Assembly: GCF_015355785.1 (NCBI RefSeq)
Contig: NZ_JADKYW010000003.1
Location: 186,001-250,000, forward strand
Origin: Arthrobacter gandavensis
GTDB taxonomy: Bacteria; Actinomycetota; Actinomycetes; Actinomycetales; Micrococcaceae
Length of the DNA: 64,000 nt
Direction of reading: 5' to 3'
Part shown: positions 1 through 64,000 of the stretch, piece by piece
Layout: every line of letters starts with the position of its first letter
Numbering within the stretch: the stretch's first letter is position 1
Program-made: the position numbers and the translations under genes
The notes under the pieces: generated by a model
What the model saw: the letters and a program-made list of their open reading frames with translations, nothing else
Told to the model about the DNA's origin: nothing
The model's database searches: none

Positions 1-1
1 G

Positions 2-520
2 GGAGCCGGGAAAGCCACGCACGACGACGCCACCCACCTCTCCCGGGTACTGTCCCGGTACTGCCCGGTCACACTCTTCGACTGCCCGGCGGGCCTCGGA
101 TCCGACGCCGTGCAGTGGGCCCTGGCCGACTCCCACCTGGCCCTTTTCGTCACCCCGGCCAGCGTGGCCGGAATCGACGATGCGGTGCAGGCCGCGGAGC
201 TTTGGCGCAGGAACCCGGCACTGGGACAGGTGCCGCTGCTGGTGCTGCTCACCCGTCCCGCCCGCAGCCCGTTCAAACCCGCCGCCGAGGCCCGCAGGCT
301 GGCCCGTTCCGGGATAGACGCCGCAGTGCTGGACTATGACGCCCACCTGGCCGCAGGCGTGGAGATCCAGCCCCGCCTGCTGTCCCGCGCCGCCCGGCTG
401 CAGGCCGCCGAACTGGCCGCCCGGGTACTCGCGGCTGCATCTTCCGCGCCCGGCCGGCCCGGAAAGCCAGCCGCAGCCAGGCAAGCGGAGAACAGTTCCG
501 GGAGGAGGGCCCGGGTATGA
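2..520 (+). CDS. MinD/ParA-like P-loop ATPase, C-terminal part
   Basis: The frame is open from the first bases of the window, so the N-terminus is missing; 172 residues remain. The segment running from VTLFDCPAGLGSDAV to SHLALFVTPASVAGIDD looks like the second half of a MinD/ParA-type ATPase, with the D-C-P Walker B-like strand and then a V-T-P switch-like loop. The last ~45 residues are Ala/Arg-rich and look disordered. The stop overlaps the next start as ATGA at 517-520, so it is probably translated together with the EccC-type ATPase. MinD-like proteins are known companions of actinobacterial type VII secretion genes. The family is fairly clear but the exact role is not known. Confidence 0.7.
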   Translation, partial: GAGKATHDDATHLSRVLSRYCPVTLFDCPAGLGSDAVQWALADSHLALFVTPASVAGIDDAVQAAELWRRNPALGQVPLLVLLTRPARSPFKPAAEARRLARSGIDAAVLDYDAHLAAGVEIQPRLLSRAARLQAAELAARVLAAASSAPGRPGKPAAARQAENSSGRRARV

Positions 521-3500
521 GCGTGAAACTGCTGCACCGCCCCGCCCGCACTACCCCGCCGGCACGCAGCATGGAAGCATTCACCCTGGACGCGCCGCCG
601 CAGATCGAGGGCGGAAAAGGCGGCATGAATATGATGTCGCTGGTGCCGCTGCTCGGTGCCGGCGTCTCCATGACCGTGATGATGCTCTTCCGCGGCTCGC
701 CGCTCGCCGCCGTCGGTGCGCTCATGATGATCGTGACCATCCTCGCCTCGATCGTGATGATGGTCAGCCAGCGCGGAAAACAGGGACGCGCCCGCCGGGA
801 ACAGCGGGAAAACTACCTCGAGTACCTTGAGCGCTGCCGCACCACTCTGCGGGTCCAGGAACAGGAGGCAGCAGCCGTCGCGCGCGCAGCCAATCCGCCG
901 CCCGAGGCGCTGTTCGACATCATCCGCAACCACCGCCGGGTCTGGGAACGCCGCCGGCACAACGAAGATTTCCTCCGCACCAGGATTGGCACCGGCACCC
1001 GGAACAACCGGCAGATCACGGTGATGGATTCGGGGTCTGCGCTTGCCCGCGACGACACTTTCATGACCGCAGAACTGCAGATCCTCAAGAGGCGCTATGA
1101 GGCCAGTCCCGACCTGCCGGTAACGGTTCCGCTGGACGGCGCCGGATCGGTGAGCGTGGTGGGCTCCCGGGAATTCGTGCTCCGGGTCGCGCGCCTGCTG
1201 GTACTCCAGTCTGCGGCGTTCTCCTCACCCGAAGACCTGCACCTGGCAGTGGTCTCCCCTGAGCAGACGCGCGCGGACTGGGAGTGGGCATCCTGGCTGC
1301 CTCACCTGGCGGACCAGGACAGAACCCACCCCACCGGTCCCGTCCGCCGGATCGCGCCCAGCATGGATTCGCTGGCCGACCTGGTCCAGGACGACCTTTC
1401 CCGCCGCTCCAACCTGGCCGCCGAGGCCCGGAAGAATTTCCTGCGCGGCGGAATCGGCTCAGCTCTTCCGCGCCTGCTGGTGGTTTCGGACAGTTACGGC
1501 GTGCTGCCGTCCGAACTGACGTTGCCGGACCGGCAGGCCGCTCCGGGCCAGCTGGGCATCACTACCCTCTACCTTGCAGCGGACCGAGGGCAGGAGCCGG
1601 GCGAGGTGGCTGTCCGCATTTCCGAAACCGACTCGGGGTTCCTGCTGGAGAACTACCGCGAGGATCCGGTCCAGCCGCGCCTGGACAGCGGCACGCTGGA
1701 CTCCCTTCCCGTGGAGCTCGCCGAATCCCTCGCCCGGAGCCTGGCTCCGCTGCGGCTCTCCCCCGATTCCCTGGAACATGAGAGCACCGGCAGCTCCGAA
1801 GGGTTCCTGGACATGCTCGGCCTCTCTCCACGGCTGGATGAGGCAGATATCCGCAGGCTCTGGCAGCCGCGCAGCGAGGTGGACTTCCTCCGGGTACCGC
1901 TCGGGGCTGACGACCGCGGCCGTCCGGCGCTGCTTGACCTCAAGGAATCAGCACAGTTTGGCCATGGCCCGCACGGCCTTTGCGTTGGCGCCACCGGATC
2001 CGGCAAGTCCGAAATGCTGCGCTCCCTGGTGGTCGGCCTGCTGGCCACGCATCCGCCGGAACTGCTGGCCATGGTCCTGGTGGACTATAAGGGCGGAGCC
2101 ACCTTCGCACCGTTCGCCGACGCGCCGCAGGTCACCGGCGTCATCACCAACCTTTCCGATGACGTCAGCCTGATCGAACGCGTCTATGCCAGCCTGTCCG
2201 GCGAAATCCAGCGCCGCCAGGAAGTGCTCAAGGACGCCGGCAACCTGGCTAACATCACCGATTACCAGCTGCACCGCAAACACCGCCAGGGCCAGGGCGA
2301 GGACCTCCCGCCGCTCCCTCATCTGGTGGTCATCATCGACGAATTCGGTGAACTGCTCACCGCACGCCCCGATTTCATTGAGCTCTTCCTTTCCATTGGC
2401 CGCATCGGGCGGTCCATCGGCGTGCACCTGCTGCTCTCCAGCCAGCGGATCGAGGGCGGCAAACTGCGCGGCCTGGACACGTACCTCTCCTACCGGATCG
2501 GCCTGCGGACCCTCTCCGAATCCGAGTCCAGAACTGTCCTGGACACGCCGGATGCCTTCCACCTTCCGCCCGTGCCGGGCTTCGGCTACCTCAAGGTGGA
2601 CACCACCACCTATACCCGTTTCAAGGCCGGATATGTCTCCGGCCCGCTGGAAGACGCAGCTGCCCCCGCAGAAGAGGAGGCGGATGAACAGCCGCCGGTC
2701 CTCGAAGTTCCCCGCTACGCGGCTTCGCTGGAGTCTCCCGGGGACCGCGGCGCTCCCGCGCCTGCCTCGGCGTCGTCAGCCAAACGCACCACCGGGCCTA
2801 CCGTGCTCTCCACCCTCATGGACACCCTGGCCCGTTTCCCGCGCGCCGTGGACCCCATCTGGCTGCCGCCGCTGCCCCGCGGCCTGGCGCTGGACACCGC
2901 TGCCGGCGGAGTGCTCACCACCAGCCAGGGGCTGCGGCTGAACGCCGGCGGTAACCTGTCCATCCCGATCGGCCTGCTGGATGACCCGGCCAAGCAGTGG
3001 CAGGGCATCTGGAGCCTGGACCTGGCCGCCAACGGCGGGAACGCCGCCATAGTGGGCGGGCCTTCCACCGGCAAGAGCACCGCCCTGCGCACTCTTGCGG
3101 CGTCGCTCGCCCTGACCCACACACCGTCCGAAGCGGGGATCTATGCGGTGGACCTGCTCGGCAGTTCACTGCTCCCGCTGGAAGGACTCCCCCACGTAGG
3201 CGGCGTGGCAGTGCGCACCAACCGGGAAGTCGTCCGCCGGACCGTGGACGAGGTACTGGGTATGTTGAACCAGCGCGAGCGGATCTTCGAGAAGTACCAG
3301 ATCGATTCGCTCGGCACGCTCCGAACCCTGCATGCCCAGGGCAGGATTCCCGAGCTTTCCAGCGCGGACATCGTGCTGCTGGTCGACGGATACGGACAAC
3401 TGTCAGACGAGTTCGAGGATATTGAAAAGTCCGTCCATGCCCTGATCTCCCGCGGCGGCGGCTACGGCATCCACGTGGTGGTCACCTGCTCGCGCATGAA

Positions 3501-4518
3501 TGAAATCCGGATTGCTCAGCAGAGCTTCTTTGGCAACCGGATCGAGCTGCGACTGGCCGATCCCGGCGAGTCCGCGCACGGCCGCAAGCTGGCCGAAGCC
3601 CTGAGCCCCGGCACCCCGGGCCGGGCACTGACAGACCGCAAACTGCAGGGCCACATCGCCCTGCCGCGCATTGACGGGAACCCGGATGACGGGTCCGCAA
3701 TCCAGGGAACGCGGGACCTGGTGGCTGCCGTCGCCGCGTCCACCGACGGCCGGGCGATGGCGGTCCGTGTGCTGCCTGCCGTGGCACCGGCGGATCCCGC
3801 AGCGGTGCCGTCCGTGCCGGGCCTGGTGCCGCTGGGACTGCGGGAAACCGATCTGGGGACCGAGAACCTGGACTTCCAGGGCCGTGAGCACCACCTGGTG
3901 GTCATGGGCGATGATGCCTCGGGCAAATCCAACGTGCTTCGGAGCGTGGTCCGAACCCTCGCCGCCCAGCACACCGCCGAGAACATCGTCTTTGCTGTCT
4001 TCGATCCCCGCCGGGCACTCGCCGGCGAGGTGCAGGAGGACTATCTGGGCGGCTACGCAACCAGCGCGGCGCTGGCCGAGAAGCTGGCGGCCGCCGTCGG
4101 ATCCGAGCTCGAGAAACGCGTGGGTGCCTCCCCCGAGGAAATCGCGGCAGCCCCCCGTGTGGTCCTGGTGATCGACGACTATGACGTGCTGACGGCCGGC
4201 GGTTCCTCACCGCTCGCACGCCTCACGCCGTACCTTCCGCTGGCACCGGAGATCGGACTGCACGCAGTGCTCTCGCGCAGGGTGCGGGGCGCCAGCCGCG
4301 GCATGTATGAATCCTTTTTCACCGCTCTGCGGGACTCCGGCAGCGCGGCCCTCATCCTCTCCGGCGACCGGACCGAGGGAGGCCTGATCAACGGTGTCCG
4401 GGCCCGTACGCTGCCTCCCGGACGCGCCCAGCTGATCCAGCCCGGACGTCCGGTGCAGATGATCCAGCTGTTCCTCAATGATCCGGCCGGCGACGTGGCA
4501 CCCGTGGGTGGCCAGTGA
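517..4518 (+). CDS. eccC: Type VII secretion FtsK/SpoIIIE-family ATPase, EccC type
   Basis: A 1333-residue motor protein expected to drive type VII (ESX/WXG100) secretion at the inner membrane. Two membrane helices lie at about residues 41-57 and 62-83. Three ATPase modules follow. The first has Walker A GATGSGKSE (Lys497) and Walker B VVIIDEFGEL (Asp608-Glu609), plus the FtsK-like strand VLVDYKGGATF at 521-531. The second has GGPSTGKST (Lys853) but LLVDGYG (Asp957-Gly958), lacking the usual acidic pair. The third has GDDASGKSN (Lys1137) and LVIDDYD (Asp1220-Asp1221). Only module 1 keeps the canonical DE, as is common in EccC, where the later modules bind substrate and regulate. It is coupled to the flanking genes by ATGA and GTGA overlaps. 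No WXG100 gene is visible, so substrates are presumably encoded to the left of the window. Confidence 0.9.
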   Translation: MSVKLLHRPARTTPPARSMEAFTLDAPPQIEGGKGGMNMMSLVPLLGAGVSMTVMMLFRGSPLAAVGALMMIVTILASIVMMVSQRGKQGRARREQRENYLEYLERCRTTLRVQEQEAAAVARAANPPPEALFDIIRNHRRVWERRRHNEDFLRTRIGTGTRNNRQITVMDSGSALARDDTFMTAELQILKRRYEASPDLPVTVPLDGAGSVSVVGSREFVLRVARLLVLQSAAFSSPEDLHLAVVSPEQTRADWEWASWLPHLADQDRTHPTGPVRRIAPSMDSLADLVQDDLSRRSNLAAEARKNFLRGGIGSALPRLLVVSDSYGVLPSELTLPDRQAAPGQLGITTLYLAADRGQEPGEVAVRISETDSGFLLENYREDPVQPRLDSGTLDSLPVELAESLARSLAPLRLSPDSLEHESTGSSEGFLDMLGLSPRLDEADIRRLWQPRSEVDFLRVPLGADDRGRPALLDLKESAQFGHGPHGLCVGATGSGKSEMLRSLVVGLLATHPPELLAMVLVDYKGGATFAPFADAPQVTGVITNLSDDVSLIERVYASLSGEIQRRQEVLKDAGNLANITDYQLHRKHRQGQGEDLPPLPHLVVIIDEFGELLTARPDFIELFLSIGRIGRSIGVHLLLSSQRIEGGKLRGLDTYLSYRIGLRTLSESESRTVLDTPDAFHLPPVPGFGYLKVDTTTYTRFKAGYVSGPLEDAAAPAEEEADEQPPVLEVPRYAASLESPGDRGAPAPASASSAKRTTGPTVLSTLMDTLARFPRAVDPIWLPPLPRGLALDTAAGGVLTTSQGLRLNAGGNLSIPIGLLDDPAKQWQGIWSLDLAANGGNAAIVGGPSTGKSTALRTLAASLALTHTPSEAGIYAVDLLGSSLLPLEGLPHVGGVAVRTNREVVRRTVDEVLGMLNQRERIFEKYQIDSLGTLRTLHAQGRIPELSSADIVLLVDGYGQLSDEFEDIEKSVHALISRGGGYGIHVVVTCSRMNEIRIAQQSFFGNRIELRLADPGESAHGRKLAEALSPGTPGRALTDRKLQGHIALPRIDGNPDDGSAIQGTRDLVAAVAASTDGRAMAVRVLPAVAPADPAAVPSVPGLVPLGLRETDLGTENLDFQGREHHLVVMGDDASGKSNVLRSVVRTLAAQHTAENIVFAVFDPRRALAGEVQEDYLGGYATSAALAEKLAAAVGSELEKRVGASPEEIAAAPRVVLVIDDYDVLTAGGSSPLARLTPYLPLAPEIGLHAVLSRRVRGASRGMYESFFTALRDSGSAALILSGDRTEGGLINGVRARTLPPGRAQLIQPGRPVQMIQLFLNDPAGDVAPVGGQ

Positions 4519-4928
4519 GTGCGCGGTGGGTGGTGGTCAGCACCGGCGAACCGGACCGCCGAACCGTGGTCCAGGCCTTCGCCGAGACCATGCCGGAGAA
4601 GAGCATGCGCGAAGCCGCGGCCGGTCAGGTCCTGGAAATACTGGACGCAGACAGTGTCCCCCTGGTCCTGGAGCTCCCCCGCCTCATCCGGCTGCCGGGC
4701 GAAGTGCTGCGGCTGCACTCCGGCGCAGACGTCAGCGCACCGGCAGGATCCGCGGTTCCGGAGTTCTTCACCGCCGAGGGCACCGGGTCCGCGGCACCGT
4801 TGTGGTGGCTCGAGATTCATGCCACCGGCGGGGTGCCCGACGGCGGCAGGCTGGCTGACGCGCTCAGCCACACATTGGCGCGGCTAACCGGCGGCGTGGT
4901 CCTCCTCCCTGACGGGGCGCGTTCCTGA
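4515..4928 (+). CDS. Small protein of unknown function in the type VII locus
   Basis: A 137-residue protein starting with GTG that overlaps the eccC stop as GTGA (4515-4518). I do not recognise the family. It has no membrane helix or signal peptide; the N-terminal half alternates hydrophobic and acidic stretches (VVVSTGEPDRRTVVQAF, ILDADSVPLVLELPRLI), suggesting a compact alpha/beta domain. The tight overlap with eccC, and the 1-nt TGATG overlap with the following gene, indicate that it is made with them, so a chaperone or accessory role in type VII secretion is a reasonable guess. The function is an inference from position only. Confidence 0.65.
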   Translation: MSARWVVVSTGEPDRRTVVQAFAETMPEKSMREAAAGQVLEILDADSVPLVLELPRLIRLPGEVLRLHSGADVSAPAGSAVPEFFTAEGTGSAAPLWWLEIHATGGVPDGGRLADALSHTLARLTGGVVLLPDGARS

Positions 4929-5938
4929 TGCACGATTCTGCGTACGACTTCCTCACCGCGTCCACTGCGATGGTCTTCTGCGACCAGCCGGTGGCCGGCC
5001 TGAGTCCCTGGCTCGCCCGGGCCCACGCCGGAGCGGTGGAGTCCGGCCGCCGGTTCGTGCTGCTGACTCCCTCCGCGTCCGCCCTCACGCTTCCGCTGTC
5101 CGCCCTGTTCAACGGCGACAGCGCGTCCTGGATGGCCACCGGTTCCGACGGCGGGTTCTTCGACGCCGTGACAGGCCGGGCCCAGACCTGGGACGGCGGC
5201 GCCCTGCAGCCCGCCGGCACCGTGGCGGACGATTTCCTCGCCGCGGAACGGAGCCCCAGCGCCTACTTCCACGTCCGCGCGGCCGTGGTGCACCCGGCGT
5301 CGCTCTCCACCCGGGCCGGAACGTTCACCGAACGCGTCTTTGAAGCCGTCACCGGATCATCGCCCGTGGGCTGGGGACTGTACGAGCCGGCGAGCGAAAC
5401 GTGGGACGCCGCTGCCTTCTCCGACTACTGCTACGGCCGGGCCCCGCTGCCCAGCCGGCTGGTGGTCCTTGGTTCCGCCCCGGGTTCGGTGTCCGGTCCG
5501 GGGGAAGCTGCCGGCTCGATTGCCGTGGTCACCGTGGAGCGGACCCGCACCGGTGTAGTGGAGAGCGTCGAGCTGCTGGCCGGTGCCCGGGCTCCGCTGG
5601 ATGACGCCGGGCTGGATGAATTCCTGTGGGCCATGCACAGCGCCCGGGCACGCACTGCCGTGCTGGCTTACGGCCTCGGATACCGCGATCTGCTGCGGCC
5701 TGCCCGGTTCACCGGTACGGCCGTTCCCGGTGCAGCCCTCTTCGGTCCGGAGGCCCTTGCCGGTCGGCCGGCATCGTCCGCGCTGGCCTCCGCGGGCCCT
5801 CGTGCGGACCTTATTGGCACGGCCCCCGCCCAGTCCCTGGGTGTGCGCTACGCCTCCGAACAGGTTCCGGGAGAACCCCATCCGCTGGAGGCCTACGCCT
5901 GCTTGGCGGCGGAGCTGGCTCCCGAGCCGCGCCCCTGA
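4928..5938 (+). CDS. DUF6177-like type VII-associated protein
   Basis: A 336-residue soluble protein. The order of blocks resembles DUF6177 proteins as I remember them: an N-terminal stretch around LSPWLARAHAGAVESGRRF, a WMATGSDGGFFDAVTG segment near residue 75, then PVGWGLYEPASETWD near residue 145 and a C-terminal part ending in a predicted amphipathic region. DUF6177 genes are repeatedly found beside actinobacterial EccC genes; their biochemical role is unknown to me. The start overlaps the previous stop by one base (TGATG). This is the last gene of the + strand run, and it converges on the RDD-FHA gene 51 bp away. The family match is from memory of sequence style, not from a search. Confidence 0.65.
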   Translation: MHDSAYDFLTASTAMVFCDQPVAGLSPWLARAHAGAVESGRRFVLLTPSASALTLPLSALFNGDSASWMATGSDGGFFDAVTGRAQTWDGGALQPAGTVADDFLAAERSPSAYFHVRAAVVHPASLSTRAGTFTERVFEAVTGSSPVGWGLYEPASETWDAAAFSDYCYGRAPLPSRLVVLGSAPGSVSGPGEAAGSIAVVTVERTRTGVVESVELLAGARAPLDDAGLDEFLWAMHSARARTAVLAYGLGYRDLLRPARFTGTAVPGAALFGPEALAGRPASSALASAGPRADLIGTAPAQSLGVRYASEQVPGEPHPLEAYACLAAELAPEPRP

Positions 5939-5989
5939 CGGGATTGGTGGGCTGACTGCAAAGGGGCGGCGAAATGCCCCGCCGAAGGT

Positions 5990-7027
5990 CTAGCCGACGG
6001 TAAAGTGGCGGTCGCCAAAGTAGACCGTACTGCCCGACGGCGCGAGCACGGGACTGTGCGGCGCCAAGGCCTCGTGCCGGCCGTCCGGAGCCACGATCGA
6101 GCTGCCGTTGGTGGACCCGCGGTCAGTAATCCAGAGCCCGGTTGAACCGTCCGACTGCAGATGCAGGTGGGTTTTGGACACGGAACGGCCCATGTCCGCG
6201 AAGTCGATCAGCTGATTCACTGTCTCGCCGATGGCCGCCGCGGGGTTCCGGCCCAGCAGGGCGGTGCCGGTGACCCGGACGGCGGCGCCGTCGTCGAACA
6301 CCAACCGGCATCCGGCCCCCTGCCCGCGGGACACGATGCGGGTCAGCTCAACGTCCTCTTCCTCCTCCAGTTCCACGGCAGGGATGCCCACAGCGGTCTG
6401 CGTTGCGGCCGCGGCTGCTTCAGTCGTGCCGCGGGCCCCGGGTACGCTGCTGATTGGCTCAGCCGGCCCGGCCGGCGCCGCGGGCGGCGGCGCCGAAGGC
6501 CCCGGCGTCGTCGAAGGCTCCGGCACCCACCCGGTGGCCGGTGCGGCGGCGGGGACCGGCCCCGGCGCTGCGGCCCCGGCCCAGCGTCCGCCGGTCAGGA
6601 GCGGGTCCCGGCCGGCCCGGATATCGACAACGAGGGTACGGGCCGCCTTGTCATGCCAGCCCTGGCGGCGGGTGGGATGGTCCCACAGGTTGGAGACGGT
6701 CATGATCCAGGGGCCGGCCACGGTAACGGCTGAGACAGTCAGGAGCAGGTTGCGGACCAGGACAGCGGTAAAGCCCGGAGCCAGGCCGTCTTCGTTAACC
6801 GTACGCAGCCCCAGGACCCGGTTGCCTGGAGTCTGTCCGCTGCGTGCTTCCCACAGCCAGGTCCAGGCCAGGTAACCGGCAGCGGCGGCAGCGCTCAGGA
6901 AGAGGGCCGGCTGGCCCGGAACGAGCGCTGCGACCAGCACAAGAACCACCAGGGGCACGCTGTCCACCGCGCGGGCGGCCAGTCTCTGGCCCGCCGTGGC
7001 GTTCACAAGATTCGGGTTGGTCACCAT
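5990..7027 (-). CDS. RDD-domain membrane protein with C-terminal FHA domain
   Basis: A 345-residue protein. The first ~125 residues form an RDD module: RLAARAVDSVP with the conserved Arg and Asp near residue 15, several membrane helices, then RSGQTPGNRVLGLRTV and RRQGWHDKAARTLVV, which are typical of the family. A Pro/Ala-rich linker of ~90 residues follows, then an FHA domain from about 255 to 345 (LLGRNP, SVSKTHLHL, DRGSTNGS). FHA domains bind phosphothreonine, so this is a likely membrane docking partner or substrate of the Ser/Thr kinase encoded upstream. It is the last gene of the minus-strand run, 60 bp after the FHA-winged-helix gene. Confidence 0.88.
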   Translation of the reverse strand: MVTNPNLVNATAGQRLAARAVDSVPLVVLVLVAALVPGQPALFLSAAAAAGYLAWTWLWEARSGQTPGNRVLGLRTVNEDGLAPGFTAVLVRNLLLTVSAVTVAGPWIMTVSNLWDHPTRRQGWHDKAARTLVVDIRAGRDPLLTGGRWAGAAAPGPVPAAAPATGWVPEPSTTPGPSAPPPAAPAGPAEPISSVPGARGTTEAAAAATQTAVGIPAVELEEEEDVELTRIVSRGQGAGCRLVFDDGAAVRVTGTALLGRNPAAAIGETVNQLIDFADMGRSVSKTHLHLQSDGSTGLWITDRGSTNGSSIVAPDGRHEALAPHSPVLAPSGSTVYFGDRHFTVG

Positions 7028-7086
7028 TGCCTCTTCGTTCCTAGCGTCATTTCTCTCCGCGTGCCCGGGTGGGAACAGCTTCCGTC

Positions 7087-7791
7087 CTAGCCCTCCGCGT
7101 CAGCGGAGACCTGGTCCAGCAGGACGAGGTCCGCCGACGTCACCAGCTGCGAGGTCACGGCGTGCTCCACCAGGCGTGCCCTGCGGTTCACCGCCAGTTT
7201 TCCAGGCCCGCCGCGCAGCCCGGCGACTCCCACCCGGTCCAGCTTGTCGCACACGTTGTCCAGCTTGCGGTTGAACCGGGTCTGGGACCACCCCAGCCGT
7301 GCCGCAGCGTCCGCCGAGGTAGGCAGTGCACTGTAGCCGGTGCCGTCGCGGCGCAGCATTGGTTCGGCAAGCGCTACGATCACGGCGCGCTGCGACTCGG
7401 TGAACATTACCGGGCCGATCGTGGTCTCCCCCGATCCGGATCCATCCAGCGGGTCCGGCCGGAATGACGGTGTTTTGAGGTGGACATCGAACTCATAGGT
7501 GGTGGGACCGGCGGTAAAGATGACCCGGGTCTGCTCGAACACCAGTGGTATCCGGGCGCCCGGCGACACCCAGGCCTGCATGCCGCCCTTCGAATCGGAG
7601 ATCGTCGCTGAAATCCGGCTTCCAATATTTGTCAGCCACCAGATGCCGTGTTCCTGCGAAATCGTGAGGAACTGCCGGTGCAGGTACGGGTTGTCATCGA
7701 CGGCGAGGTCCCCCTCGCGTCCGATCCGGAACACAGCCCCGTCACCGGGCTCGTGCCACTCCCCGCTAAAATCGATCGCCAGATCCCCCAA
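7087..7791 (-). CDS. FHA-like protein with C-terminal winged-helix-like domain
   Basis: A 234-residue cytoplasmic protein. Residues ~15-110 read as an FHA-like beta sandwich (GAVFRIGREGDLAVDDN, NPYLHRQFLTI, WWLTNIGSRI), with the phosphopeptide-contact Arg in IGRE and a His-Arg-Gln in place of the usual Ser-x-x-His. Residues ~125-230 read as a winged helix-turn-helix (FTESQRAVIVALAEPMLRR, TSADAAARLGWSQTRFNRKLDNVCDKL). This suggests a regulator coupling kinase signalling to transcription or to a protein partner. It lies 147 bp downstream of the kinase gene on the same strand. The domain reading is moderately sure; the DNA target is unknown. Confidence 0.78.
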   Translation of the reverse strand: MGDLAIDFSGEWHEPGDGAVFRIGREGDLAVDDNPYLHRQFLTISQEHGIWWLTNIGSRISATISDSKGGMQAWVSPGARIPLVFEQTRVIFTAGPTTYEFDVHLKTPSFRPDPLDGSGSGETTIGPVMFTESQRAVIVALAEPMLRRDGTGYSALPTSADAAARLGWSQTRFNRKLDNVCDKLDRVGVAGLRGGPGKLAVNRRARLVEHAVTSQLVTSADLVLLDQVSADAEG

Positions 7792-7937
7792 GATCCCTCT
7801 CCTTCGTAGCGGCCCCGGCGCATGTCCTGCTGCGGAAGCCTTGCCTGGGCCGCACGGTGTTGGCGCTCCCCAACGGCTTATTATGTCCTATCTGCGGCCC
7901 ATCCTGGCGCCGCTGCTCCCGGCGCACGGTATGTGCG

Positions 7938-9581
7938 CTAGCCGGTGCACACCGCTGCAGGCTCCGAGGCGCGGCCGTTGGCCCGGGCCACCTGGACCTC
8001 AATGCAGGTTTGAGCCGTGGTCGCCGGGATCTCGGCCCCGGCCTCGGAGGTGCGGACGAGCTCGCCCTTGCTCGTGGCGGTGACGGTTCGCCAAAGGTAG
8101 ATGTCCCCTTCCTGCGGGTCGGGGTTATCCCAGCGGAACACCGCGCTGTCCGCCTCCCGTACACCGGTGAGGTCCGACGGCGGCGCCACCGAACCTTCCA
8201 GCCCGCCCAGTGCGTTCGACGGCGGCTGGGACGGCTGCGCAGCCTCCGGGCGTGGTTCCGGGTCCGGGGCCAGTACTGCTGCTGCCGCGACGGCAGCCAC
8301 CAGCGCAGCTCCGGCAAGTCCGGCGATCAGGCGTCCCCGCAGAGCACGTTTCCGGGCAGCCGTTTGGCCTGCGTCGGGATCCTGCGGGACGGGCCGACCC
8401 GCAGCTGCGCGGGACGGTGTGCTGTCCGTTCCTGAGCGCGGCTGGGTTCCTCCCGGCACCGCCGCCCCGGGCGGGGCTGCGGTCTGTGTTCCGCCCGCGT
8501 CCACGCCGGCGTTCCCCGGCTGCGTGCCGGCAGGCAGCACGGCCGGGGCGCGGAGGACGGTTCCGTCGGCGGTGTCCTCGTTCGTTGCCGGAGCCAGGCT
8601 CGTGCGGCCCCGCAAGGTCGGCGGGAACGTGGTTGCCGCCGGATCGATCGATACGACCCGGCGCACCCGGGTGCGTTCGCCGTCGTCCTGTGCAGGTTCC
8701 TGGCGGCCGGCTTCGTCCAGCACCGCGAACTCCGTGACGGACAGGTTAAGTTCCGCCTGGATCCGCTGCAGCGCCAGGGCGAAGGCGTAGGCGGATGAAT
8801 ACCGGGATTCGGGGCTCTTCGCCATGGCTGTGGCGAGCGCCAGTTCCAGGGATTCCGGCACGTCGCTGCGGCCGGTGGGGGTCAGCTGCTCGGAAATGAT
8901 CCGGTCCACCAGATCCCGCGGTGCGTTGCTCCGCCCGGGGCGCAGGTACGGTGATCTGCCGGCCAGCAGTGTGTACAGGGTGGCGCCAAGGGAATACACG
9001 TCGGCGCGAATGCCGTCCACGCGGGCGCCGGACAGGGCTTCCGGAGGCGACCAGGGAATGGACATTCCAACATCGCCGTCCTCATCGCCGTCCATCGTCC
9101 CGGATATGCCGAAGTCCGTCAGCGCGGGCCGGTTGTAGTCCGTGGTGAGGATGTTCGCCGGTTTGATGTCACGGTGCGCGATTCCTGCCCGGTGCGCGGT
9201 CTCAACGGCCGATGCCACCTGCACACCGACGGCCAGGACCTCAGCCAGCGGGAGCCCGCCCTGGCGGTATCTGGCATCGAGGCTTGGGCGGGAACAGTAT
9301 TCCATGGCCAGGTAGGAACGGCCTTCGGCGGTTGTGTCCGCCTCGTAGATCGTGACGATGTACGGATGGGAGGAGAGCTGCGCCATAAGGTTCGCCTCTG
9401 CCTCGAACCCTGCCCGTGCGGAGTCGCCCCGCAGGTCGGACAGCAGGACCTTGACGGCCACTCGGCGGCGCGGGCGGTCCTGTTCGTACAGGTAGACGTC
9501 GGCAAAGCCGCCCGATCCCAGGTGTTCCAGGAAACGGAAACCGTGGATGGCGGGCGGCGGCGCGGGCGGCCGCTTTTTCAT
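7938..9581 (-). CDS. Membrane Ser/Thr protein kinase with fibronectin III-like ectodomain
   Basis: A 547-residue Hanks-type kinase. The N-terminal kinase domain (~13-270) has the Gly loop LGSGGFADVY (21-30), catalytic Lys44 in VAVKVLL, HRDIKPAN with Asp138, and TDFG with Asp156. A Pro/Thr-rich juxtamembrane segment leads to one membrane helix at ~415-438, and the ~108-residue outside part (PPSDLTGVREADSAVFRWDNP onward) reads as a fibronectin III-like sandwich. There are no PASTA repeats, unlike PknB. The ATG overlaps the stop of the FHA/zinc-ribbon gene as ATGA (9578-9581). Expected substrates are the FHA partners and perhaps DUF58 or EccC, and the opposing phosphatase is encoded two genes upstream. 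This is the PKB2-like member of a PFNA-type cluster. Confidence 0.92.
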   Translation of the reverse strand: MKKRPPAPPPAIHGFRFLEHLGSGGFADVYLYEQDRPRRRVAVKVLLSDLRGDSARAGFEAEANLMAQLSSHPYIVTIYEADTTAEGRSYLAMEYCSRPSLDARYRQGGLPLAEVLAVGVQVASAVETAHRAGIAHRDIKPANILTTDYNRPALTDFGISGTMDGDEDGDVGMSIPWSPPEALSGARVDGIRADVYSLGATLYTLLAGRSPYLRPGRSNAPRDLVDRIISEQLTPTGRSDVPESLELALATAMAKSPESRYSSAYAFALALQRIQAELNLSVTEFAVLDEAGRQEPAQDDGERTRVRRVVSIDPAATTFPPTLRGRTSLAPATNEDTADGTVLRAPAVLPAGTQPGNAGVDAGGTQTAAPPGAAVPGGTQPRSGTDSTPSRAAAGRPVPQDPDAGQTAARKRALRGRLIAGLAGAALVAAVAAAAVLAPDPEPRPEAAQPSQPPSNALGGLEGSVAPPSDLTGVREADSAVFRWDNPDPQEGDIYLWRTVTATSKGELVRTSEAGAEIPATTAQTCIEVQVARANGRASEPAAVCTG

Positions 9582-11050
9582 GCGAGCCCTTCGAAGCGGA
9601 GCGTGACGCCGTCACCCAGCTCGGCGACGTCGCCGTCCAGCAGGATCGCCGTTTCACCCTGCGCCAGGCGCCGGGGCAACGCACCTTCCCGGATCAGCAC
9701 CGTCCCGTTCGTCGAGAACAGGTCCCGGAGCATCACGTGCCAGCCTTCCAGCCGGACCTCGGCGTGGGAGCGGGAAATATCTCCGCTGTCGCTGGGCACC
9801 TGCACCATCCGCGGCAGCTGTGCTCCGGCTACGCGCGACGCCGACGGCTGGCGTCCGATGATGATGTTCCGGTCCAGCTCGTACACGGCACCGGTGGACA
9901 GACGCATGAGTCCAAGGCTGGGACGGGCCTCGGGCTGCGGATCCCCGGACAGCTCCGCTCCGCAGAAACGGCAGGCGGCAGCGGTTGGGGGGTTCACGTG
10001 GCCCTGGCTGCAGGTACGGGCCAGCACGGTGGGTCCAGTGTCCGGGCCGGGCGCCGTTCCTGCCGACGCGCTGGCTGGCCGCGGCCCCGCCGGAGCGGAA
10101 CGGATGGTCTCGTCGTCGTACTCCTCAGGCGCTTCCGCGGCTTCCGCGGTTCCAGGATCCGGGGAAGGCGTGCCGGGCAGCGGTGTGCCGGGTACCGCCG
10201 TGCCGGGCTGGGGCCTGAACCCCATGACCGTGTTGCCGTCATGGTCCATGGGGGGAAGGGTTTCCGTGGGTTCCCCGCCGTCCGGAGCGGCTTCGGTTTC
10301 CTGGGTCAGCGCGGCGGCGTCCGGGGACAGGGGAGGCGGCGTGAGGTTCAGCCAGGGAACAGCGGCACTGAGGTCGGGGCCTGCTGCGGGGGCAGGTTCG
10401 GCCGGCTCGGGTTCGGCTGTATCAGGTTCGGCTGCGTCGGGCTCAGCCGGGACCGGTGCCGGTCCAGCCGCGGCAGGCAGTTCGGCGGGTACAGGTTCGG
10501 AGGGAGCGGGCGGCGGCTCCGCCGGGACGGGCGGAATATCCACGGAAGCCGCGTCTCCGTGGCCTGCGGCGGCAGGCCGGGACGATGCGGGGGCCGGGGC
10601 AGGCGCCAGGTCGATTTCGATGCCCTGCACTGGCGCCATACCCTCACGCAGCTGCAGTAGCGGCGACGCCGGTTCCTGTCCCTGGCTCCCGGCCGGGCGC
10701 AGCACCAGCCTGCCGGAAGCGGGAAAGACCTGCTCGCTCCAGGTACGGAGGTTGCTGCCGGAGGCGGCCGGTACACCGTCGATGTCCAGCTCCAGCGGGC
10801 CGCGCAGCAGGACGGTCACCTGGCTGTCCACCGAGACCAGCCCGAAGGATGGCAGCCTGCTCAGTGAACCCGCCAGTCCGCCTGTGACGGCGTCGAAGAC
10901 TTCCTCCACCGGCGCGCTGCCCTGCAGCGACGCCCATACTCCATCCAGCCTTTCCTGGCTGGTCTCCGCCGGCAGCAACACCACACGGGTGCCGCGCACC
11001 AGCACCAGCCAGGCCGCGCCGGGGTGCTGCCGATACCGCAGTCCGTCCAT
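9578..11050 (-). CDS. FHA-domain protein with zinc-ribbon motif
   Basis: A 490-residue protein with three parts. Residues 1-~140 are an unknown beta-rich domain. Residues ~150-335 are a long Ala/Pro/Glu-rich linker with repeated A-E-P-D/E units. The C-terminal part has a Cys-x2-Cys zinc-ribbon-like element (CSQGHV at 347, CRFCGAEL at 360-367) and an FHA domain at ~381-488 (NIIIGRQPS, DISRSHAEVRL, DLFSTNGTVL). The FHA signature GR / SRSH / STNG is complete, so it should bind phosphothreonine. It is 8 bp from the phosphatase gene and overlaps the kinase gene by 4 bp, so all three are likely translated together. It could be a scaffold between kinase and target. Confidence 0.88.
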   Translation of the reverse strand: MDGLRYRQHPGAAWLVLVRGTRVVLLPAETSQERLDGVWASLQGSAPVEEVFDAVTGGLAGSLSRLPSFGLVSVDSQVTVLLRGPLELDIDGVPAASGSNLRTWSEQVFPASGRLVLRPAGSQGQEPASPLLQLREGMAPVQGIEIDLAPAPAPASSRPAAAGHGDAASVDIPPVPAEPPPAPSEPVPAELPAAAGPAPVPAEPDAAEPDTAEPEPAEPAPAAGPDLSAAVPWLNLTPPPLSPDAAALTQETEAAPDGGEPTETLPPMDHDGNTVMGFRPQPGTAVPGTPLPGTPSPDPGTAEAAEAPEEYDDETIRSAPAGPRPASASAGTAPGPDTGPTVLARTCSQGHVNPPTAAACRFCGAELSGDPQPEARPSLGLMRLSTGAVYELDRNIIIGRQPSASRVAGAQLPRMVQVPSDSGDISRSHAEVRLEGWHVMLRDLFSTNGTVLIREGALPRRLAQGETAILLDGDVAELGDGVTLRFEGLA

Positions 11051-11057
11051 CAGCTAA

Positions 11058-11921
11058 TCACTGCCTGTTTTCTGCCGGCTCCGCCGCATGGGATGCCGGT
11101 GTGCTGTCCGCCGGGGCCGGTGCTGCGAGACCGGGCAGCGTGATCGCCCCTGAATCGGGGTTCGACGCTCCGGAGTGCGCATCGATAACCAGTACGGTGA
11201 TGTTGTCCCGGCCACCGGCCCTCAGGGCTGCCTGCACCAGCGCCGCGCAGGCGTCCTGGGGATTGCTCACGGAGGAAAGGATTTGGAAGATATGCCCGTC
11301 GCTGACTTCACCGGTGAGTCCGTCGGAGCAGACCATCAGCCGGTCCCCCGGCTCAACCGGAATCAGCCAGAAATCGGCGTTTGTGTCGTTGCCCGTTCCC
11401 AGAGCACGCGTGACGACGTGCCGGCGTGGATGAACCAGCGCCTCGTCCGGGGTGATCTGTCCAAGGTCTACCAGTTCCTGCACTTCACTGTGGTCAACGG
11501 TGACCTGTTCCAGCGCACCGTTGGAGAGCCGGTAGGTGCGGGAGTCCCCAACATTGAAGACCAGCCAGTACGGACGGGATTCTTCCTGTACCAGCACGGC
11601 ACCGGAAAGCGTGGTTCCTGCACGGCCTCCGGTGGCCTCGCGGATCTGGCGGTCTGCCTTGGCCAGCAGCTCCTCGATCTCCGCAGCCGGGACCTCGGGC
11701 AGGTGCTCTCCCACCAGCCGCGAATCCCCCAGGGTGCGGACACAGATGCTGCTGGCGATCTCGCCGGCTTCATGCCCGCCCATGCCGTCTGCCACGGCAA
11801 ACACCGGATCTGCCGCGATCAGCGAGTCTTCGTTCAGCTCCCGCCGCAGTCCGCGGTCTGAGGCATAGCCAAAGACCGCTTCTAGTTCCAGGGGCTCAGA
11901 TGTCTTTTCGTTGGAGTTCAT
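11058..11921 (-). CDS. PP2C-family Ser/Thr protein phosphatase
   Basis: A 287-residue metal-dependent phosphatase. The family motifs are all present: RRELNEDSLIA, FAVADGMGGHEAGE (metal Asp), FNVGDSRTYRL, LMVCSDGLTGEV and GGRDNITVLVID. It lacks a membrane helix, unlike mycobacterial PstP, so it is a cytosolic, minimal PP2C. The C-terminal ~30 residues are Ala/Pro-rich and dispensable-looking. It presumably reverses the kinase encoded two genes downstream. It lies 56 bp after the transglutaminase-like gene and 8 bp before the FHA/zinc-ribbon gene. Confidence 0.93.
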   Translation of the reverse strand: MNSNEKTSEPLELEAVFGYASDRGLRRELNEDSLIAADPVFAVADGMGGHEAGEIASSICVRTLGDSRLVGEHLPEVPAAEIEELLAKADRQIREATGGRAGTTLSGAVLVQEESRPYWLVFNVGDSRTYRLSNGALEQVTVDHSEVQELVDLGQITPDEALVHPRRHVVTRALGTGNDTNADFWLIPVEPGDRLMVCSDGLTGEVSDGHIFQILSSVSNPQDACAALVQAALRAGGRDNITVLVIDAHSGASNPDSGAITLPGLAAPAPADSTPASHAAEPAENRQ

Positions 11922-11976
11922 TCATGCCCTATCCGGAAGCGCTCACTGTAGTGATCTGTCTTACCTGTTCTCTCCA

Positions 11977-14454
11977 TTACCCTAACGGACCCCGGGGATC
12001 TTGAGCAGCGCCGGTGCGGCGGGTCACCGTCGATGCTCCTCCCCGCAGCCGCCGAAGCAATCCTCTGAGCCGTTCCCGGCCCGCGCCGGAACGGGACGCC
12101 AGCTCGGATTCAAGCCGGAGGGAACGCAGCGAAAAGCGGGCACGCTGGCGCTGCCAAAAGCCTGCGGTGCCGGTCAGGGACGCACGGACCTTTTCGACGT
12201 CCTGCCAGTAGGCCCCCACCTCTTCCTCAGTGGGGTCACCCGGACCGAAGACGCCGGCGTCGGCCCGCCGGGCCAGTGCGGCAGTCGTTTCCGCGCCGAG
12301 CGGGAAGGCCCGGCCCAGGGCAGCGGCGTCCTGCCGGCGGGTACGCCGGCCGCTGACCATGACGCCCAGGTCCGCTGCGGCACCCAGCACTTCCCGCCAG
12401 CCTCCGGCGACCCGCTGGGCGGTGCCTCCCCTAGTTCGGCGCCTGATGCGCAGCCTGCGCTTGACCGCCCAGATCAGCAGCAGCGGGCCGAACAGGATAA
12501 CCAGGGGCAGGGATGCCAATGCCAGGATGCGCAGGAACCCTGAAACGCTCTGCCAGAGATCCTCCTCCTTCTCATCGGCGTCCTGCGGGTCCGCTGCCGT
12601 GTCCGGCGGCAGTTCAGCGGGTTCCTGCGGCGGGGGCGGCGGCTGCAGAACCTGCGGCTTGGGCGTGGACTTGGGCTGCTGCTGCGGCGGGACGGGTTCA
12701 TTGTCCTCATCCGGGGTGGGGAAAAACGGCACCCAGCCCACCCGCTCGAATTCAACTTCCACCCAGGCATGGACGTCATCACCGGTGATCTCGATGCTCT
12801 CCGGTGTTCCTTCGAGCTCTTCCCAGTCCGGATAGAAACCCATGACCACGCGCGCCGGAATTCCCAGCTTCCGGGCCATCAGGGCCATGGCAACCGCGTA
12901 CTGCTCGTCGTCCCCGACCATCTGCTCGGCGTCGAGCAGGCTGACCATTCGGGCGGCACCGTGTCCCGGCAGTGAGGGAGTCTGTCCGTCCTTGCCGTTG
13001 CTGAAGTATCCCTCGGTGGCAAGGATCTGCTGCAGCTGCCGGACCCGCTGAACGGGCGTGGTTTCCTCGCCGGCGAACTCCGCTGCCTTGGCCCCGATAA
13101 TCGGCGGGTCCTGCTGCAGCCGCGGCAGCGCGGTCTGGGCAAAACCGTACTGGGTCAGCTGCGCGTCGTCGTATTCCTCAGGGAACACCACGGCCGTCTC
13201 GTAGCTGTCTCCGGACTGGACGCCGGCGGTGGCGAGCATCGTGCCGGTCCCGGCGTCGTAATACAGTCCGGCAGCGATGTCCCGCGCGCGGTCGCCGCCG
13301 GGGCGCAGGGCCCGGATGTCTCCGCCTGAGGGAAGCCAGGCGCCGTTGTAGTCACGGATTTCGAACTGCAGGGTTGCCGCTTCGCCGTCCTCGGCGCCGC
13401 CGCCAAGCGTGCCTGCGTCGCCCACGCGGGCGAAACCGCCTGCCGCCTGGCCGCTGACGTTGTACACCACGCCGTCGTAGGCATCCATCGCCGCGAGACG
13501 GACCCGCTGGCCTTCCGGAAGGCCCTGGACGGTGAACAGCGTGGTTTCCGCGTTGTCCTTTACATAGCGCCGGAAGTCGGTCAGAGGGCTGGGGAAATTG
13601 AACAGGTCGACCGGAGGTTCCACCGTGTCGCGGAGGACTTTACGGTCCAGCTCCGTCCCGAGCAGCGGTGCCGCTGCCAGCGACAGCGCGGCCGCTGCGG
13701 CTAGGACTGCGGCCCCGTATACCCTGCGGCGCAGCCGGGCAGCACGTGCCGGCGCCGAACTCAGGGCAGCCTTCGGTGCTGCGGAAACGGATTGCGCGCG
13801 GGCGCGGCGGTAGGACATGAAAACCAGCAGACCGGCAGCCAGCAGGAGTGCCCGCAGGCCCGGCAGCGGAACATCCTTGGTGCCAAAGGCAATGCCGGCG
13901 GCGAAGAGGGCCAGGATGGGAACGGCGGGCCAGTACGCGCCGCGGAGGCGCCACGTGAGCAGCCCGGCGGCAAGTGCGGCCAGGAGGCTGAGCAGGAACG
14001 GGACCACCAGCATGCCGCCTGCCGTTCCTACCGGCGGAGCGACGGTCAGCAGGTCCTTCCAGGCGAAGACCAGGCCGAGCATCAGCACCCGCAGCGATCC
14101 GGGGGTTGGCAGCACTCCGGCGGCTGCTTCGACCGGTGCCGCCAGGGCGGACCCAAAGATGAGGTAGGTTCCGCCGGCAGCTCCGGCGATGGCCCATCCG
14201 CCCCACCGGCGGGCAGCGGCAGCTGCGGCCAGGCCAAGCCCGAGCGCTGCTCCGCCCAGTCCGGCAACGAGGTAGCGGGCGTCCCCGCCGAAGCTCGGGC
14301 CGAAACCCAGCAAGCCGGCGGTCAGCAGCAGCGCCAGCGCAGCCGCTTCGAGGCTCCGCCGCCTTGCCTCGGGGCTGGGCAGTTGCTTGCCGGCCGCCCG
14401 GCCGGGGCTCGGCCGGTTGCGTTCGCGGGGCCGCAGGGGTGTTTCGGTGCTCAC
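11977..14454 (-). CDS. TgpA-like membrane protein with degenerate transglutaminase domain
   Basis: An 825-residue membrane protein starting with GTG that overlaps the DUF58 stop (GTGA, 14451-14454). The N-terminal ~270 residues hold about seven or eight membrane helices (DUF3488 style), then an extracytoplasmic segment with a transglutaminase-like core (~480-600), a Pro/Gln-rich linker, a further membrane helix at ~640 and a C-terminal cytoplasmic DUF4129-like part. Around 12.9 kb the core reads GDDEQYAVAMALMARKLGIP; in active enzymes the position of the first D before EQY is Cys (C-E-H-F-A style). The His is kept (DDVHAWVEVEF), but the Asp of WVPFDPT is Phe here (WVPFFPTP). It is therefore probably non-catalytic. 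It belongs with MoxR and DUF58, as in PFNA-type clusters. Confidence 0.88.
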   Translation of the reverse strand: MSTETPLRPRERNRPSPGRAAGKQLPSPEARRRSLEAAALALLLTAGLLGFGPSFGGDARYLVAGLGGAALGLGLAAAAAARRWGGWAIAGAAGGTYLIFGSALAAPVEAAAGVLPTPGSLRVLMLGLVFAWKDLLTVAPPVGTAGGMLVVPFLLSLLAALAAGLLTWRLRGAYWPAVPILALFAAGIAFGTKDVPLPGLRALLLAAGLLVFMSYRRARAQSVSAAPKAALSSAPARAARLRRRVYGAAVLAAAAALSLAAAPLLGTELDRKVLRDTVEPPVDLFNFPSPLTDFRRYVKDNAETTLFTVQGLPEGQRVRLAAMDAYDGVVYNVSGQAAGGFARVGDAGTLGGGAEDGEAATLQFEIRDYNGAWLPSGGDIRALRPGGDRARDIAAGLYYDAGTGTMLATAGVQSGDSYETAVVFPEEYDDAQLTQYGFAQTALPRLQQDPPIIGAKAAEFAGEETTPVQRVRQLQQILATEGYFSNGKDGQTPSLPGHGAARMVSLLDAEQMVGDDEQYAVAMALMARKLGIPARVVMGFYPDWEELEGTPESIEITGDDVHAWVEVEFERVGWVPFFPTPDEDNEPVPPQQQPKSTPKPQVLQPPPPPQEPAELPPDTAADPQDADEKEEDLWQSVSGFLRILALASLPLVILFGPLLLIWAVKRRLRIRRRTRGGTAQRVAGGWREVLGAAADLGVMVSGRRTRRQDAAALGRAFPLGAETTAALARRADAGVFGPGDPTEEEVGAYWQDVEKVRASLTGTAGFWQRQRARFSLRSLRLESELASRSGAGRERLRGLLRRLRGGASTVTRRTGAAQDPRGPLG

Positions 14455-15650
14455 GCCGTACCCTTCCGAATCAGCGCCGGAAGATCATCCAGGTTGCCGC
14501 ACGCCAGCACCGTGAGGTCGGCGATGTCCCGCCGGCCCGGCGCTTCGCCCTCGGCACACCGGACCACAAGGGTACGGATACCCGGAGGGATGGCAGTCGA
14601 CGCGGACCGCAGTTCTGCGGCGCCCGGAACTGAACCGGTCACCAGGATGACCACTGAAGCGTTGGGCACGGCGTCGGCCGTGAGGCCGGCCAGTTCCCGG
14701 GTTCCCTCCCGGCGGTCGGTGCTTTCAAGACGGGTCAGGCCGTCCAGGAGGATTGTTCCGCTGCCGCTGCGCATCAACCCGTCCTGGGTCAGCACGCTCA
14801 GGTCACGCTGCTCGCGCAGTGCCTGCAGGCCCAGCGATCCGGCCACTGACACCGCCAGCTCGAATTCGTCCTCGCTGCCGTAGTCCGAGCGGCGGCCGGA
14901 GAGCGCTACCGCCAGGTGGGACCGCCGGGTCTCCTCGAACTGGCGGACCATCAGCGTGCCGGTGCGTGCCGTGGTTTTCCAGTGAATGTGCCGGCGGTCG
15001 TCTCCCGGCACGTATTCCCGCAGCGCATGGAAAGACACGTCGGCGGTGCTGAGGATCCGCGTTGGCAGGCCCTCCAGGTCCTTGATGAATCCCGTGGCCG
15101 AGCCCTGCAGGTTCACGGTCCGCGGATGCACAAACAGGTCCACCGGGTCCGTCCAGCGCAGCCGGCGGCCCAGCAGGCCGAACGGGTCCCGCCGCACCGA
15201 TTCCACCGGCCCCACCACAATCACTGCCCGCTTCTGCGTGGGGATCCGGAACAGTTCCTCGTGTTCGGCTCCCGGGGCCATGCGCGGCAGTTCGAAGACG
15301 GCGGTTGCTGCCCCCACGGGAAGTTCCAGCAGTGCCGGCAGCAGCAGCCGCGCACCGGGGTTGCCAACGGTCAGGGAGCCGACGGCGTCATCCCCCACGG
15401 CTACCCGGGTGCGGGTGAGGTCCAGGCGCACCGAATAGGCCTGCCGCCCCAGGACGAAGGCGAGACCTGCGGCAAGCACCAGCGACAGTGCCAGGGCAGC
15501 GATCAGTGCCTCGCGCCAGCCCAGCAGTCCGCCGGCCAGCCAGCACGCCGCGGCGAGGGCGGCAACGGTCCACCCCAGTGCCGTGACGCTGGAGAAGACA
15601 GCCTTCGGCGCGCGGAGGACGGATGCGGGAGTCCGGGGGAAACTGGGCAC
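14451..15650 (-). CDS. DUF58-domain membrane protein
   Basis: I place the start at the GTG at 15648-15650, giving 399 residues. It is preceded by AGGA eight bases upstream and lies 11 bp after the MoxR stop; a longer reading from 15701 would overlap moxR by 41 bp. Two membrane helices lie near the N-terminus (WTVAALAAACWLAGGLLGW and a following one). The rest is cytoplasmic or von Willebrand-like, with the DUF58 signature EYVPGDDRRHIHWKTTART followed by VRQFEE. DUF58 proteins nearly always accompany MoxR ATPases and are thought to be matured or gated by them. The downstream overlap with the transglutaminase-like gene supports one complex. Confidence 0.92.
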   Translation of the reverse strand: MPSFPRTPASVLRAPKAVFSSVTALGWTVAALAAACWLAGGLLGWREALIAALALSLVLAAGLAFVLGRQAYSVRLDLTRTRVAVGDDAVGSLTVGNPGARLLLPALLELPVGAATAVFELPRMAPGAEHEELFRIPTQKRAVIVVGPVESVRRDPFGLLGRRLRWTDPVDLFVHPRTVNLQGSATGFIKDLEGLPTRILSTADVSFHALREYVPGDDRRHIHWKTTARTGTLMVRQFEETRRSHLAVALSGRRSDYGSEDEFELAVSVAGSLGLQALREQRDLSVLTQDGLMRSGSGTILLDGLTRLESTDRREGTRELAGLTADAVPNASVVILVTGSVPGAAELRSASTAIPPGIRTLVVRCAEGEAPGRRDIADLTVLACGNLDDLPALIRKGTA

Positions 15651-15660
15651 TTGGGCGGTC

Positions 15661-16632
15661 CTAGGCGTTGACGCGCTGCTGCGGCGCGGCAGTGGATGCA
15701 AGAACCTGGTCCAGCACGGCGGAGGCTGTGGCGCCGGCGAACTCTGCTTCGGGATCCATGACCAGGCGGTGGGTAAAGACGCTGGGTGCGAGCTTCAGCA
15801 CGTCGTCGGGCAGTACATAGTTCCGGCCTTCGGCCGCGGCCCAGACCTTCGCGGCCCGGACCATGGCCAGGGCGCCGCGGACGCTGACACCGAGGCGGGT
15901 TTCGGGAGCATCGCGGGTGGCTGCAGCCAGGTGGGCGATGTATTCAAGCACGGAGGTGTCGGTGTGCACGGACGCGGCAAGGTCTGCCATATCCCGCACT
16001 GCGGCGGAGGTGATGACGGCGGTCAGCGCGGCCGAGCGGTCGCGGGTGGCGGACCCGGCCAGCAGCTCAACGGTGGCCGCATGATCCGGATATCCCATGG
16101 ACGTCTTGATCAGGAACCGGTCCAGCTGCGCCTCCGGCAGGCGGTAGGTGCCGGCCTGCTCGATCGGGTTCTGCGTCGCGATCACCATGAAGGGGCGCTC
16201 CTGCGTGTACGTGGTGCCGTCCACGGTGACACGTGATTCTTCCATGACCTCCAGCAGTGCCGACTGGGTCTTGGGCGAGGCACGGTTGATTTCGTCCGCC
16301 AGGACCACGTTCGCGAAGATCGGGCCGCGGTGGAACTCGAAGGCCTGGGTCTTCTGGTCGTAGATGGTGATGCCGGTGACGTCGGACGGCAGCAGGTCCG
16401 GGGTGAACTGGATGCGGGACGTGGTTCCCTGCACGGTGGCGGCCAGCGCGCGGGCGAGCATGGTCTTGCCGGTGCCGGGGGCGTCTTCGAGCAGCACGTG
16501 TCCTTCAGCCAGCATGGACGTGAGGATCAGCCGCACGGCCTGCGGCTTGCCCAGCACTGCCTGGCCAACGTTGGTGACCAGTTTGGCGAAGGTCTCCGCG
16601 AACCAGGCGGCCTGTTCTTCGGTCATGGACAT
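15661..16632 (-). CDS. MoxR-family AAA+ ATPase
   Basis: A 323-residue AAA+ protein of typical MoxR length. Walker A is EDAPGTGKTMLARAL, Walker B VVLADEINRASPKTQSALLEVMEE, and sensor 1 FMVIATQNPIEQAGTYRLPEAQLDRFL, all standard for the family. MoxR proteins act as chaperones that assemble or activate VWA/DUF58 partners. An ATG two codons further in (16624-16626) is an alternative start; I kept the upstream one because AGGGG lies nine bases before it. It is 47 bp after the giant surface-protein gene and 11 bp before DUF58, so it is part of the same transcript. Confidence 0.95.
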   Translation of the reverse strand: MSMTEEQAAWFAETFAKLVTNVGQAVLGKPQAVRLILTSMLAEGHVLLEDAPGTGKTMLARALAATVQGTTSRIQFTPDLLPSDVTGITIYDQKTQAFEFHRGPIFANVVLADEINRASPKTQSALLEVMEESRVTVDGTTYTQERPFMVIATQNPIEQAGTYRLPEAQLDRFLIKTSMGYPDHAATVELLAGSATRDRSAALTAVITSAAVRDMADLAASVHTDTSVLEYIAHLAAATRDAPETRLGVSVRGALAMVRAAKVWAAAEGRNYVLPDDVLKLAPSVFTHRLVMDPEAEFAGATASAVLDQVLASTAAPQQRVNA

Positions 16633-16678
16633 GGTGGTGTTCCCCTAGGTGGTGCGGATTGGGTGTGGAAAAGCCGGT

Positions 16679-19600
16679 TCAGCATCGGCCCATCCCGCCG
16701 GGCGGATTGTAGCCAAAGCTGGTGTGGATGCCCTTGATGTGCAGGCCATTGTTGCTGGCGTTCGGACCGCCGTGCTGGCGGTACCAGGTCTCGCCGCTGC
16801 TGCGTACGATGTAGCAGCGGGTCTCGATGCGGTCTCCGATGTAGGCCCAGTGGTTGTCCAGGCAGCGTCCGTCGCTGGTGTAGTTGGTGCTGCCCACGGG
16901 GTCCATGCAGGTGCGCCGGTCCCCGCTGTCAAGCTGGTTGCCCACGGTAAGGGTCCAGGTGGCAGGCGGCGGCTCGCTGCCGGTGCGGGCCGAGGCCTCC
17001 GCGGTTCCGCCGGCTGTTCCCTGCGAGTTCAGTACCCGCACCCGGATGCTCACCGTCTGGTCGTATCCGTTGCCGACGTCGCGGCTGCCGGAGACGCCAA
17101 CGTTCTCCCACCCGCCGCCGTTGACCGAGATCTGGACCTGCGCGACATCGCGCGCGTTCTGGTTGGGCGGGGCCCAGGACAGCCTGGCCGTGCGGCTGCC
17201 CTGCCCGCCGTTTGAGCCCGACGCCGACGGAGTGCCCGGGCTGCCGAAGACCTTCACACCGGCGGAAGCTGCCGAGGCGGCGCTGTCGTAGGAAGAACCG
17301 TCAGAATTCACGACGGCGGTCAGCCGCGCAGTGATCGTGGCACCGTTGCTGAAGCCGGTGATTTCCTGGCCGCTGCTCACCGTCATTGAACGGCCGTCGC
17401 TGAAGCTTGCCCGGTAGCTGATTTCCTCTGCGCGTGCGCCGTTGCGGGCGCCCTGGGCCAGCGGAGTGAAGGTAATGGTGACCGCCCGGCCTTCGGCTCC
17501 GGTACGCGAAGCTGCCAGTGCGGGCGCGGCAGGCGCATCCGGAACTCCGACGGCACGGCGCGGCGCGGAGGTTGGGCCCCACTCGCTCCAGCCCGCCTTG
17601 TTGTAGGCGCGGGCGGAGTACGAATAGTTCTGCTCGGAGTTGTCCACCCGGACCGTCATGGCGGACGCAGCGCCGGCTTCCAGGGTCCGCACCAGGGTTG
17701 AGCCGCGGTATTCGCGCAGCTCATAGGCGGTGACGTCCGCTCCGTTGGGGGCGGCGTCGGACCAGTCGACGGTGAGCTGGCTCTGCACGCCCACCGAGTT
17801 GGCCTTGGCCGTGGTGGGTGTTCCGGGAGCGGAAGGCACTCCGGCAGGGATCTCCGGAGAGGAATATTCGCTGAACCCTGACGGCTCCGGGGCAGCGTTG
17901 CGTGCCTGGACCCGCACCCGGTAGCTGGTGCCGTTGGCCAGGCCCGTCCAGGTGGTGCGGGTCATGGATGCGGGAACGGTTTTCTGTGCCGTGCCGCCGG
18001 GCGGTGCCGGAGAGATCTGCAGGTCATAGCTCTCGATGGGAGAGCCGTCGTTTGCCGGTGCCGTCCAGGAGATATCCAGCTGCCGGTCGCCGAATGCCAG
18101 GACCGGCGGGGCAGGCTGGGCGGGCTGGGTGTCCGGCCGGGCCGCAGCCGACTGCGGGGACGGGTCCGAGGTGCCGTTGGCGTTCGTTGCCGTCACGGCG
18201 AACGTGTACTCGACATTGTTCGTCAGGCCGGCCAGGGTGCAGGTGGTGGCCGGGCAGGCCTGGCTGAAACCGCTGCTCCCGGTGACCGTGTAGCCGGTGA
18301 TCGGTGAACCGTTGGCTGCCGGCGGGTCCCAGGAAAGGACAACCGTGCGGCTGCGGGTACTTTCCACTACGGGCGTGGACGGCGAGTCAGGGCGTCCCTG
18401 CACTGAAAGCCGGATCTGCGCGGAAGCCTGCCGGTCTGCCTGCCGGGTCTTGTCCTCCACCCGGTACTGCACGCTCATGCTGCCAACGAAGTCCGGGTTG
18501 GGCGTCACCACAATCGAGTCGCCGCTGACCTGCGCCGTGCCGTTGCCGTCGGCTGTCGTCTCCAGGATCCGCAGCGGCGTGTCCGGGAACGGATTGTCAT
18601 CATTGGCCAGCACGTCCACCGTGACGGGTTTGCCCTGCACTGCGTCCTCCACTGAATCGTCTGCTGCAACCGGCAGCGGCCGGGTGGAAGCGAGCACTGC
18701 CAGGTCAACGCGTCCGGGCGCCGGGTCGCTGCGTCCGTCCGTCACGGAAACTGCAAGCTGGCCCAGTGTTCCTACGGCGGCGCTGTCAGCAGCGGCGACC
18801 TCCAGGATGGTGCCTCGAAGCGTCGCTTCGAAGCCCTCCGGCACCGGGCCGGCCAGGGCGAACTCGAGGCGGTCAGCGTCCTCGGGGTTGGGATCTGACG
18901 CCAGCGGTGCCAGGTCCAGCCTGACCGGTTCCTCCCCCTTGGCCGCTTCCAGCGACCCGGGGTTCATCACCGGCGGGAGGTTCTGCTCCGGCAGCGGGAT
19001 CACGTTGATCAGGACGGTGAGCGTGGCCTTCAGGCCTTCCGGATCGTCCGGGCCGGAGCCGTCAGTTACTTCGAAGGTGATCGCACCCAGCCCGGCGTAG
19101 TCCTCGTCCGCAGTGTAGGCAAGGGTGTCCTCGTCTGTGACCCACGTGTCCCGGTTGGAGGATCCGATAGCGCTGACCTTGGCGGTCTCGGTGATGCGGG
19201 GCGTCCTGTCATCGCGGACCTCCACGAGATCCCCCAGCTCGAGGTCGAGGGTGTCCCCCGCCTGCACCTCCTGGACCGCGGAGGTGCGCAGCGTCGGATA
19301 CTGCGCGCTCAGGCCCGGCACCCAAATCACCGCTGCTGCCGTCCCGCCGTCCATGTCCTGGACCGTGTACGGGATGGCCTGCGCTTCTTCTGTCAGTTCC
19401 ACCCGCACCTTGTCGCCCACTACCGAGGCGGTAGTGCGCAGGGGGTCCACCGAAACTTCAAGGTCCTCGGCAACGCCGTCGGGGTCCTCGTCATTCTCAA
19501 GCACCGCCACGTCAACCGCGGTGCGGCCCCGGATCTCGGCGACCTCCACCCGGTCATCGCGGGCGATCGGTGCCAGCAGTTCGGCGTTGGGGTCCGAGAC

Positions 19601-22600
19601 AACGGCAACATTGCCGTTCGCTGAACCACCGCGATTGTCCTCCACGGCGTAGCGGACGTTGTAGGTTCCGGGCTCGTCCGGGACAGTGAAGCGCACCCGG
19701 GGACCGTCGGCGCGGGCGTCCATGGACGGTTCCTGGGCGCTCACGCCGTCAGGGTCCAGCGAGATTGGATCGCCGTCGGGGTCTGAATCGTTGGCGAGGA
19801 CCGGAACGGCAACCTCACGTCCCGGACGCACGGTGACGGCGTCGTTCACGGCCACCGGCTTCTGGTTCGCTTCCGCCGCCGGAGCAATACCCACCCGCAC
19901 GGTGCCGGAGTTCACCAGGCCCAGGCGGTCCCGCACGGTGTACGTGAACGAATCGGTTCCGCGTCCGGACGCGGAGGCGGTGTAGTCGATGTAGTCAGGT
20001 CCCGGAACTGCGGCACCGAGTGCCGGGGCGGCGGCTATGCCGTCCAGGTAGACCGAGTCGCCGTCGGCGTCCAGCCCGTTGAGCGGAACCGGTATCCGCA
20101 CCGTGGTCCCGGCAATCGCCCGGCCCTCCAGGTTGCGGGGAACCGGCGGGGTGTTCTTTTCGTCGTCCCGCGGCAGGATGTTGATGCGTACCTGGGCCGA
20201 ATCGCTCTGCCCGCTGGAGTCGCGGACCTCATAGATCGCGTAAACGGTCTTGGCCGTGTCTCCCGCAACGAAGCGCAGGATATTTTCGGAGACGAACAGC
20301 TGCCCGTCTGCAGGGTCGACGCCCTGCGGGAGCACCGGGTTAAGGGTGAGTTCGTCGCCGGTGGGTGAAGTGTCGTTTTCAAGCACCGGAATGTCCACCA
20401 CGTCACCTACGCGGACGGTGGCGGTGTCAGCGGACGCGGCGGGCGGGAGCAGGGTGTCCGGCGGTTCCACCGGAAGCACGCTCACCTCGCCGCTGGCGCT
20501 GGCCGAACCGTTGGACACCGTGTAGCGGAGAACCCCCTGTTCCTGCATGCCCCGCACGTCATGGATCTGAAGGATGTTGTGGTCCAGTACCTCCACGTCA
20601 AGAGGGGAACTGGCGCCGGTGTTGACCGACTGGACTACCAGCACTCCCCCGGTGGGATCGGTGTCATTGCCCAGCACGTCCACCAGCACGCTTCCGCCCC
20701 GGGGCAGCAGCGCGACGTCGCGGACTGCCACCGGCGCTCCCTGCCGTCCGGATTCCTGCGCATCCACGCGGATCAGGCCGGCAGCGCTCTGCGGCCCGTT
20801 GGTCACCAGGTACTCGAGGTAATAGGTCGACGCCGACGCGGGGGTGAAGGAAACAGCGCCCGTCTCATAGTTCGGCACCAGTGCGGAGCCGTCTTCCTGC
20901 TCCTGCTCCACCCGGGCCAGGCTGAGCTGGCCGCCGGCAGGGTCCAGGTCATTCTGCAGCGGGTAGAGGGTGACGGCCTCGCCGACGGTCGCGGTGAAGT
21001 GGTCGAAATTGGTCACCGGCGGAAGCACTCCCGCCGGGCGGACGTCGAAGGTGACGGTGCCGGTGGAGGTTTCGGTGCCGTCCGAAACGGTGACGGCAAC
21101 GTCCTTGACGCCCTGTGTCTTGCCGATGTCACGGAAAGTCAGCAGGCCGTCGGAGCGGGTGCGCACCTGGTCGCCGTCAGCGGTTGGTTCCGCGGCGAGC
21201 AGGACCAGGTCGTCCCCGTCCGGGTCCATCCAGTCGTTCAGGATGTTCTGGCTGACGGATTTGCCCTGTTCCACCAGGATGCGGGTGGAGCGCCTGGGTT
21301 CGGGCGGAGCGTTCTCCCCCGCACCGCGGACCTGGACCGTAGCCGTGGCCGAAGCGGTTCCGCCCCGCCCGTCGCTGACTTCATACGTGAACGTGCTCGT
21401 GCCCGAGGCATCGGCCGGCACCACGATCTGCAGGCCAGCGCCGTTGTAGATTTCCTGGACGACCCCGGCGGCGGGCTGGTCCCCCGTCAGCCTGACGGTC
21501 AGCAGGTCGCCGTCCGGATCGGTGTCGTTGTCCAGGACGTTCAGGATGGTGGTCCGGCCGGCCCGCACGCCGAAGCGGTCGTCGGAGGCGACCGGCGGCC
21601 GGTTCTCCCCGGTTCGGTCCGGAAGGGTATTCACCGGATTCTCGCTGGCGGATTCCTCTTCGTCATCGCTTGAATCCTGCTTGGGCGGGATCACGTCGCC
21701 CCAGTTGTCCACCAGCTGCATGTTTTCAAGGACCAGCCACACGTTGCCGCCGTTGATGTCATTGAGGACCACAACGGAGCGGTTGACCCGGAACACCAGG
21801 TCCGAGGAAGCCCCGATGCCGGGGATCTCCTCGCGGAGGTTGTCCGCCTCCTGCTCACAGTTCCGCACATAGGTTCCGGCTCCGGACCAGGCGGCGTGGA
21901 CACAGCCGTCCACCAGCACCGGTGGGGCCGGTGTCCCGGATCCTTCGACCTCGGTAACCGTCGCCGCGGACCCGTTCAGCGGCTGCTCGATGAGCGCGGT
22001 GGCGGTAGCCAGCGCAACGACGTCGGCCTCCGGACCTGAATCCTGCAGCTGGGCGCCGCGCGTGTTTTCAAACTCCACCGTGCGCCCGCCGGGCAGCACC
22101 AGGGTCCCCGATTCGGCGTCGAACGCCACCGGCCTGCTGCCTACGGCAGCCACCTGGACGTCGCCGAATCCCCTGAGTTCCTCCGCTTCGGTTACGGACG
22201 GCTCGCCGTAGCTTCCGTCCTCGGCAACCTGGTAGCTGTAGATCCGGCCGCCGCGCGGGTCGGCAATCACCGCGGTGCCCTCAGGAGAAACGTCGGCGGC
22301 GGCTCCGGGTGCGTTCTGCACTGCGGGTTCCTGCTCGGTGTCACTGAAGAAGGGAAGGGAACCGGTGCTGGTCAGCCAGACGTTTCCTGCAGCCGGATCA
22401 GTCACGGCTACTGCGTTTCCACCCTGGCTGAGCACGGCCGACGCCGGGAGCTGGACTTCGGTGCCCCGGGCCACGTTGGCCACGTCCACCGGTGACACCT
22501 TGGACTGGTCCGTGTTGGCGTGGAACACGGTGCTTTCGTGCTGCGTGACGTTGAAGCGGTCGCTGTTGGCCGCGTAGGCGCCGTCGAGCATTCGGGAGGG

Positions 22601-22804
22601 GTAGTTGAGGTGGCCGACCATGCCCTGGGTCTGGTTGGTAACCCATACGCCGCCGTCGTTGAGATCCACGTCCGCGCGGGCAAAACCGGGGTACAGGATG
22701 GCCGTGGCCACCAGTGCTCCAGCAGCTGCCACGGCGGCGCCGGCCGAGATGGCTTTTCGGTGCGTGCGCAGACGCGCAGGCACAGCCCCCCTCAATGCTG
22801 ACAC
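16679..22804 (-). CDS. Giant cell-surface protein with tandem Ig/cadherin-like and fibronectin III repeats
   Basis: I place the start at the GTG at 22802-22804 (2041 residues), because AGGGGG lies six bases upstream; an ATG 11 codons earlier (22837) has a poorer GAGGAG at 12 bases. A basic N-terminus is followed by a ~25-residue hydrophobic signal or anchor ending in PGFARAD. Next is a ~330-residue beta-rich domain (VDLNDGGVWVTNQ onward). Then come about ten ~95-residue modules marked by VLDNDTDPDGD-type calcium-binding-like motifs, and about five fibronectin III modules (for example LSWDPPAANGSPITGY). The Cys-containing tail ends in GGMGRC. No LPXTG sortase signal is present. It heads the MoxR/DUF58/kinase run, and is the likely client of that machinery at the cell surface. 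Confidence 0.9.
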   Translation of the reverse strand: MSALRGAVPARLRTHRKAISAGAAVAAAGALVATAILYPGFARADVDLNDGGVWVTNQTQGMVGHLNYPSRMLDGAYAANSDRFNVTQHESTVFHANTDQSKVSPVDVANVARGTEVQLPASAVLSQGGNAVAVTDPAAGNVWLTSTGSLPFFSDTEQEPAVQNAPGAAADVSPEGTAVIADPRGGRIYSYQVAEDGSYGEPSVTEAEELRGFGDVQVAAVGSRPVAFDAESGTLVLPGGRTVEFENTRGAQLQDSGPEADVVALATATALIEQPLNGSAATVTEVEGSGTPAPPVLVDGCVHAAWSGAGTYVRNCEQEADNLREEIPGIGASSDLVFRVNRSVVVLNDINGGNVWLVLENMQLVDNWGDVIPPKQDSSDDEEESASENPVNTLPDRTGENRPPVASDDRFGVRAGRTTILNVLDNDTDPDGDLLTVRLTGDQPAAGVVQEIYNGAGLQIVVPADASGTSTFTYEVSDGRGGTASATATVQVRGAGENAPPEPRRSTRILVEQGKSVSQNILNDWMDPDGDDLVLLAAEPTADGDQVRTRSDGLLTFRDIGKTQGVKDVAVTVSDGTETSTGTVTFDVRPAGVLPPVTNFDHFTATVGEAVTLYPLQNDLDPAGGQLSLARVEQEQEDGSALVPNYETGAVSFTPASASTYYLEYLVTNGPQSAAGLIRVDAQESGRQGAPVAVRDVALLPRGGSVLVDVLGNDTDPTGGVLVVQSVNTGASSPLDVEVLDHNILQIHDVRGMQEQGVLRYTVSNGSASASGEVSVLPVEPPDTLLPPAASADTATVRVGDVVDIPVLENDTSPTGDELTLNPVLPQGVDPADGQLFVSENILRFVAGDTAKTVYAIYEVRDSSGQSDSAQVRINILPRDDEKNTPPVPRNLEGRAIAGTTVRIPVPLNGLDADGDSVYLDGIAAAPALGAAVPGPDYIDYTASASGRGTDSFTYTVRDRLGLVNSGTVRVGIAPAAEANQKPVAVNDAVTVRPGREVAVPVLANDSDPDGDPISLDPDGVSAQEPSMDARADGPRVRFTVPDEPGTYNVRYAVEDNRGGSANGNVAVVSDPNAELLAPIARDDRVEVAEIRGRTAVDVAVLENDEDPDGVAEDLEVSVDPLRTTASVVGDKVRVELTEEAQAIPYTVQDMDGGTAAAVIWVPGLSAQYPTLRTSAVQEVQAGDTLDLELGDLVEVRDDRTPRITETAKVSAIGSSNRDTWVTDEDTLAYTADEDYAGLGAITFEVTDGSGPDDPEGLKATLTVLINVIPLPEQNLPPVMNPGSLEAAKGEEPVRLDLAPLASDPNPEDADRLEFALAGPVPEGFEATLRGTILEVAAADSAAVGTLGQLAVSVTDGRSDPAPGRVDLAVLASTRPLPVAADDSVEDAVQGKPVTVDVLANDDNPFPDTPLRILETTADGNGTAQVSGDSIVVTPNPDFVGSMSVQYRVEDKTRQADRQASAQIRLSVQGRPDSPSTPVVESTRSRTVVLSWDPPAANGSPITGYTVTGSSGFSQACPATTCTLAGLTNNVEYTFAVTATNANGTSDPSPQSAAARPDTQPAQPAPPVLAFGDRQLDISWTAPANDGSPIESYDLQISPAPPGGTAQKTVPASMTRTTWTGLANGTSYRVRVQARNAAPEPSGFSEYSSPEIPAGVPSAPGTPTTAKANSVGVQSQLTVDWSDAAPNGADVTAYELREYRGSTLVRTLEAGAASAMTVRVDNSEQNYSYSARAYNKAGWSEWGPTSAPRRAVGVPDAPAAPALAASRTGAEGRAVTITFTPLAQGARNGARAEEISYRASFSDGRSMTVSSGQEITGFSNGATITARLTAVVNSDGSSYDSAASAASAGVKVFGSPGTPSASGSNGGQGSRTARLSWAPPNQNARDVAQVQISVNGGGWENVGVSGSRDVGNGYDQTVSIRVRVLNSQGTAGGTAEASARTGSEPPPATWTLTVGNQLDSGDRRTCMDPVGSTNYTSDGRCLDNHWAYIGDRIETRCYIVRSSGETWYRQHGGPNASNNGLHIKGIHTSFGYNPPGGMGRC

Positions 22805-23041
22805 GTGGTTCCCCCTGTTGCGTTCCCCAATAGCCATGCCGGTTCCGCGCTCCTCCTCGGATGCGGTGTCCAGTCGCAGGGCGGCAGAACGGCAGGCAGA
22901 CGGACTTAGTGTCGCATATTGCTAAGGCTCCTGCCCAAAACGTTAAGGGTGCTGTCGACAGTGGACTGTCCCGGGCCGGGTCCGCTGCGGCGCAGCGCGG
23001 ACACCCGGCCACGGGTTCCCCCGAGACTCAGAGTGGGACGC

Positions 23042-24184
23042 CTAGTCCAGGACCAGTCCCGGCCCGGTCCCCCGGGCGAGCGTGACCGGATGGATTTCGC
23101 CGAAACCACGCACGTTGCGCGGCGAATGCGGGATGAGGATGAACCGTTCGTTGCTGCGCAGGGCGGCCGCCGTAGAAGCATCGGTCAGGACCGTTCCGGG
23201 CTCAGCGAGCGAGGTCAGGCGGGACGCCAGGTTCACCGTGGGTCCGTAGATGTCCCCGAGCCGGGAAAGGACGCGGCCCCACACCATGGCCACCCGGGCG
23301 GAAGGCAGCAGCTCATCCTCCGTAAACGCCTTGGCCAGGGCCAGCGAAATCTCCGCGCCCGCCTCCGGGGTCTCGGCGTTGAACAGGACTTCGTCGCCGA
23401 TCGTTTTCACCAGCCGGCCGCCGCCCACTGAGATGATCTCGGAGCACTTGTGTTCAAAGCGCTGAACCATCTGTGCCAGCGTCTTCTCATTCATCTGCCG
23501 GGAGAGGCTGGTGTAGGAGACCAGGTCCGCAAAGCCGACGGCGCGTGCCAGCGGCAGCGGGTTGTCGTCCGTTTCCCCTTCGTGGCTGGCAAGGCCGGCC
23601 TCGGCCCGCAGGGCGAGCCGCTGGATCGCAGCATTCAGCTGCCGCTTCCAGGCGTAGACCAGCGTCTTCTCCAGCGGTTCGATCAAGTCCGGCAGGGCGG
23701 CGACCAGCCGCTTGCGTGCCTCGGCGTCGGTAATCCCGCGCTGGACCACCATTTCCTCGACCAGCGCTTCGATCTGCCACACGACCATCCGGTCCGTCAT
23801 TTGGCCGATCGAACGCATGATGGAAATCGCCGCTTCCTCCGTCAGCCGTTCCTCGCGGACCAGCTCAATCACGGTGCTCAGCGCGTCCTTGTCCGCCTCC
23901 GTGAAAAACACGGCGTCGTCGTCGAGGTTTGGAAAACCCATGGCGCGCCATAGCTTGCGCGCGGAGAGCAGGGACACGCCCGCCCCCGCGGCGGCCTCGC
24001 GCCGCCTGAGTGTCCGGGGGCCGCCGATCAGCTGCGCCTCAAGCCGGCGGACGTCTTCGCGGTCAATCGATCCGGACGAGCCCGGGATCACGGGTTTCTC
24101 CGGCATGGGCACAGCGTTCATCGACAGTGTCAGCGGCTCGGGCTCGGCGGCACCGTCCGGTGCGTCCTGGCCCTGCTCACTCAT
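23042..24184 (-). CDS. Class III adenylate/guanylate cyclase with N-terminal regulatory domain
   Basis: I chose the ATG at 24184, which overlaps the PH-domain gene stop as ATGAGTGA and has GGAG five bases upstream; a start at 24223 would overlap by 47 bp. It gives 380 residues. The N-terminal ~200 residues are helical and resemble the autoinhibitory module of mycobacterial Rv1264-type cyclases. The catalytic part starts at AVGFADLVSYT (metal Asp), continues with RLVKTIGDEVLF (substrate Lys and second metal Asp) and IYGPTVNLASRL (transition-state Asn/Arg). All of the key residues are present, so it should make cAMP. It has no membrane helix. It is co-translated with the PH-domain protein. Confidence 0.9.
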   Translation of the reverse strand: MSEQGQDAPDGAAEPEPLTLSMNAVPMPEKPVIPGSSGSIDREDVRRLEAQLIGGPRTLRRREAAAGAGVSLLSARKLWRAMGFPNLDDDAVFFTEADKDALSTVIELVREERLTEEAAISIMRSIGQMTDRMVVWQIEALVEEMVVQRGITDAEARKRLVAALPDLIEPLEKTLVYAWKRQLNAAIQRLALRAEAGLASHEGETDDNPLPLARAVGFADLVSYTSLSRQMNEKTLAQMVQRFEHKCSEIISVGGGRLVKTIGDEVLFNAETPEAGAEISLALAKAFTEDELLPSARVAMVWGRVLSRLGDIYGPTVNLASRLTSLAEPGTVLTDASTAAALRSNERFILIPHSPRNVRGFGEIHPVTLARGTGPGLVLD

Positions 24185-24746
24185 CGCTGCTCCATTCGTC
24201 GTCGTAGACCGCGCTTCCTTCAATATCTACACCATCGAACATTACGGTCATTGGCAGGTCTTCTATGGTGGCCAACACAATCGATTTGAACCGGTGCACT
24301 TCCGGAACCGACGGATAATCGATGACCCGCCCCCGGCCCAGATCCACGCGCAGGGTTCCGGCACGCTGCATGCGTTGCAGTATCCCCTGCCTCGCTTCCA
24401 GCTGGTAGATGGAGGCGAGGGGAAGGTCGTGTTCGCGCCGCCTCAGCACGCCGCGGCGGTGGATCATCCTGCGGTTGCTGAGCACGTAGCGTGTCGCGTT
24501 CCAGCGCAGCACGGCAGGGAGGCAGAAACGCAGCAGGATCAAGAGCACCAGAACGACGACGGCGGGAACCAGCACCGGTGTCCAGTCCAGCAGCTCCGCG
24601 GGGGCGCTGTCCCGGCCCAGGTAACCCAGCGCAAAACCTCCGGCAGCGCAGGCCAGCGCAGCAAGCAGGACAGGGCCAGCCAGCGGCCCCGCGTGCGGCC
24701 GAGCCGAAACGATCACCTGCTCGCCGGGCTCCAGCCTCATCCGCAC
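24177..24746 (-). CDS. PH-domain (bPH2) membrane protein
   Basis: A 189-residue protein. Two membrane helices (PVLLAALACAAGGFALGYLG and WTPVLVPAVVVLVLLILLRF) are followed by a bacterial PH-type domain: RWNATRYVLSNRRMIHRRGVLRR and DLPLASIYQLEARQGILQRM, typical of YdbT/bPH2 proteins. The start shown is GTG; an ATG two codons in (24740) is also possible. It lies between birA and the cyclase gene, matching the position of the PH-domain gene Rv3278c next to birA in mycobacteria as I recall it. The role is unknown; a lipid- or membrane-associated partner is likely. Confidence 0.85.
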   Translation of the reverse strand: MRMRLEPGEQVIVSARPHAGPLAGPVLLAALACAAGGFALGYLGRDSAPAELLDWTPVLVPAVVVLVLLILLRFCLPAVLRWNATRYVLSNRRMIHRRGVLRRREHDLPLASIYQLEARQGILQRMQRAGTLRVDLGRGRVIDYPSVPEVHRFKSIVLATIEDLPMTVMFDGVDIEGSAVYDDEWSSDE

Positions 24747-24768
24747 CTGAATCCGGGGAATCGGACAC

Positions 24769-25656
24769 TCATGCTTCCGACGGCCTCAGGTGGATGACGT
24801 CCGCAGCGGTGATGGTCTGCCGCGCTCCGGTTTCAGGATCAACCACCACCAGTCCGCCGTCGGCAGCGAGTTCAACGGCACGGCCCACTATCTCCCCGCC
24901 GCCGGGCAGGTGCGCGCGGACCGTCTGGCCCAGGGTCACCATCCGCTCGGCAATGTTCGCACGCAGGGATCCACCGCCTGTCCAGGGTGCCAGGGCGTTG
25001 CCGTCCACCGCGCAGAAAGCTCGGTAATCCAGGTTCAGCTGGAGCAGGAAATCCTGCAGCAGGATGTTCCGGTCCGTGGTCGAGGCATACTCCATCAGCA
25101 GGCTCGTGGCGGTAGGTACCGGCTGGTCCTCGTCCGTCAGCGAGACGTTCAGGCCCGTACCGACGACGACGGCGGGCGGGTTTCCGGAGCTGTCCGGAAC
25201 AAGCTGGGCCAGGATTCCGGCCAGTTTACGGCCGTCAACCAGGACGTCGTTGGGCCACTTCAGGCGGGGTTCGACGCCGGTGCGCGCTGCCACGGACTTG
25301 GTCAGCGACAGCGCTGCCAGCAGGGAGAGCCACCCGTAGGACTGCGTAGGCAGCGGCCGTCCGGCGGGGTTGACCGGACGCAGCAGCACACTGACAAACA
25401 GCGAGGACCGTTCCGGTGCCTGCCAGGAACGTCCCAGCCGCCCGCGGCCGGCGGTCTGCAGCTCCGCCGTCAGCACGGACAAATCCGGATACATTGAGGG
25501 CACCAGCCGTGCGGAGTTCGCCAGGTCCGTGTTGGTGGAGCCGGTTTCGGCTACCACGTCCAGTCGCGCCAGCGGGCCCGCAGGTGCTACGAGGCTTGCC
25601 CGGAGACGCTCCGGCTCCAGGGGCGGGCGCTCCATGCTGGAGTAGTGCAGGTGCAT
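24769..25656 (-). CDS. birA: Biotin--[acetyl-CoA-carboxylase] ligase
   Basis: I use the ATG at 25656 (GGAAAC just before it), giving 295 residues; a GTG seven codons earlier is possible. The enzyme makes biotinyl-AMP and transfers biotin to the carrier Lys of acyl-CoA carboxylase. The motifs are GSTNTDLA, TAGRGRLGRSWQAP (the biotin-AMP loop), LKWPNDVLVDGRKLAGIL and VVGTGLNV, then a C-terminal SH3-like cap. There is no N-terminal helix-turn-helix, so it is a class I ligase that does not act as a repressor. Its natural substrate is the alpha subunit encoded at 34.4-36.2 kb. Confidence 0.95.
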   Translation of the reverse strand: MHLHYSSMERPPLEPERLRASLVAPAGPLARLDVVAETGSTNTDLANSARLVPSMYPDLSVLTAELQTAGRGRLGRSWQAPERSSLFVSVLLRPVNPAGRPLPTQSYGWLSLLAALSLTKSVAARTGVEPRLKWPNDVLVDGRKLAGILAQLVPDSSGNPPAVVVGTGLNVSLTDEDQPVPTATSLLMEYASTTDRNILLQDFLLQLNLDYRAFCAVDGNALAPWTGGGSLRANIAERMVTLGQTVRAHLPGGGEIVGRAVELAADGGLVVVDPETGARQTITAADVIHLRPSEA

Positions 25657-25718
25657 GTTTCCGATCTTACGCGCCACTTCCCCCGGCTTCCCCGTGGACC
25701 CGCGGGCGGCCCGCCGGA

Positions 25719-26570
25719 CTAGAGGAAGAAATCGGCCATCAGCTTGTCTTCGGGAGCACCGAGGCTGTACTTCGTGAAGTCAGTGACGCCTTCCTGCCGC
25801 AGCACCTCTTCATCCGTATAGAAGTTGCCGGTTGCCTCGCGGGACGGACGCGTCAGGATCGCATGGGCGGCGTCGGCCATGATGTCAGCGCTGCGGGATA
25901 CCCGTGCCAGCTCGGATCCGCCGGGCATGTTGCGGATGGCCGCGGTGTCAATGGAAGTGCACGGCCACAGCGAGTTCACGCCAATCCCGTCCTTCCTAAG
26001 TTCTTCCGCCAGGCCCAGGGTGGTCAGCGACATGCCGTATTTGGCCATCGTGTAGGCGAGATAGCCGCCAGCCCACTTGGGGTCCAGGTTCAGCGGCGGG
26101 GAGAGGGTAAGGATGTGTGCGTTGTCCGATTCGCGCAGGGCGGGCAGCGCGGTCTTCGACAGCAGGAACGTGCCGCGGGCGTTGATGTCCTGCATCAGGT
26201 CATAGCTCTTCATCGTCACATCGTCCGTGTTGCGCAGGTCGATCGCGGACGCGTTGTTGAGCACGATGTCGATGCCCCCGAAATGCTCAACCGTAGCTGC
26301 CACGGCGCCGGCAACGTCTTCGTCGCGGCGCACGTCGCCGATGATCGGCAGGGCCTTGCCGCCGGCGGTTTCGAGCTGTTCGGCTGCCGTGTAGACCGTG
26401 CCTTCCAGCTTCGGGTGCGGTTCTGCGGTCTTGGCGAGCATCGCGATGTTGGCGCCGTCGGCAGCGGCCCGGAGGGCAATTGCCAGGCCGATTCCCCGGC
26501 TTCCGCCGGACATGAGGATGGTGCGGCCGGCCAGCGAACGCGGTGAAGAGGATGCTGTGTTCGAAGTCAT
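25719..26570 (-). CDS. SDR-family oxidoreductase, HSDL2-like
   Basis: The start ATG at 26570 gives 283 residues; six codons further upstream are also open. It is a Rossmann dehydrogenase with the cofactor loop SGGSRGIGLAIA, NNAS after beta-4 (LNNASAIDL), and YTMAKYG carrying the catalytic Tyr and Lys. The long middle stretch TLSPPLNLDPKWAGGYLAYTMAKYGMSL resembles hydroxysteroid dehydrogenase-like protein 2 (HSDL2-type) SDRs. Its substrate is probably a lipid or acyl alcohol but cannot be named from sequence. It is divergent from accD, with palindromes between the two genes. There is no clear ribosome site before the start. Confidence 0.87.
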   Translation of the reverse strand: MTSNTASSSPRSLAGRTILMSGGSRGIGLAIALRAAADGANIAMLAKTAEPHPKLEGTVYTAAEQLETAGGKALPIIGDVRRDEDVAGAVAATVEHFGGIDIVLNNASAIDLRNTDDVTMKSYDLMQDINARGTFLLSKTALPALRESDNAHILTLSPPLNLDPKWAGGYLAYTMAKYGMSLTTLGLAEELRKDGIGVNSLWPCTSIDTAAIRNMPGGSELARVSRSADIMADAAHAILTRPSREATGNFYTDEEVLRQEGVTDFTKYSLGAPEDKLMADFFL

Positions 26571-26599
26571 ACGGACACAGTAATGCACCCGCCGGAAAA

Positions 26600-26619
26600 A
26601 TGTTACTGGCCAGTAACAT
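26600..26619. promoter_or_regulatory. 20-bp perfect palindrome, likely operator
   Basis: The core TGTTACTGGCCAGTAACA is a perfect inverted repeat that extends by one more pair on each side. It lies 30 bp upstream of the SDR start. The size and symmetry suit a TetR-type repressor dimer. The regulator is not encoded next to it. Confidence 0.6.
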
Positions 26620-26723
26620 GCGGATGCATCCGACGCATGGCACCGAAGACGTCGGCCGCAGGCGGAGTCCGGTTGTCAACCCGAAGGACACTTTCAGGCT
26701 GCCCAAGGCACGCAGACACAAAT

Positions 26724-26803
26724 TGTAGGTTTCCTACACCCTGCCCGCGTGTGGCTGCTCACTAGACTGGGTGAATCGCCCGCACGCTTGTACGAAACCT
26801 ACT
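26724..26803. promoter_or_regulatory. accD upstream region with two related dyads and a -10-like box
   Basis: TGTAGGTTTCCTACA (26724-26738) is a 6-3-6 inverted repeat. TGTACGAAACCTACT (26789-26803) repeats the same half-sites imperfectly. Between them is TAGACT (26763-26768), which fits a -10 box for accD. The dyads flank that box on both sides, a layout compatible with repression of acyl-CoA carboxylase synthesis. No -35 box is obvious. Confidence 0.4.
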
Positions 26804-26871
26804 GAACCGGCTGTGCGGCCCCCGGGGTGGCGATCCACCAGCCATCCGTTCGACCCAGCACCGGAGAGTAA

Positions 26872-28467
26872 ATGAGCCTCGACCAGGACATCGATCTGCA
26901 GACGACCGCCGGGAAGATCGCCGACTTCCGGCGCCGCCAGGCCCGGGCACTGGTGCCCTCCGGCGAGGCAGCAGTCGAAAAGCAGCATGCCCGCGGCAAG
27001 CACACCGCCCGCGAGCGCATCGATCTGCTCCTGGATGAAGGCTCGTTCGTTGAGTTCGACGCCCTCGCCGTCCACCGCTCCACCGCATTCGGCATGGAAA
27101 AGAAGAAACCGCTCGGCGACGGCCTGGTTTCCGGCTACGGCACCGTGGACGGACGCACGGTTGCGGTCTACAGCCAGGACTTCACCGTCTACGGCGGTTC
27201 CCTGAGCCAGGTCAACGGCGAAAAGATCGTCAAGGTCCAGGAGTTCGCGCTGCGCAACGGCTGCCCCGTCGTCGGCATCCTGGACGGCGGCGGAGCCCGT
27301 ATCCAGGAGGGTGTTGCTTCTCTGGCGATGTTCGCCGATATCTTCCGCAACAATGTCCACGCCTCCGGCGTCGTTCCCCAGATCTCGCTGATCATGGGTC
27401 CCTCCGCCGGCGGGGCCGCGTATTCCCCCGCCCTCACGGACTACGTGGTGATGGTGGACAAGACCTCCCACATGTTCATCACCGGCCCGGACGTCATCAA
27501 GACCGTCACCGGTGAGGACGTGGACATGGAAACCCTCGGCGGCGCCCGGCAGCACAACGCCACCACGGGCACCTCCACGTACCTGGCCTCCGATGAGGAA
27601 GACGCCGTGGACTTTGTCCGCGAACTGCTGGACTTCCTGCCCAGCAACAACCTCGCCGAGGCCCCGCTGGTCCCGTTCGACCAGGACCCGGAAACCAACG
27701 ACGGCGACCTGGCCCTGGACGCGCTCATCCCGGACTCCGCCAACCAGCCCTATGACATGCGCACCGTGATCGAGCAGGTGGTAGATGACGGGCATTTCCT
27801 GGAGATGCAGGCCCTCTACGCGCCGAACGTGATCATCGGCTACGGCCGGCTGGAAGGGCACACCGTTGGCATCGTGGCCAACCAGCCCATGCAGTTCGCC
27901 GGAACCCTGGACATTGCCGCGTCGGAGAAGGCAGCCCGGTTTGTCCGCAACTGCGACGCGTTCAACGTCCCCATCCTGACCTTCGTGGACGTGCCCGGCT
28001 TCCTGCCCGGCAAGGACCAGGAGTTCAACGGCATCATCCGCCGCGGTGCCAAGCTGCTCTACGCCTACGCCGAGGCCACGGTCCCCAAGCTGACCGTGAT
28101 CACCCGCAAAGCGTACGGCGGAGCGTACATCGTCATGGGATCCAAGAAGCTCGGCGCGGACCTGAACCTGGCCTGGCCCACCGCCCAGATCGGCGTTATG
28201 GGAGCCCAGGGAGCGGTGAACATCCTGTACCGCAGCCAGCTGGCAGCCGCAGCAGCCGAAGGCCGGGACGTCGAAGAAGTCCGTCAGGACTACATCACCG
28301 CGTACGAAGAGGAACTGCTCAACCCGTACCAGTCCGCTGAACTCGGCTACGTGGACGCCGTCATTGCCCCCTCCGAAACCCGGCTCCAGCTGATCCGCGG
28401 ACTGCGGGCGCTGCGCGAAAAGCGCGCGGCCCTCCCGCACAAGAAGCACGGAAACATTCCGCTGTGA
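26872..28467 (+). CDS. accD: Acyl-CoA carboxylase beta (carboxyltransferase) subunit
   Basis: A 531-residue carboxyltransferase of the AccD5/PccB type that moves CO2 from carboxybiotin to acetyl- or propionyl-CoA. The N-terminal part has [19 protein letters not shown]; the oxyanion loops are [13 protein letters not shown] and [15 protein letters not shown] in the first half, and [13 protein letters not shown] and [10 protein letters not shown] in the second. Length and all landmarks are normal. GGAG lies shortly before the ATG. The gene overlaps accE by GTGA. It would pair with the biotinylated alpha subunit at 34.4 kb. Substrate preference (acetyl or propionyl) cannot be decided by eye. Confidence 0.95.
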
Positions 28468-28739
28468 GCGCCGTCGATTTCGGTTCCGAAGCTGCGCGCC
28501 CGGCCGCTCCGGCCGAGCCGTTCCTCCAGGTTGTCTCCGGCAACCCGACGGACGAGGAGCTGGCGGCGCTTACCGCCGTCGTTATTGGCCTGGGGGCCGC
28601 TTCCCCGGAGGCGGACCCGGCACACGGCACGTCCCCGGAGAGGGACCCGGCACGCACCCGCAGGGCGTGGACCCGGCGCCGGGCGCTGAGCCTTCAGCCT
28701 CTGCCAGGACCGGGCTCGTGGCGGCGCAGCTACCGCTGA
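28464..28739 (+). CDS. accE: Acyl-CoA carboxylase epsilon subunit
   Basis: A 91-residue protein starting with GTG that overlaps the accD stop (28464-28467). The conserved epsilon-subunit parts are [18 protein letters not shown] near residue 23 and a basic Trp-containing tail ([12 protein letters not shown], ending [11 protein letters not shown]). Epsilon subunits stabilise the alpha-beta complex in actinobacteria. The variable middle is Glu/Asp/Pro-rich. The match with mycobacterial accD5-accE5 gene order supports the call. Confidence 0.88.
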
Positions 28740-28744
28740 CACGC

Positions 28745-28757
28745 TACGCTCGGACGT
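28745..28757 (+). promoter_or_regulatory. -10 box of a likely leaderless transcript (DUF885 gene)
   Basis: TACGCT (28745-28750) fits TANNNT and ends seven bases before the GTG start at 28758. A transcript starting 6-7 bases after the box would begin at the start codon. No ribosome site precedes that codon. Confidence 0.5.
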
Positions 28758-30476
28758 GTGACTGAACAGACAACCACATCAGATAACCTGTCCAACGCCG
28801 GTTCGCGCACCCCCACTGCGATTGACGCCGTCGCCGAAGCTTTCACGCAGAATCTGCTCACGCTGGATCCGTCATTTGCCACGACGCTGGGAATTCCGGG
28901 CCACGAAACCGAGTACGCCGACTACTCGCCCGCCGGCCTTGAATCCATGGCCGAGGCAATGCGGGAGACCCTTGAGCGCCTTGAGGACCTGCAGCCGGTG
29001 GACGACGTGGACCGCGTCACCCTGGACGCCATGCGTGAGCGCCTGGGCCTGGCGCTGGAAATCCACGAATCCGGCTGGGACCTGGCTGACCTGAACAACA
29101 TCGCCTCCCCGGCGCAGGACATCCGCGCCATTTTCGACCTCATGCCCACGGACACCGTGGAAGCCTGGGAACACATCTCCGGCCGCCTGCATAACGTTCC
29201 CGACGCCGTCGCCGGGTACATCACCTCGCTGCGCCACGGCGCCGAGCAGGACCGGGTAGCTGCCCGCCGCCAGGTCAAAATCGTCATGGAGCAGGCCGCG
29301 AAGTACGCCGAAGACGGCGGATTCTTCGATTCCTTCACCTCCGGTGCCGCCCTTCCGGACGGCGCTGCGCTGCCTGAGCAGCTGCGCGCGTCCCTGAAGG
29401 AAAATTCCGACGCCGCCCGCGGAGCCTACCGCTCGCTGGTCAGCTTCCTCGAAACCGAACTGCTGCCCGCGGCACCTGAAAAGGACGCCGTCGGAGCCGA
29501 ACGCTACGCACTGTTCTCCCGCCAGTTCCTCGGCTCCGCCGTTGACCTGGAAGAGACCTACGCCTGGGGCGTGGCGGAGCTGGACCGCATCATCGCCGAA
29601 CAGGAGAAGGTCGCCGGCCAGATCAAGGAAGGCGCCTCCGTCCGCGAGGCCATGGACCTGCTCGACGCCGACCCGGAGCGCCAGCTGCACGGCACCGCCG
29701 AGCTGCAGGCCTGGATGCAGGATCTCTCCGACCGCGCGGTCAACGAGCTATCCGAGACGCACTTCGAGATCACCGGCCCCATGCGCCGGCTCGAGTGCAT
29801 GATCGCGCCTACCAACGAGGGCGGCATCTACTACACCGGCCCGTCGGAGGACTTCTCCCGCCCCGGCCGCATGTGGTGGTCCGTTCCCGAAGGCGAAGAC
29901 ACCTTCACCACGTGGAAGGAAACCACCACGGTCTACCACGAGGGCGTTCCGGGCCACCACCTGCAGATCGCAACGGCAACCGCCGCCAGTGACACCCTCA
30001 ACAGCTGGCGCCGGAACGTCTGCTGGGTTTCCGGACACGGCGAGGGCTGGGCCCTGTACGCCGAGCGGCTGATGGAGGAACTGGGCTACCTCTCCGATCC
30101 CGGAGACCGGATGGGCATGCTTGACGCCCAGCGCATGCGTGCCGCACGCGTGGTCTTCGACATCGGTGTCCATCTGGAGCTGGAGGTCCCCGAGCGCTGG
30201 GGAACCGGCACCTGGACCCCGGAAAAGGGCTACGACTTCCTGAAGCAGAACATCGCCATCTCCGAAGGCCAGCTGAACTTCGAGTTCACCCGCTACCTCG
30301 GCTGGCCGGGACAGGCACCGGCCTACAAGCTCGGCCAGCGCCTCTGGGAGCAGATCCGCGACGAAGTCCGCTCCCGCGAAGGCGACGCCTACGACGCGCG
30401 GACCTTCCACACCCGGGCCCTGCGGCTGGGCTCGGTAGGCTTGGACACCCTGCGCCGGGCACTGCTGGAAAACTAG
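28758..30476 (+). CDS. DUF885-family metallopeptidase-like protein
   Basis: A 572-residue cytoplasmic protein with a GTG start. DUF885 hallmarks are present: YHEGVPGHHLQIA with His394-Glu395 and His400, then VSGHGEGWALYAERLMEELGY, which supplies further metal ligands. The protein is mostly helical, as expected. Members are thought to be zinc peptidases or related hydrolases, but few have been tested. No signal peptide is seen. It has its own promoter and terminator, so it is a separate unit placed between accE and the later carboxylase genes. Confidence 0.9.
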   Translation: MTEQTTTSDNLSNAGSRTPTAIDAVAEAFTQNLLTLDPSFATTLGIPGHETEYADYSPAGLESMAEAMRETLERLEDLQPVDDVDRVTLDAMRERLGLALEIHESGWDLADLNNIASPAQDIRAIFDLMPTDTVEAWEHISGRLHNVPDAVAGYITSLRHGAEQDRVAARRQVKIVMEQAAKYAEDGGFFDSFTSGAALPDGAALPEQLRASLKENSDAARGAYRSLVSFLETELLPAAPEKDAVGAERYALFSRQFLGSAVDLEETYAWGVAELDRIIAEQEKVAGQIKEGASVREAMDLLDADPERQLHGTAELQAWMQDLSDRAVNELSETHFEITGPMRRLECMIAPTNEGGIYYTGPSEDFSRPGRMWWSVPEGEDTFTTWKETTTVYHEGVPGHHLQIATATAASDTLNSWRRNVCWVSGHGEGWALYAERLMEELGYLSDPGDRMGMLDAQRMRAARVVFDIGVHLELEVPERWGTGTWTPEKGYDFLKQNIAISEGQLNFEFTRYLGWPGQAPAYKLGQRLWEQIRDEVRSREGDAYDARTFHTRALRLGSVGLDTLRRALLEN

Positions 30477-30487
30477 CGCTCCACCCG

Positions 30488-30523
30488 AACGCCCGGCCGG
30501 TCCTCCGGCCGGGCGTTTCTGCT
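30488..30523 (+). terminator. Rho-independent terminator after the DUF885 gene
   Basis: A perfect 13-bp stem (AACGCCCGGCCGG with its complement) with loop TCCT, followed by TCTGCTTT. It begins 12 bases after the stop codon. Confidence 0.8.
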
Positions 30524-30706
30524 TTCCGGGCGTCGCAGCGGGCGTCCGGCAATGGGACAATCCTCACAACCGCAGCCGGGAATAGAAGCCGGCATCTGCG
30601 GCCCGGCGCCACAGAACCGGCTCCCTCCCCCGCATGCCAAGGGCACCCGCAGGCAGCGTCCGTAACATTTCGCAATCTCAAAACGGCTCTGCTAAAGAAT
30701 CACGTC

Positions 30707-30718
30707 TAGCATCGACGG
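30707..30718 (+). promoter_or_regulatory. -10 box of a likely leaderless transcript (symporter gene)
   Basis: TAGCAT (30707-30712) ends six bases before the GTG start at 30719, so the predicted transcript start coincides with the start codon. No Shine-Dalgarno sequence is present. Confidence 0.5.
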
Positions 30719-32173
30719 GTGACATCACCAAAGACCTCCCCACAGTCCCCCGCCGCAGCCGAGACCCGGCGCCGGCTTCCGCGCTGGGCCACCTCGTTTG
30801 GCCCGCAGATCATCGCAGCCCTGCTGGTCGGCCTCGGCCTGGGGCTGCTGGCCAAGAACATGGGCACCGTTGACGGTGAGCCCAACTGGCTGACCACTAC
30901 GCTGTCCACCATCGGCTCGAGCTACGTCTCGCTGCTGAAGGCCGCCGTCGTGCCCCTGATCTTCACCGCCGTCGTCAGCTCCATCGCCAACCTGCGCCAG
31001 GTCTCGAATGCCGCTCGCCTGGCCTGGCAGACGCTGCTCTGGTTCGCCATCACCGCGCTCATCGCCGTTGCTATCGGCATAGTGCTCGGGGTCGTCATGC
31101 AGCCTGGCGCAAACGCCGATGCCACCGCACCGGACGGATACGACGGCGGCACCGGCAGCTGGGTCGGCTTCCTCACCGGCCTGATCCCGGGCAACTTCCT
31201 GGGCCTCACCGCCTCCACCACGGAGACGCTCACCACCTCGCTGAACTTCAACGTGCTGCAGGTCCTGGTGATCGCGATCGCCGTCGGTATTGCTGCGCTG
31301 AAGGTGGGCAAGCCCGCCGCCCCGTTCCTGGCCCTGATCGCCTCCGCCCTGGCCGTCATCCAAAAGGTCCTGTGGTGGATCATCCGCCTGGCTCCGCTGG
31401 GTACCGTCGGCCTGATCGGCCGCGCCGTTGCCACCTACGGCTGGGACACCATCGGCTCCCTGGGCACGTTCACCCTGGCCGTCTACGTGGGCCTGGCCAT
31501 CGTCCTGTTCGTGGTGTACCCGGTGCTGATCAAGTTCCACGGCCTCTCGGTCCGCCAATGGTTCTCCGGCGCCTGGCCCGCCATCCAGCTGGCCTTCGTC
31601 TCCCGCTCCTCCGTGGGCACGCTCCCGCTGACCCAGCGCGTGACCGAGCGCAACCTCGGTGTGCCCCGGGCGTACGCATCCTTCGCCGTACCGCTGGGTG
31701 CCACCACCAAGATGGACGGCTGCGCCGCGATCTACCCGGCGATTTCCGCGATCTTCGTGGCGCAGTTCTTCGGCATTGACCTCAGCATCGGCCAGTACCT
31801 GCTTATCGCTGTCGTCGCCGTCCTGGGCTCCGCGGCAACTGCCGGAACCACCGGCGCCGTCGTGATGCTGACCCTGACTCTCTCCACCTTGGGACTGCCG
31901 CTCGAAGGCGTGGCCCTGCTGCTCGCCGTCGACCCCATCCTGGACATGGGCCGCACCGCCGTGAACGTTGCCGGACAGACCGTGGTCCCGACCATCGTAG
32001 CCAAGCGCAACGGAATGCTGGAGCCGGAGCTCTACGACGCAGAGCGCAACGGTGATCCCTTTGCCGACGATTCGGTGGAATCGGACACACCTGAGACGGA
32101 TTCGGCAGAACTTCCGTCACAGGAGAGCACATCCGCTTCATCCGCTACCGTGGAGCCGGCGAACAGAGGGTAA
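30719..32173 (+). CDS. Dicarboxylate/amino acid:cation symporter (DAACS family)
   Basis: A 484-residue transporter with a GTG start. It has the DAACS fold: about eight membrane helices plus two hairpins. Recognisable parts are FGPQIIAALLVGLGLGLLA (helix 1), SRSSVGTLPLTQRV (Ser-rich hairpin 1), PLGATTKMDGCAAIYP and GTTGAVVMLTLTLSTLGLPLEGVALLLAVDPILDMGRTAVNV (helix 8, binding site Asp/Arg). It likely imports C4-dicarboxylates or acidic amino acids with H+ or Na+. The C-terminal ~60 residues are acidic and disordered. It stands alone between two terminators. Confidence 0.92.
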   Translation: MTSPKTSPQSPAAAETRRRLPRWATSFGPQIIAALLVGLGLGLLAKNMGTVDGEPNWLTTTLSTIGSSYVSLLKAAVVPLIFTAVVSSIANLRQVSNAARLAWQTLLWFAITALIAVAIGIVLGVVMQPGANADATAPDGYDGGTGSWVGFLTGLIPGNFLGLTASTTETLTTSLNFNVLQVLVIAIAVGIAALKVGKPAAPFLALIASALAVIQKVLWWIIRLAPLGTVGLIGRAVATYGWDTIGSLGTFTLAVYVGLAIVLFVVYPVLIKFHGLSVRQWFSGAWPAIQLAFVSRSSVGTLPLTQRVTERNLGVPRAYASFAVPLGATTKMDGCAAIYPAISAIFVAQFFGIDLSIGQYLLIAVVAVLGSAATAGTTGAVVMLTLTLSTLGLPLEGVALLLAVDPILDMGRTAVNVAGQTVVPTIVAKRNGMLEPELYDAERNGDPFADDSVESDTPETDSAELPSQESTSASSATVEPANRG

Positions 32174-32198
32174 GGTTTTCCTGCTCGCACTTATCTGA

Positions 32199-32238
32199 GA
32201 ACGGCCGTCCCACTGCGGGGACGGCCGTTCTTCGTTTT
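32199..32238 (+). terminator. Rho-independent terminator after the symporter gene
   Basis: A perfect 13-bp stem (GAACGGCCGTCCC and its complement), loop ACTGCG, then TTCGTTTT. It lies 26 bases after the stop. Confidence 0.88.
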
Positions 32239-32259
32239 AGCGGCGATCCTGCCGAGCAC

Positions 32260-32272
32260 TAGGCTTGGGGGC
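32260..32272 (+). promoter_or_regulatory. -10 box of a likely leaderless transcript (maf)
   Basis: TAGGCT (32260-32265) ends seven bases before the GTG start at 32273. The spacer TGGGGGC is G-rich, so a very short leader with weak ribosome contact cannot be excluded. Confidence 0.45.
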
Positions 32273-32896
32273 GTGACTGAACTAATTCTTGCCTCCGCGT
32301 CCCCGGCCCGCACCAAGCTCCTGGCAAACGCCGGCATTGCCCACCGCGTGCTGGTTTCCGACGTCGACGAGGACGCGGTGACCGCCCGCTACGGACTCAC
32401 CGACCCGCAAGACACCGCGCTCCTGCTGGCCCGGACCAAGGCCGAAGCCGTGGCGTCGCTGCCCGAGTCCGAGGGTGCCCTGGTTCTCGGCTGTGACTCG
32501 GTGTTCGAGTTCCAGGGCGAGGCGCACGGCAAGCCATGGGAGCCCGACGTCGCCCGCGAACGGATCCGCCGGATGAGCGGAAACGCCGGGGTGCTTCATA
32601 CCGGCCACTGGCTGGTTGACTGCCGCGCCACCGACGAGGACGGCTCCGGCGCAACCCTCGGTGCTGTCAGCTCCGCCGAGGTGCACTTCGCGAAGCTGCT
32701 TGATGACGAGATCGAGGCCTACGTCGCCACCGGCGAACCGCTGCAGGTCGCCGGTTCCTTCACCATCGACTCCCTGGGCGGTGCCTTCATCGAGAAGGTC
32801 GTCGGGGATCCGCATGCCGTGGTTGGCCTCTCTGTTTCCACGCTGCGCCACCTGCTGGCCAGTGCCGGTGTTGGTGTGACCTCGCTCTGGAGGTAG
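32273..32896 (+). CDS. maf: Maf-family nucleoside triphosphate pyrophosphatase
   Basis: A 207-residue house-cleaning pyrophosphatase that hydrolyses non-canonical or excess NTPs to NMPs. Family motifs are LILASASPARTKLLANAG at the N-terminus, SDVDED, the central LGCDSVFEFQGE (catalytic Asp region), KPWEPDVARERIRRMSG, and FTIDSLGGAFIEKVVGDPHAVVGL near the C-terminus. Length is normal. Its place between accE and accA is the same as in mycobacteria as I recall, apart from inserted genes. Confidence 0.93.
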   Translation: MTELILASASPARTKLLANAGIAHRVLVSDVDEDAVTARYGLTDPQDTALLLARTKAEAVASLPESEGALVLGCDSVFEFQGEAHGKPWEPDVARERIRRMSGNAGVLHTGHWLVDCRATDEDGSGATLGAVSSAEVHFAKLLDDEIEAYVATGEPLQVAGSFTIDSLGGAFIEKVVGDPHAVVGLSVSTLRHLLASAGVGVTSLWR

Positions 32897-33098
32897 GTTT
32901 CTGGGCTCGGCGGGGCGGGCTGGTGCCGGCGGGGTCCGAGGCTGTGGGCTGCTGGGGCCGGCGGGCCGCTCTGGGCTCGCGGTGAGAAGGTGAGAGGGGC
33001 AGCTCCGGGCCGCGAGGCGCGGGCGATGCTTCAGTCCGCTCGGTGACCCGGTGTTCGCAAGGCGGACCTTGTATCACCAGGTCATGCCCTGCGACTCG

Positions 33099-33240
33099 TC
33101 CTCTGTCGCAATATCGCTGCTCAGCCTCACCGCCCCGCGTCCTCTGTCGCAATAACGCTGCTTCATCCCCTCTAAGGGACGGCTACGCGACACAGGATTT
33201 CGCAACGCCTTCCAGAACGACGTTATTGCAACACTAAACG
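33099..33240. repeat. Palindromic repeat array A (two forward, two inverted copies)
   Basis: This fills most of the 361-bp spacer between the convergent maf and DUF559 genes. Forward copies start at 33099 (TCCTCTGTCGCAATATCG) and 33140 (TCCTCTGTCGCAATAACG). Inverted copies are CGCGACACAGGA at 33186-33197 and CGTTATTGCAACACTAAA at 33221-33238. A further weak inverted copy may lie near 33069-33081. The bases from 32897 to ~33060 are G/C-rich with nothing I can identify. The unit is the same as in the arrays near 36.5 and 60.4 kb. Confidence 0.8.
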
Positions 33241-33257
33241 CCTTAGGCCGCCGAGAG

Positions 33258-34205
33258 TCACCCACCCGGAGCCCAACCCCCCAGCTTCAGTCCACGCGCA
33301 ACCTTCCCAGCTACCCATCCAGCACCCCGCCGCATATCCAGGGCAGAGACCTTCACCTGGTGCCAGCCCAGCTCGCGCACCAGCAGGTCACGGTTGTGGT
33401 CCCGGAGCTGCTGCTCGCGGGTCAAATGGTGTTCGCCGTCGTACTCCACACAGGTGCGGAACTCGGGACACCCAAGATCGCACCACACCACCGGCCGTCC
33501 CGCACTGTCCAACAGCGGAAGGTTCGGACCGAATTCCGGCAGCCCGGCGTCGTGCAGCAACAACCTCAGGCGTGTCTCCGGCACGGAGTCCACGCCCACC
33601 CGCGCCAGGTCCACCGCGTCGCGAGCAGTCCGGATACCCGGAACCCAGCGGATGCCATGCACGTAACTGCGCAAAGCAGCCAACTGCACCACGGCCCGTC
33701 GCGCCTGCCCGTAGCTCCGCTCATGCTCGCTAACCAGCCAGTCACCTGCGGCCACCAAATCCGGCAACGGCAGCATACCGGCGAGATCTACAAAGGTCCG
33801 TGCCGGAGAGGTAGCCCGGATGCCCACCGATGGACGGACAACGTCTACCTCCGTCAATTTCAACCGGTGGCACCGGACGTGCCGTCGGTTCGTGACAGAA
33901 GCATTCGGCTCGCGCGCCAGATGCAGCACCGCCTCATGCCGGTACGACCCCGGCAGTGGAATCCCGTGCAGCCGCGCGGCCGTCGTATGGCTCAGGACCG
34001 CATCCGGCAGCAGGTCCAGGTACGGGCGCACCCGAACGGCCAAGTCCCCCGCGCTGCCGTCGGGTAACCGCGGAACCCGGATGCCCCGGGAAGGAATCCG
34101 CAGATCGGAGGCCCGGAGCCGACCCTCGGTGAGCCCCGCCTGCAGCGCGTCAGCAGCAAGGAACGGGTTCGAGAACGACGGCGGAAGCGGCTTAGGCGTA
34201 CGCAT
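33258..34205 (-). CDS. DUF559-type nuclease-like protein
   Basis: A 315-residue protein. The N-terminal half (VLSHTTAARLHGIPLP, LTEVDVVRPSVGIRATSPARTFVDLAGML) resembles the AbiEi-like region found with this family. The C-terminal ~110 residues look like a Vsr/DUF559 PD-(D/E)XK fold: PETRLRLLLHDAGLPEF, then VVWCDLGCPEFRTCVEYDGEHH with the acidic pair, and ELGWHQVKVSA. Such proteins are common and multi-copy in Micrococcaceae, with unknown function. The gene is inserted between maf and accA compared with mycobacteria, and its 3' end abuts repeat array A. The nuclease call is by motif shape only. Confidence 0.75.
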   Translation of the reverse strand: MRTPKPLPPSFSNPFLAADALQAGLTEGRLRASDLRIPSRGIRVPRLPDGSAGDLAVRVRPYLDLLPDAVLSHTTAARLHGIPLPGSYRHEAVLHLAREPNASVTNRRHVRCHRLKLTEVDVVRPSVGIRATSPARTFVDLAGMLPLPDLVAAGDWLVSEHERSYGQARRAVVQLAALRSYVHGIRWVPGIRTARDAVDLARVGVDSVPETRLRLLLHDAGLPEFGPNLPLLDSAGRPVVWCDLGCPEFRTCVEYDGEHHLTREQQLRDHNRDLLVRELGWHQVKVSALDMRRGAGWVAGKVARGLKLGGWAPGG

Positions 34206-34397
34206 CCACCAGTTCTACCCGCGGTTCAGCGTGGCTGCCGCAGTTATCCACAGATCCGCACGAGTCCCGCTTTGCAACACCCTTTGTAGGGTCCCCACAA
34301 CTAAAGGCGGCGCCCCACGCAGAAAGAGCACGGTTTATAGCGGGACACCACAAAATCGCGCTACGCTCCCAAGAGATCAAAGGAGCCAGTGCATTTC

Positions 34398-36182
34398 ATG
34401 AGCCAGAACACCCCCGCCCCGCTGGGCAAGGTCCTGATTGCCAACCGCGGCGAGATCGCCGTCCGGATCATCCGGGCCGCCCGCGACGAAGGTATCGGCA
34501 CAGTCGCCGTCTACGCGGACCCGGACAGGGACGCACTCCACGTCCGGCTGGCCGACGAAGCCTACGCCCTTGGCGGCAGCACCGCCGCCGATTCCTACCT
34601 CGACATGGACAAGGTCCTGGCCGCCGCGGCGCGTGCCGGGGCCGACGCCGTTCACCCGGGGTATGGCTTCCTCTCCGAGAACGCCGAGTTCGCCCGCCGC
34701 GTGATCGGCGCCGGACTCACCTGGATCGGCCCCTCCCCCGACGCCATCGAACAGCTTGGCGACAAAGTCCGTGCCCGCCACCTGGCCGCGAAGGTCGGTG
34801 CTCCGCTGGTTCCGGGCACCTCGGATCCGGTGTCCAGCGCCGACGAAGTCCTGGCGTTCGCCTCCGAACACGGCCTGCCTGTTGCCATCAAGGCGGCGTT
34901 CGGCGGTGGTGGACGCGGCATCAAGGTTGCCCGCACGCTCGAAGAAATCCCCGAACTCTACGACTCGGCCGTCCGCGAAGCCACCGCGGCGTTCGGACGC
35001 GGCGAGTGCTTCATCGAGCGGTTCCTGGACTCCCCCCGCCACGTTGAGACCCAGTGCCTGGCAGACGCGCACGGCAACGTCGTCGTCGTTTCAACCCGCG
35101 ACTGCTCGCTCCAGCGCCGAAACCAGAAGCTTGTTGAAGAAGCTCCCGCTCCCTTCCTGACCGAGGACCAGACCCGCAGGCTCTACGAATCCTCCAAGGC
35201 CCTGCTGCGCGAAGCCGGCTACCAGGGGGCCGGAACCTGCGAGTTCCTGGTCGGCACCGACGGCACCATCTCCTTCCTCGAGGTGAACACCCGGCTTCAG
35301 GTGGAGCACCCGGTCTCCGAGGAAGTCACCGGCCTGGATCTGGTCCGCGAGCAGTTCCGGATTGCCCGCGGCGAAGAGCTCGGCTACACCGACCCCGAGA
35401 TCCGCGGCCACTCCATCGAGTTCCGCATCAACGGCGAGGACGCCGGACGCGGGTTCATTCCCTCCCCCGGCACCGTCGACACCCTGCGCCTGCCCACCGG
35501 CCCCGGAGTGCGCGTCGACTCCGGCATCGAAGCGGGTGAAACCGTCGGCGGAAACTTCGACTCGATGCTTGCCAAGCTGATCGTCACCGGCGCCACCCGC
35601 ACCCAGGCGCTCCAGCGGGCCCGGCGTGCGCTGCAGGAGTTCGAAATCTCCGGCCTGCCGACCGTGCTTCCCTTCCACGCCGCCGTCGTCGCGGATCCCG
35701 CCTTCGCCCCGGAGCAGGGCCCGTTCAGCGTTCACACCCGCTGGATTGAAACCGAATTCAACAACACGATCGCACCGTTCAGCGGCGAACCGGCAAACGG
35801 GAACGACGACGACGCCTCCCGCCAGCGCCTCACCGTTGAGGTGGGCGGCAAGCGCCTTGAGGTCGTCCTGCCCGCCGGGATGGCCCAGCTGGCCGGCCGC
35901 GGCGGCGCAGCCTCCAACGGCAAGCAGCGCAAGGGCCGCTCACGCTCCGCCACGGCGGCAGCTACCGGCAATGACCTCACTTCCCCCATGCAGGGAACCA
36001 TCGTGAAGGTGGCCGTCGAGGACGGTGCCCAGGTTGCCGAGGGCGACCTGATCGTGGTCCTCGAAGCGATGAAGATGGAACAGCCGCTCACCGCGCACAA
36101 AGCAGGCACGGTCAGCGGCCTTTCTTCGGCCGTAGGAGCAACGGTGACCGCCGGTGCAGTGATTGCGACCATCCTGGACTAG
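34398..36182 (+). CDS. accA: Acyl-CoA carboxylase alpha subunit (biotin carboxylase + biotin carrier)
   Basis: A 594-residue bifunctional subunit. I prefer the ATG at 34398; a GTG three codons earlier (34389) lies only three bases from AGGAG. The biotin carboxylase part starts [20 protein letters not shown] and has [14 protein letters not shown], the glycine-rich lid [15 protein letters not shown] and [20 protein letters not shown]. The C-terminal carrier domain has EAMKMEQPL with biotin on Lys559. It works with accD and accE, and is biotinylated by BirA. All key residues are present. It matches AccA3-type proteins of mycobacteria. Confidence 0.95.
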
Positions 36183-36214
36183 GTCCGGTCAGTTCTTCGG
36201 TCCTCGGTTCTGCG

Positions 36215-36247
36215 GGGCCGCTGCCCACTGCGGGCGGCGGCCCTGTC
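36215..36247 (+). terminator. Likely terminator after accA
   Basis: A 12-bp stem GGGCCGCTGCCC / GGGCGGCGGCCC with one G-U wobble and loop ACTGC, 32 bases after the stop. The U-tract is weak (TGTCTGC). Confidence 0.5.
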
Positions 36248-36261
36248 TGCATTCCCGGGCA

Positions 36262-36301
36262 GGTTCCCACTGGGGTTTGACGGTTCCCACTGGGGTTTGA
36301 C
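36262..36301. repeat. 20-bp perfect tandem repeat, two copies
   Basis: GGTTCCCACTGGGGTTTGAC occurs twice with no gap (36262-36281, 36282-36301). It lies in the non-coding spacer after accA. Confidence 0.85.
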
Positions 36302-36323
36302 GGGGTTTGGGTCCTCGTAAGCG

Positions 36324-36390
36324 TCCGGCACGAGCGGTTACCGCCGGGTTTGGGCGGGCGACGGCTCCGGCACGAGCAGTTACCGCCGGG
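36324..36390. repeat. Pair of 25-bp near-identical direct repeats
   Basis: Copies at 36324-36348 and 36366-36390 differ at one base and begin 42 bp apart. Each holds the short dyad GCGG-TTA-CCGC or its variant. Function unknown; it is part of the repeat-rich spacer 36183-36905. Confidence 0.75.
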
Positions 36391-36456
36391 GCCTCTGCCC
36401 ATTGTCGGCGCCATCGACCCGGGCACGGCTTCTACCCTGCGGGCCATCGGACATCA

Positions 36457-36597
36457 TCCTGTGTCGCGATAACGTCCTTCCGGAACACCCCGCGTCATCC
36501 TGTGCTGCAATAACGTCCCTCTGCGTGCTTCATTGGAACGTTATTGCAGCAGAAGATTCCAGATGTGGGTCCTAGACCACGTTATTGCGACACAGGA
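36457..36597. repeat. Palindromic repeat array B (nested inverted pairs)
   Basis: Forward copies are TCCTGTGTCGCGATAACG (36457-36474) and TCCTGTGCTGCAATAACG (36498-36515). Inverted copies are CGTTATTGCAGCAGAAGA (36539-36556) and CGTTATTGCGACACAGGA (36580-36597). The outer pair is complementary over 18 bases with one mismatch, the inner pair over 11 perfect bases (CTGCAATAACG), giving a nested hairpin or cruciform. It lies between the convergent accA and MHS transporter genes. Confidence 0.88.
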
Positions 36598-36681
36598 CGT
36601 ACACCGGCTGACCCGGGCAGAACTGACGTGTCGCTTCCGGTCTCGCCGCACCCCGAGGCGTCACTTCTGCCGCGCTGCCCA

Positions 36682-36818
36682 GCCCACGCAACCCACCCGC
36701 ACACCACGCACCAGCCAACGCACCAGGCGGACCGCAACGCACCACGCGCACACCACGCCCCAGCCCATGCACCACCCGCACACCAAGCTCCCCGCCCACG
36801 CAACCCACCCGCACACCA
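36682..36818. repeat. C/A-rich, T-poor imperfect direct repeats
   Basis: A 25-bp unit starting GCCCACGCAACCCACCCGCA is repeated exactly at 36682-36706 and 36794-36818, with a diverged copy at 36763-36786. The stretch is strongly strand-asymmetric: mostly C and A, almost no T. Short Pro/His-rich reading frames cross it, but they lack ribosome sites and look non-coding. Confidence 0.75.
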
Positions 36819-36854
36819 AGCGCCGGCACCACACAACTAGCCCGCCAACAGCAA

Positions 36855-36884
36855 GAGGCCCGGATCCACTCGGATCCGGGCCTC
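36855..36884 (-). terminator. Terminator of the MHS transporter gene
   Basis: A perfect 13-bp stem (GAGGCCCGGATCC and its complement) with a 4-base loop, starting 21 bases after the transporter stop. On the minus strand it is followed by TTGCTGTT. Confidence 0.72.
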
Positions 36885-36905
36885 TCCGCGTTCCAGCGGG
36901 GCGAA

Positions 36906-38306
36906 CTAGCTGGAGTGGTTTACGTAGTCCACGTCCTTGGTTTCGCGGGTTACCCACAGCGCGATGAACGTCAGCACGGCCATCGAGGAGAGGTAGACAC
37001 CCACCAGCCACGGGCTGCCGTCAGCTGCCTGCCACAGGGCCACGGCGATGAACGGAGCGACAGCCGCACCCAGGATCGAGGAGACGTTGTAGGCGATCGC
37101 CGAACCGGTGTACCGGACATTCGTCGGGAACAGTTCGGGCAGTACGGCGCCCATCGGGCCGAAGGTCAGGCCCATGAGCGTGAAGCCGATGATCAGCAGC
37201 GCCATGGTGCCCACGAAGCCGCCGCCGAACAGCGGATCGAACGCGAAGCCGAAAGCAAAGATGGCGGCGGTGACCCAGAGCAGGGTCTTGCGGCGTCCGT
37301 GCTTTTCGGCCAGCGGGCCGGCAACCATGGTGAAAATGCCGAAGAAGACGACGCCGACAATCAGCATGATCAGGAAGTCATTTCGTGCGTAGCCCAGGCC
37401 GGAGGCGAAGGCATCCGGATCGAATGCCTTGCCCGCCGCTTCGGCCTTGGCAGCAGCTTCCTCCTCGGTCTTGGCGGCAGTGCCGTAGGAGAGGGTGAAG
37501 GTGGTCATCAGGTAGAAGAGCACGTAGGTGGCCAGCATGATGAAGGTGCCGGCGATCATCGGGCGCCAGGAGAACTTGAATGCAGCAGCCAGGGGCAGCT
37601 TGCTCACTTCGCCGGAGTCCACAACCTTCTGGAAGGCCGGAGTCTCCACGAGCTTCAGGCGGACGTACAGGCCAATGATGACCATGACGGCGCTGGCCAG
37701 GAACGGGACACGCCAGCCCCAGGACATGAACGCTTCCTCGGAGAGGTTGAAGCTCAGGATCAGGAACAGGCCGTTGGCCAGGATGAAGCCGATCGGAGCG
37801 CCCAGCTGCGGGAATGTGCCGTAGATGGCGCGCTTGTTGGCCGGGGCGTTCTCGGTGGCCAGCAGGGCTGCACCGGACCATTCGCCGCCGAGGGCGAGAC
37901 CCTGGGCGAAGCGCATGACAACCAGCAGGGCCGGCGCCCAGAAGGTCCAGCCGGGCATGTCTGCGGTCGGCAGGCAGCCGATCAGGAAGGTGGCAATACC
38001 CATGGTGAGCAGTGAGGCCACCAGGGTGCCCTTGCGGCCCACCTTGTCTCCGAAATGCCCAAAGACGATTGATCCAAGCGGACGGGCGATGAATGCCACG
38101 CCAAACACGGCAAAGGAACTCAGCAGCGCGGTAACGCCCTCTGCGTTCGGGAAGAAGAGGATCGGGAAGACCAGGACTGCGGCCGTCGCGTAGACATAGA
38201 AGTCGTAGAACTCTATGGAGGTTCCGACCAGCGACGCTACGATCACGCGACCGCGCGAGTTTGCGGGTGCCTTTTCGGTCTCGGCACTTGGTGTGTTTGT
38301 TGACAT
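36906..38306 (-). CDS. MFS transporter of the metabolite:H+ symporter (MHS) type
   Basis: A 466-residue, 12-helix transporter. MHS features are GTSIEFYDFYVYATAAVLVFP at helix 1, FIARPLGSIVFGHFGDKVGRKGTL as the loop 2-3 motif, MRFAQGLALGGEWSGAALLATENAP at helix 4, and a long charged central loop (AAKTEEEAAAKAEAAGK). Relatives carry shikimate, proline/betaine, citrate or aromatic acids; the substrate here cannot be told. A pair of operator-like dyads lies upstream, consistent with induction by its substrate. The gene has its own terminator. Confidence 0.92.
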   Translation of the reverse strand: MSTNTPSAETEKAPANSRGRVIVASLVGTSIEFYDFYVYATAAVLVFPILFFPNAEGVTALLSSFAVFGVAFIARPLGSIVFGHFGDKVGRKGTLVASLLTMGIATFLIGCLPTADMPGWTFWAPALLVVMRFAQGLALGGEWSGAALLATENAPANKRAIYGTFPQLGAPIGFILANGLFLILSFNLSEEAFMSWGWRVPFLASAVMVIIGLYVRLKLVETPAFQKVVDSGEVSKLPLAAAFKFSWRPMIAGTFIMLATYVLFYLMTTFTLSYGTAAKTEEEAAAKAEAAGKAFDPDAFASGLGYARNDFLIMLIVGVVFFGIFTMVAGPLAEKHGRRKTLLWVTAAIFAFGFAFDPLFGGGFVGTMALLIIGFTLMGLTFGPMGAVLPELFPTNVRYTGSAIAYNVSSILGAAVAPFIAVALWQAADGSPWLVGVYLSSMAVLTFIALWVTRETKDVDYVNHSS

Positions 38307-38356
38307 GGCAAGTCTTTCGGGTGCGGTGGGAAAGTAGGATTATCGTAAAACCCAGC

Positions 38357-38390
38357 GTCCGCCATTCGGACATTGGTCCACAATGTGGAC
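38357..38390. promoter_or_regulatory. Two operator-like dyads upstream of the MHS transporter
   Basis: GTCCGCCATTCGGAC (38357-38371) and GTCCACAATGTGGAC (38376-38390) share the form GTCC-N7-GGAC. Their centres are 19 bp apart, close to two helical turns, so two dimers could bind the same face. The spacing suits an IclR- or GntR-type regulator. They lie 51-84 bp upstream of the start. Confidence 0.55.
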
Positions 38391-38474
38391 GTAACGTTGG
38401 ACAAAGCCCTAAATTCCGTGCTGGAAGCCCGTGCCCGGACGTGTTCTCGCCGCGGCGCGGACCCTCCACCCCCT

Positions 38475-38530
38475 CGAGATTACAGAAACTGCCCGTATCA
38501 GGGCTGATACGGGCAGTTTCTGTAATCTCG
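38475..38530 (-). terminator. 56-bp hairpin with a perfect 26-bp stem, probable terminator of lpdA
   Basis: The left arm (38475-38500) and right arm (38505-38530) are perfect complements around loop GGGC. The stem contains ACTGCCCGT followed by GTTTCTGT on the other arm, so a GC-rich core is followed by a U-rich run on either strand. It starts 20 bp after the lpdA stop. The length of perfect pairing, well beyond a normal terminator, is unusual. Confidence 0.65.
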
Positions 38531-38549
38531 TGGGGCGAGCGGGGTACCG

Positions 38550-39953
38550 CTAGATGTGTACGTGCAGCCGGCGCGCAGCTTCGGAAATGGAACCGGTCAG
38601 CGAGGGGTAGACGGTGAAGGTGTTGGCGACGTCGTCCACGTGCAGCTTCTGGGTGACGGCCAGGGCGATCGGGAAGATGAGTTCCGAGGCACGGGGCCCG
38701 ACGACGACGCCGCCGATCACCGTTCCGGACCCCTTCCGGGCAATGATCTTCACGAAGCCCTCCTTGACGTCCATCATCTTGGCCCGCGCGTTGGTGTGCA
38801 GCGAGAGCTTGATGACGTCGCCCTGGTAGCGGCCGGCGTCGACGTCGGCTTCCGAGACGCCCACGGAGGCAATCTCCGGTGAGGTGAAGATGTTCGAGGC
38901 CACGTGCTTGAGCTTCAGCGGCTTCACGCTGTCCCCCATCAGGTGGGCAATCGCGATGCGTCCCTGCATCGCAGCAACGGACGCCAGGTTGAAAACGCCC
39001 GTGCAGTCACCGGCGGCGTAGACATTGGGTGCAGTGGTGCGGGAAACGCCGTCGACCTTGATCTGTCCGTACTCGTCCAGGGCGATTCCGGCCTCTTCGA
39101 GCCCGATGTCCTGCGTATTGGGGATGGCACCGACGGCGACGAGGCAGTGCGAGCCCTCGACCGTGCGTCCGTCGGAGAGCGTGACGAGCACGCCCTCGCC
39201 GGTGTTCTTCACTGAATCTGCGCGGGAGCGGGACAGGACGGTCATGCCGCGGGCCTGGAACACGTCTTCCAGCACCCGGGCGGCGTCCGCGTCCTCTCCG
39301 GGCAGCACCCGGTCCCGGCTGGAGATCAGCGTGACCCGGGACCCCAGGCCGTTGTAGGCCGAGGCAAACTCCGCACCGGTAACGCCGGAGCCGATGACGA
39401 TCAGGTGCTCGGGAACTTCGGTGAGGTTGTAGATCTGCTTCCAGGTGAAGATCCGCTCGCCGTCGGGCATGGACGTTTCCAGTTCGCGGGGGTTCGCGCC
39501 GGTGGAGAGCAGCAGCGCTTCGGCTTCGACCGTGGTGACGGTGCCGTCGTCGACGGTGACTTCAAGGGTGTGGTTGTCCAGCAGGCGGCCTTCGCCGATC
39601 ACCACGTTCACGCCCATGCGCTCCAGGGTGCGGCGGATGTCGTTGGACTGCTCGCGGGCCAGCGCCAGCAGGCGGTGGTTGACCATCTTCAGGTCCGCTG
39701 ACGCCGGCTTGGAGTCACCGAAGTCAACGCCCAGGCCGGACGCCGCGTTCAAACGCGTCATCACGTCTGCGGTGGCAATAAGGGTCTTGGAAGGTACGAC
39801 GTCGGTCAGGACGGCTGAGCCGCCCAGGCCGTTGCGCTCCACAATAGTGACGTCCGCCCCCAGCGATGCTGCCACCATGGCGGCTTCATATCCGCCGGGG
39901 CCGCCGCCGAGGATTGCGATTTTTCGGGCTGTGAAATCTAGTTGGCTCGTCAC
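38550..39953 (-). CDS. lpdA: NAD(P)H-quinone dehydrogenase, LpdA type
   Basis: A 467-residue flavoprotein disulfide reductase homologue with a GTG start. FAD loop IAILGGGPGGYEAAMVAASLG, NAD loop VIGSGVTGAEFASAYNGLG, second FAD motif NVYAAGDCTGVFNLASVA, and a dimerisation domain. The region that holds the CxxxxC disulfide in lipoamide dehydrogenases reads GLGGSAVLTDVVPSKTLI, with no Cys. This matches mycobacterial LpdA (Rv3303c), which reduces quinones rather than lipoamide. It is divergent from the purine nucleoside phosphorylase gene, as I recall for mycobacteria as well. Confidence 0.9.
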   Translation of the reverse strand: MTSQLDFTARKIAILGGGPGGYEAAMVAASLGADVTIVERNGLGGSAVLTDVVPSKTLIATADVMTRLNAASGLGVDFGDSKPASADLKMVNHRLLALAREQSNDIRRTLERMGVNVVIGEGRLLDNHTLEVTVDDGTVTTVEAEALLLSTGANPRELETSMPDGERIFTWKQIYNLTEVPEHLIVIGSGVTGAEFASAYNGLGSRVTLISSRDRVLPGEDADAARVLEDVFQARGMTVLSRSRADSVKNTGEGVLVTLSDGRTVEGSHCLVAVGAIPNTQDIGLEEAGIALDEYGQIKVDGVSRTTAPNVYAAGDCTGVFNLASVAAMQGRIAIAHLMGDSVKPLKLKHVASNIFTSPEIASVGVSEADVDAGRYQGDVIKLSLHTNARAKMMDVKEGFVKIIARKGSGTVIGGVVVGPRASELIFPIALAVTQKLHVDDVANTFTVYPSLTGSISEAARRLHVHI

Positions 39954-40035
39954 AACTGTCCATTCTGTCGCATCCGGGGATGCCGCTCAAACGGGACCTG
40001 GAAAGCGGGCAGGAGCAGTGCTGTCCAACACACGG

Positions 40036-40047
40036 TAAGTTGTACGG
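40036..40047 (+). promoter_or_regulatory. -10 box of a likely leaderless transcript (purine nucleoside phosphorylase)
   Basis: TAAGTT (40036-40041) ends six bases before the GTG start at 40048. No ribosome site precedes the start. Confidence 0.5.
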
Positions 40048-40851
40048 GTGAGCAACGACGAACCCTTTGAACTTGCCCGGCACGCCGCAGCGTACATTGC
40101 CGAGAAAACCGGTGTACCCAGCCATGACATCGCCCTGGTCCTGGGCAGCGGATGGGGTGAGGCAGCCGAACTGATCGGTGAAACCACCGCGACCATCCCG
40201 GCGTCGGAAATCCCCGGATTCTCCGCACCCGCAGTGCAGGGCCACGTTGGAACCATCCGTTCCGTCCTGACCTCCGGCGGAAAACGTGCCCTCATCCTGG
40301 GCGCGCGCACGCACTACTACGAGGGCAAGGGTGTCCGAGCGGTGGTCCACGGCGTGCGCACCGCGGCCGCCGCCGGCGCCAAGGTGATGGTGCTGACCAA
40401 TGGCTGCGGCGGGTTGAACCTGGACTGGAAACCCGGCACGCCCGTGCTGATCAGCGACCACCTGAACCTCACGGCAGCCTCGCCGCTGGAAGGTGCCACG
40501 TTCGTAGACCTGACGGACCTCTACTCTCCGCGCCTGCGCGAGCTCGCGCGCACCATTGACCCGAGCCTGGCGGAGGGTGTGTACGCCCAGTTCCCCGGCC
40601 CGCACTATGAGACCCCGGCCGAGGTCCGGTACGCCAAAACCATCGGCGCCGATCTCGTGGGCATGTCCACCGCTCTGGAGGCCATTGCCGCCCGCCACGC
40701 CGGCATGGAGGTCTTCGGCATCAGCCTGGTCACCAACCTCGCCGCCGGCATCAGCCCGCAGCCGCTCAGCCATCAGGAAGTGCTGGAAGCCGGAGCCGAA
40801 GCAGGCCCGCGGATCTCCGGACTGCTGGCCGGAATCATCGGCGCCCTCTAG
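40048..40851 (+). CDS. punA: Purine-nucleoside phosphorylase
   Basis: A 267-residue trimeric-type phosphorylase that splits (deoxy)inosine and (deoxy)guanosine with phosphate to base and ribose-1-phosphate. Family landmarks are [13 protein letters not shown] (phosphate loop), [85 protein letters not shown] and VTNLAAGI. All are intact. It is followed 24 bp later by the phosphohexomutase gene, forming a nucleoside-salvage pair with deoC further on. Confidence 0.94.
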
Positions 40852-40875
40852 CCGCAAACCCCCATAGGACACCCC

Positions 40876-42636
40876 ATGAGCCTGACCTCCACTGAACGTG
40901 ACGAACTGGTAGCTGCGGCCCGTCGCTGGGCGGACACGGATCCAGACCATGCGACTGCCGCCGAGCTGCGGAAGCTGCTGGCCGAAGCGGCCGCGGACGG
41001 CGAAGCGGCAGAAACTGCCCTGGCGGAACTCGCTGACCGTTTCTCCGGCACCCTGGAGTTCGGTACCGCCGGCCTCCGCGCCGCCCTTGGCGCCGGCCCC
41101 ATGCGGATGAACCGTGCAGTTGTCCGCCGCACAGCCGCCGGCATCGCAGCGTTCCTGCAGGACAAGTCGGAGGGCTGGACCCCGAGCGCCGTCATCGGCT
41201 ACGACGCACGCCACAATTCGAAGGCGTTCGCCCTGGAGACTGCCGCGGTCTTCAGCGCTGCGGGAATCGAGGCGTTCCTGCTCCCCTGCACGCTTCCGAC
41301 TCCGGTGCTCGCCTACGCGGTGCGGGCTCTGGACGCGGATGCCGGCGTGATGGTCACTGCCAGCCACAATCCGGCACAGGACAACGGCTACAAGGTGTAC
41401 CTGGGCGGCCGGACGGTAAAGGGTCCTGGCCGCGGAGCCCAGATAGTCCCGCCGTACGACGCCGAGATAGCAGCCCGCATCGACTACTCCGTGCCGCTGG
41501 ACTCGATAGAGACGGCACCCGAAGGCTGGACCGACGTGTCCGAGTCGATCGCGGCGGACTATATCAATGCCGTCGATGGCCTGGTCACCCGGGACGGCTA
41601 TCCGTCCCGGGACCTGAAAATTGTCCTCACCCCGATGCACGGTGTCGGCGGGGAAACTATGATGTCCGTGCTGCGCGACGCCGGTTTTACTTCCGTGAAG
41701 CTGGTGGCAGCCCAGGCCCGGCCGGATCCGGACTTCCCCACGGTGGCATTCCCCAATCCGGAGGAACCCGGGGCGCTGGATCTGGCCGTGGCGATGGCCG
41801 CGGAGACGGGCGCTGACATTGTGCTGGCCAATGATCCCGACGCCGACCGGGCGGCCGTTGCGGCCAAGGACCCGGCCACCGGCGAGTGGCGCATGCTGCG
41901 CGGCGATGAGACCGGCGCCCTCCTGGGCGCGCACCTGGCTGCCCGCATCCGTTCCGGCAATTGGAAGCTGCGCGGCAGCGCCGGCCGCTCCCCGGTATTC
42001 GCGAACTCAATTGTCTCCTCCCGGCTGCTGGCACGGATCGCTCACTCCGCTGGATTCACCCATCAGGAGACCCTGACCGGCTTCAAATGGATTTCCCGGG
42101 TGCCGGGACTCGTGTACGGGTATGAGGAAGCGCTGGGCTACTGCGTGGCTCCGGGCCTGGTACGGGACAAGGACGGCATATCCGCCGGTCTCCTCATCGC
42201 CGAGCTTGCCGCCTCGCTCAAGGCAGCGGGACGCACGCTCTTTGACATGCTCGACGACCTGGCGCTTGAACACGGGCTGCACGCCTCTGACCAGCTGTCC
42301 GTCCGCGTGGCAGACCTGACGCTGATTCCGCAAATGATGACCCGCCTGCGCGAGCAGCCTCCTGCTTCCCTGGCTGGATCCCCCGTGATGTCCGCCGTCG
42401 ACCTCTCGACCGGCTCGGCGAGCCTCCCGCCGACAGACGGGCTGCTGTACCTGACCCGGGATGACACCCGCATTATCGTTCGACCCTCCGGCACCGAGCC
42501 GAAGCTTAAGTGCTACCTGGAAGTCATCGAGCCGGTCTCCGGGCGCGGCGAGCTTGCGGCGGCCCGCTCTGCTGCTGCGGAACGGCTGGAGGCAGCGACG
42601 TCGGATATTGCTTCCGCGCTGGGACTCGGCAGCTAG
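40876..42636 (+). CDS. pmmB: Phosphohexomutase / phosphopentomutase-like protein
   Basis: A 586-residue alpha-D-phosphohexomutase. Its motifs are FGTAGLRAALGAGPMRMN near the N-terminus, the phosphoserine loop VMVTASHNPAQDNGYKVY, the metal loop ANDPDADRAAVA, and the sugar and phosphate loops GYEEALGYCV and IVRPSGTEPKLKCYLEV. AGGA precedes the ATG. Next to purine nucleoside phosphorylase it probably interconverts ribose-1-P and ribose-5-P, or hexose phosphates. PmmB is the name of its mycobacterial counterpart; the true substrate is not determined by sequence. Confidence 0.9.
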   Translation: MSLTSTERDELVAAARRWADTDPDHATAAELRKLLAEAAADGEAAETALAELADRFSGTLEFGTAGLRAALGAGPMRMNRAVVRRTAAGIAAFLQDKSEGWTPSAVIGYDARHNSKAFALETAAVFSAAGIEAFLLPCTLPTPVLAYAVRALDADAGVMVTASHNPAQDNGYKVYLGGRTVKGPGRGAQIVPPYDAEIAARIDYSVPLDSIETAPEGWTDVSESIAADYINAVDGLVTRDGYPSRDLKIVLTPMHGVGGETMMSVLRDAGFTSVKLVAAQARPDPDFPTVAFPNPEEPGALDLAVAMAAETGADIVLANDPDADRAAVAAKDPATGEWRMLRGDETGALLGAHLAARIRSGNWKLRGSAGRSPVFANSIVSSRLLARIAHSAGFTHQETLTGFKWISRVPGLVYGYEEALGYCVAPGLVRDKDGISAGLLIAELAASLKAAGRTLFDMLDDLALEHGLHASDQLSVRVADLTLIPQMMTRLREQPPASLAGSPVMSAVDLSTGSASLPPTDGLLYLTRDDTRIIVRPSGTEPKLKCYLEVIEPVSGRGELAAARSAAAERLEAATSDIASALGLGS

Positions 42637-42659
42637 GAACGCTGAGGCGCGGAGCCGCG

Positions 42660-44243
42660 CTAGTTTGCGGCGGCCGGCGCCTGAACGAGGGGAAGCGCCG
42701 TTCCTGCTGCAAGAATGGCCTGGATCTGCCCCGCGGCGAGGGGCCTGCTGAAGTAATATCCCTGGCCGTTGCGGCAGCCCAGCACCAGCAGGTCTGCGGC
42801 CTGGTCCAGGGTTTCAATGCCCTCGAAGACAGCTTCCATGCCGGCGGCACGGATGAGGCCGTGGACGGCATCCACGAACTGGCGCTGTCCCGGGTCCGCA
42901 CTGATATCCCTAATCAGGCTGCGGTCCACCTTGACGGTCTGGACAGGCAGCCGGCGCAGGTAGCTGATCGAGGAGTAGCCGGTGCCGAAGTCGTCAATCT
43001 CGATGCCCACGCCAAGGGCGTTCAGTGACATCAAAGAGTACATCTCAACGTCCCCGCCGCTGACGAACGCGCTCTCGGTGATCTCGATGACCAGGCGGGA
43101 AGCCCGTGTTCCGGTCTCCAGCAGGTCCTGCCGGACGTGGTCCACCAGGTCCAGCCTCTGCAGTTCCATCGCCGAGAGGTTCACCCGGACCTGGAAGTCC
43201 TTATCGAGGTCCAGCTCATCTTCCCAGCGCGCCAGCTGCTCCAGGGCAGCCCGCAGTACCCAGCGGCCAAGATCCAGGATGATGCCGGTTTCCTCTGCGA
43301 TGGGAATGAAGTCATCCGGCATCACCAGGCCGCGCTGCGGGTGCTGCCAGCGCACCAGGGCTTCCACCCCGCTCATCCTGCCCGTGGCAAGCTCGACGAC
43401 GGGCTGGTAGTCGAGGAACAGTTCGTTCCGTCCCAGTCCCTCGCGCAGTTCGGCCGCCATATCCCGGCGAAGCTGCCTGGCGTAGAGCATCACCGGTTCA
43501 AAGGCCTTGCTTTGACCGCGGCCCGCGTCCTTGGCTGCGTACATAGCCGTGTCCGCGCGCACCATGATGGCTTCTGCGCTTTCCCCCGCCTGGGCGGCGT
43601 GGACGCCAACGCTGGCACGCGGCCAGACATCGATTTCTTCCACCCGGATGGATTCGGCGAGGGCCTCGTGTATTCGGGCGGCTACCCCCATGGCGGTGCT
43701 GAGCCCCGTGTCCGGAAGCAGGACGGCGAATTCATCCCCGCCCAGCCTTGCTACCGTGTCCCCCCGGCGGACTGCCCAGCGGATCCTCCTGGCGACTTCC
43801 ACCAGCACCTGGTCTCCGGTTTGGTGGCCAAAGCTGTCGTTGATGTCCTTGAAGGCGTCCAGGTCGATCATGAGGACCGAAGGGCGCGCGCCCTCAACCT
43901 CTGAGGCGAGCAGTTCCGCCTCAATCTCGTGCATAAGGGCGGTGCGGTTGGCGGTCCCGGTCAGCGCATCGCTCATCGCCATCCGCTGCATCTGGCGGTG
44001 CGCCGCCTGGAGTTCCCTGGTGCGGGATTCAACGCGCTCTTCGAAGTCCTGGTAGACGGAATTCAATTCCTCGGCCAGCAGGTTGATTCCCGTGATGACG
44101 GCGTCCACCTCGTCACGCTTCGGTGAGGTGCGGATTTTGGTGTTCAGGTCACCGGCCGCGATCCGGACGATCCCGTCCACCACCTGCTGGAGCCTGGTGT
44201 CCCCGGCCTCCGGAGCGGTCATCGTGTTTTGGCTCTCAACCAT
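42660..44243 (-). CDS. Cytoplasmic GGDEF-EAL bifunctional c-di-GMP protein
   Basis: A 527-residue protein with no membrane helix. Residues ~15-75 form a HAMP-like helical pair (VVDGIVRIAAGDLNTKI, DEVDAVITGINLLAEELN) leading into a coiled coil. The GGDEF domain is intact (VARLGGDEFAVLLP, with ALTGTANRTAL before it). The EAL domain has VEALVRWQHP, the NLSAMELQ metal-ligand Asn, IEIDDFGTGYSSISYLRRLP and FEGIET, so both synthesis and breakdown of c-di-GMP look possible. An alternative start at 44222 overlaps the upstream stop as ATGA; the start shown has AAGG seven bases upstream. It is probably co-transcribed with the STAS-like gene. Confidence 0.92.
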   Translation of the reverse strand: MVESQNTMTAPEAGDTRLQQVVDGIVRIAAGDLNTKIRTSPKRDEVDAVITGINLLAEELNSVYQDFEERVESRTRELQAAHRQMQRMAMSDALTGTANRTALMHEIEAELLASEVEGARPSVLMIDLDAFKDINDSFGHQTGDQVLVEVARRIRWAVRRGDTVARLGGDEFAVLLPDTGLSTAMGVAARIHEALAESIRVEEIDVWPRASVGVHAAQAGESAEAIMVRADTAMYAAKDAGRGQSKAFEPVMLYARQLRRDMAAELREGLGRNELFLDYQPVVELATGRMSGVEALVRWQHPQRGLVMPDDFIPIAEETGIILDLGRWVLRAALEQLARWEDELDLDKDFQVRVNLSAMELQRLDLVDHVRQDLLETGTRASRLVIEITESAFVSGGDVEMYSLMSLNALGVGIEIDDFGTGYSSISYLRRLPVQTVKVDRSLIRDISADPGQRQFVDAVHGLIRAAGMEAVFEGIETLDQAADLLVLGCRNGQGYYFSRPLAAGQIQAILAAGTALPLVQAPAAAN

Positions 44244-44650
44244 TCAAGTGCCTTGTCCCGGGAAGAGAAGTACTTGGTGGGGCAAGACGGCAGGTCACCT
44301 CCGAGCAGGAAGTTGGCTATGACCCGGTCCACCTGCGAGGACCCCAGGACAGCAACCGCGGAAGCGTTTTGGGCGCTGCCGAAGACTGACCGGGCACTGC
44401 GCGTGATGGATTCGATTCCCGTAAGTTCCAGCAGGAGCGGCATCATTCCCGTTCGGGTTAACTGTTCGAACTCCGACGCAGCACGAGCTGCGACCCCTCC
44501 CGTGATGACGGCACCGGGAGGAAGGACCAACCTCACGAAGCCATCCTCCAGGAACACCGCGGCATACCCTTCGGCGAGTCTAGCAGCACTGGCTCCTTCT
44601 ACGGGCGTGGCCTCTTCCGGCAGCGGCGCTGCACTCTCGACCACCGTCAT
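44219..44650 (-). CDS. Small STAS/SpoIIAA-like protein
   Basis: A 143-residue cytoplasmic protein. After a ~25-residue variable start it has FVRLVLPPGAVITGGVAARAASEFEQL, MPLLLELTGIESITRSARSVFG and SAVAVLGSSQVDRVIANFLLGG, then FSSRDKALEWLRAKTR. This alternation of beta and alpha, with the LLLELTGIESI strand and a C-terminal DKALEWL helix, resembles STAS-like domains (the DUF7793 group). It overlaps the GGDEF-EAL gene by up to 24 bp, so it may be a partner that sets that enzyme's activity. The fold call is moderately sure and the function unknown. Confidence 0.72.
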   Translation of the reverse strand: MTVVESAAPLPEEATPVEGASAARLAEGYAAVFLEDGFVRLVLPPGAVITGGVAARAASEFEQLTRTGMMPLLLELTGIESITRSARSVFGSAQNASAVAVLGSSQVDRVIANFLLGGDLPSCPTKYFSSRDKALEWLRAKTR

Positions 44651-44868
44651 CTGATGCCCCCGGCGCGGCCTGGCGCGGCGTTCCGAAACGCATCAGTTCC
44701 GTGTGGCCCTGCGAAATCAAAAAGTCGATACTTTCCCATGTTTCCCCCCAAAGCCAAAGGTACCCCAGCAGGCCGGGAAACGGAGGATTTCGAGACACCA
44801 TTCCAGGCCTAAATATTAATTTCAGGTGTGGTCGCGGGCACCGGGATCGGGCCACCGGCGCAGGACCA

Positions 44869-45897
44869 TTAGCCGTCGAATGGTTCCGGCGAATGGGACA
44901 TGAATCTTCTGGACTGCTCCGCGCGGGCGCCGGCACCCGCTTCTTCGAACAGGTGGGCACTCTGGGCGAAGCGGTCATCCGCGTCCGCCAGCTGGCCCTC
45001 AGCACGGAGAATCCTGGCCAGCAGGAAAACGGCTTCCCCTTCGATATGCGGTGCCATGATTTCCGACTTCTCCATTACGGCGTTCATCTTGGAACGCGCT
45101 GCGGTGAGGTCTCCAGTCAGGAACGACCAGTAGGCACGGGTTATCGCCAGCTCAATTTCGTCCTGCGGTGTGCCACCGGTAATGGAGATTGCCATCTCGG
45201 CCCGCTCAATACACTGCAGGGTCTCCGGCTCGACGAGATTCGCCGTGAGGCGCATGAAGGCGGAAGCCTTGTTGAAGAGCGCCCACAGGCTCACGTCGTT
45301 GGTGGGAGAAAGAGCGGCTGAAGCAAGTCCGTGATAGTGGACAGCTTCCCGGTGCCGGCCAATCAGGAACGCCGCATTTCCTATGGCCCAAAAGGCTTTG
45401 CCAGCCACCTCGGCTTTTGTGTCATGACCGATCATGGCAGCGAAATCCTGCGCTTCACGCCAAGCAGCATCGAAGTCGCCGCTTTCGGCCAGTACTGCGA
45501 CCAGAACCTGCTGGGTCTCTAGCGTGCTCTCGTATCCATTCCGTTCATCACCAGGCGAATCCGCTGCGGACCGCGCGATCGCCAATGCCTTCGGCAGCTG
45601 CCCTAGAGCCTGAAGAGCAACCGAGTGAAGTGCCCTCGCCTTGAACTCCAGATCGCGGTCATCGCAGGTTACGGCGTGCTGCACAAGAACGGTTGCAGTT
45701 TCAGCGCACTCCGCCATCTGGCCCATTTCACGCTGGCACCTGCCTACCAGAAAGACCATTCGACCCCACCCGTCCTGGTCCTCCGTATTCTGCGCGATGG
45801 AAGCGGCACGCTGCGCATACGCCAAGGCATCTGAGTATTCCCGGTTTTCCCAGTGTCGTCGAGCCTTGTACTCGTTCAGTATGAAGTCATCGATCAT
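44869..45897 (-). CDS. TPR-only protein, possible peptide receptor
   Basis: A 342-residue all-helical protein that is made of about eight TPR-like units of ~36 residues from end to end: ENREYSDALAYAQRA, MGQMAECAETATVLVQ, LGQLPKALAIARSA, SGDFDAAWREAQDF, IGRHREAVHYHGLA, LTGDLTAARSKMNAV and EGQLADADDRFAQSAHLFEEAG are visible. There is no helix-turn-helix, signal peptide or membrane helix. That is the architecture of Rap-type members of the RRNPP peptide-receptor family, though TPR alone does not prove it. The start is preceded only by GGG; a 67-codon frame ending at 45894 overlaps it as ATGA. It is divergent from the exported-peptide gene. Its codon use is less GC-rich than its neighbours. Confidence 0.78.
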   Translation of the reverse strand: MIDDFILNEYKARRHWENREYSDALAYAQRAASIAQNTEDQDGWGRMVFLVGRCQREMGQMAECAETATVLVQHAVTCDDRDLEFKARALHSVALQALGQLPKALAIARSAADSPGDERNGYESTLETQQVLVAVLAESGDFDAAWREAQDFAAMIGHDTKAEVAGKAFWAIGNAAFLIGRHREAVHYHGLASAALSPTNDVSLWALFNKASAFMRLTANLVEPETLQCIERAEMAISITGGTPQDEIELAITRAYWSFLTGDLTAARSKMNAVMEKSEIMAPHIEGEAVFLLARILRAEGQLADADDRFAQSAHLFEEAGAGARAEQSRRFMSHSPEPFDG

Positions 45898-46141
45898 CCC
45901 AAAGCCACGACTTTCTCGGTATCCAGCACGGCGATTGCAACACCATGTTCATTGTTGCGTATGGGCGCCGTTCCGGACGCAACGTTACGCTGCAAAGCAA
46001 AGAATGGTCCGGATCCCCAAGTCCGGCGCAGCATATACGAAAGATACCCCGAAATTTGGATACAGGAACGGTTTCGAGGTCTCGTCGTTAGGTACACTTT
46101 ATCTGTCAGCTAGCTGTGAAGACCTCACCATAGGAGCACTA

Positions 46142-46282
46142 ATGAAGAAACTGGGCGCATCGCTTCTTCTCGCGGCAGCCATTACGGCTGTTGGAGTAGC
46201 CGCACCGGCGAACGCAGCACCGTCGTTCGGCAACAATAACGGCGGGACGGTTTCTCCGCTCGTCAATTGGTGGCCGCACTAG
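46142..46282 (+). CDS. Small exported peptide with double-Trp C-terminus
   Basis: A 46-residue protein with a strong AGGAG (46132-46136) five bases before the ATG. Residues 1-25 form a clear Sec signal peptide: KK, a 14-residue hydrophobic core and AxA cleavage (PANA before APSF). The mature part is only ~21 residues, Asn/Gly-rich then SPLVNWWPH. A -10-like TACACT lies at 46093-46098. A strong terminator begins 8 bases after the stop, so it is a one-gene transcript. The WW motif near the C-terminus recalls streptococcal XIP-type pheromones. The other option is a small surface or antimicrobial peptide. The family is not known to me. Confidence 0.75.
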   Translation: MKKLGASLLLAAAITAVGVAAPANAAPSFGNNNGGTVSPLVNWWPH

Positions 46283-46289
46283 GAAGCTG

Positions 46290-46327
46290 AATGCCGGGAC
46301 AATCGCAGATTGTCCCGGCATTTTCAG
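46290..46327 (+). terminator. Rho-independent terminator after the exported-peptide gene
   Basis: A perfect 15-bp stem (AATGCCGGGACAATC and its complement) with loop GCA, then TTCAGTT. It separates the peptide gene from deoC. Confidence 0.87.
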
Positions 46328-46423
46328 TTAACCGCCCAATTCGCACCGGCACTGTATCGGGAACCGGCGGGCGTTACCGGCCCGCATATGGGAGACTGGA
46401 GGACCAGTTTGGAAAGGACCGCC

Positions 46424-47131
46424 ATGCCCACGAACGCCGCGCCTGAAGAGACTCCGCAGACCGCGGATCTCGCCTCATACATCGACCACACCCTGCTCAA
46501 GCCGGAAGCTTCCCGCGAGGACATCCTGCGCGTCTGCGAAGAGGCAGCCCAGTACGGTTTCAAGTCGGTCTGCGTAAACCCGCTCTGGGTCTCGACAGTG
46601 CATACCGCATTGAAGGACTCCGGAGTGGACACCTGCTCCGTCATTGGTTTCCCCCTCGGAGCCACCACCACCGAGGTTAAAGTCTTCGAGGCCCAGGGTG
46701 CCCTGCAGGACGGCGCCGATGAGATCGACATGGTCATAGACATTGCCGCAGCCCGCCGGGGTGACCGCGAAACCCTGGTCCGGGACATCGCTTCCGTTGC
46801 GGAGGCCGTCCATGAGGCCGGCGGGATCCTCAAGGTCATCATCGAAACCGCGCTGCTCACCGACGAGCAGAAGGTCCTGGCATGCGAAGCTTCCGTGGAC
46901 GCCGGCGCGGACTTCGTGAAGACCTCCACCGGATTCAACGGCGGCGGCGCCACGGTTGCGGACGTTGCCCTGATGCGCCGCACGGTTGGCCCCGACCTGG
47001 GTGTAAAGGCTTCCGGCGGTGTCCGCAGCCGCGAGGATGCGCTGGCAATGATCGACGCCGGCGCCACGCGAATTGGAGCTAGCTCCGGAATCGCTATTGT
47101 TAAGGGTGGTAACGGCGGGTCCGGTTACTGA
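46424..47131 (+). CDS. deoC: Deoxyribose-phosphate aldolase
   Basis: The start ATG at 46424 is set by AAAGGA five bases upstream, giving 235 residues; the frame is open for 38 more codons upstream but that would run into the terminator. The enzyme splits 2-deoxyribose-5-P to acetaldehyde and glyceraldehyde-3-P. Landmarks are [59 protein letters not shown], the Schiff-base Lys in DFVKTSTGF and [13 protein letters not shown]. It completes the deoxynucleoside salvage set with punA and pmmB. Confidence 0.95.
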
Positions 47132-47172
47132 TCCGTCCGCCGCTGAAAACTTTTTGAAACGGAGAAAATCCC

Positions 47173-47424
47173 ATGGCACGATCCACGGCCAAGCAGCCCA
47201 CGCACTCGGGCGAAGGACACCTGGCCTCGAACCTCGTCACCTTCATCGTCTTCTTCGGGCTCTTCCTCGCCTCGATCTACGCGCTGAACTGGCTGACCCT
47301 GGACGTGGTCTGGCCGATGGTGGTCTGCCTCGTCGTAGGTACGCTCGTCTACCTCATCCCCTTCATGATGGGCCGCTCGGACACCACCGTTGAGCTGGCC
47401 GAAGGAAAGTCGCACAACGAGTAA
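47173..47424 (+). CDS. Small two-helix membrane protein
   Basis: An 83-residue protein. A hydrophilic start (ARSTAKQPTHSGEGH) is followed by two membrane helices, LVTFIVFFGLFLASIYALNWL and VVWPMVVCLVVGTLVYLIPFMM, and a charged tail. GGAGA lies shortly before the ATG. It is 41 bp after deoC and before a strong terminator, so it is probably on the same transcript. I do not recognise the family; similar small membrane proteins are common in Arthrobacter-like genomes. Confidence 0.8.
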   Translation: MARSTAKQPTHSGEGHLASNLVTFIVFFGLFLASIYALNWLTLDVVWPMVVCLVVGTLVYLIPFMMGRSDTTVELAEGKSHNE

Positions 47425-47456
47425 GTAAGCGGCGGCCTGAAAGCCCATAGACAAAT

Positions 47457-47499
47457 AAGGACTGCACGCCCGGCATTGCCCGGCGTGCAGTCCTTTTTT
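47457..47499 (+). terminator. Strong Rho-independent terminator
   Basis: A perfect 14-bp stem (AAGGACTGCACGCC and its complement), 11-base loop and TTTTTT. It ends the deoC / small membrane protein transcript. Confidence 0.92.
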
Positions 47500-47560
47500 C
47501 GGGTAAAACCGAGCAGGAAACAAGTAGCAAGTACTCTTAGCACTTAGCCGGGGCCATTCT

Positions 47561-47573
47561 TAAAGTCGTCTCC
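47561..47573 (+). promoter_or_regulatory. -10 box of a likely leaderless transcript (46-residue membrane protein)
   Basis: TAAAGT (47561-47566) ends seven bases before the ATG at 47574. No ribosome site is present. Confidence 0.42.
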
Positions 47574-47714
47574 ATGAGCACAATACTGACACGCAGGCAA
47601 TGGCGCGCTGAGCGTATCCGCCAGCAGCGCTTCACCCGGTATTCCTACGCGGCGATAGCAGCCATGGTGCTGCTGGCTGCCATCGTCTTTGTCATTGCCA
47701 TCCAGCAGACGTAG
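47574..47714 (+). CDS. 46-residue single-span membrane protein
   Basis: A short frame, MSTILTRRQWRAERIRQQRF then a 22-residue hydrophobic helix (AAIAAMVLLAAIVFVIAIQ). The basic N-terminus and single helix are typical of small inner-membrane proteins. It lies between a strong terminator and the SIS gene end, and a -10-like box seven bases upstream suggests leaderless expression. No homologue comes to mind. It is plausible but unproven. Confidence 0.5.
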   Translation: MSTILTRRQWRAERIRQQRFTRYSYAAIAAMVLLAAIVFVIAIQQT

Positions 47715-47743
47715 AGCGTCCCAGGCCGGCCGGGACCGGCCCG

Positions 47744-48745
47744 CTAGGGCGACGGCTCAGCAGGGACCTGCGAGCTCCAGGAGTGTTCCGGATCCTTGGC
47801 GTACCAGTCCCAGGCAACCAGTTCCGGCACCAGCGTCTCCACCAGGGCAGCTACCAGCCACAGCTCCTGCCCCGGATAGGACACGGTAAGGGCTGCTTCG
47901 GGAAAGCCCTCTCCGACGGCGACAACCCGCGCACCGCGCGGCATCATCCAGTCCAGGGCCTGCTGGTCCCACCGCGATCCGGTAAAAACTAGCGCCGGAT
48001 AGTCGAGTGTCTTCGACAGATAGACATCCGCATGGGACCAGTCCCCCGTTTCACTGCCGTATGCCGGGCGGCGGGGAACCTCGCGGATCATCAGCGAACC
48101 CTGCGCCGCACTGGAGAACCGTTCGGCCGGTGCCAGCAGGAACGTACCGTCCCGGCCCAGGAGCAGTGCGGAGGCCTGCGGCAGCCACCGTTCCGAGGAG
48201 TCCAATACCGAGCGCACACCAAGCGCTGCACGCTGTGCCGCTTCCGCCAGCATCCCGTAGGAGGCACCGAAGCGTTCCAGCAGCGCAGCGATAACCAGCA
48301 GGGAATGCCTGAAGTTCCGGCAGGAAATGCCGGAGACTTCCTCCCCTGCGTTCATTGCAACCGTGAAGTCAGCCATAGCCGCAAGCGCAGACTCGGGCCT
48401 GTTGGTCACTGCCACCAGTCTTCCGGTGCCGCGGTAGCTTTCGGCCGCGGCCAGGACCTCGACGCTGGTGCCGGTCGCGGAGACAGCCACCACCAGCAGG
48501 TCCGGTGCCGGTGCCGGAAGCAGCGCCGTGCTTGCCAGTTCAACCTGGACGTTTACGCCGTCGGCACGTGCCTTCCGCGCAGCCGTGGCTGCCGCATAGG
48601 CGCTGGAGCCCATCCCCAGGATCAGGATGCGTCCGGCCGGGGGCAGCTCCGCCAGCCCGGGGTAACCGCCGTCAAGCAGTTCAGCCATACCGTCCAGGTA
48701 CTCCGGGACCTGCTGCAGGTCCTCTAGGAAGCGGGAGGTGTCCAC
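47744..48745 (-). CDS. SIS-domain sugar-phosphate isomerase-like protein
   Basis: A 333-residue protein with two SIS domains, like the isomerase half of GlmS. The first has ILILGMGSSAYAAATAARKA and VVAVSATGTSVEVLAAAE (phosphosugar Ser/Thr loop), then LVAVTNRPESALA; the second begins near FLLAPAERFSSAAQGSLMIREV. There is no glutaminase domain, so it might deaminate or isomerise glucosamine-6-P. The GTG start has AAGGAG five bases upstream and overlaps the kinase stop by 22 bp. Pairing with a glucosamine-kinase-type gene points to glucosamine use. Confidence 0.85.
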   Translation of the reverse strand: MDTSRFLEDLQQVPEYLDGMAELLDGGYPGLAELPPAGRILILGMGSSAYAAATAARKARADGVNVQVELASTALLPAPAPDLLVVAVSATGTSVEVLAAAESYRGTGRLVAVTNRPESALAAMADFTVAMNAGEEVSGISCRNFRHSLLVIAALLERFGASYGMLAEAAQRAALGVRSVLDSSERWLPQASALLLGRDGTFLLAPAERFSSAAQGSLMIREVPRRPAYGSETGDWSHADVYLSKTLDYPALVFTGSRWDQQALDWMMPRGARVVAVGEGFPEAALTVSYPGQELWLVAALVETLVPELVAWDWYAKDPEHSWSSQVPAEPSP

Positions 48746-49944
48746 ACGGGCTCCTTCGTCTGTGGGGTGCGGGAAAGGTCCCGCCGGAAACGGTAGGTGA
48801 CGGCGCCGTCGGCCGCATATTGCCAGCGCGGCAAATAGCGGTGGGCGTAGATGAGTTCGCGCAGCAGCTGCTCCGCGATGAGGCCGGGCAGCACGGCTTC
48901 GTCCAGCAGGTCCGGGAAGCCAGACTCGGCGGCAGCGCAGTGGTAGGCCTGGACAAGCTCTGCTTGCGCCTCCGAGGCCCAGCCGTAGAGCCGGTCCAGT
49001 GACCGCGGATCGTCAGCCTGCAGGCGCCTGGCAGCCACCGAGGCCACCATGTCCAGGCTGGCGGCCAAATGTGCGACGTCGCGGGCGGCGGTATCGGGCC
49101 GGTCCCGCTCGGCGGCGGGCTGCTGGGGATCGCCGTCGAAATCAAGCAGCCAGTACTTGCCCTCCGAGCGCAGCACCTGTCCCACGTGCAGGTCTCCGTG
49201 CAGGTCGAAGGCCGGCGCAGCGGTCTCGGGGATGCTTGCCAGCAGGTCTCGCAGGTGCCCGGCCCTGTTCTCCAGCCGCGTCCCGGCGTCGCCGTCCGTG
49301 AGAGCCAGGGCAGCGTCCAGCACGCCGTTGGCCCGGGCCCGGGCCTCGGCCGCCCCCGGCGCCGGCAGCGGATCGGCAGCGAAGAGTGCGGCATGCACTT
49401 CGGCAGTGAGCCGGCCAAGGGCGGCCGGGAAGTCCGGCTGCGCCCCGCCGCGGAACCAGTCAACGACGTCGCCGGCGGCCCAGGTCCAGCCATCATCCGC
49501 GTCCGGTATCAGCGCACTAAGCAGCGCCAGGGTGCCGCGGCCCCGCTCCGGGTGCTCCCATTCCAGTGAACCGTAGTAGCCGGGCACGGAGTCCACGCCG
49601 GCATCTGCCAGCCGCGCCAGCAGGCGGGCAGAACGGTCGGCACCTGACCACTGGCGCACCAGCTTGATGATCTTGTCCCCGCCGATTACCACCGACAGAT
49701 TGGTCATATCCACGCTGACGGCTGCTTCCTCCAGTCCGTCGCCGGCGGGCAGCCGGGTACGCACCGCGTGGAGCTCTCCTGCAGAGGCCGTGAGCGAACT
49801 CGTCGCTCCTGCCAGCACGGCAGCGGCGAAGTCTCCAGCCAGGCCCGTGCCTGCCGTTGCCGGAAGTCCGCGTGAGTCGAGCATGGAAAGGACACCGTCC
49901 GGCTGCAGTCGCATAGTGCCGTGCACGGCCTTCACTGAATCCAT
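48724..49944 (-). CDS. Glucosamine kinase-family (maltokinase-like) phosphotransferase
   Basis: A 406-residue aminoglycoside-phosphotransferase-fold kinase. The N-terminal cap has DKIIKLVRQW (ATP Lys). The catalytic part has FDLHGDLHVGQVLRSEGKYWLLDFDGDP, that is the HGD loop and metal DFDG. Near the C-terminus EQLLRELIYAHRYLPRWQYAADG resembles the substrate-binding signature I remember for the actinobacterial glucosamine kinase family, first described from Streptacidiphilus jiangxiensis. It would make glucosamine-6-P. It is translated with the SIS gene and is divergent from the ABC transporter. The signature is from memory, so trehalose-pathway maltokinase remains the alternative. Confidence 0.8.
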   Translation of the reverse strand: MDSVKAVHGTMRLQPDGVLSMLDSRGLPATAGTGLAGDFAAAVLAGATSSLTASAGELHAVRTRLPAGDGLEEAAVSVDMTNLSVVIGGDKIIKLVRQWSGADRSARLLARLADAGVDSVPGYYGSLEWEHPERGRGTLALLSALIPDADDGWTWAAGDVVDWFRGGAQPDFPAALGRLTAEVHAALFAADPLPAPGAAEARARANGVLDAALALTDGDAGTRLENRAGHLRDLLASIPETAAPAFDLHGDLHVGQVLRSEGKYWLLDFDGDPQQPAAERDRPDTAARDVAHLAASLDMVASVAARRLQADDPRSLDRLYGWASEAQAELVQAYHCAAAESGFPDLLDEAVLPGLIAEQLLRELIYAHRYLPRWQYAADGAVTYRFRRDLSRTPQTKEPVWTPPAS

Positions 49945-50019
49945 GAAACAACCTTTGCATTCCTTGCATGCAGGTTCAAGGACAGATTGTTAAATGCTTG
50001 TTACGGCCAAAAATAAGCG

Positions 50020-50047
50020 TTGTATTCCTTGAAGCTCAATGTAAAGA
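50020..50047 (+). promoter_or_regulatory. Possible promoter of the ABC transporter operon
   Basis: TTGTAT (50020-50025) and TAAAGA (50042-50047) are 16 bp apart, in an A/T-rich 161-bp spacer between divergent genes. The repeated words CATTCCTTGCATGC and GTATTCCTTGAAGC (49957 and 50022 area) might be regulator sites. Confidence 0.35.
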
Positions 50048-50105
50048 TCAATGCAGCACCCATCCGGAGTGTGATCGACCACACAGCGCACGAGTAGGAG
50101 CCATC

Positions 50106-51197
50106 GTGAGTTTCCAGCGCGTTTCACGGACCGCCGCCGTAGCAGCAACAGCGGTCCTTGCTCTGTCGGCCTGCGGCGGAGGAAGCGGGTCCGCGGACCT
50201 GGATCCCGACGCCGACCTCAGTGAGCAGAAGCTGGTAGTCGGCATCTGGGCCGACTACTATCCCGAGGATCTTGCCGAGACCTTCGAAGCGGAGACGGGC
50301 GTTCCCGTCCAGATTGTGCACCATGCAACGAACGAAGAGATCATGGCCAAATTGACGGCCGGCGGAGACTCCGGAATCGACGTCGCGTTCGTCTCCGGCC
50401 AGTACGCCCAGGCCCTCAACGAAGGCGGAATGCTCCAGGAACTGGACCACTCCCTCATCCCCAACATCGAGAACCTTTATCCAGAGGCCATGGAAATGGC
50501 CTACGACGACGGCAACACCTTCTCCCTTCCCTATGCCTGGGGAACCACCGGTCTCTGCTACCGCTCGGACCTGCTGCCGGCGGAGCCCACCTCCTGGACC
50601 GAGCTGCTGGAGCCGGCGGCAGACATCGCCGGCAAAACCACCATGCTCTCCACCGAACGCTGGATGGCGCTGCCTGCCCTCAAGGCACTGGGTTATTCGG
50701 TGAACTCGGAAGATCCGGGCGAGCTGGAGGCCGTGAAGGAACAGCTCACTGCCACCAAGCCCACCCTGCTGTCCTTCGATGACACCACCTTCTACTCCAA
50801 GCTGGTCACCGGCGAGGCAGTGCTGACCGAGGCCTGGGACGGCTGGTGCAACTACGGCATTGCCGAGGACCCAAACATCAAGTTCACCGTTCCGGAAGAA
50901 GGCAGCGATCTTTGGGTGGACACGATGACGGTGCTGAAGTCCTCTCAGAACAAGGAGGCGGCAATGGCGTTCCTGAACTACGTGCTTGAGCCGGAGGTCC
51001 ACTCCTGGGCCGCGGAGAACATCCTCTACAAGGTGCCGAATAAAGCCGCCATGGAGGCACTGGACCCGGAACTGCTGGCCACGTACCCGAACCTTGCCAT
51101 GACCCCTGCCGAACTGGCGAAGCAGGAAGTGATTGTCGACCTGGGTGACTACAGCACTGAGTACACCCGGCTCGCCACGGAAATCTCCGCGAAGTAG
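50106..51197 (+). CDS. Polyamine-type ABC transporter substrate-binding lipoprotein
   Basis: A GTG start at 50106 is set by AGGAG five bases upstream (363 residues); the frame is open further upstream without a ribosome site. The lipoprotein signal is short, with lipobox LSAC and Cys23. The rest is a PotD/PotF-type periplasmic-binding fold: KLVVGIWADYYPEDLAETFEAETGVPVQ, SLPYAWGTTGLCYRSD, and ALTEAWDGWCNYGI-like pocket residues. PotD relatives bind putrescine or spermidine; here the ligand could be another amine, such as an amino sugar, given the neighbouring kinase. Confidence 0.87.
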   Translation: MSFQRVSRTAAVAATAVLALSACGGGSGSADLDPDADLSEQKLVVGIWADYYPEDLAETFEAETGVPVQIVHHATNEEIMAKLTAGGDSGIDVAFVSGQYAQALNEGGMLQELDHSLIPNIENLYPEAMEMAYDDGNTFSLPYAWGTTGLCYRSDLLPAEPTSWTELLEPAADIAGKTTMLSTERWMALPALKALGYSVNSEDPGELEAVKEQLTATKPTLLSFDDTTFYSKLVTGEAVLTEAWDGWCNYGIAEDPNIKFTVPEEGSDLWVDTMTVLKSSQNKEAAMAFLNYVLEPEVHSWAAENILYKVPNKAAMEALDPELLATYPNLAMTPAELAKQEVIVDLGDYSTEYTRLATEISAK

Positions 51198-51203
51198 CTT
51201 CCC

Positions 51204-52106
51204 GTGCCCGCCCTTCGCTACGCATCCTCCGGCGCCGCCTGGCGCCGGAGGATGGCCGGTTTTCCGATCCTCGGACCCGGCGTCCTGTTCCTGTTTGTGC
51301 TGGCGGTCCTGCCCGTGGCACTCGTTACCGTCTATGCGTTCTTCGAGCGCGGCCGGTTTGGCGGCGTCGAGTACAACTTTACGCTGGACAACTTCATCCG
51401 GCTGGCCGACCCGCTCTATCTGGGCGTGGTGCTGAAATCCATCGTCATCGCCGGGGCCGCCACCGGGATTGCCCTGCTGATCGGTTACCCGGCGGCCCTG
51501 TTCATCGCCCGGCTGCCCAAACGGTGGCGCACCCTGGCGCTGATAGCGGTGCTGCTTCCCTTTTGGACGAACTTCCTGATCCGCACCTACGCGTGGATCC
51601 TGCTGCTGAACAACGCCGGCTGGATCAACCAGGGCCTGCAGGCCCTCGGCATCACCGCCGAACCGGTGGCAATGCTGTACACCGAACCGGCCGTCGTCGT
51701 CGGGCTGGTCTACATGTACCTGCCGCTGATGATCCTGCCGCTGTACGCGTCGCTGTCCTCGCAGGACGCGCAGCTCACCGAAGCGGCCACCAACTTAGGC
51801 TCCTCCCCGTTCCGGGTGTTCCGCACCATTACGCTGCCGCTCTCCGCGCCGGGGGCGCTGACCGGCTGCATCTTCGTGTTCGTTCCCGCGATGGGCAATT
51901 TCATTATTCCGGAGCTGATCGGCGGCGGTAAGACCGTGCTGATCGGCAACCTCATCCGCGACCAGTTCCTCAAGGCGCGCGACTGGCCCTTCGGGGCGGC
52001 GCTGGCACTGGTCATGACGGCGTTCCTGGTGCTCCTGCTGATCCTCCAGCAGCGCGCGTCCCGCGCGGTCAGCGAAGGCAAGACCCCGCGGAAGGCGGAC
52101 GCATGA
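51204..52106 (+). CDS. ABC transporter permease, PotB type
   Basis: A 300-residue inner-membrane protein with a GTG start seven bases after the binding-protein stop. About six helices; the cytoplasmic coupling (EAA) loop reads LTEAATNLGSSPFRVFRTITLPLSAPG. Other PotB-like parts are FLIRTYAWILLLNNAGWIN and IGYPAALFIARLP. It overlaps the next permease gene by ATGA (52103-52106). It forms the channel with the following PotC-type protein. Confidence 0.92.
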   Translation: MPALRYASSGAAWRRRMAGFPILGPGVLFLFVLAVLPVALVTVYAFFERGRFGGVEYNFTLDNFIRLADPLYLGVVLKSIVIAGAATGIALLIGYPAALFIARLPKRWRTLALIAVLLPFWTNFLIRTYAWILLLNNAGWINQGLQALGITAEPVAMLYTEPAVVVGLVYMYLPLMILPLYASLSSQDAQLTEAATNLGSSPFRVFRTITLPLSAPGALTGCIFVFVPAMGNFIIPELIGGGKTVLIGNLIRDQFLKARDWPFGAALALVMTAFLVLLLILQQRASRAVSEGKTPRKADA

Positions 52107-52936
52107 GCACGCTCGCACCCGGCCGGAGGGCCGCAGGGAAAGACGTACGACGCCGGAGCGCGCGGCGCTGGCGCGGCTGGCACCTGAAGGTACCGTTTTG
52201 GGCCGCGATCGGCTTCCTCTACCTCCCGATCCTCGTAGTCACGGCCATGTCCTTCAACGCGTCCTCCAACCTCTTCTCCTGGTCAGGTTTCTCGCTGAAG
52301 TGGTACGCGGAGGTCTTCCGGTCCCCGGAGATCCTTGCATCCCTGGGCAACACCCTGGTGGTGGCCGCGGCTGCAGCCGTGCTGGCCACCGTGCTGGGCA
52401 CGCTCACCGCCGTCGGCATCCACCGCTACACCAAGGGCGGGCTGATCCGGGCGATCGCCATCGCTCCGGCGATGCTCCCGGACCTGCTGCTGGCCATCGG
52501 CCTGCTGAGTCTCTTCACACTGCTGAATTTCACCCTGGGCCTGCTCTCGGTGATCCTGGCGCACACCGTGTTCGCCATGGCCTTCGTGACCGCGATTGTC
52601 CTGGCCCGGCTGGCGCAGGTTGACCCGTCCCTCGAAGAAGCCTCCCGGGACCTGGGCGCAACCCCGTCGCGGACGCTGCTGAAGGTGACTGTTCCGCAGC
52701 TCGGGCCGGCGATCGTCTCCGGCGGGCTGCTGGCTTTCACGCTTTCGCTGGACGAATTCGTGATCGCGTTCTTCACCACCAGCCCCACCGTCTCCACCCT
52801 GCCCATCAACATTTACTCGATGGTGCGCTTCGGCGTCTCCCCCGAAATCAATGCCCTCGCCACCATGCTGCTGGGCCTGACCGTCCTGGCGGTCCTGGGC
52901 ACGCAGCGCCTGACCAAGATTGCGGATTCACTATGA
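52103..52936 (+). CDS. ABC transporter permease, PotC type
   Basis: A 277-residue permease with a basic N-terminal stretch before helix 1 (VPFWAAIGFLYLPILVVTAMSFN). The coupling loop is LEEASRDLGATPSRTLLKVTVPQLGP, and LDEFVIAFFTTSPTVSTLPINIYSMVRFGVSPEINA is typical of PotC. It overlaps both the PotB-type and the ATPase gene by ATGA, showing a tightly coupled operon. Confidence 0.93.
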   Translation: MSTLAPGRRAAGKDVRRRSARRWRGWHLKVPFWAAIGFLYLPILVVTAMSFNASSNLFSWSGFSLKWYAEVFRSPEILASLGNTLVVAAAAAVLATVLGTLTAVGIHRYTKGGLIRAIAIAPAMLPDLLLAIGLLSLFTLLNFTLGLLSVILAHTVFAMAFVTAIVLARLAQVDPSLEEASRDLGATPSRTLLKVTVPQLGPAIVSGGLLAFTLSLDEFVIAFFTTSPTVSTLPINIYSMVRFGVSPEINALATMLLGLTVLAVLGTQRLTKIADSL

Positions 52937-54051
52937 CCACCGGACACGCTCCCTCCCCCGCGGACCAGCCGCTGCTGCAGCTGCGTTCCCTCAGCCACAG
53001 CTACGGCGCCGTCCAGGCGCTGCACGGGATTGATCTGGACATTGCCGGCAATGAGTTCTTCGCCCTGCTGGGCCCTTCCGGCTGCGGCAAGAGCACCCTG
53101 CTGCGCTCCATCGCCGGGTTTGAGACGCCCGCTGAAGGCGAGATCCTGCTCGACGGCGAACCGCTGACCGCGCTGCCGGCACACCGGCGGCCGGTGAACA
53201 TGATGTTCCAGTCCTATGCCCTGTTCCCCCACCTCTCCGTGGAGAAGAACGTGGCCTACGGCCTGGAGGTGGAAGGCCTGGCCAAGGCCGAAGTCCACCG
53301 CCGGGTGGGCGAGGCGCTTGAAACCATCGGGCTGACCAAATTCGCCAAGCGGCGCCCCGGACAGCTCTCCGGCGGTCAGCGCCAGCGTGTGGCCCTGGCC
53401 CGGGCCATCGTGAAGCGTCCGCGCCTGCTGCTGCTGGATGAACCGCTCTCCGCCCTGGACCGGAAGGTCCGGGCGGAAATGCAGCTTGAACTCAAGCGCC
53501 TCCAGCATGAAGCCGGCATGACGTTCGTAGTGGTCACCCATGACCAGGAAGAAGCCATGTCCATGGCGGACCGGGTGGCGGTACTCAACGGCGGCCGGCT
53601 GGAACAGGTTGACACCCCGGTGGCGCTCTACGCCGCACCCCGGACCCGGTTCGTGGCCGACTTCATCGGCACCGCGAACCTGATCGACGGCACCGCCGCC
53701 GCCGGCGGCATCCTGCTGGACAACGGGCTGGTGGTCGCCGCGGAGCATACGATCCCCGCCGGAACCGCAGCCACCGCCGTCGTACGCCCGGAAGACGTGG
53801 CACTGGCGGCACCCGGCACCGGCACGCTGTCCGGAACCGTGGTGGATACGTTCTTCCTCGGCGGCACTTCCACCGTGTCGGTACAGGTGCCCGGGCTGAC
53901 GGTACCCTTCACCTGCAATGTGAGGGCCGTCGAGGTTCCGCGGCGCGGATCACAGGTGGGTTTGGTCATCGACGCGGCCAGAACCGTAGCCGTGAAGGAT
54001 GACCGCGCGGACTCCCGCCACGGCGCCGCTCAGGAAACGGTCAGCTCATGA
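52933..54051 (+). CDS. ABC transporter ATPase, PotA type
   Basis: A 372-residue ATPase. Walker A LLGPSGCGKSTLL, signature LSGGQRQRVALARAI, Walker B LLLLDEPLSALD and the switch His in VVVTHDQEEAMSMAD are complete. The C-terminal ~110 residues form a TOBE-type regulatory domain (PEDVALAAPGTGTLSGTVVDTFFLGG). Its 3' end overlaps the convergent TetR gene by 22 bp. With the two permeases and the lipoprotein it makes a full importer. Confidence 0.94.
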   Translation: MTTGHAPSPADQPLLQLRSLSHSYGAVQALHGIDLDIAGNEFFALLGPSGCGKSTLLRSIAGFETPAEGEILLDGEPLTALPAHRRPVNMMFQSYALFPHLSVEKNVAYGLEVEGLAKAEVHRRVGEALETIGLTKFAKRRPGQLSGGQRQRVALARAIVKRPRLLLLDEPLSALDRKVRAEMQLELKRLQHEAGMTFVVVTHDQEEAMSMADRVAVLNGGRLEQVDTPVALYAAPRTRFVADFIGTANLIDGTAAAGGILLDNGLVVAAEHTIPAGTAATAVVRPEDVALAAPGTGTLSGTVVDTFFLGGTSTVSVQVPGLTVPFTCNVRAVEVPRRGSQVGLVIDAARTVAVKDDRADSRHGAAQETVSS

Positions 54052-54641
54052 GAGGTTGCGATCCGCGCGTAGTCCGCGATCAGAAGAGCTGCCGTCTCGG
54101 CGTCGATGCTCGGATGACGGGCAATGATCCGGTAACCGTAGGCGTCCTCGAGCGCCACCAGGTTGCGGGCAACAGTGAGCGGGTCCTGCGTCAGGGCGAA
54201 CATGCCGCGCGCGGCCCCCTGCTCCAGCACCACCAGGTACATGCCCACCTGCCGCTCGTAGAGCGAGGTCAGCAGGGTCGCGGTCACCGGGTTGTTGCCT
54301 GCCGAACCGCCCAGGGCACAGAGCATGGCGACCTGCGCATCATCGGATCCGGAAGGCAGACCCGAGCGGATCAGTGCCAGCAGCCGGACGGCGGGATCGT
54401 CCGGCAGCGAGGCGAGCATCTGTACCCGCTGTTCGTAGAAGCGTTCCATCGCCTCGCGGTTCGCCTCAAGCATCAGGTCATCAATGTTCGGGTAGTAGTA
54501 CAGCACCGCCCCGCTGGTCAGCCCGGCCTCTTCTGCAACCCGGTTCAGCCGGGCACCGTCCGGACCATGCTTGGCCACCGCCCGCTGGGCGGCCGCCACG
54601 ATCTCGCTGCGGCGTGCGGCCTGGTTCTTCGGACGTGCCAT
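54030..54641 (-). CDS. TetR/AcrR-family transcriptional regulator
   Basis: The ATG at 54641 (AGGAAGG six bases upstream) gives 203 residues; the frame is open 21 codons further up without a ribosome site. The N-terminal helix-turn-helix is ARRSEIVAAAQRAV, GARLNRVAEEAGLTSGAVLYYYPNIDDL, and the C-terminal ligand domain begins near EANREAMERFY. It is convergent with the ABC operon and divergent from the glycosyltransferase gene, so it likely controls the latter and perhaps the importer. Confidence 0.92.
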   Translation of the reverse strand: MARPKNQAARRSEIVAAAQRAVAKHGPDGARLNRVAEEAGLTSGAVLYYYPNIDDLMLEANREAMERFYEQRVQMLASLPDDPAVRLLALIRSGLPSGSDDAQVAMLCALGGSAGNNPVTATLLTSLYERQVGMYLVVLEQGAARGMFALTQDPLTVARNLVALEDAYGYRIIARHPSIDAETAALLIADYARIATSHELTVS

Positions 54642-54749
54642 GTAAAACCTTCCTCCAATGGACTGATTTACCACCTTAGGGCACGTCCGCCGCAATAGCC
54701 GCATTTCCTAAAAGTAATTTGCATCACTCACTGATTCCAGGAGGCACCA

Positions 54750-56042
54750 TTGACAAATTCACGCACTTTTCTTTTCATGCCGGAAAGCGCCTACGGCCCC
54801 ACGAACAACTGCATCGGGATTGGCAGCGAACTCCTGAAGCGCGGGCACCGGGTGGTCTTCGCGGCAGAGTCGTCCTGGAAGGGAAAACTGGCGGCGCTGG
54901 GCTTCGAGGAAGCACTCGTGAACTTTGCGCCTCCGGCGGAGGACGACGCCGAGGCTGAAGCCGGCGATTTCTGGAAGGAATACATCAAGGCCATCTCGCC
55001 GGAATTCAGGAAAACAACGCTGGAACAGGCGGAAACGGTTATCCGGCCTATTTGGGAAGGAGCAATTGAAGGCGCCAAATACTGCGAGCCTGAATTGCGG
55101 CAGATAATCACGAACGTAAATCCGGACGTCATCATCGAGGACAACGTGGTGGCTTTCCCCGCCCTGGTAACCGCGGGCAAACCCTTCGTGCGGATCGTCT
55201 CCTGCAACCCGCTGGAGATACCCGGCCCCGGAATCGCTCCGGCCTACTCCGGCCTGGGCCAGGATGACTCCGCCGCATGGGAGGAATACCGCGCCGAATA
55301 TGAGCGAACGCACAAGGACCTCTGGGAGGACTTCAACGCCTGGGTGCAGGACCAGGGCGCACCGGCGCTGCCGCGGCTCGAGTTCATCCACTCCGGGGTA
55401 CACAACATCTACGTCTACCCCGAAGAACTGGACTACACCTCCCGCCGGCCGCTGGAGCCGAACTGGACCCGCGTTGACTCCGCGGTACGGGAAACCGAAT
55501 CCGCCGTCGAGCTTCCCGAGAACTTCCTGGACGGATCCAAGCCGCTGGTTTACTTCAGCCTGGGCTCGCTGGGCGGCGCCGACGTCGAACTCATGCAGCG
55601 CACGGTAGGCATCCTCGGCGCGGCGGACGGCTGCAACTTCATTGTCTCCAAGGGTCCCCGGCATGACGAAATCACCCTGGCGCAGAACATGTGGGGCGCG
55701 GAGTTCCTGCCCCAGACCCGCATCATTCCGCTGGTGGACCTGGTCATCACGCACGGCGGCAACAACACCACCACCGAAGCCCTGCACTTCGGTAAGCCGA
55801 TGATCCTGCTGCCGCTGTTCTGGGACCAGTACGACAACGCCCAGCGCGTCCATGAATCCGGCTACGGCCGCCGCCTGGACACCTACACCTGCACCCCGGA
55901 AGAACTGCTTGGCTCGATCGCCGATCTGCTAGGCGACGCGGACCTGCAGGCCCGCTGCCGCGCCGCCGGGGAACGCATCCGGGCTGCCGGCGGCCTGTCC
56001 GCCGCAGCCACCGCCCTCGAGCAGGTTGCCGCCGCTAACTAA
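54750..56042 (+). CDS. UGT-type (GT1) glycosyltransferase
   Basis: A 430-residue protein. The start is TTG at 54750, fixed by a perfect AGGAGG five bases upstream (54739-54744). The N-terminal acceptor domain begins [33 protein letters not shown]. The C-terminal donor domain has [10 protein letters not shown] and [34 protein letters not shown], the UGT/macrolide transferase signature. It presumably adds a sugar to a small molecule; donor and acceptor are unknown. It is placed between a TetR gene and amine-degrading enzymes, so it might inactivate an amine or antibiotic. Confidence 0.88.
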
Positions 56043-56097
56043 CTCCCGCTCCACCTGCACAGCATCTCCACGTCACCACCACTGCAAGGAAACACCC

Positions 56098-57555
56098 ATG
56101 GCATCCGGAACTTTCATCTCCAACGGCTACTGCGCTTCACACGGCGAAGTACAGGAGCTCATCAATCCCGCCACCGGCGAGGTCTCGGGCACGCTCACCG
56201 CCTCCGCGGTGGGCGACGTCGACTCCGCCGTCGCTGCCGCCCGCGGGGCCGCAGCGGGCTGGGCCGCGCAAACCCCGGGCCAGCGTGCCCGCGTGCTGCT
56301 CAAACTGGCCGACGCGCTGGAAGCGGACGGTGAAGCGCTCACGGAACTGGAAGTCACCGAGGGCGGCAAGCCCTGGACCACAGTGCTGGACGGTGAAATC
56401 CCGTTCGGCGCTGACAACCTGCGCTTTTTCGCCGGCGCCGCCCGGTCCGTGGACGGCACCGGAGCCGGCGTGTTCTCCGACGGGTACACCTCCATGATGG
56501 TCCGCCGCCCGGTGGGTGTGGTCGCGGGAATCACGCCATGGAACTTCCCGCTGATCATGGCACTGTGGAAGGCCGGCCCCGCGCTGGCCGCCGGCAACAC
56601 CGTGATCCTCAAGCCCGCCCCGCTCACTCCCGGCTCCACACTGCGCCTGGCCGAGCTGGCTGCCTCCGCTGGCCTGCCCGCAGGCGTGCTTAACGTCGTC
56701 ACCGGCGGAGGGGACATCGGCTCCGCGCTGGCCGGGCACCGCGGCGTGGACATGGTCTCGGTGACCGGATCCACCGCCACGGGCCGCGCCGTCATGCAGG
56801 GCGCGGTCAAGGACGTCAAGCGCGTGCACCTGGAGCTGGGCGGCAAGGCCCCGGCGCTGGTTTTCGCCGACGCCGACGTGGCGCAGATGGCCCGCGCCGT
56901 CGCCCTTGGAGCCACCTACAACACCGGCCAGGACTGCACTGCAGCCACCCGCGTGTACATCCACCGGAGCATCTTCGACGACGCCATCGCCGCCCTGCGC
57001 GCTGAGCTGAAGGGCATCAACATCGGCGATCCGCACGATCCAGCCACACACATCGGACCGCTGATCTCCGCCGCCCACCGGGAGAAGGTGGCAGGGTTTG
57101 TGCAGCGGGCGGTCGACGCCGGCGCCCAGGCACTGGAGGGCGGCTCGCCGCTGGACGGACCCGGCTTCTATTTCCCGCCCACCCTGGTGGTCGGTGCCGG
57201 GCAGTCCTCGGAACTGGTGCAGGGCGAAATCTTCGGCCCCGTGCTGGTGGCCCTGCCCTTCGACACCGAGGAGGACGCCGTCGTTCTCGCCAACGACAGC
57301 GCCTACGGCCTGGCGTCCTCGGTCTGGACCGCCGACGTCGGGCGTGCGATCCGTGTCAGCCACCAGCTTGAGGTGGGCGTCACCTGGATCAACGACCACC
57401 TGCCGCTGGCCTCGGAGGCACCGCACGGCGGCGTGAAGGGCTCCGGCTTCGGCAAGGACATGAGCATCGAGCCGCTGTTGGACTACTCCGTGACCCGCCA
57501 CCTGATGATCCGCCACGCGGTCCCGCCGGAAACCACGGGCTACCGCCCGGCCTAG
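56098..57555 (+). CDS. Aldehyde dehydrogenase, aminobutyraldehyde-dehydrogenase-like
   Basis: The ATG at 56098 has AAGGA seven bases upstream; 485 residues, a normal length. Catalytic Cys280 is in [14 protein letters not shown] and the general base Glu246 in [13 protein letters not shown]. The GQDCTA pattern is typical of gamma-aminobutyraldehyde dehydrogenases (PatD/YdcW group). NAD-binding [19 protein letters not shown] is present. With the amine oxidase downstream it would turn an amine into an acid through the aldehyde. Its stop codon TAG lies inside the IS481 target duplication, and the gene is intact. Confidence 0.93.
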
Positions 57556-57556
57556 T

Positions 57557-58628
57557 TGTACTGAGACAGCACGTTAGTTACACCTGGTGATGGGTGCTTT
57601 GCCTCCGAGGCTGCCGTGTGGGCGTTGGTGGTTGTAGAAGTCTAGCCACGGTTGCAGGGCATCGGTGCGGGCTTGGTTGGAGTCGAAGACCTGCCGGTAG
57701 GCCCAGCCTTCCTGCAGGGTCCGGTTGAAGCGTTCGGCTTTGCCGTTCTGCCAAGGATGGCGGGGCTTGATCAGGATGTGCTTGGCACCCAACGTGGACA
57801 GCACCGCCTGGAAGTCATTGGAGAGCCGGTAAGCGAACGCGTTATCCGTCATGACTCGTTTCACCGGCGCTCCGTGCGCGGCCATGAACGCGGCAGCCCG
57901 CTGCAGGAACCCGGCGCAGGTCGGACCCTTCTCATCGGGGTGGACTTCCACGAACGCGAGCCTTGAGTGATCGTCCACGGCGACGTGGACGTAGTCGAAA
58001 CCGACTCTCGTGTGGCCGGTGCTGTGGTTGCGAGCGGACTGATTCGGGTCTGCCCGCCAGCCGCCCCCGTCCGGGATCCGGCCGAGTTTCTTCACATCGA
58101 TATGGACCATGTCCCCGGGAGCGTCGCGTTCATACCGGCGCTCCGTTGCCCGGGCGGCACGGATGCGGATACCGGTCAGCGGATCCAGCTCCCAGAGCTT
58201 GGGGACACCGGAACGAAGAAGGATCCGGGACACCGTGCGGACGCCTACCCCGGTGCGGGATGCGATATCGGCCGGCCCGGTGCGGTGCTCGGTACGGGTT
58301 GTTAGGACCTCGGCGGTTTTCTCCGGGCTGGTCGCGTGCGGGCACGTTTTGGGCTTCGAAGAACGGTCTTCCAAACCGGGCGGGCCTTCTTCCCGGTACC
58401 GGTTGACCCACCGGTAAGCGGTGGGCCGGGAGATACCCATTTCCTTCGCGACATGGGCTACCGGCCGCCCGGAAGCGACGCGCTGGACCAGGATCATTCT
58501 TCCGGCCGGAGCCAGACGGGCATTACCGTGGGACATGAAGACCTCTTGGGTTCGGCTGTGTGTGGTAACCACCAAACCTAAGAGGTCTTCACCCTATTCA
58601 CGTGTAACTAACGTGGTGTCTCAGTACA
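57557..58628 (-). mobile_element. Complete IS481-family insertion sequence
   Basis: A 1072-bp element. The 27-bp terminal inverted repeats (57557-57583 and 58602-58628) match at 26 positions; both start TGTACTGAGACA from outside. CCTAGT is duplicated on both sides (57551-57556 and 58629-58634). CTAG-centred 6-bp targets are known for IS481. One intact transposase gene fills the element, with its stop inside the left repeat. High identity of the ends and target duplication indicate a recent insertion. Confidence 0.96.
57574..58536 (-). CDS. IS481-family transposase
   Basis: The ATG at 58536 has AAGAGG just upstream (320 residues); a GTG 13 codons earlier is less likely. The N-terminal helix-turn-helix is HVAKEMGISRPTAYRWVNRYREEG. 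The DDE catalytic core begins GDMVHIDVKKLGRIPDGGG, with the second Asp in KRVMTDNAFAY and the Glu in HPWQNGKAERFNRTLQEGW. The end, DFYNHQRPHGSLGGKAP, is standard for the family. No frameshift is seen, so the element may be active. Confidence 0.96.
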   Translation of the reverse strand: MSHGNARLAPAGRMILVQRVASGRPVAHVAKEMGISRPTAYRWVNRYREEGPPGLEDRSSKPKTCPHATSPEKTAEVLTTRTEHRTGPADIASRTGVGVRTVSRILLRSGVPKLWELDPLTGIRIRAARATERRYERDAPGDMVHIDVKKLGRIPDGGGWRADPNQSARNHSTGHTRVGFDYVHVAVDDHSRLAFVEVHPDEKGPTCAGFLQRAAAFMAAHGAPVKRVMTDNAFAYRLSNDFQAVLSTLGAKHILIKPRHPWQNGKAERFNRTLQEGWAYRQVFDSNQARTDALQPWLDFYNHQRPHGSLGGKAPITRCN

Positions 58629-58684
58629 CCTAGTCCGCCCCCCAGCATCCCCCTGCGAACCACACCCGATCGAAAGCAGATACC

Positions 58685-60118
58685 GTGCCAAGCACCACCC
58701 CCACCGTCTACGACCTGGCCGAGCAGCGCATCCCGGCCGCCACCGTCACCGCCGCCCTTTCCACCGCTGTGCCCGCCCCGTACTGGCTGGACCGCACTGA
58801 ACGCCCGGCTCCCCTGCCGCCGCTTGATGCCACTCTCACGGCCGACCTCGCCGTAGTGGGCGGCGGATACACCGGGCTGTGGACGGCGCTGCTGGCCAAG
58901 GAGCGTAGCCCTTCCGCCGGGGTGGTGCTGCTGGAGGGGCAGGAAGTGGGCTGGGCGGCGTCGGGCCGCAACGGCGGTTTCGTCTCCGCCAGCCTGACCC
59001 ACGGCTACAGCAACGGAGTCAAGCACCTGCCCAAGGAGGTGGACCTGCTCCAGGAAATGGGCGACGAAAACCTGGCCGAATTCGCCCGAACCATCGAACG
59101 CTACGGGATCGACTGCGGCTTCGAGTGGACCGGCACCCTGGCGCTGGCCACCGAACCGCACCAGGTGGAATGGCTGCGCGAGGAAGCCGGCCATGACGGC
59201 ATCGAGTTCTTCGACCGGGACAAGGTCCAGGCCGAGGTGAAGTCCCCGCTGTACCTGGCCGGCGCGTGGAACAAGAAGGGCAGCGCCCTGGTGGATCCGG
59301 CGCGGCTGGCGTGGGGCCTGAGGCGTGCCTGCCTGGAGCTGGGCGTGCAGATCTTCGAACACTCCCCCGTGCGGTCGCTGGCCAAGGCGGGCCGAGGCGT
59401 CGAGCTGAAGACCGACGGCGGGACCGTCTCCGCGGCGAAGGTGGCGCTTGCCACGAACGCCTTCCCCTCGCTGCTGCGCCGGGCGCGGCTGCACACCATG
59501 CCGGTGTACGACTACGCGCTGATGACCGAGCCGCTCACCGGGGCGCAGCTCGAATCGATCGGCTGGTCGCGGCGCCAGGGTCTCGACGACGTCGCAAACC
59601 GGTTCCACTACTACCGGCTCACCGAGGACAACCGGATACTCTTTGGCGGCTATGACGCGCCGTACCACTACGGACGCAGCATGAAGCCGGAGTACGACCA
59701 GAGCGAGGAGTCCTTCCGACGCCTGGCCGCGCACTTCCTGGCCACGTTCCCCCAGCTTGAGGGCATTTCCTTCACGCATAAATGGGGCGGCGCGATCGAT
59801 ACCTGCAGCCGGTTCTTCTCCTTCTTCATGAAGGCTTACGGCGGACGGGTGGCCTACGCCGCAGGGTTCACCGGGCTCGGCGTGGGCGCGAGCCGGTTTG
59901 CCGCCAATGTGCTGCTGGATCTGCTCTCCGGTTCACCCACGCGGCGGACTTCGCTGGAGTTGGTCCGCAAGCTGCCGCTGCCCTTCCCGCCGGAGCCTGT
60001 TGCCTGGCTGGGCGTGAAGATCACCACCGCCGCCATGGTCCGTTCCGACCGCCGGCAGGGCAAGCGCGGTCCGTGGCTGAAACTCATGGACGCCGTGGGC
60101 ATGGGGTTCGACTCCTAG
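58685..60118 (+). CDS. FAD-dependent amine oxidase, gamma-glutamylputrescine oxidase-like
   Basis: A 477-residue DAO-family flavoprotein with a GTG start and no strong ribosome site. The FAD loop is DLAVVGGGYTGLWTALLAKE (from ~57), then EVGWAASGRNGGFVSASLTHGYSNG, and near the end RVAYAAGFTGLGVGASRFAANVLLDLL. The PuuB-like layout suggests oxidation of a primary or secondary amine to an aldehyde, which the upstream dehydrogenase would take on. Before the IS481 insertion the two genes were about 130 bp apart, probably one transcript. The IS now lies between them in the opposite orientation. Confidence 0.88.
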   Translation: MPSTTPTVYDLAEQRIPAATVTAALSTAVPAPYWLDRTERPAPLPPLDATLTADLAVVGGGYTGLWTALLAKERSPSAGVVLLEGQEVGWAASGRNGGFVSASLTHGYSNGVKHLPKEVDLLQEMGDENLAEFARTIERYGIDCGFEWTGTLALATEPHQVEWLREEAGHDGIEFFDRDKVQAEVKSPLYLAGAWNKKGSALVDPARLAWGLRRACLELGVQIFEHSPVRSLAKAGRGVELKTDGGTVSAAKVALATNAFPSLLRRARLHTMPVYDYALMTEPLTGAQLESIGWSRRQGLDDVANRFHYYRLTEDNRILFGGYDAPYHYGRSMKPEYDQSEESFRRLAAHFLATFPQLEGISFTHKWGGAIDTCSRFFSFFMKAYGGRVAYAAGFTGLGVGASRFAANVLLDLLSGSPTRRTSLELVRKLPLPFPPEPVAWLGVKITTAAMVRSDRRQGKRGPWLKLMDAVGMGFDS

Positions 60119-60184
60119 CTCCTGCCGGCGTCCCCATGGGGTCTCCCTAGCCGGTGGCCCGCTGGGCTGCCGGTACTCCAAGCC

Positions 60185-60234
60185 GCGTGCCTCCTTCGGC
60201 CCGATTCCCCCTCCCGAAGGAGGCACGCTTTTTT
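60185..60234 (+). terminator. Rho-independent terminator after the amine oxidase gene
   Basis: A perfect 14-bp stem (GCGTGCCTCCTTCG and its complement), a 16-base loop and TTTTTT. It starts 67 bases after the stop. Confidence 0.92.
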
Positions 60235-60325
60235 GGCTCCGTTCCGGCTGGCCGGGGCTGGCTGCGGGGCCAGAGCCGGATCGGCGCTGAGGCGTACGGC
60301 CCGGTCCCGAGACAGCCATGGCCCA

Positions 60326-60508
60326 TCCTGTGTCGCAATAACGTCCCTTCGGGGCCTCACTCGGAATCCTCTGATGCAATAACGCCGTATTCCAGCCTGC
60401 AGAGGGCCCGTATTGCATCACAAGACGAACGGGAACCGCGCCAAACGGCCGTATTGCAACACAGGATGAGCAGGCGTTTGGGCGAAGGGACGGTGTTGCG
60501 ACACACGA
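60326..60508. repeat. Palindromic repeat array C (two forward, three inverted copies)
   Basis: Forward copies are TCCTGTGTCGCAATAACG (60326-60343) and TCCTCTGATGCAATAACG (60367-60384). Inverted copies are CGTATTGCATCACAAGA (60409-60425), CGTATTGCAACACAGGA (60450-60466) and CGGTGTTGCGACACACGA (60491-60508). It is in the 832-bp spacer between the convergent amine oxidase and mfd genes. Copies recur about every 41 bp throughout. The bases 60235-60320 and 60510-60637 hold nothing I can identify. Confidence 0.85.
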
Positions 60509-60637
60509 CGAACCAACTGGGCCAAACGGAATGCACTGCACGGGACGCCTGCTCGGCCTATTCCGCCACGTCCCCGCCCGCGCTCCGTATTCCGCCACGG
60601 CATCCAGCCAGCAGCCCTTCTCAATTCACCCGGCCAG

Positions 60638-60905
60638 TCAGCCCCGCGCCAACACCAACCACCCACGCGCTGGGGCGTAAGGCAGCTCCCGGACTTCCAC
60701 CCCGGTGAACCCGGCCTCCGCGAGGGTGGACCCCAGCTGCGGCTGGGTGCGGAACCGCAGGGTGCTGGTGGACTCCACCCGTTCACATCGAGCACCGCCT
60801 TTACCCCGCCGTCGGATGCCAGGCGCAGGTACGTGTCCAGGTCGCTGCGACTGCCCTCAATGGCGTCGTAAACGCGGGCCGGCCTGGGGGGGAGAAGATC
60901 GCGTC
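60638..60905 (-). pseudogene. Remnant of a SAM-dependent methyltransferase gene
   Basis: Read on the minus strand, an N-terminal fragment (RVYDAIEGSRSDLDTYLRLA, then a VLDV strand just before where GCGTG should be) breaks off and continues in another frame as RVESTSTLRFRTQPQLGSTL, AEAGFTGVEVREL and a stop at 60638. These are the beginning of the SAM domain and the tail of a typical class I methyltransferase. The ~150 residues between them, including the SAM-binding loop, are missing. There is no start codon or ribosome site. It is a decayed gene with an internal deletion and frameshift. Confidence 0.7.
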
Positions 60906-60949
60906 CGGCAAGCCCCGACTCTACAAGCGCGAAGCCCCGGACGCCGCAC

Positions 60950-63900
60950 CTACTCCTTGAAAATCGCGTCCAGCACCTGGTGCGCCCACTGCAGCATCTC
61001 GGCGTCCTGCAGGTCCCGGCCGCCGATCTTCGCGGTCTTGGGCTTCGGAATCAGGATTGCGTTCAGCGCCGGCTTCACCTGCGAACCGGGGTACATCCGC
61101 TGCAGGCGCATGGTCCGGGATTCGGGCAGGTCGCCGGGTGAGAACTTGATGAAGTTGCCCTGCAGCGCCACATCGGTCAGGCCGGCGGCGCGGGCATCGA
61201 CCCGGAACCGGGCGACGTCGATCAGGTTCTTCACTTCCTGTGGCGGTTCGCCGTAGCGGTCCACCAGTTCGGCGAGGACTTCGTCGATCGCCTCGTTCGT
61301 CAGCGCGGATGCCAGTTTGCGGTAGGCCTCCAGCCGCAGCCGCTCTCCCGGCACGTAGTCGTGTGGGAGGTGCGCGTTGACGGGCAGCTCGATCTTCATC
61401 TCGGCTGCCTTCTCCTCGGCCTCGCCGCGGAAGTCCGCCACTGCCTCGCCGACCAGCCGGATGTACAGGTCGAAGCCGACGCCTGCGATGTGCCCGGACT
61501 GTTCACCGCCCAGCAGGTTGCCGGCGCCGCGGATCTCAAGGTCCTTCATGGCCAGCTGCATGCCGGCACCGAGTTCGTTGTGCGCGGCGACGGCCTTCAG
61601 CCGCTCCAGCGCCGTCTCGCCCAGCGGTTTCTCCGACGGGTAGAGGAAGTACGCGTAGGCACGTTCCCGGCCGCGGCCCACGCGTCCTCGCAGCTGGTGC
61701 AGCTGGGACAGACCAAAGTGGTCCGCCCGGTCCACAATTAGGGTGTTGGCGTTGGAGATGTCCAGGCCGGTTTCAATGATGGTGGTGCACACCAGCACGT
61801 CGAACCGCTTCTCCCAGAAGTCCACGATGATCTGCTCAAGCTTCGCCTCGCTCATCTGGCCGTGCGCGACGGCGATGCGCGCCTCCGGGACCAGCTCCTG
61901 CAGGTGCGCGGCCGTCTTGTCGATCGAGGAAACCCGGTTGTGCACAAAGAAGACCTGGCCCTCGCGCATCAGCTCGCGGCGGATCGCCGCCGATGCCTGC
62001 TTGTCCGTGTACGGGCCTACGTAGGTCAGCACCGGGTGGCGCTCTTCCGGCGGGGTGGCCAGCGTGGAGGTCTCCCGGATTCCGGTCAGCGACATTTCAA
62101 GGGTTCGCGGAATCGGCGTGGCACTCATGGCCAGCACGTCCACGTTGGTGCGCAGTTTCTTCAGCGCTTCCTTGTGTTCGACGCCGAAGCGCTGCTCCTC
62201 ATCGACGATGACCAGGCCGAGGTCCTTGAACTGGACCTCCTGCGAGAGCAGCCGGTGCGTGCCGATGATGACGTCAACCGATCCGTTCCGCACCCCCTCG
62301 ATGACTTCCTTGGCCTGCTTGGCGGTCTGGAAGCGGGAGAGCGTAGCCACGCGGACCGGGAAACCGGAGAACCGTTCGGAGAAGGTTTCAAGGTGCTGCT
62401 GGGCGAGCAGTGTCGTCGGCACCAGGACAGCCACCTGCTTGCCGTCCTGTACGGCTTTGAATGCAGCGCGCACGGCAATCTCGGTCTTGCCGTAGCCGAC
62501 GTCCCCGGAGACCAGCCGGTCCATGGGAATCTCCCGCTCCATGTCCGCCTTGACCTCGTTGATGGTGGTCAGCTGGTCCGGCGTCTCCACATACGGGAAC
62601 GCTTCCTCCAGCTCACGCTGCCACGGGGTGTCCTGCCCGAAGGCGTGGCCCTTGGACGCCATGCGCGCGGAGTACAGCCGGATCAGTTCCCCGGCGATTT
62701 CCTTGACGGCCTTGCGGGCCCGGGATTTGGTCTTGGCCCAGTCGGAGCCGCCCATCTTGGACAGCACCGGCGTTTCCCCGCCCACGTAGCGGGTGATCTG
62801 GTCCAGCTGGTCGGTGGGCACGAACAGCCGGTCCCCCGGCGCTCCGCGCTTGGACGGCGCGTACTCCAGCACGAGGTATTCGCGGACCGTCTTGTTCACC
62901 CCGGCGCCGGTGGCACGCTGCAGCAGTTCAACGAACCGTCCCACGCCGTGCTGTTCGTGCACCACGTAGTCGCCTTCCTGCAGCTGCAGGGGGTCGACGG
63001 CGTTGCGCCGGCGGGAGGGCATCTTGCGCATGTCCCGGGTGGAGTAGGCGCTGGCCCGGCCCAGCAGGTCCGCCTCGGTCAGCAGGCCCATCTTCAGGTT
63101 GTCGAAAACGAACCCGCGCCCGGCGCTGGCCGTGGTGATCTCGATGATGCCCGGCTGCGGTTCAGAGTCCAGGGACTCCATCCGCGTGGCGGGAATGTCA
63201 TTGTCGTGGAACAGCTCGGCCAGCCGGGACGCCGGCCCGGGACCCTCGGTGACGACGACGAGGCGCCACTGGTCCTTGATCCGGGAGCCGATGAAGTCCA
63301 TCATCTCCGCGACGTCGCCCTTGTAGCCGCGGGGTTCCCGGGCGTTGATGGTCAGGGTGTCGATATCCAGGACGGTCTCGTCGTCCGGGTTGAAGGACGT
63401 GATGGCCCACCACGCGACGTCATTGGCCACGGCTGCGGAGCGGGTGTCCGTCAGGGAGCGGAAGCTGGCGGCTTCCAGGTCCGCACTGAGTCCTGCGGAG
63501 AGGTCAACGGGCGCCGCACCGCCGTCGGACGCGGTGGCCCAGGCTGCGGCGAGGAATTCCTCGTTGGTGGACTCGAGGTCGTGGGCGCGGGCGCGGACCT
63601 TCTCCGGTTCGATGACCACGGAGATGGACCCGGCCGGGAGCTGGCTCATCAGCGGCACCATTTCATCCACCAGCACCGGGGCCAGGGATTCCATGCCTTC
63701 AACGGCGATGCCGCCGGCGATCTTTTCCAGCATGTCTGCGGCGGCCGGCATCTGCGGCTGCAGTTTCGCGGCCCGGCTCATGACGTCCGGGGTGATCAGC
63801 AGTTCGCGGCACGGCGGAGCGTAGAGTTCCTTCGGGTGGATGACGTGCTCGCCGGTGAGGGTGCGCTGGTCGGCGACGGCGAACCAGCGCATTGAGTCCA

Positions 63901-64000
63901 CTTCGTCGCCGAAGAAGTCGATGCGGATGGGGTGGTCATCGGTGGGCGGGAAAACGTCAAGGATGCCGCCGCGCACGGCGAATTCACCGCGGTGGGACAC
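60950..64000 (-). CDS. mfd: Transcription-repair coupling factor Mfd, N-terminus outside the window
   Basis: The frame is open to the right edge, so about 1016 C-terminal residues of a ~1200-residue protein are present; the GTG at the edge is not the true start. Mfd removes RNA polymerase stalled at lesions and recruits UvrA. Seen here: the end of the UvrB-like module (FAVRGGILDVFPP), the RNA polymerase-interacting domain (GDYVVHEQHGVGRF, LFVPTDQLDQITRYVG), then helicase motifs SGDVGYGKTEIAVRAAFKAV, IVDEEQRFGVEHKE, ATPIPRTLEMSL, and LRGRVGRGRERAYAYFLY. The C-terminal TRCF domain follows GGEQSGHIAGVGFDLYIRL. Confidence 0.96.
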   Translation of the reverse strand: MSHRGEFAVRGGILDVFPPTDDHPIRIDFFGDEVDSMRWFAVADQRTLTGEHVIHPKELYAPPCRELLITPDVMSRAAKLQPQMPAAADMLEKIAGGIAVEGMESLAPVLVDEMVPLMSQLPAGSISVVIEPEKVRARAHDLESTNEEFLAAAWATASDGGAAPVDLSAGLSADLEAASFRSLTDTRSAAVANDVAWWAITSFNPDDETVLDIDTLTINAREPRGYKGDVAEMMDFIGSRIKDQWRLVVVTEGPGPASRLAELFHDNDIPATRMESLDSEPQPGIIEITTASAGRGFVFDNLKMGLLTEADLLGRASAYSTRDMRKMPSRRRNAVDPLQLQEGDYVVHEQHGVGRFVELLQRATGAGVNKTVREYLVLEYAPSKRGAPGDRLFVPTDQLDQITRYVGGETPVLSKMGGSDWAKTKSRARKAVKEIAGELIRLYSARMASKGHAFGQDTPWQRELEEAFPYVETPDQLTTINEVKADMEREIPMDRLVSGDVGYGKTEIAVRAAFKAVQDGKQVAVLVPTTLLAQQHLETFSERFSGFPVRVATLSRFQTAKQAKEVIEGVRNGSVDVIIGTHRLLSQEVQFKDLGLVIVDEEQRFGVEHKEALKKLRTNVDVLAMSATPIPRTLEMSLTGIRETSTLATPPEERHPVLTYVGPYTDKQASAAIRRELMREGQVFFVHNRVSSIDKTAAHLQELVPEARIAVAHGQMSEAKLEQIIVDFWEKRFDVLVCTTIIETGLDISNANTLIVDRADHFGLSQLHQLRGRVGRGRERAYAYFLYPSEKPLGETALERLKAVAAHNELGAGMQLAMKDLEIRGAGNLLGGEQSGHIAGVGFDLYIRLVGEAVADFRGEAEEKAAEMKIELPVNAHLPHDYVPGERLRLEAYRKLASALTNEAIDEVLAELVDRYGEPPQEVKNLIDVARFRVDARAAGLTDVALQGNFIKFSPGDLPESRTMRLQRMYPGSQVKPALNAILIPKPKTAKIGGRDLQDAEMLQWAHQVLDAIFKE

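Follow-up and report, generated by a model that had tools for sequence, protein, structure and literature searches.

Two divergent genes in a 64,000-nucleotide stretch of Arthrobacter gandavensis DNA (the window) very probably encode a peptide pheromone and its receptor, which would work like the RRNPP systems of Bacillota and form a Rap-like branch with c-di-GMP as a candidate output. One gene encodes a protein built only of TPR units and the other a 46-residue exported peptide (Table 1). The initial annotation had read the two as an RRNPP-like peptide-signalling pair, and at the sequence level this reading gained support from the conserved pairing, from tandem mature units in the peptides of relatives and from kinship of the receptor with XRE-TPR proteins. 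In addition, we observed the gene structure itself, selection on the coding sequence and linkage of the pair to the genes downstream of the receptor.

Table 1. Features of the pheromone-receptor locus (window positions)
Feature	Position	Strand	Description
GGDEF-EAL protein (c-di-GMP synthase/phosphodiesterase type)	42660..44243	-	Proposed output; downstream of receptor, same direction
DUF7793 / SpoIIAA-like protein	44219..44650	-	Downstream of receptor; PF25056, E 2.8e-16
TPR-only protein	44869..45897	-	Candidate cytoplasmic pheromone receptor (Rap-like, without helix-turn-helix); 342 aa, ATG start
Divergent spacer, receptor to peptide	45898..46141	.	244 bp, G+C ~51-52%
AGGAG ribosome binding site of peptide gene	46132..46136	+	Five bases ahead of ATG
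Exported propeptide	46142..46282	+	46 aa; MKKLGASLLLAAAITAVGVAAPANA/APSFGNNNGGTVSPLVNWWPH (slash, proposed signal peptidase cut)
Candidate pheromone core VNWWPH	46262..46279	+	Last six residues of propeptide; inferred from tandem units in relatives
Stem-loop 3' of peptide gene	46285..46329	+	Probable terminator; fold -31 kcal/mol, z -8.0

The coordinates, the open reading frames and an all-helical model of the larger product agree with the back-to-back arrangement described in the initial annotation. The Sec signal peptide that it had proposed for the small product was also recovered, by the simple composition rule (not SignalP) with which signal peptides were called throughout. The ribosome site reported for the small gene was confirmed, and a GGAG-type site is also present in the alignment of spacers from the genus. 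The spacer had been described as low in G+C (about 52%), as it is, compared with roughly 57-67% in the flanking DNA; a promoter-consensus scan of the spacer gave no match. The strong terminator that it had assigned to the peptide gene corresponds to a stable stem-loop and probable terminator, though one that is absent from the output of the consensus terminator scan. Between the window and a relative (L006), the 13 differences in codons 1-26 of the peptide gene are all synonymous (0 non-synonymous), and therefore the open reading frame is a real gene. A chance open reading frame was ruled out by conservation together with the control stretches described below.

The pairing of the two genes is conserved. 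A receptor match was found in 29 of the 29 genomes of the genus that were examined (34-100% identity for the top match in each), and every one of these loci carries a divergent exported peptide of 43-53 aa behind spacers of about 174-253 bp. A genome scan returned 44 receptor loci, nearly all in records titled Arthrobacter, and the peptide was present at 40; at three of the remaining four the contig stops near the receptor (L057, L070, L075), and at the fourth the receptor match is split and frameshifted (L071). Receptor relatives of either architecture occurred in 220/395 genomes of the family, in 27/396 genomes of an order sample (4 of these outside the family) and in 13/393 genomes of a class sample (6 of these outside the order). 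An Arthrobacter agilis-type receptor locus with its peptide also occurs in L042, a record that bears the title Vibrio cholerae strain 35D and is probably mislabelled or contaminated. Except for that record, all named receptor relatives come from Actinomycetota, the search having been made within the class Actinomycetes, and in this respect the system departs from the RRNPPA systems reported from Bacillota.

For counting, we retained receptors with at least 220 profile positions and dropped those that were letter-identical over domain residues 21-200, which left 129; loci were reached via the receptor and never via the peptide, and closely related species were counted separately. At least 700 bp of upstream sequence was available for 125 receptors, and 112 of these passed the peptide filter. 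A profile score above 250 kept 115 receptors, all from Micrococcales. A divergent exported open reading frame (43-115 aa) with a W-P-type motif (F-P in three) lies at 109 of these, 84/86 in the TPR-only class and 25/29 in the helix-turn-helix (HTH) class. Thus, with export called by the composition rule, the adjacent gene for a Sec-exported propeptide that characterizes RRNPPA loci was found at 109 of the 115. The initial annotation had asked whether the TPR gene always has, no more than 500 bp away, a short exported open reading frame with a conserved C-terminus; this expectation was supported at both scales, and the outcome that was to count against it, a receptor with no such peptide nearby, was rare (6/115 in Micrococcales). 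These six were the first copy in L051, L071, L164 and three HTH-degenerate paralogs (L033, L103, L104). Among the ten lower-scoring, more distant receptors, three have a W-P-type peptide (L180, L182, L184), one has a peptide with W-V-Y-P, outside the motif pattern (L183), and the filter found none at the other six (L169, L181, L185, L188, L190, L192). The W-P filter was chosen after the first peptides were known and was widened to LFP/MFP, which was decisive for the genus members L018, L022 and L025. As a control, the filter matched 13 of 4032 random 800-bp stretches from 84 loci, true peptides excluded, and at least five of these 13 matches were one open reading frame sampled repeatedly.

The relatives also indicate which part of the propeptide is the signal. 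Between two and six W-P units are repeated in 39 of the 109 propeptides (15 TPR-only, 24 HTH-type). Examples include 6x VGDWPH (L162), 5x VGNWPD (L165), 3x VGNWPD (L056), 2x IGWWPN (L108), 2x VGEWPH in Zafaria cholistanensis (L074) and 3x VGGSWPT in L166, which belongs to a different family of the order; the main HTH group carries 2-4x GNWPDP ([VIT]GNWPDP). The six VGDWPH units of L162 are spelled with varied codons, and their many synonymous differences leave the core residues unchanged. Since a short unit is present in tandem copies, the mature peptide is delimited, and by this comparison the propeptides would have the short C-terminal mature pheromone, often in several copies, that is a trait of RRNPPA systems. 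Across 172 W-P units from the 129-receptor set, position -3 is V or I in 136 and position -2 is G in 141. At position -1, N accounts for 95 and W for 24, the remainder being S, D, I, M and other residues. Of 109 peptides in this set that contain a literal WP, 61 have a single residue after the last one. By this comparison, VNWWPH, or a slightly extended form, is the likeliest pheromone of the window, with its first Trp at a variable position. Arthrobacter koreensis, a near relative, has VNWWPN. The initial annotation had likened the double Trp to the WW motif of ComS/XIP; we rejected an XIP-like motif because the residue before W varies so widely, and what is conserved is the W-P core.

The window receptor was matched in Pfam mainly by TPR models, every one of them under the curated cut-off (TPR_12, E 7.8e-5). 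Its AlphaFold2 model is wholly helical, with 18 helices and a mean pLDDT of 90, and a Foldseek search with this model returned Rap of pLS20 among the matches (rmsd 4.2-4.4), with the eukaryotic LGN/Pins ranked above Rap. The TPR superhelix expected of an RRNPPA receptor is thus present in the predicted structure, with Pfam TPR scores below threshold. In a receptor profile search, generic TPR proteins came first and RapF appeared at E 0.13; the sequence profile search gave no specific RRNPP match for the receptor. The same genome (L004) holds a second TPR gene on contig C6 (~312.2-313.2 kb), an XRE-TPR paralog broken across two reading frames. Its relatives in the genus (L033, L103, L104) are HTH-degenerate, with no HTH given by Pfam and no peptide, and may be orphan receptors.

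Outside the genus, an XRE HTH (Pfam HTH_31/HTH_3) lies ahead of the same TPR domain in L105, L106, L116 and L133, which is a PlcR-like layout. Foldseek with the L105 model ranked PlcR-PapR-DNA (3u3w) sixth, E 2.4e-6, after TPR designs and LGN. A FastTree phylogeny of 119 receptors groups all 90 TPR-only sequences in a single clade (support 0.961), to which the HTH-degenerate orphans are sister (support 0.884). HTH-bearing relatives beside a monophyletic TPR-only branch agree with the pattern in RRNPPA receptors, where an XRE HTH stands at the N-terminus or, as in Rap, was lost secondarily. Motifs like those of purC and purD, called by eye and by motif with no family search, lie near the receptor in all eight HTH-type loci compared (L105, L106, L107, L111, L116, L133, L139, L140). 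Five genomes (L060, L063, L120, L123, L124) each hold two TPR-only genes and two peptides. Their duplicated receptors split into two clades (supports 0.999 and 0.966), and the peptides divide with them, GNWPD/GNWPG repeats going with one clade and IDDWPH (once IDNWPN) with the other.

By its mean pairwise identity over 16 genus loci, the receptor is fast-evolving: 44.6%, against 61% for DUF7793, 69% for GGDEF-EAL, 81% for PGM and 89% for DeoC (PNP, 92% over 11 loci). This divergence is uneven along the protein. Within the group of eight closest relatives, identity is 92% at residues 201-240 and 52-64% in other blocks. When the window is compared with L005, codons 1-171 carry 52 synonymous and 77 non-synonymous differences and codons 172-285 carry 36 and 7. 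This pattern would fit a receptor whose N-terminal half diversifies and whose site for the W-P core is conserved.

From these observations we infer a path that runs through export, maturation, import and binding to an output. RRNPPA receptors bind a short C-terminal mature pheromone, often encoded in several copies, which is re-imported through Opp and held in the TPR groove. By analogy, the propeptide of the window would leave the cell via Sec, signal peptidase would cleave it behind ANA, and further trimming would yield a short peptide from the C-terminus, around V-N-W-W-P-H. This peptide would be taken up again through an oligopeptide permease (the genome encodes eight SBP_bac_5, or OppA-type, proteins) and would bind in the groove of the TPR protein. 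Having lost its DNA-binding domain, the TPR-only receptor would act by protein contact, as Rap does. Its likeliest target would be the co-located GGDEF-EAL/DUF7793 pair, through which the pheromone would set c-di-GMP.

The choice of this target comes from gene order. DUF7793 and GGDEF-EAL genes lie downstream of the receptor in all 15 genus loci with 5-kb flanks. Outside the genus, we counted linkage on the same strand within 2.4 kb downstream, at loci with at least 2.4 kb there; GGDEF-EAL was found at 43/58 TPR-only loci and DUF7793 at 15/58. This linkage makes c-di-GMP the leading candidate for the output of the TPR-only branch; by synteny, c-di-GMP may be that output, with the DUF7793 protein a possible partner of the receptor or of GGDEF-EAL. 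To a pheromone system whose TPR-only receptor has another output, such as an unlinked regulator, with GGDEF-EAL as a long-term neighbour, we give somewhat less than an even chance. The 15/58 TPR-only loci outside the genus with no GGDEF-EAL downstream would suit such a system, as would the gene order within the genus, which is conserved well past GGDEF-EAL to PGM and DeoC. However, the linkage persists in A. agilis-type loci that have no DeoC or PGM match flanking them, and it is found in other genera yet at 0/11 HTH-class loci (eight with peptide, two orphans and one Streptomyces plasmid), where DUF7793 was likewise absent (0/11).

There are two further possibilities. The peptide could be a secreted effector, antimicrobial or acting at the surface, and the TPR protein its immunity or chaperone protein. 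A fast-evolving exported peptide beside a fast-evolving partner would fit this as well, but the relatives of the TPR protein bear XRE DNA-binding domains, and the repeated 6-8-residue G-x-W-P units would seem to resemble signals more than membrane-active peptides; we regard an effector as improbable. Marginally more improbable, in our estimate, is that the TPR protein does not sense the peptide and the genes merely share a promoter region. A partial Mantel test for covariation beyond shared ancestry, over 34 loci, gave r 0.20 (p 0.03) for peptide against receptor and likewise r 0.18 (p 0.025) for peptide against GGDEF-EAL. The pairing nevertheless persists across two receptor architectures and extends to a further family of the order, and in duplicated loci each copy keeps its own peptide type.

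If the pair is a pheromone and its receptor, Rap-Phr of Bacillus is a close parallel: both have a TPR-only cytoplasmic receptor with a TPR superhelix fold, an adjoining gene for a Sec-exported propeptide and a short C-terminal pheromone, at times in several copies. The present system differs in belonging to Actinomycetota, in its divergent gene pair and W-P peptide core, in having a GGDEF-EAL neighbour in place of a phosphorelay gene and in a sequence match to generic TPR proteins only. PlcR-PapR and NprR-NprX share the XRE HTH and TPR layout with the relatives outside the genus, and PlcR-PapR-DNA ranks high among the folds matched by the L105 model, whereas the window protein has no HTH. The sequences of PapR and NprX show no likeness by eye to the peptides described here. 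ComR-ComS/XIP of streptococci also uses a short exported peptide with Trp near the C-terminus (the XIP motif as given in the initial annotation), but its WW pair is not conserved here. As passages of PMC9765709 describe them, RRNPPA receptors have 5-9 TPR repeats that form a superhelix with a concave groove, and in the Rap branch, too, HTH loss is a derived state. The adjoining gene, according to passages of PMC10075063, encodes a propeptide of 10-100 aa that is exported by Sec. Phage Rap-Phr propeptides likewise hold several mature units, for extracellular proteases to cut (PMC11343458). A phage or arbitrium-type origin was rejected, as no relative of this system was matched in phage records or viral contigs.

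Beyond Micrococcales, XRE-TPR receptors of a Nonomuraea/Streptosporangium-like family align end to end with those of Micrococcaceae (399 columns, probability 99.7%), and 67/120 genomes of this family had a match at E 1e-60. All 30 of its loci compared (L193-L222) have a divergent exported peptide of 41-57 aa whose start lies at a nearly fixed distance; 20 of these peptides end in CC, 9 have W near P and 1 has neither. A divergent exported peptide is also present in Nonomuraea gerenzanensis (L244), and the Streptosporangium plasmid copy (L242) has no divergent peptide. The peptide of L184, from another family, ends in NWPKCC and so combines both endings. Among the 18 loci of a Streptomyces-like family (f34), L180 has the only convincing peptide, with two DIGWP units, and the other 17 (L223-L239) gave none; nor did the Streptomyces plasmid relatives L192, L243 and L245 have a convincing divergent one. 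We see about an even chance that all of these belong to an undescribed, phylum-wide superfamily of Actinomycetota peptide pheromones built on XRE-TPR receptors, with W-P peptides in Micrococcales, GWxWP-like or -CC peptides in Streptosporangiaceae and a TPR-only branch in Micrococcaceae that was rewired from DNA binding to c-di-GMP.

In the parts of the literature consulted, RRNPP peptide systems are treated as a trait of Bacillota. Signals of Actinomycetota are typically enzyme-made small molecules according to passages of PMC10075063, whose survey spanned Firmicutes and viruses only. Actinobacterial signalling includes cyclic or modified peptides in the passages of PMC4748050, which describe no RRNPP-type pair. 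Searches of the PMC literature brought up no account of such peptides, and none of an RRNPP-type system in Actinobacteria; many subscription papers and preprints lay outside that search, and the novelty of an actinobacterial RRNPP-like pair is provisional. A linear-peptide system in actinobacteria would offer signals of 6-8 residues that are directly testable, and it would be a second case of the transition from HTH-bearing to TPR-only receptors, with a possible quorum input to c-di-GMP.
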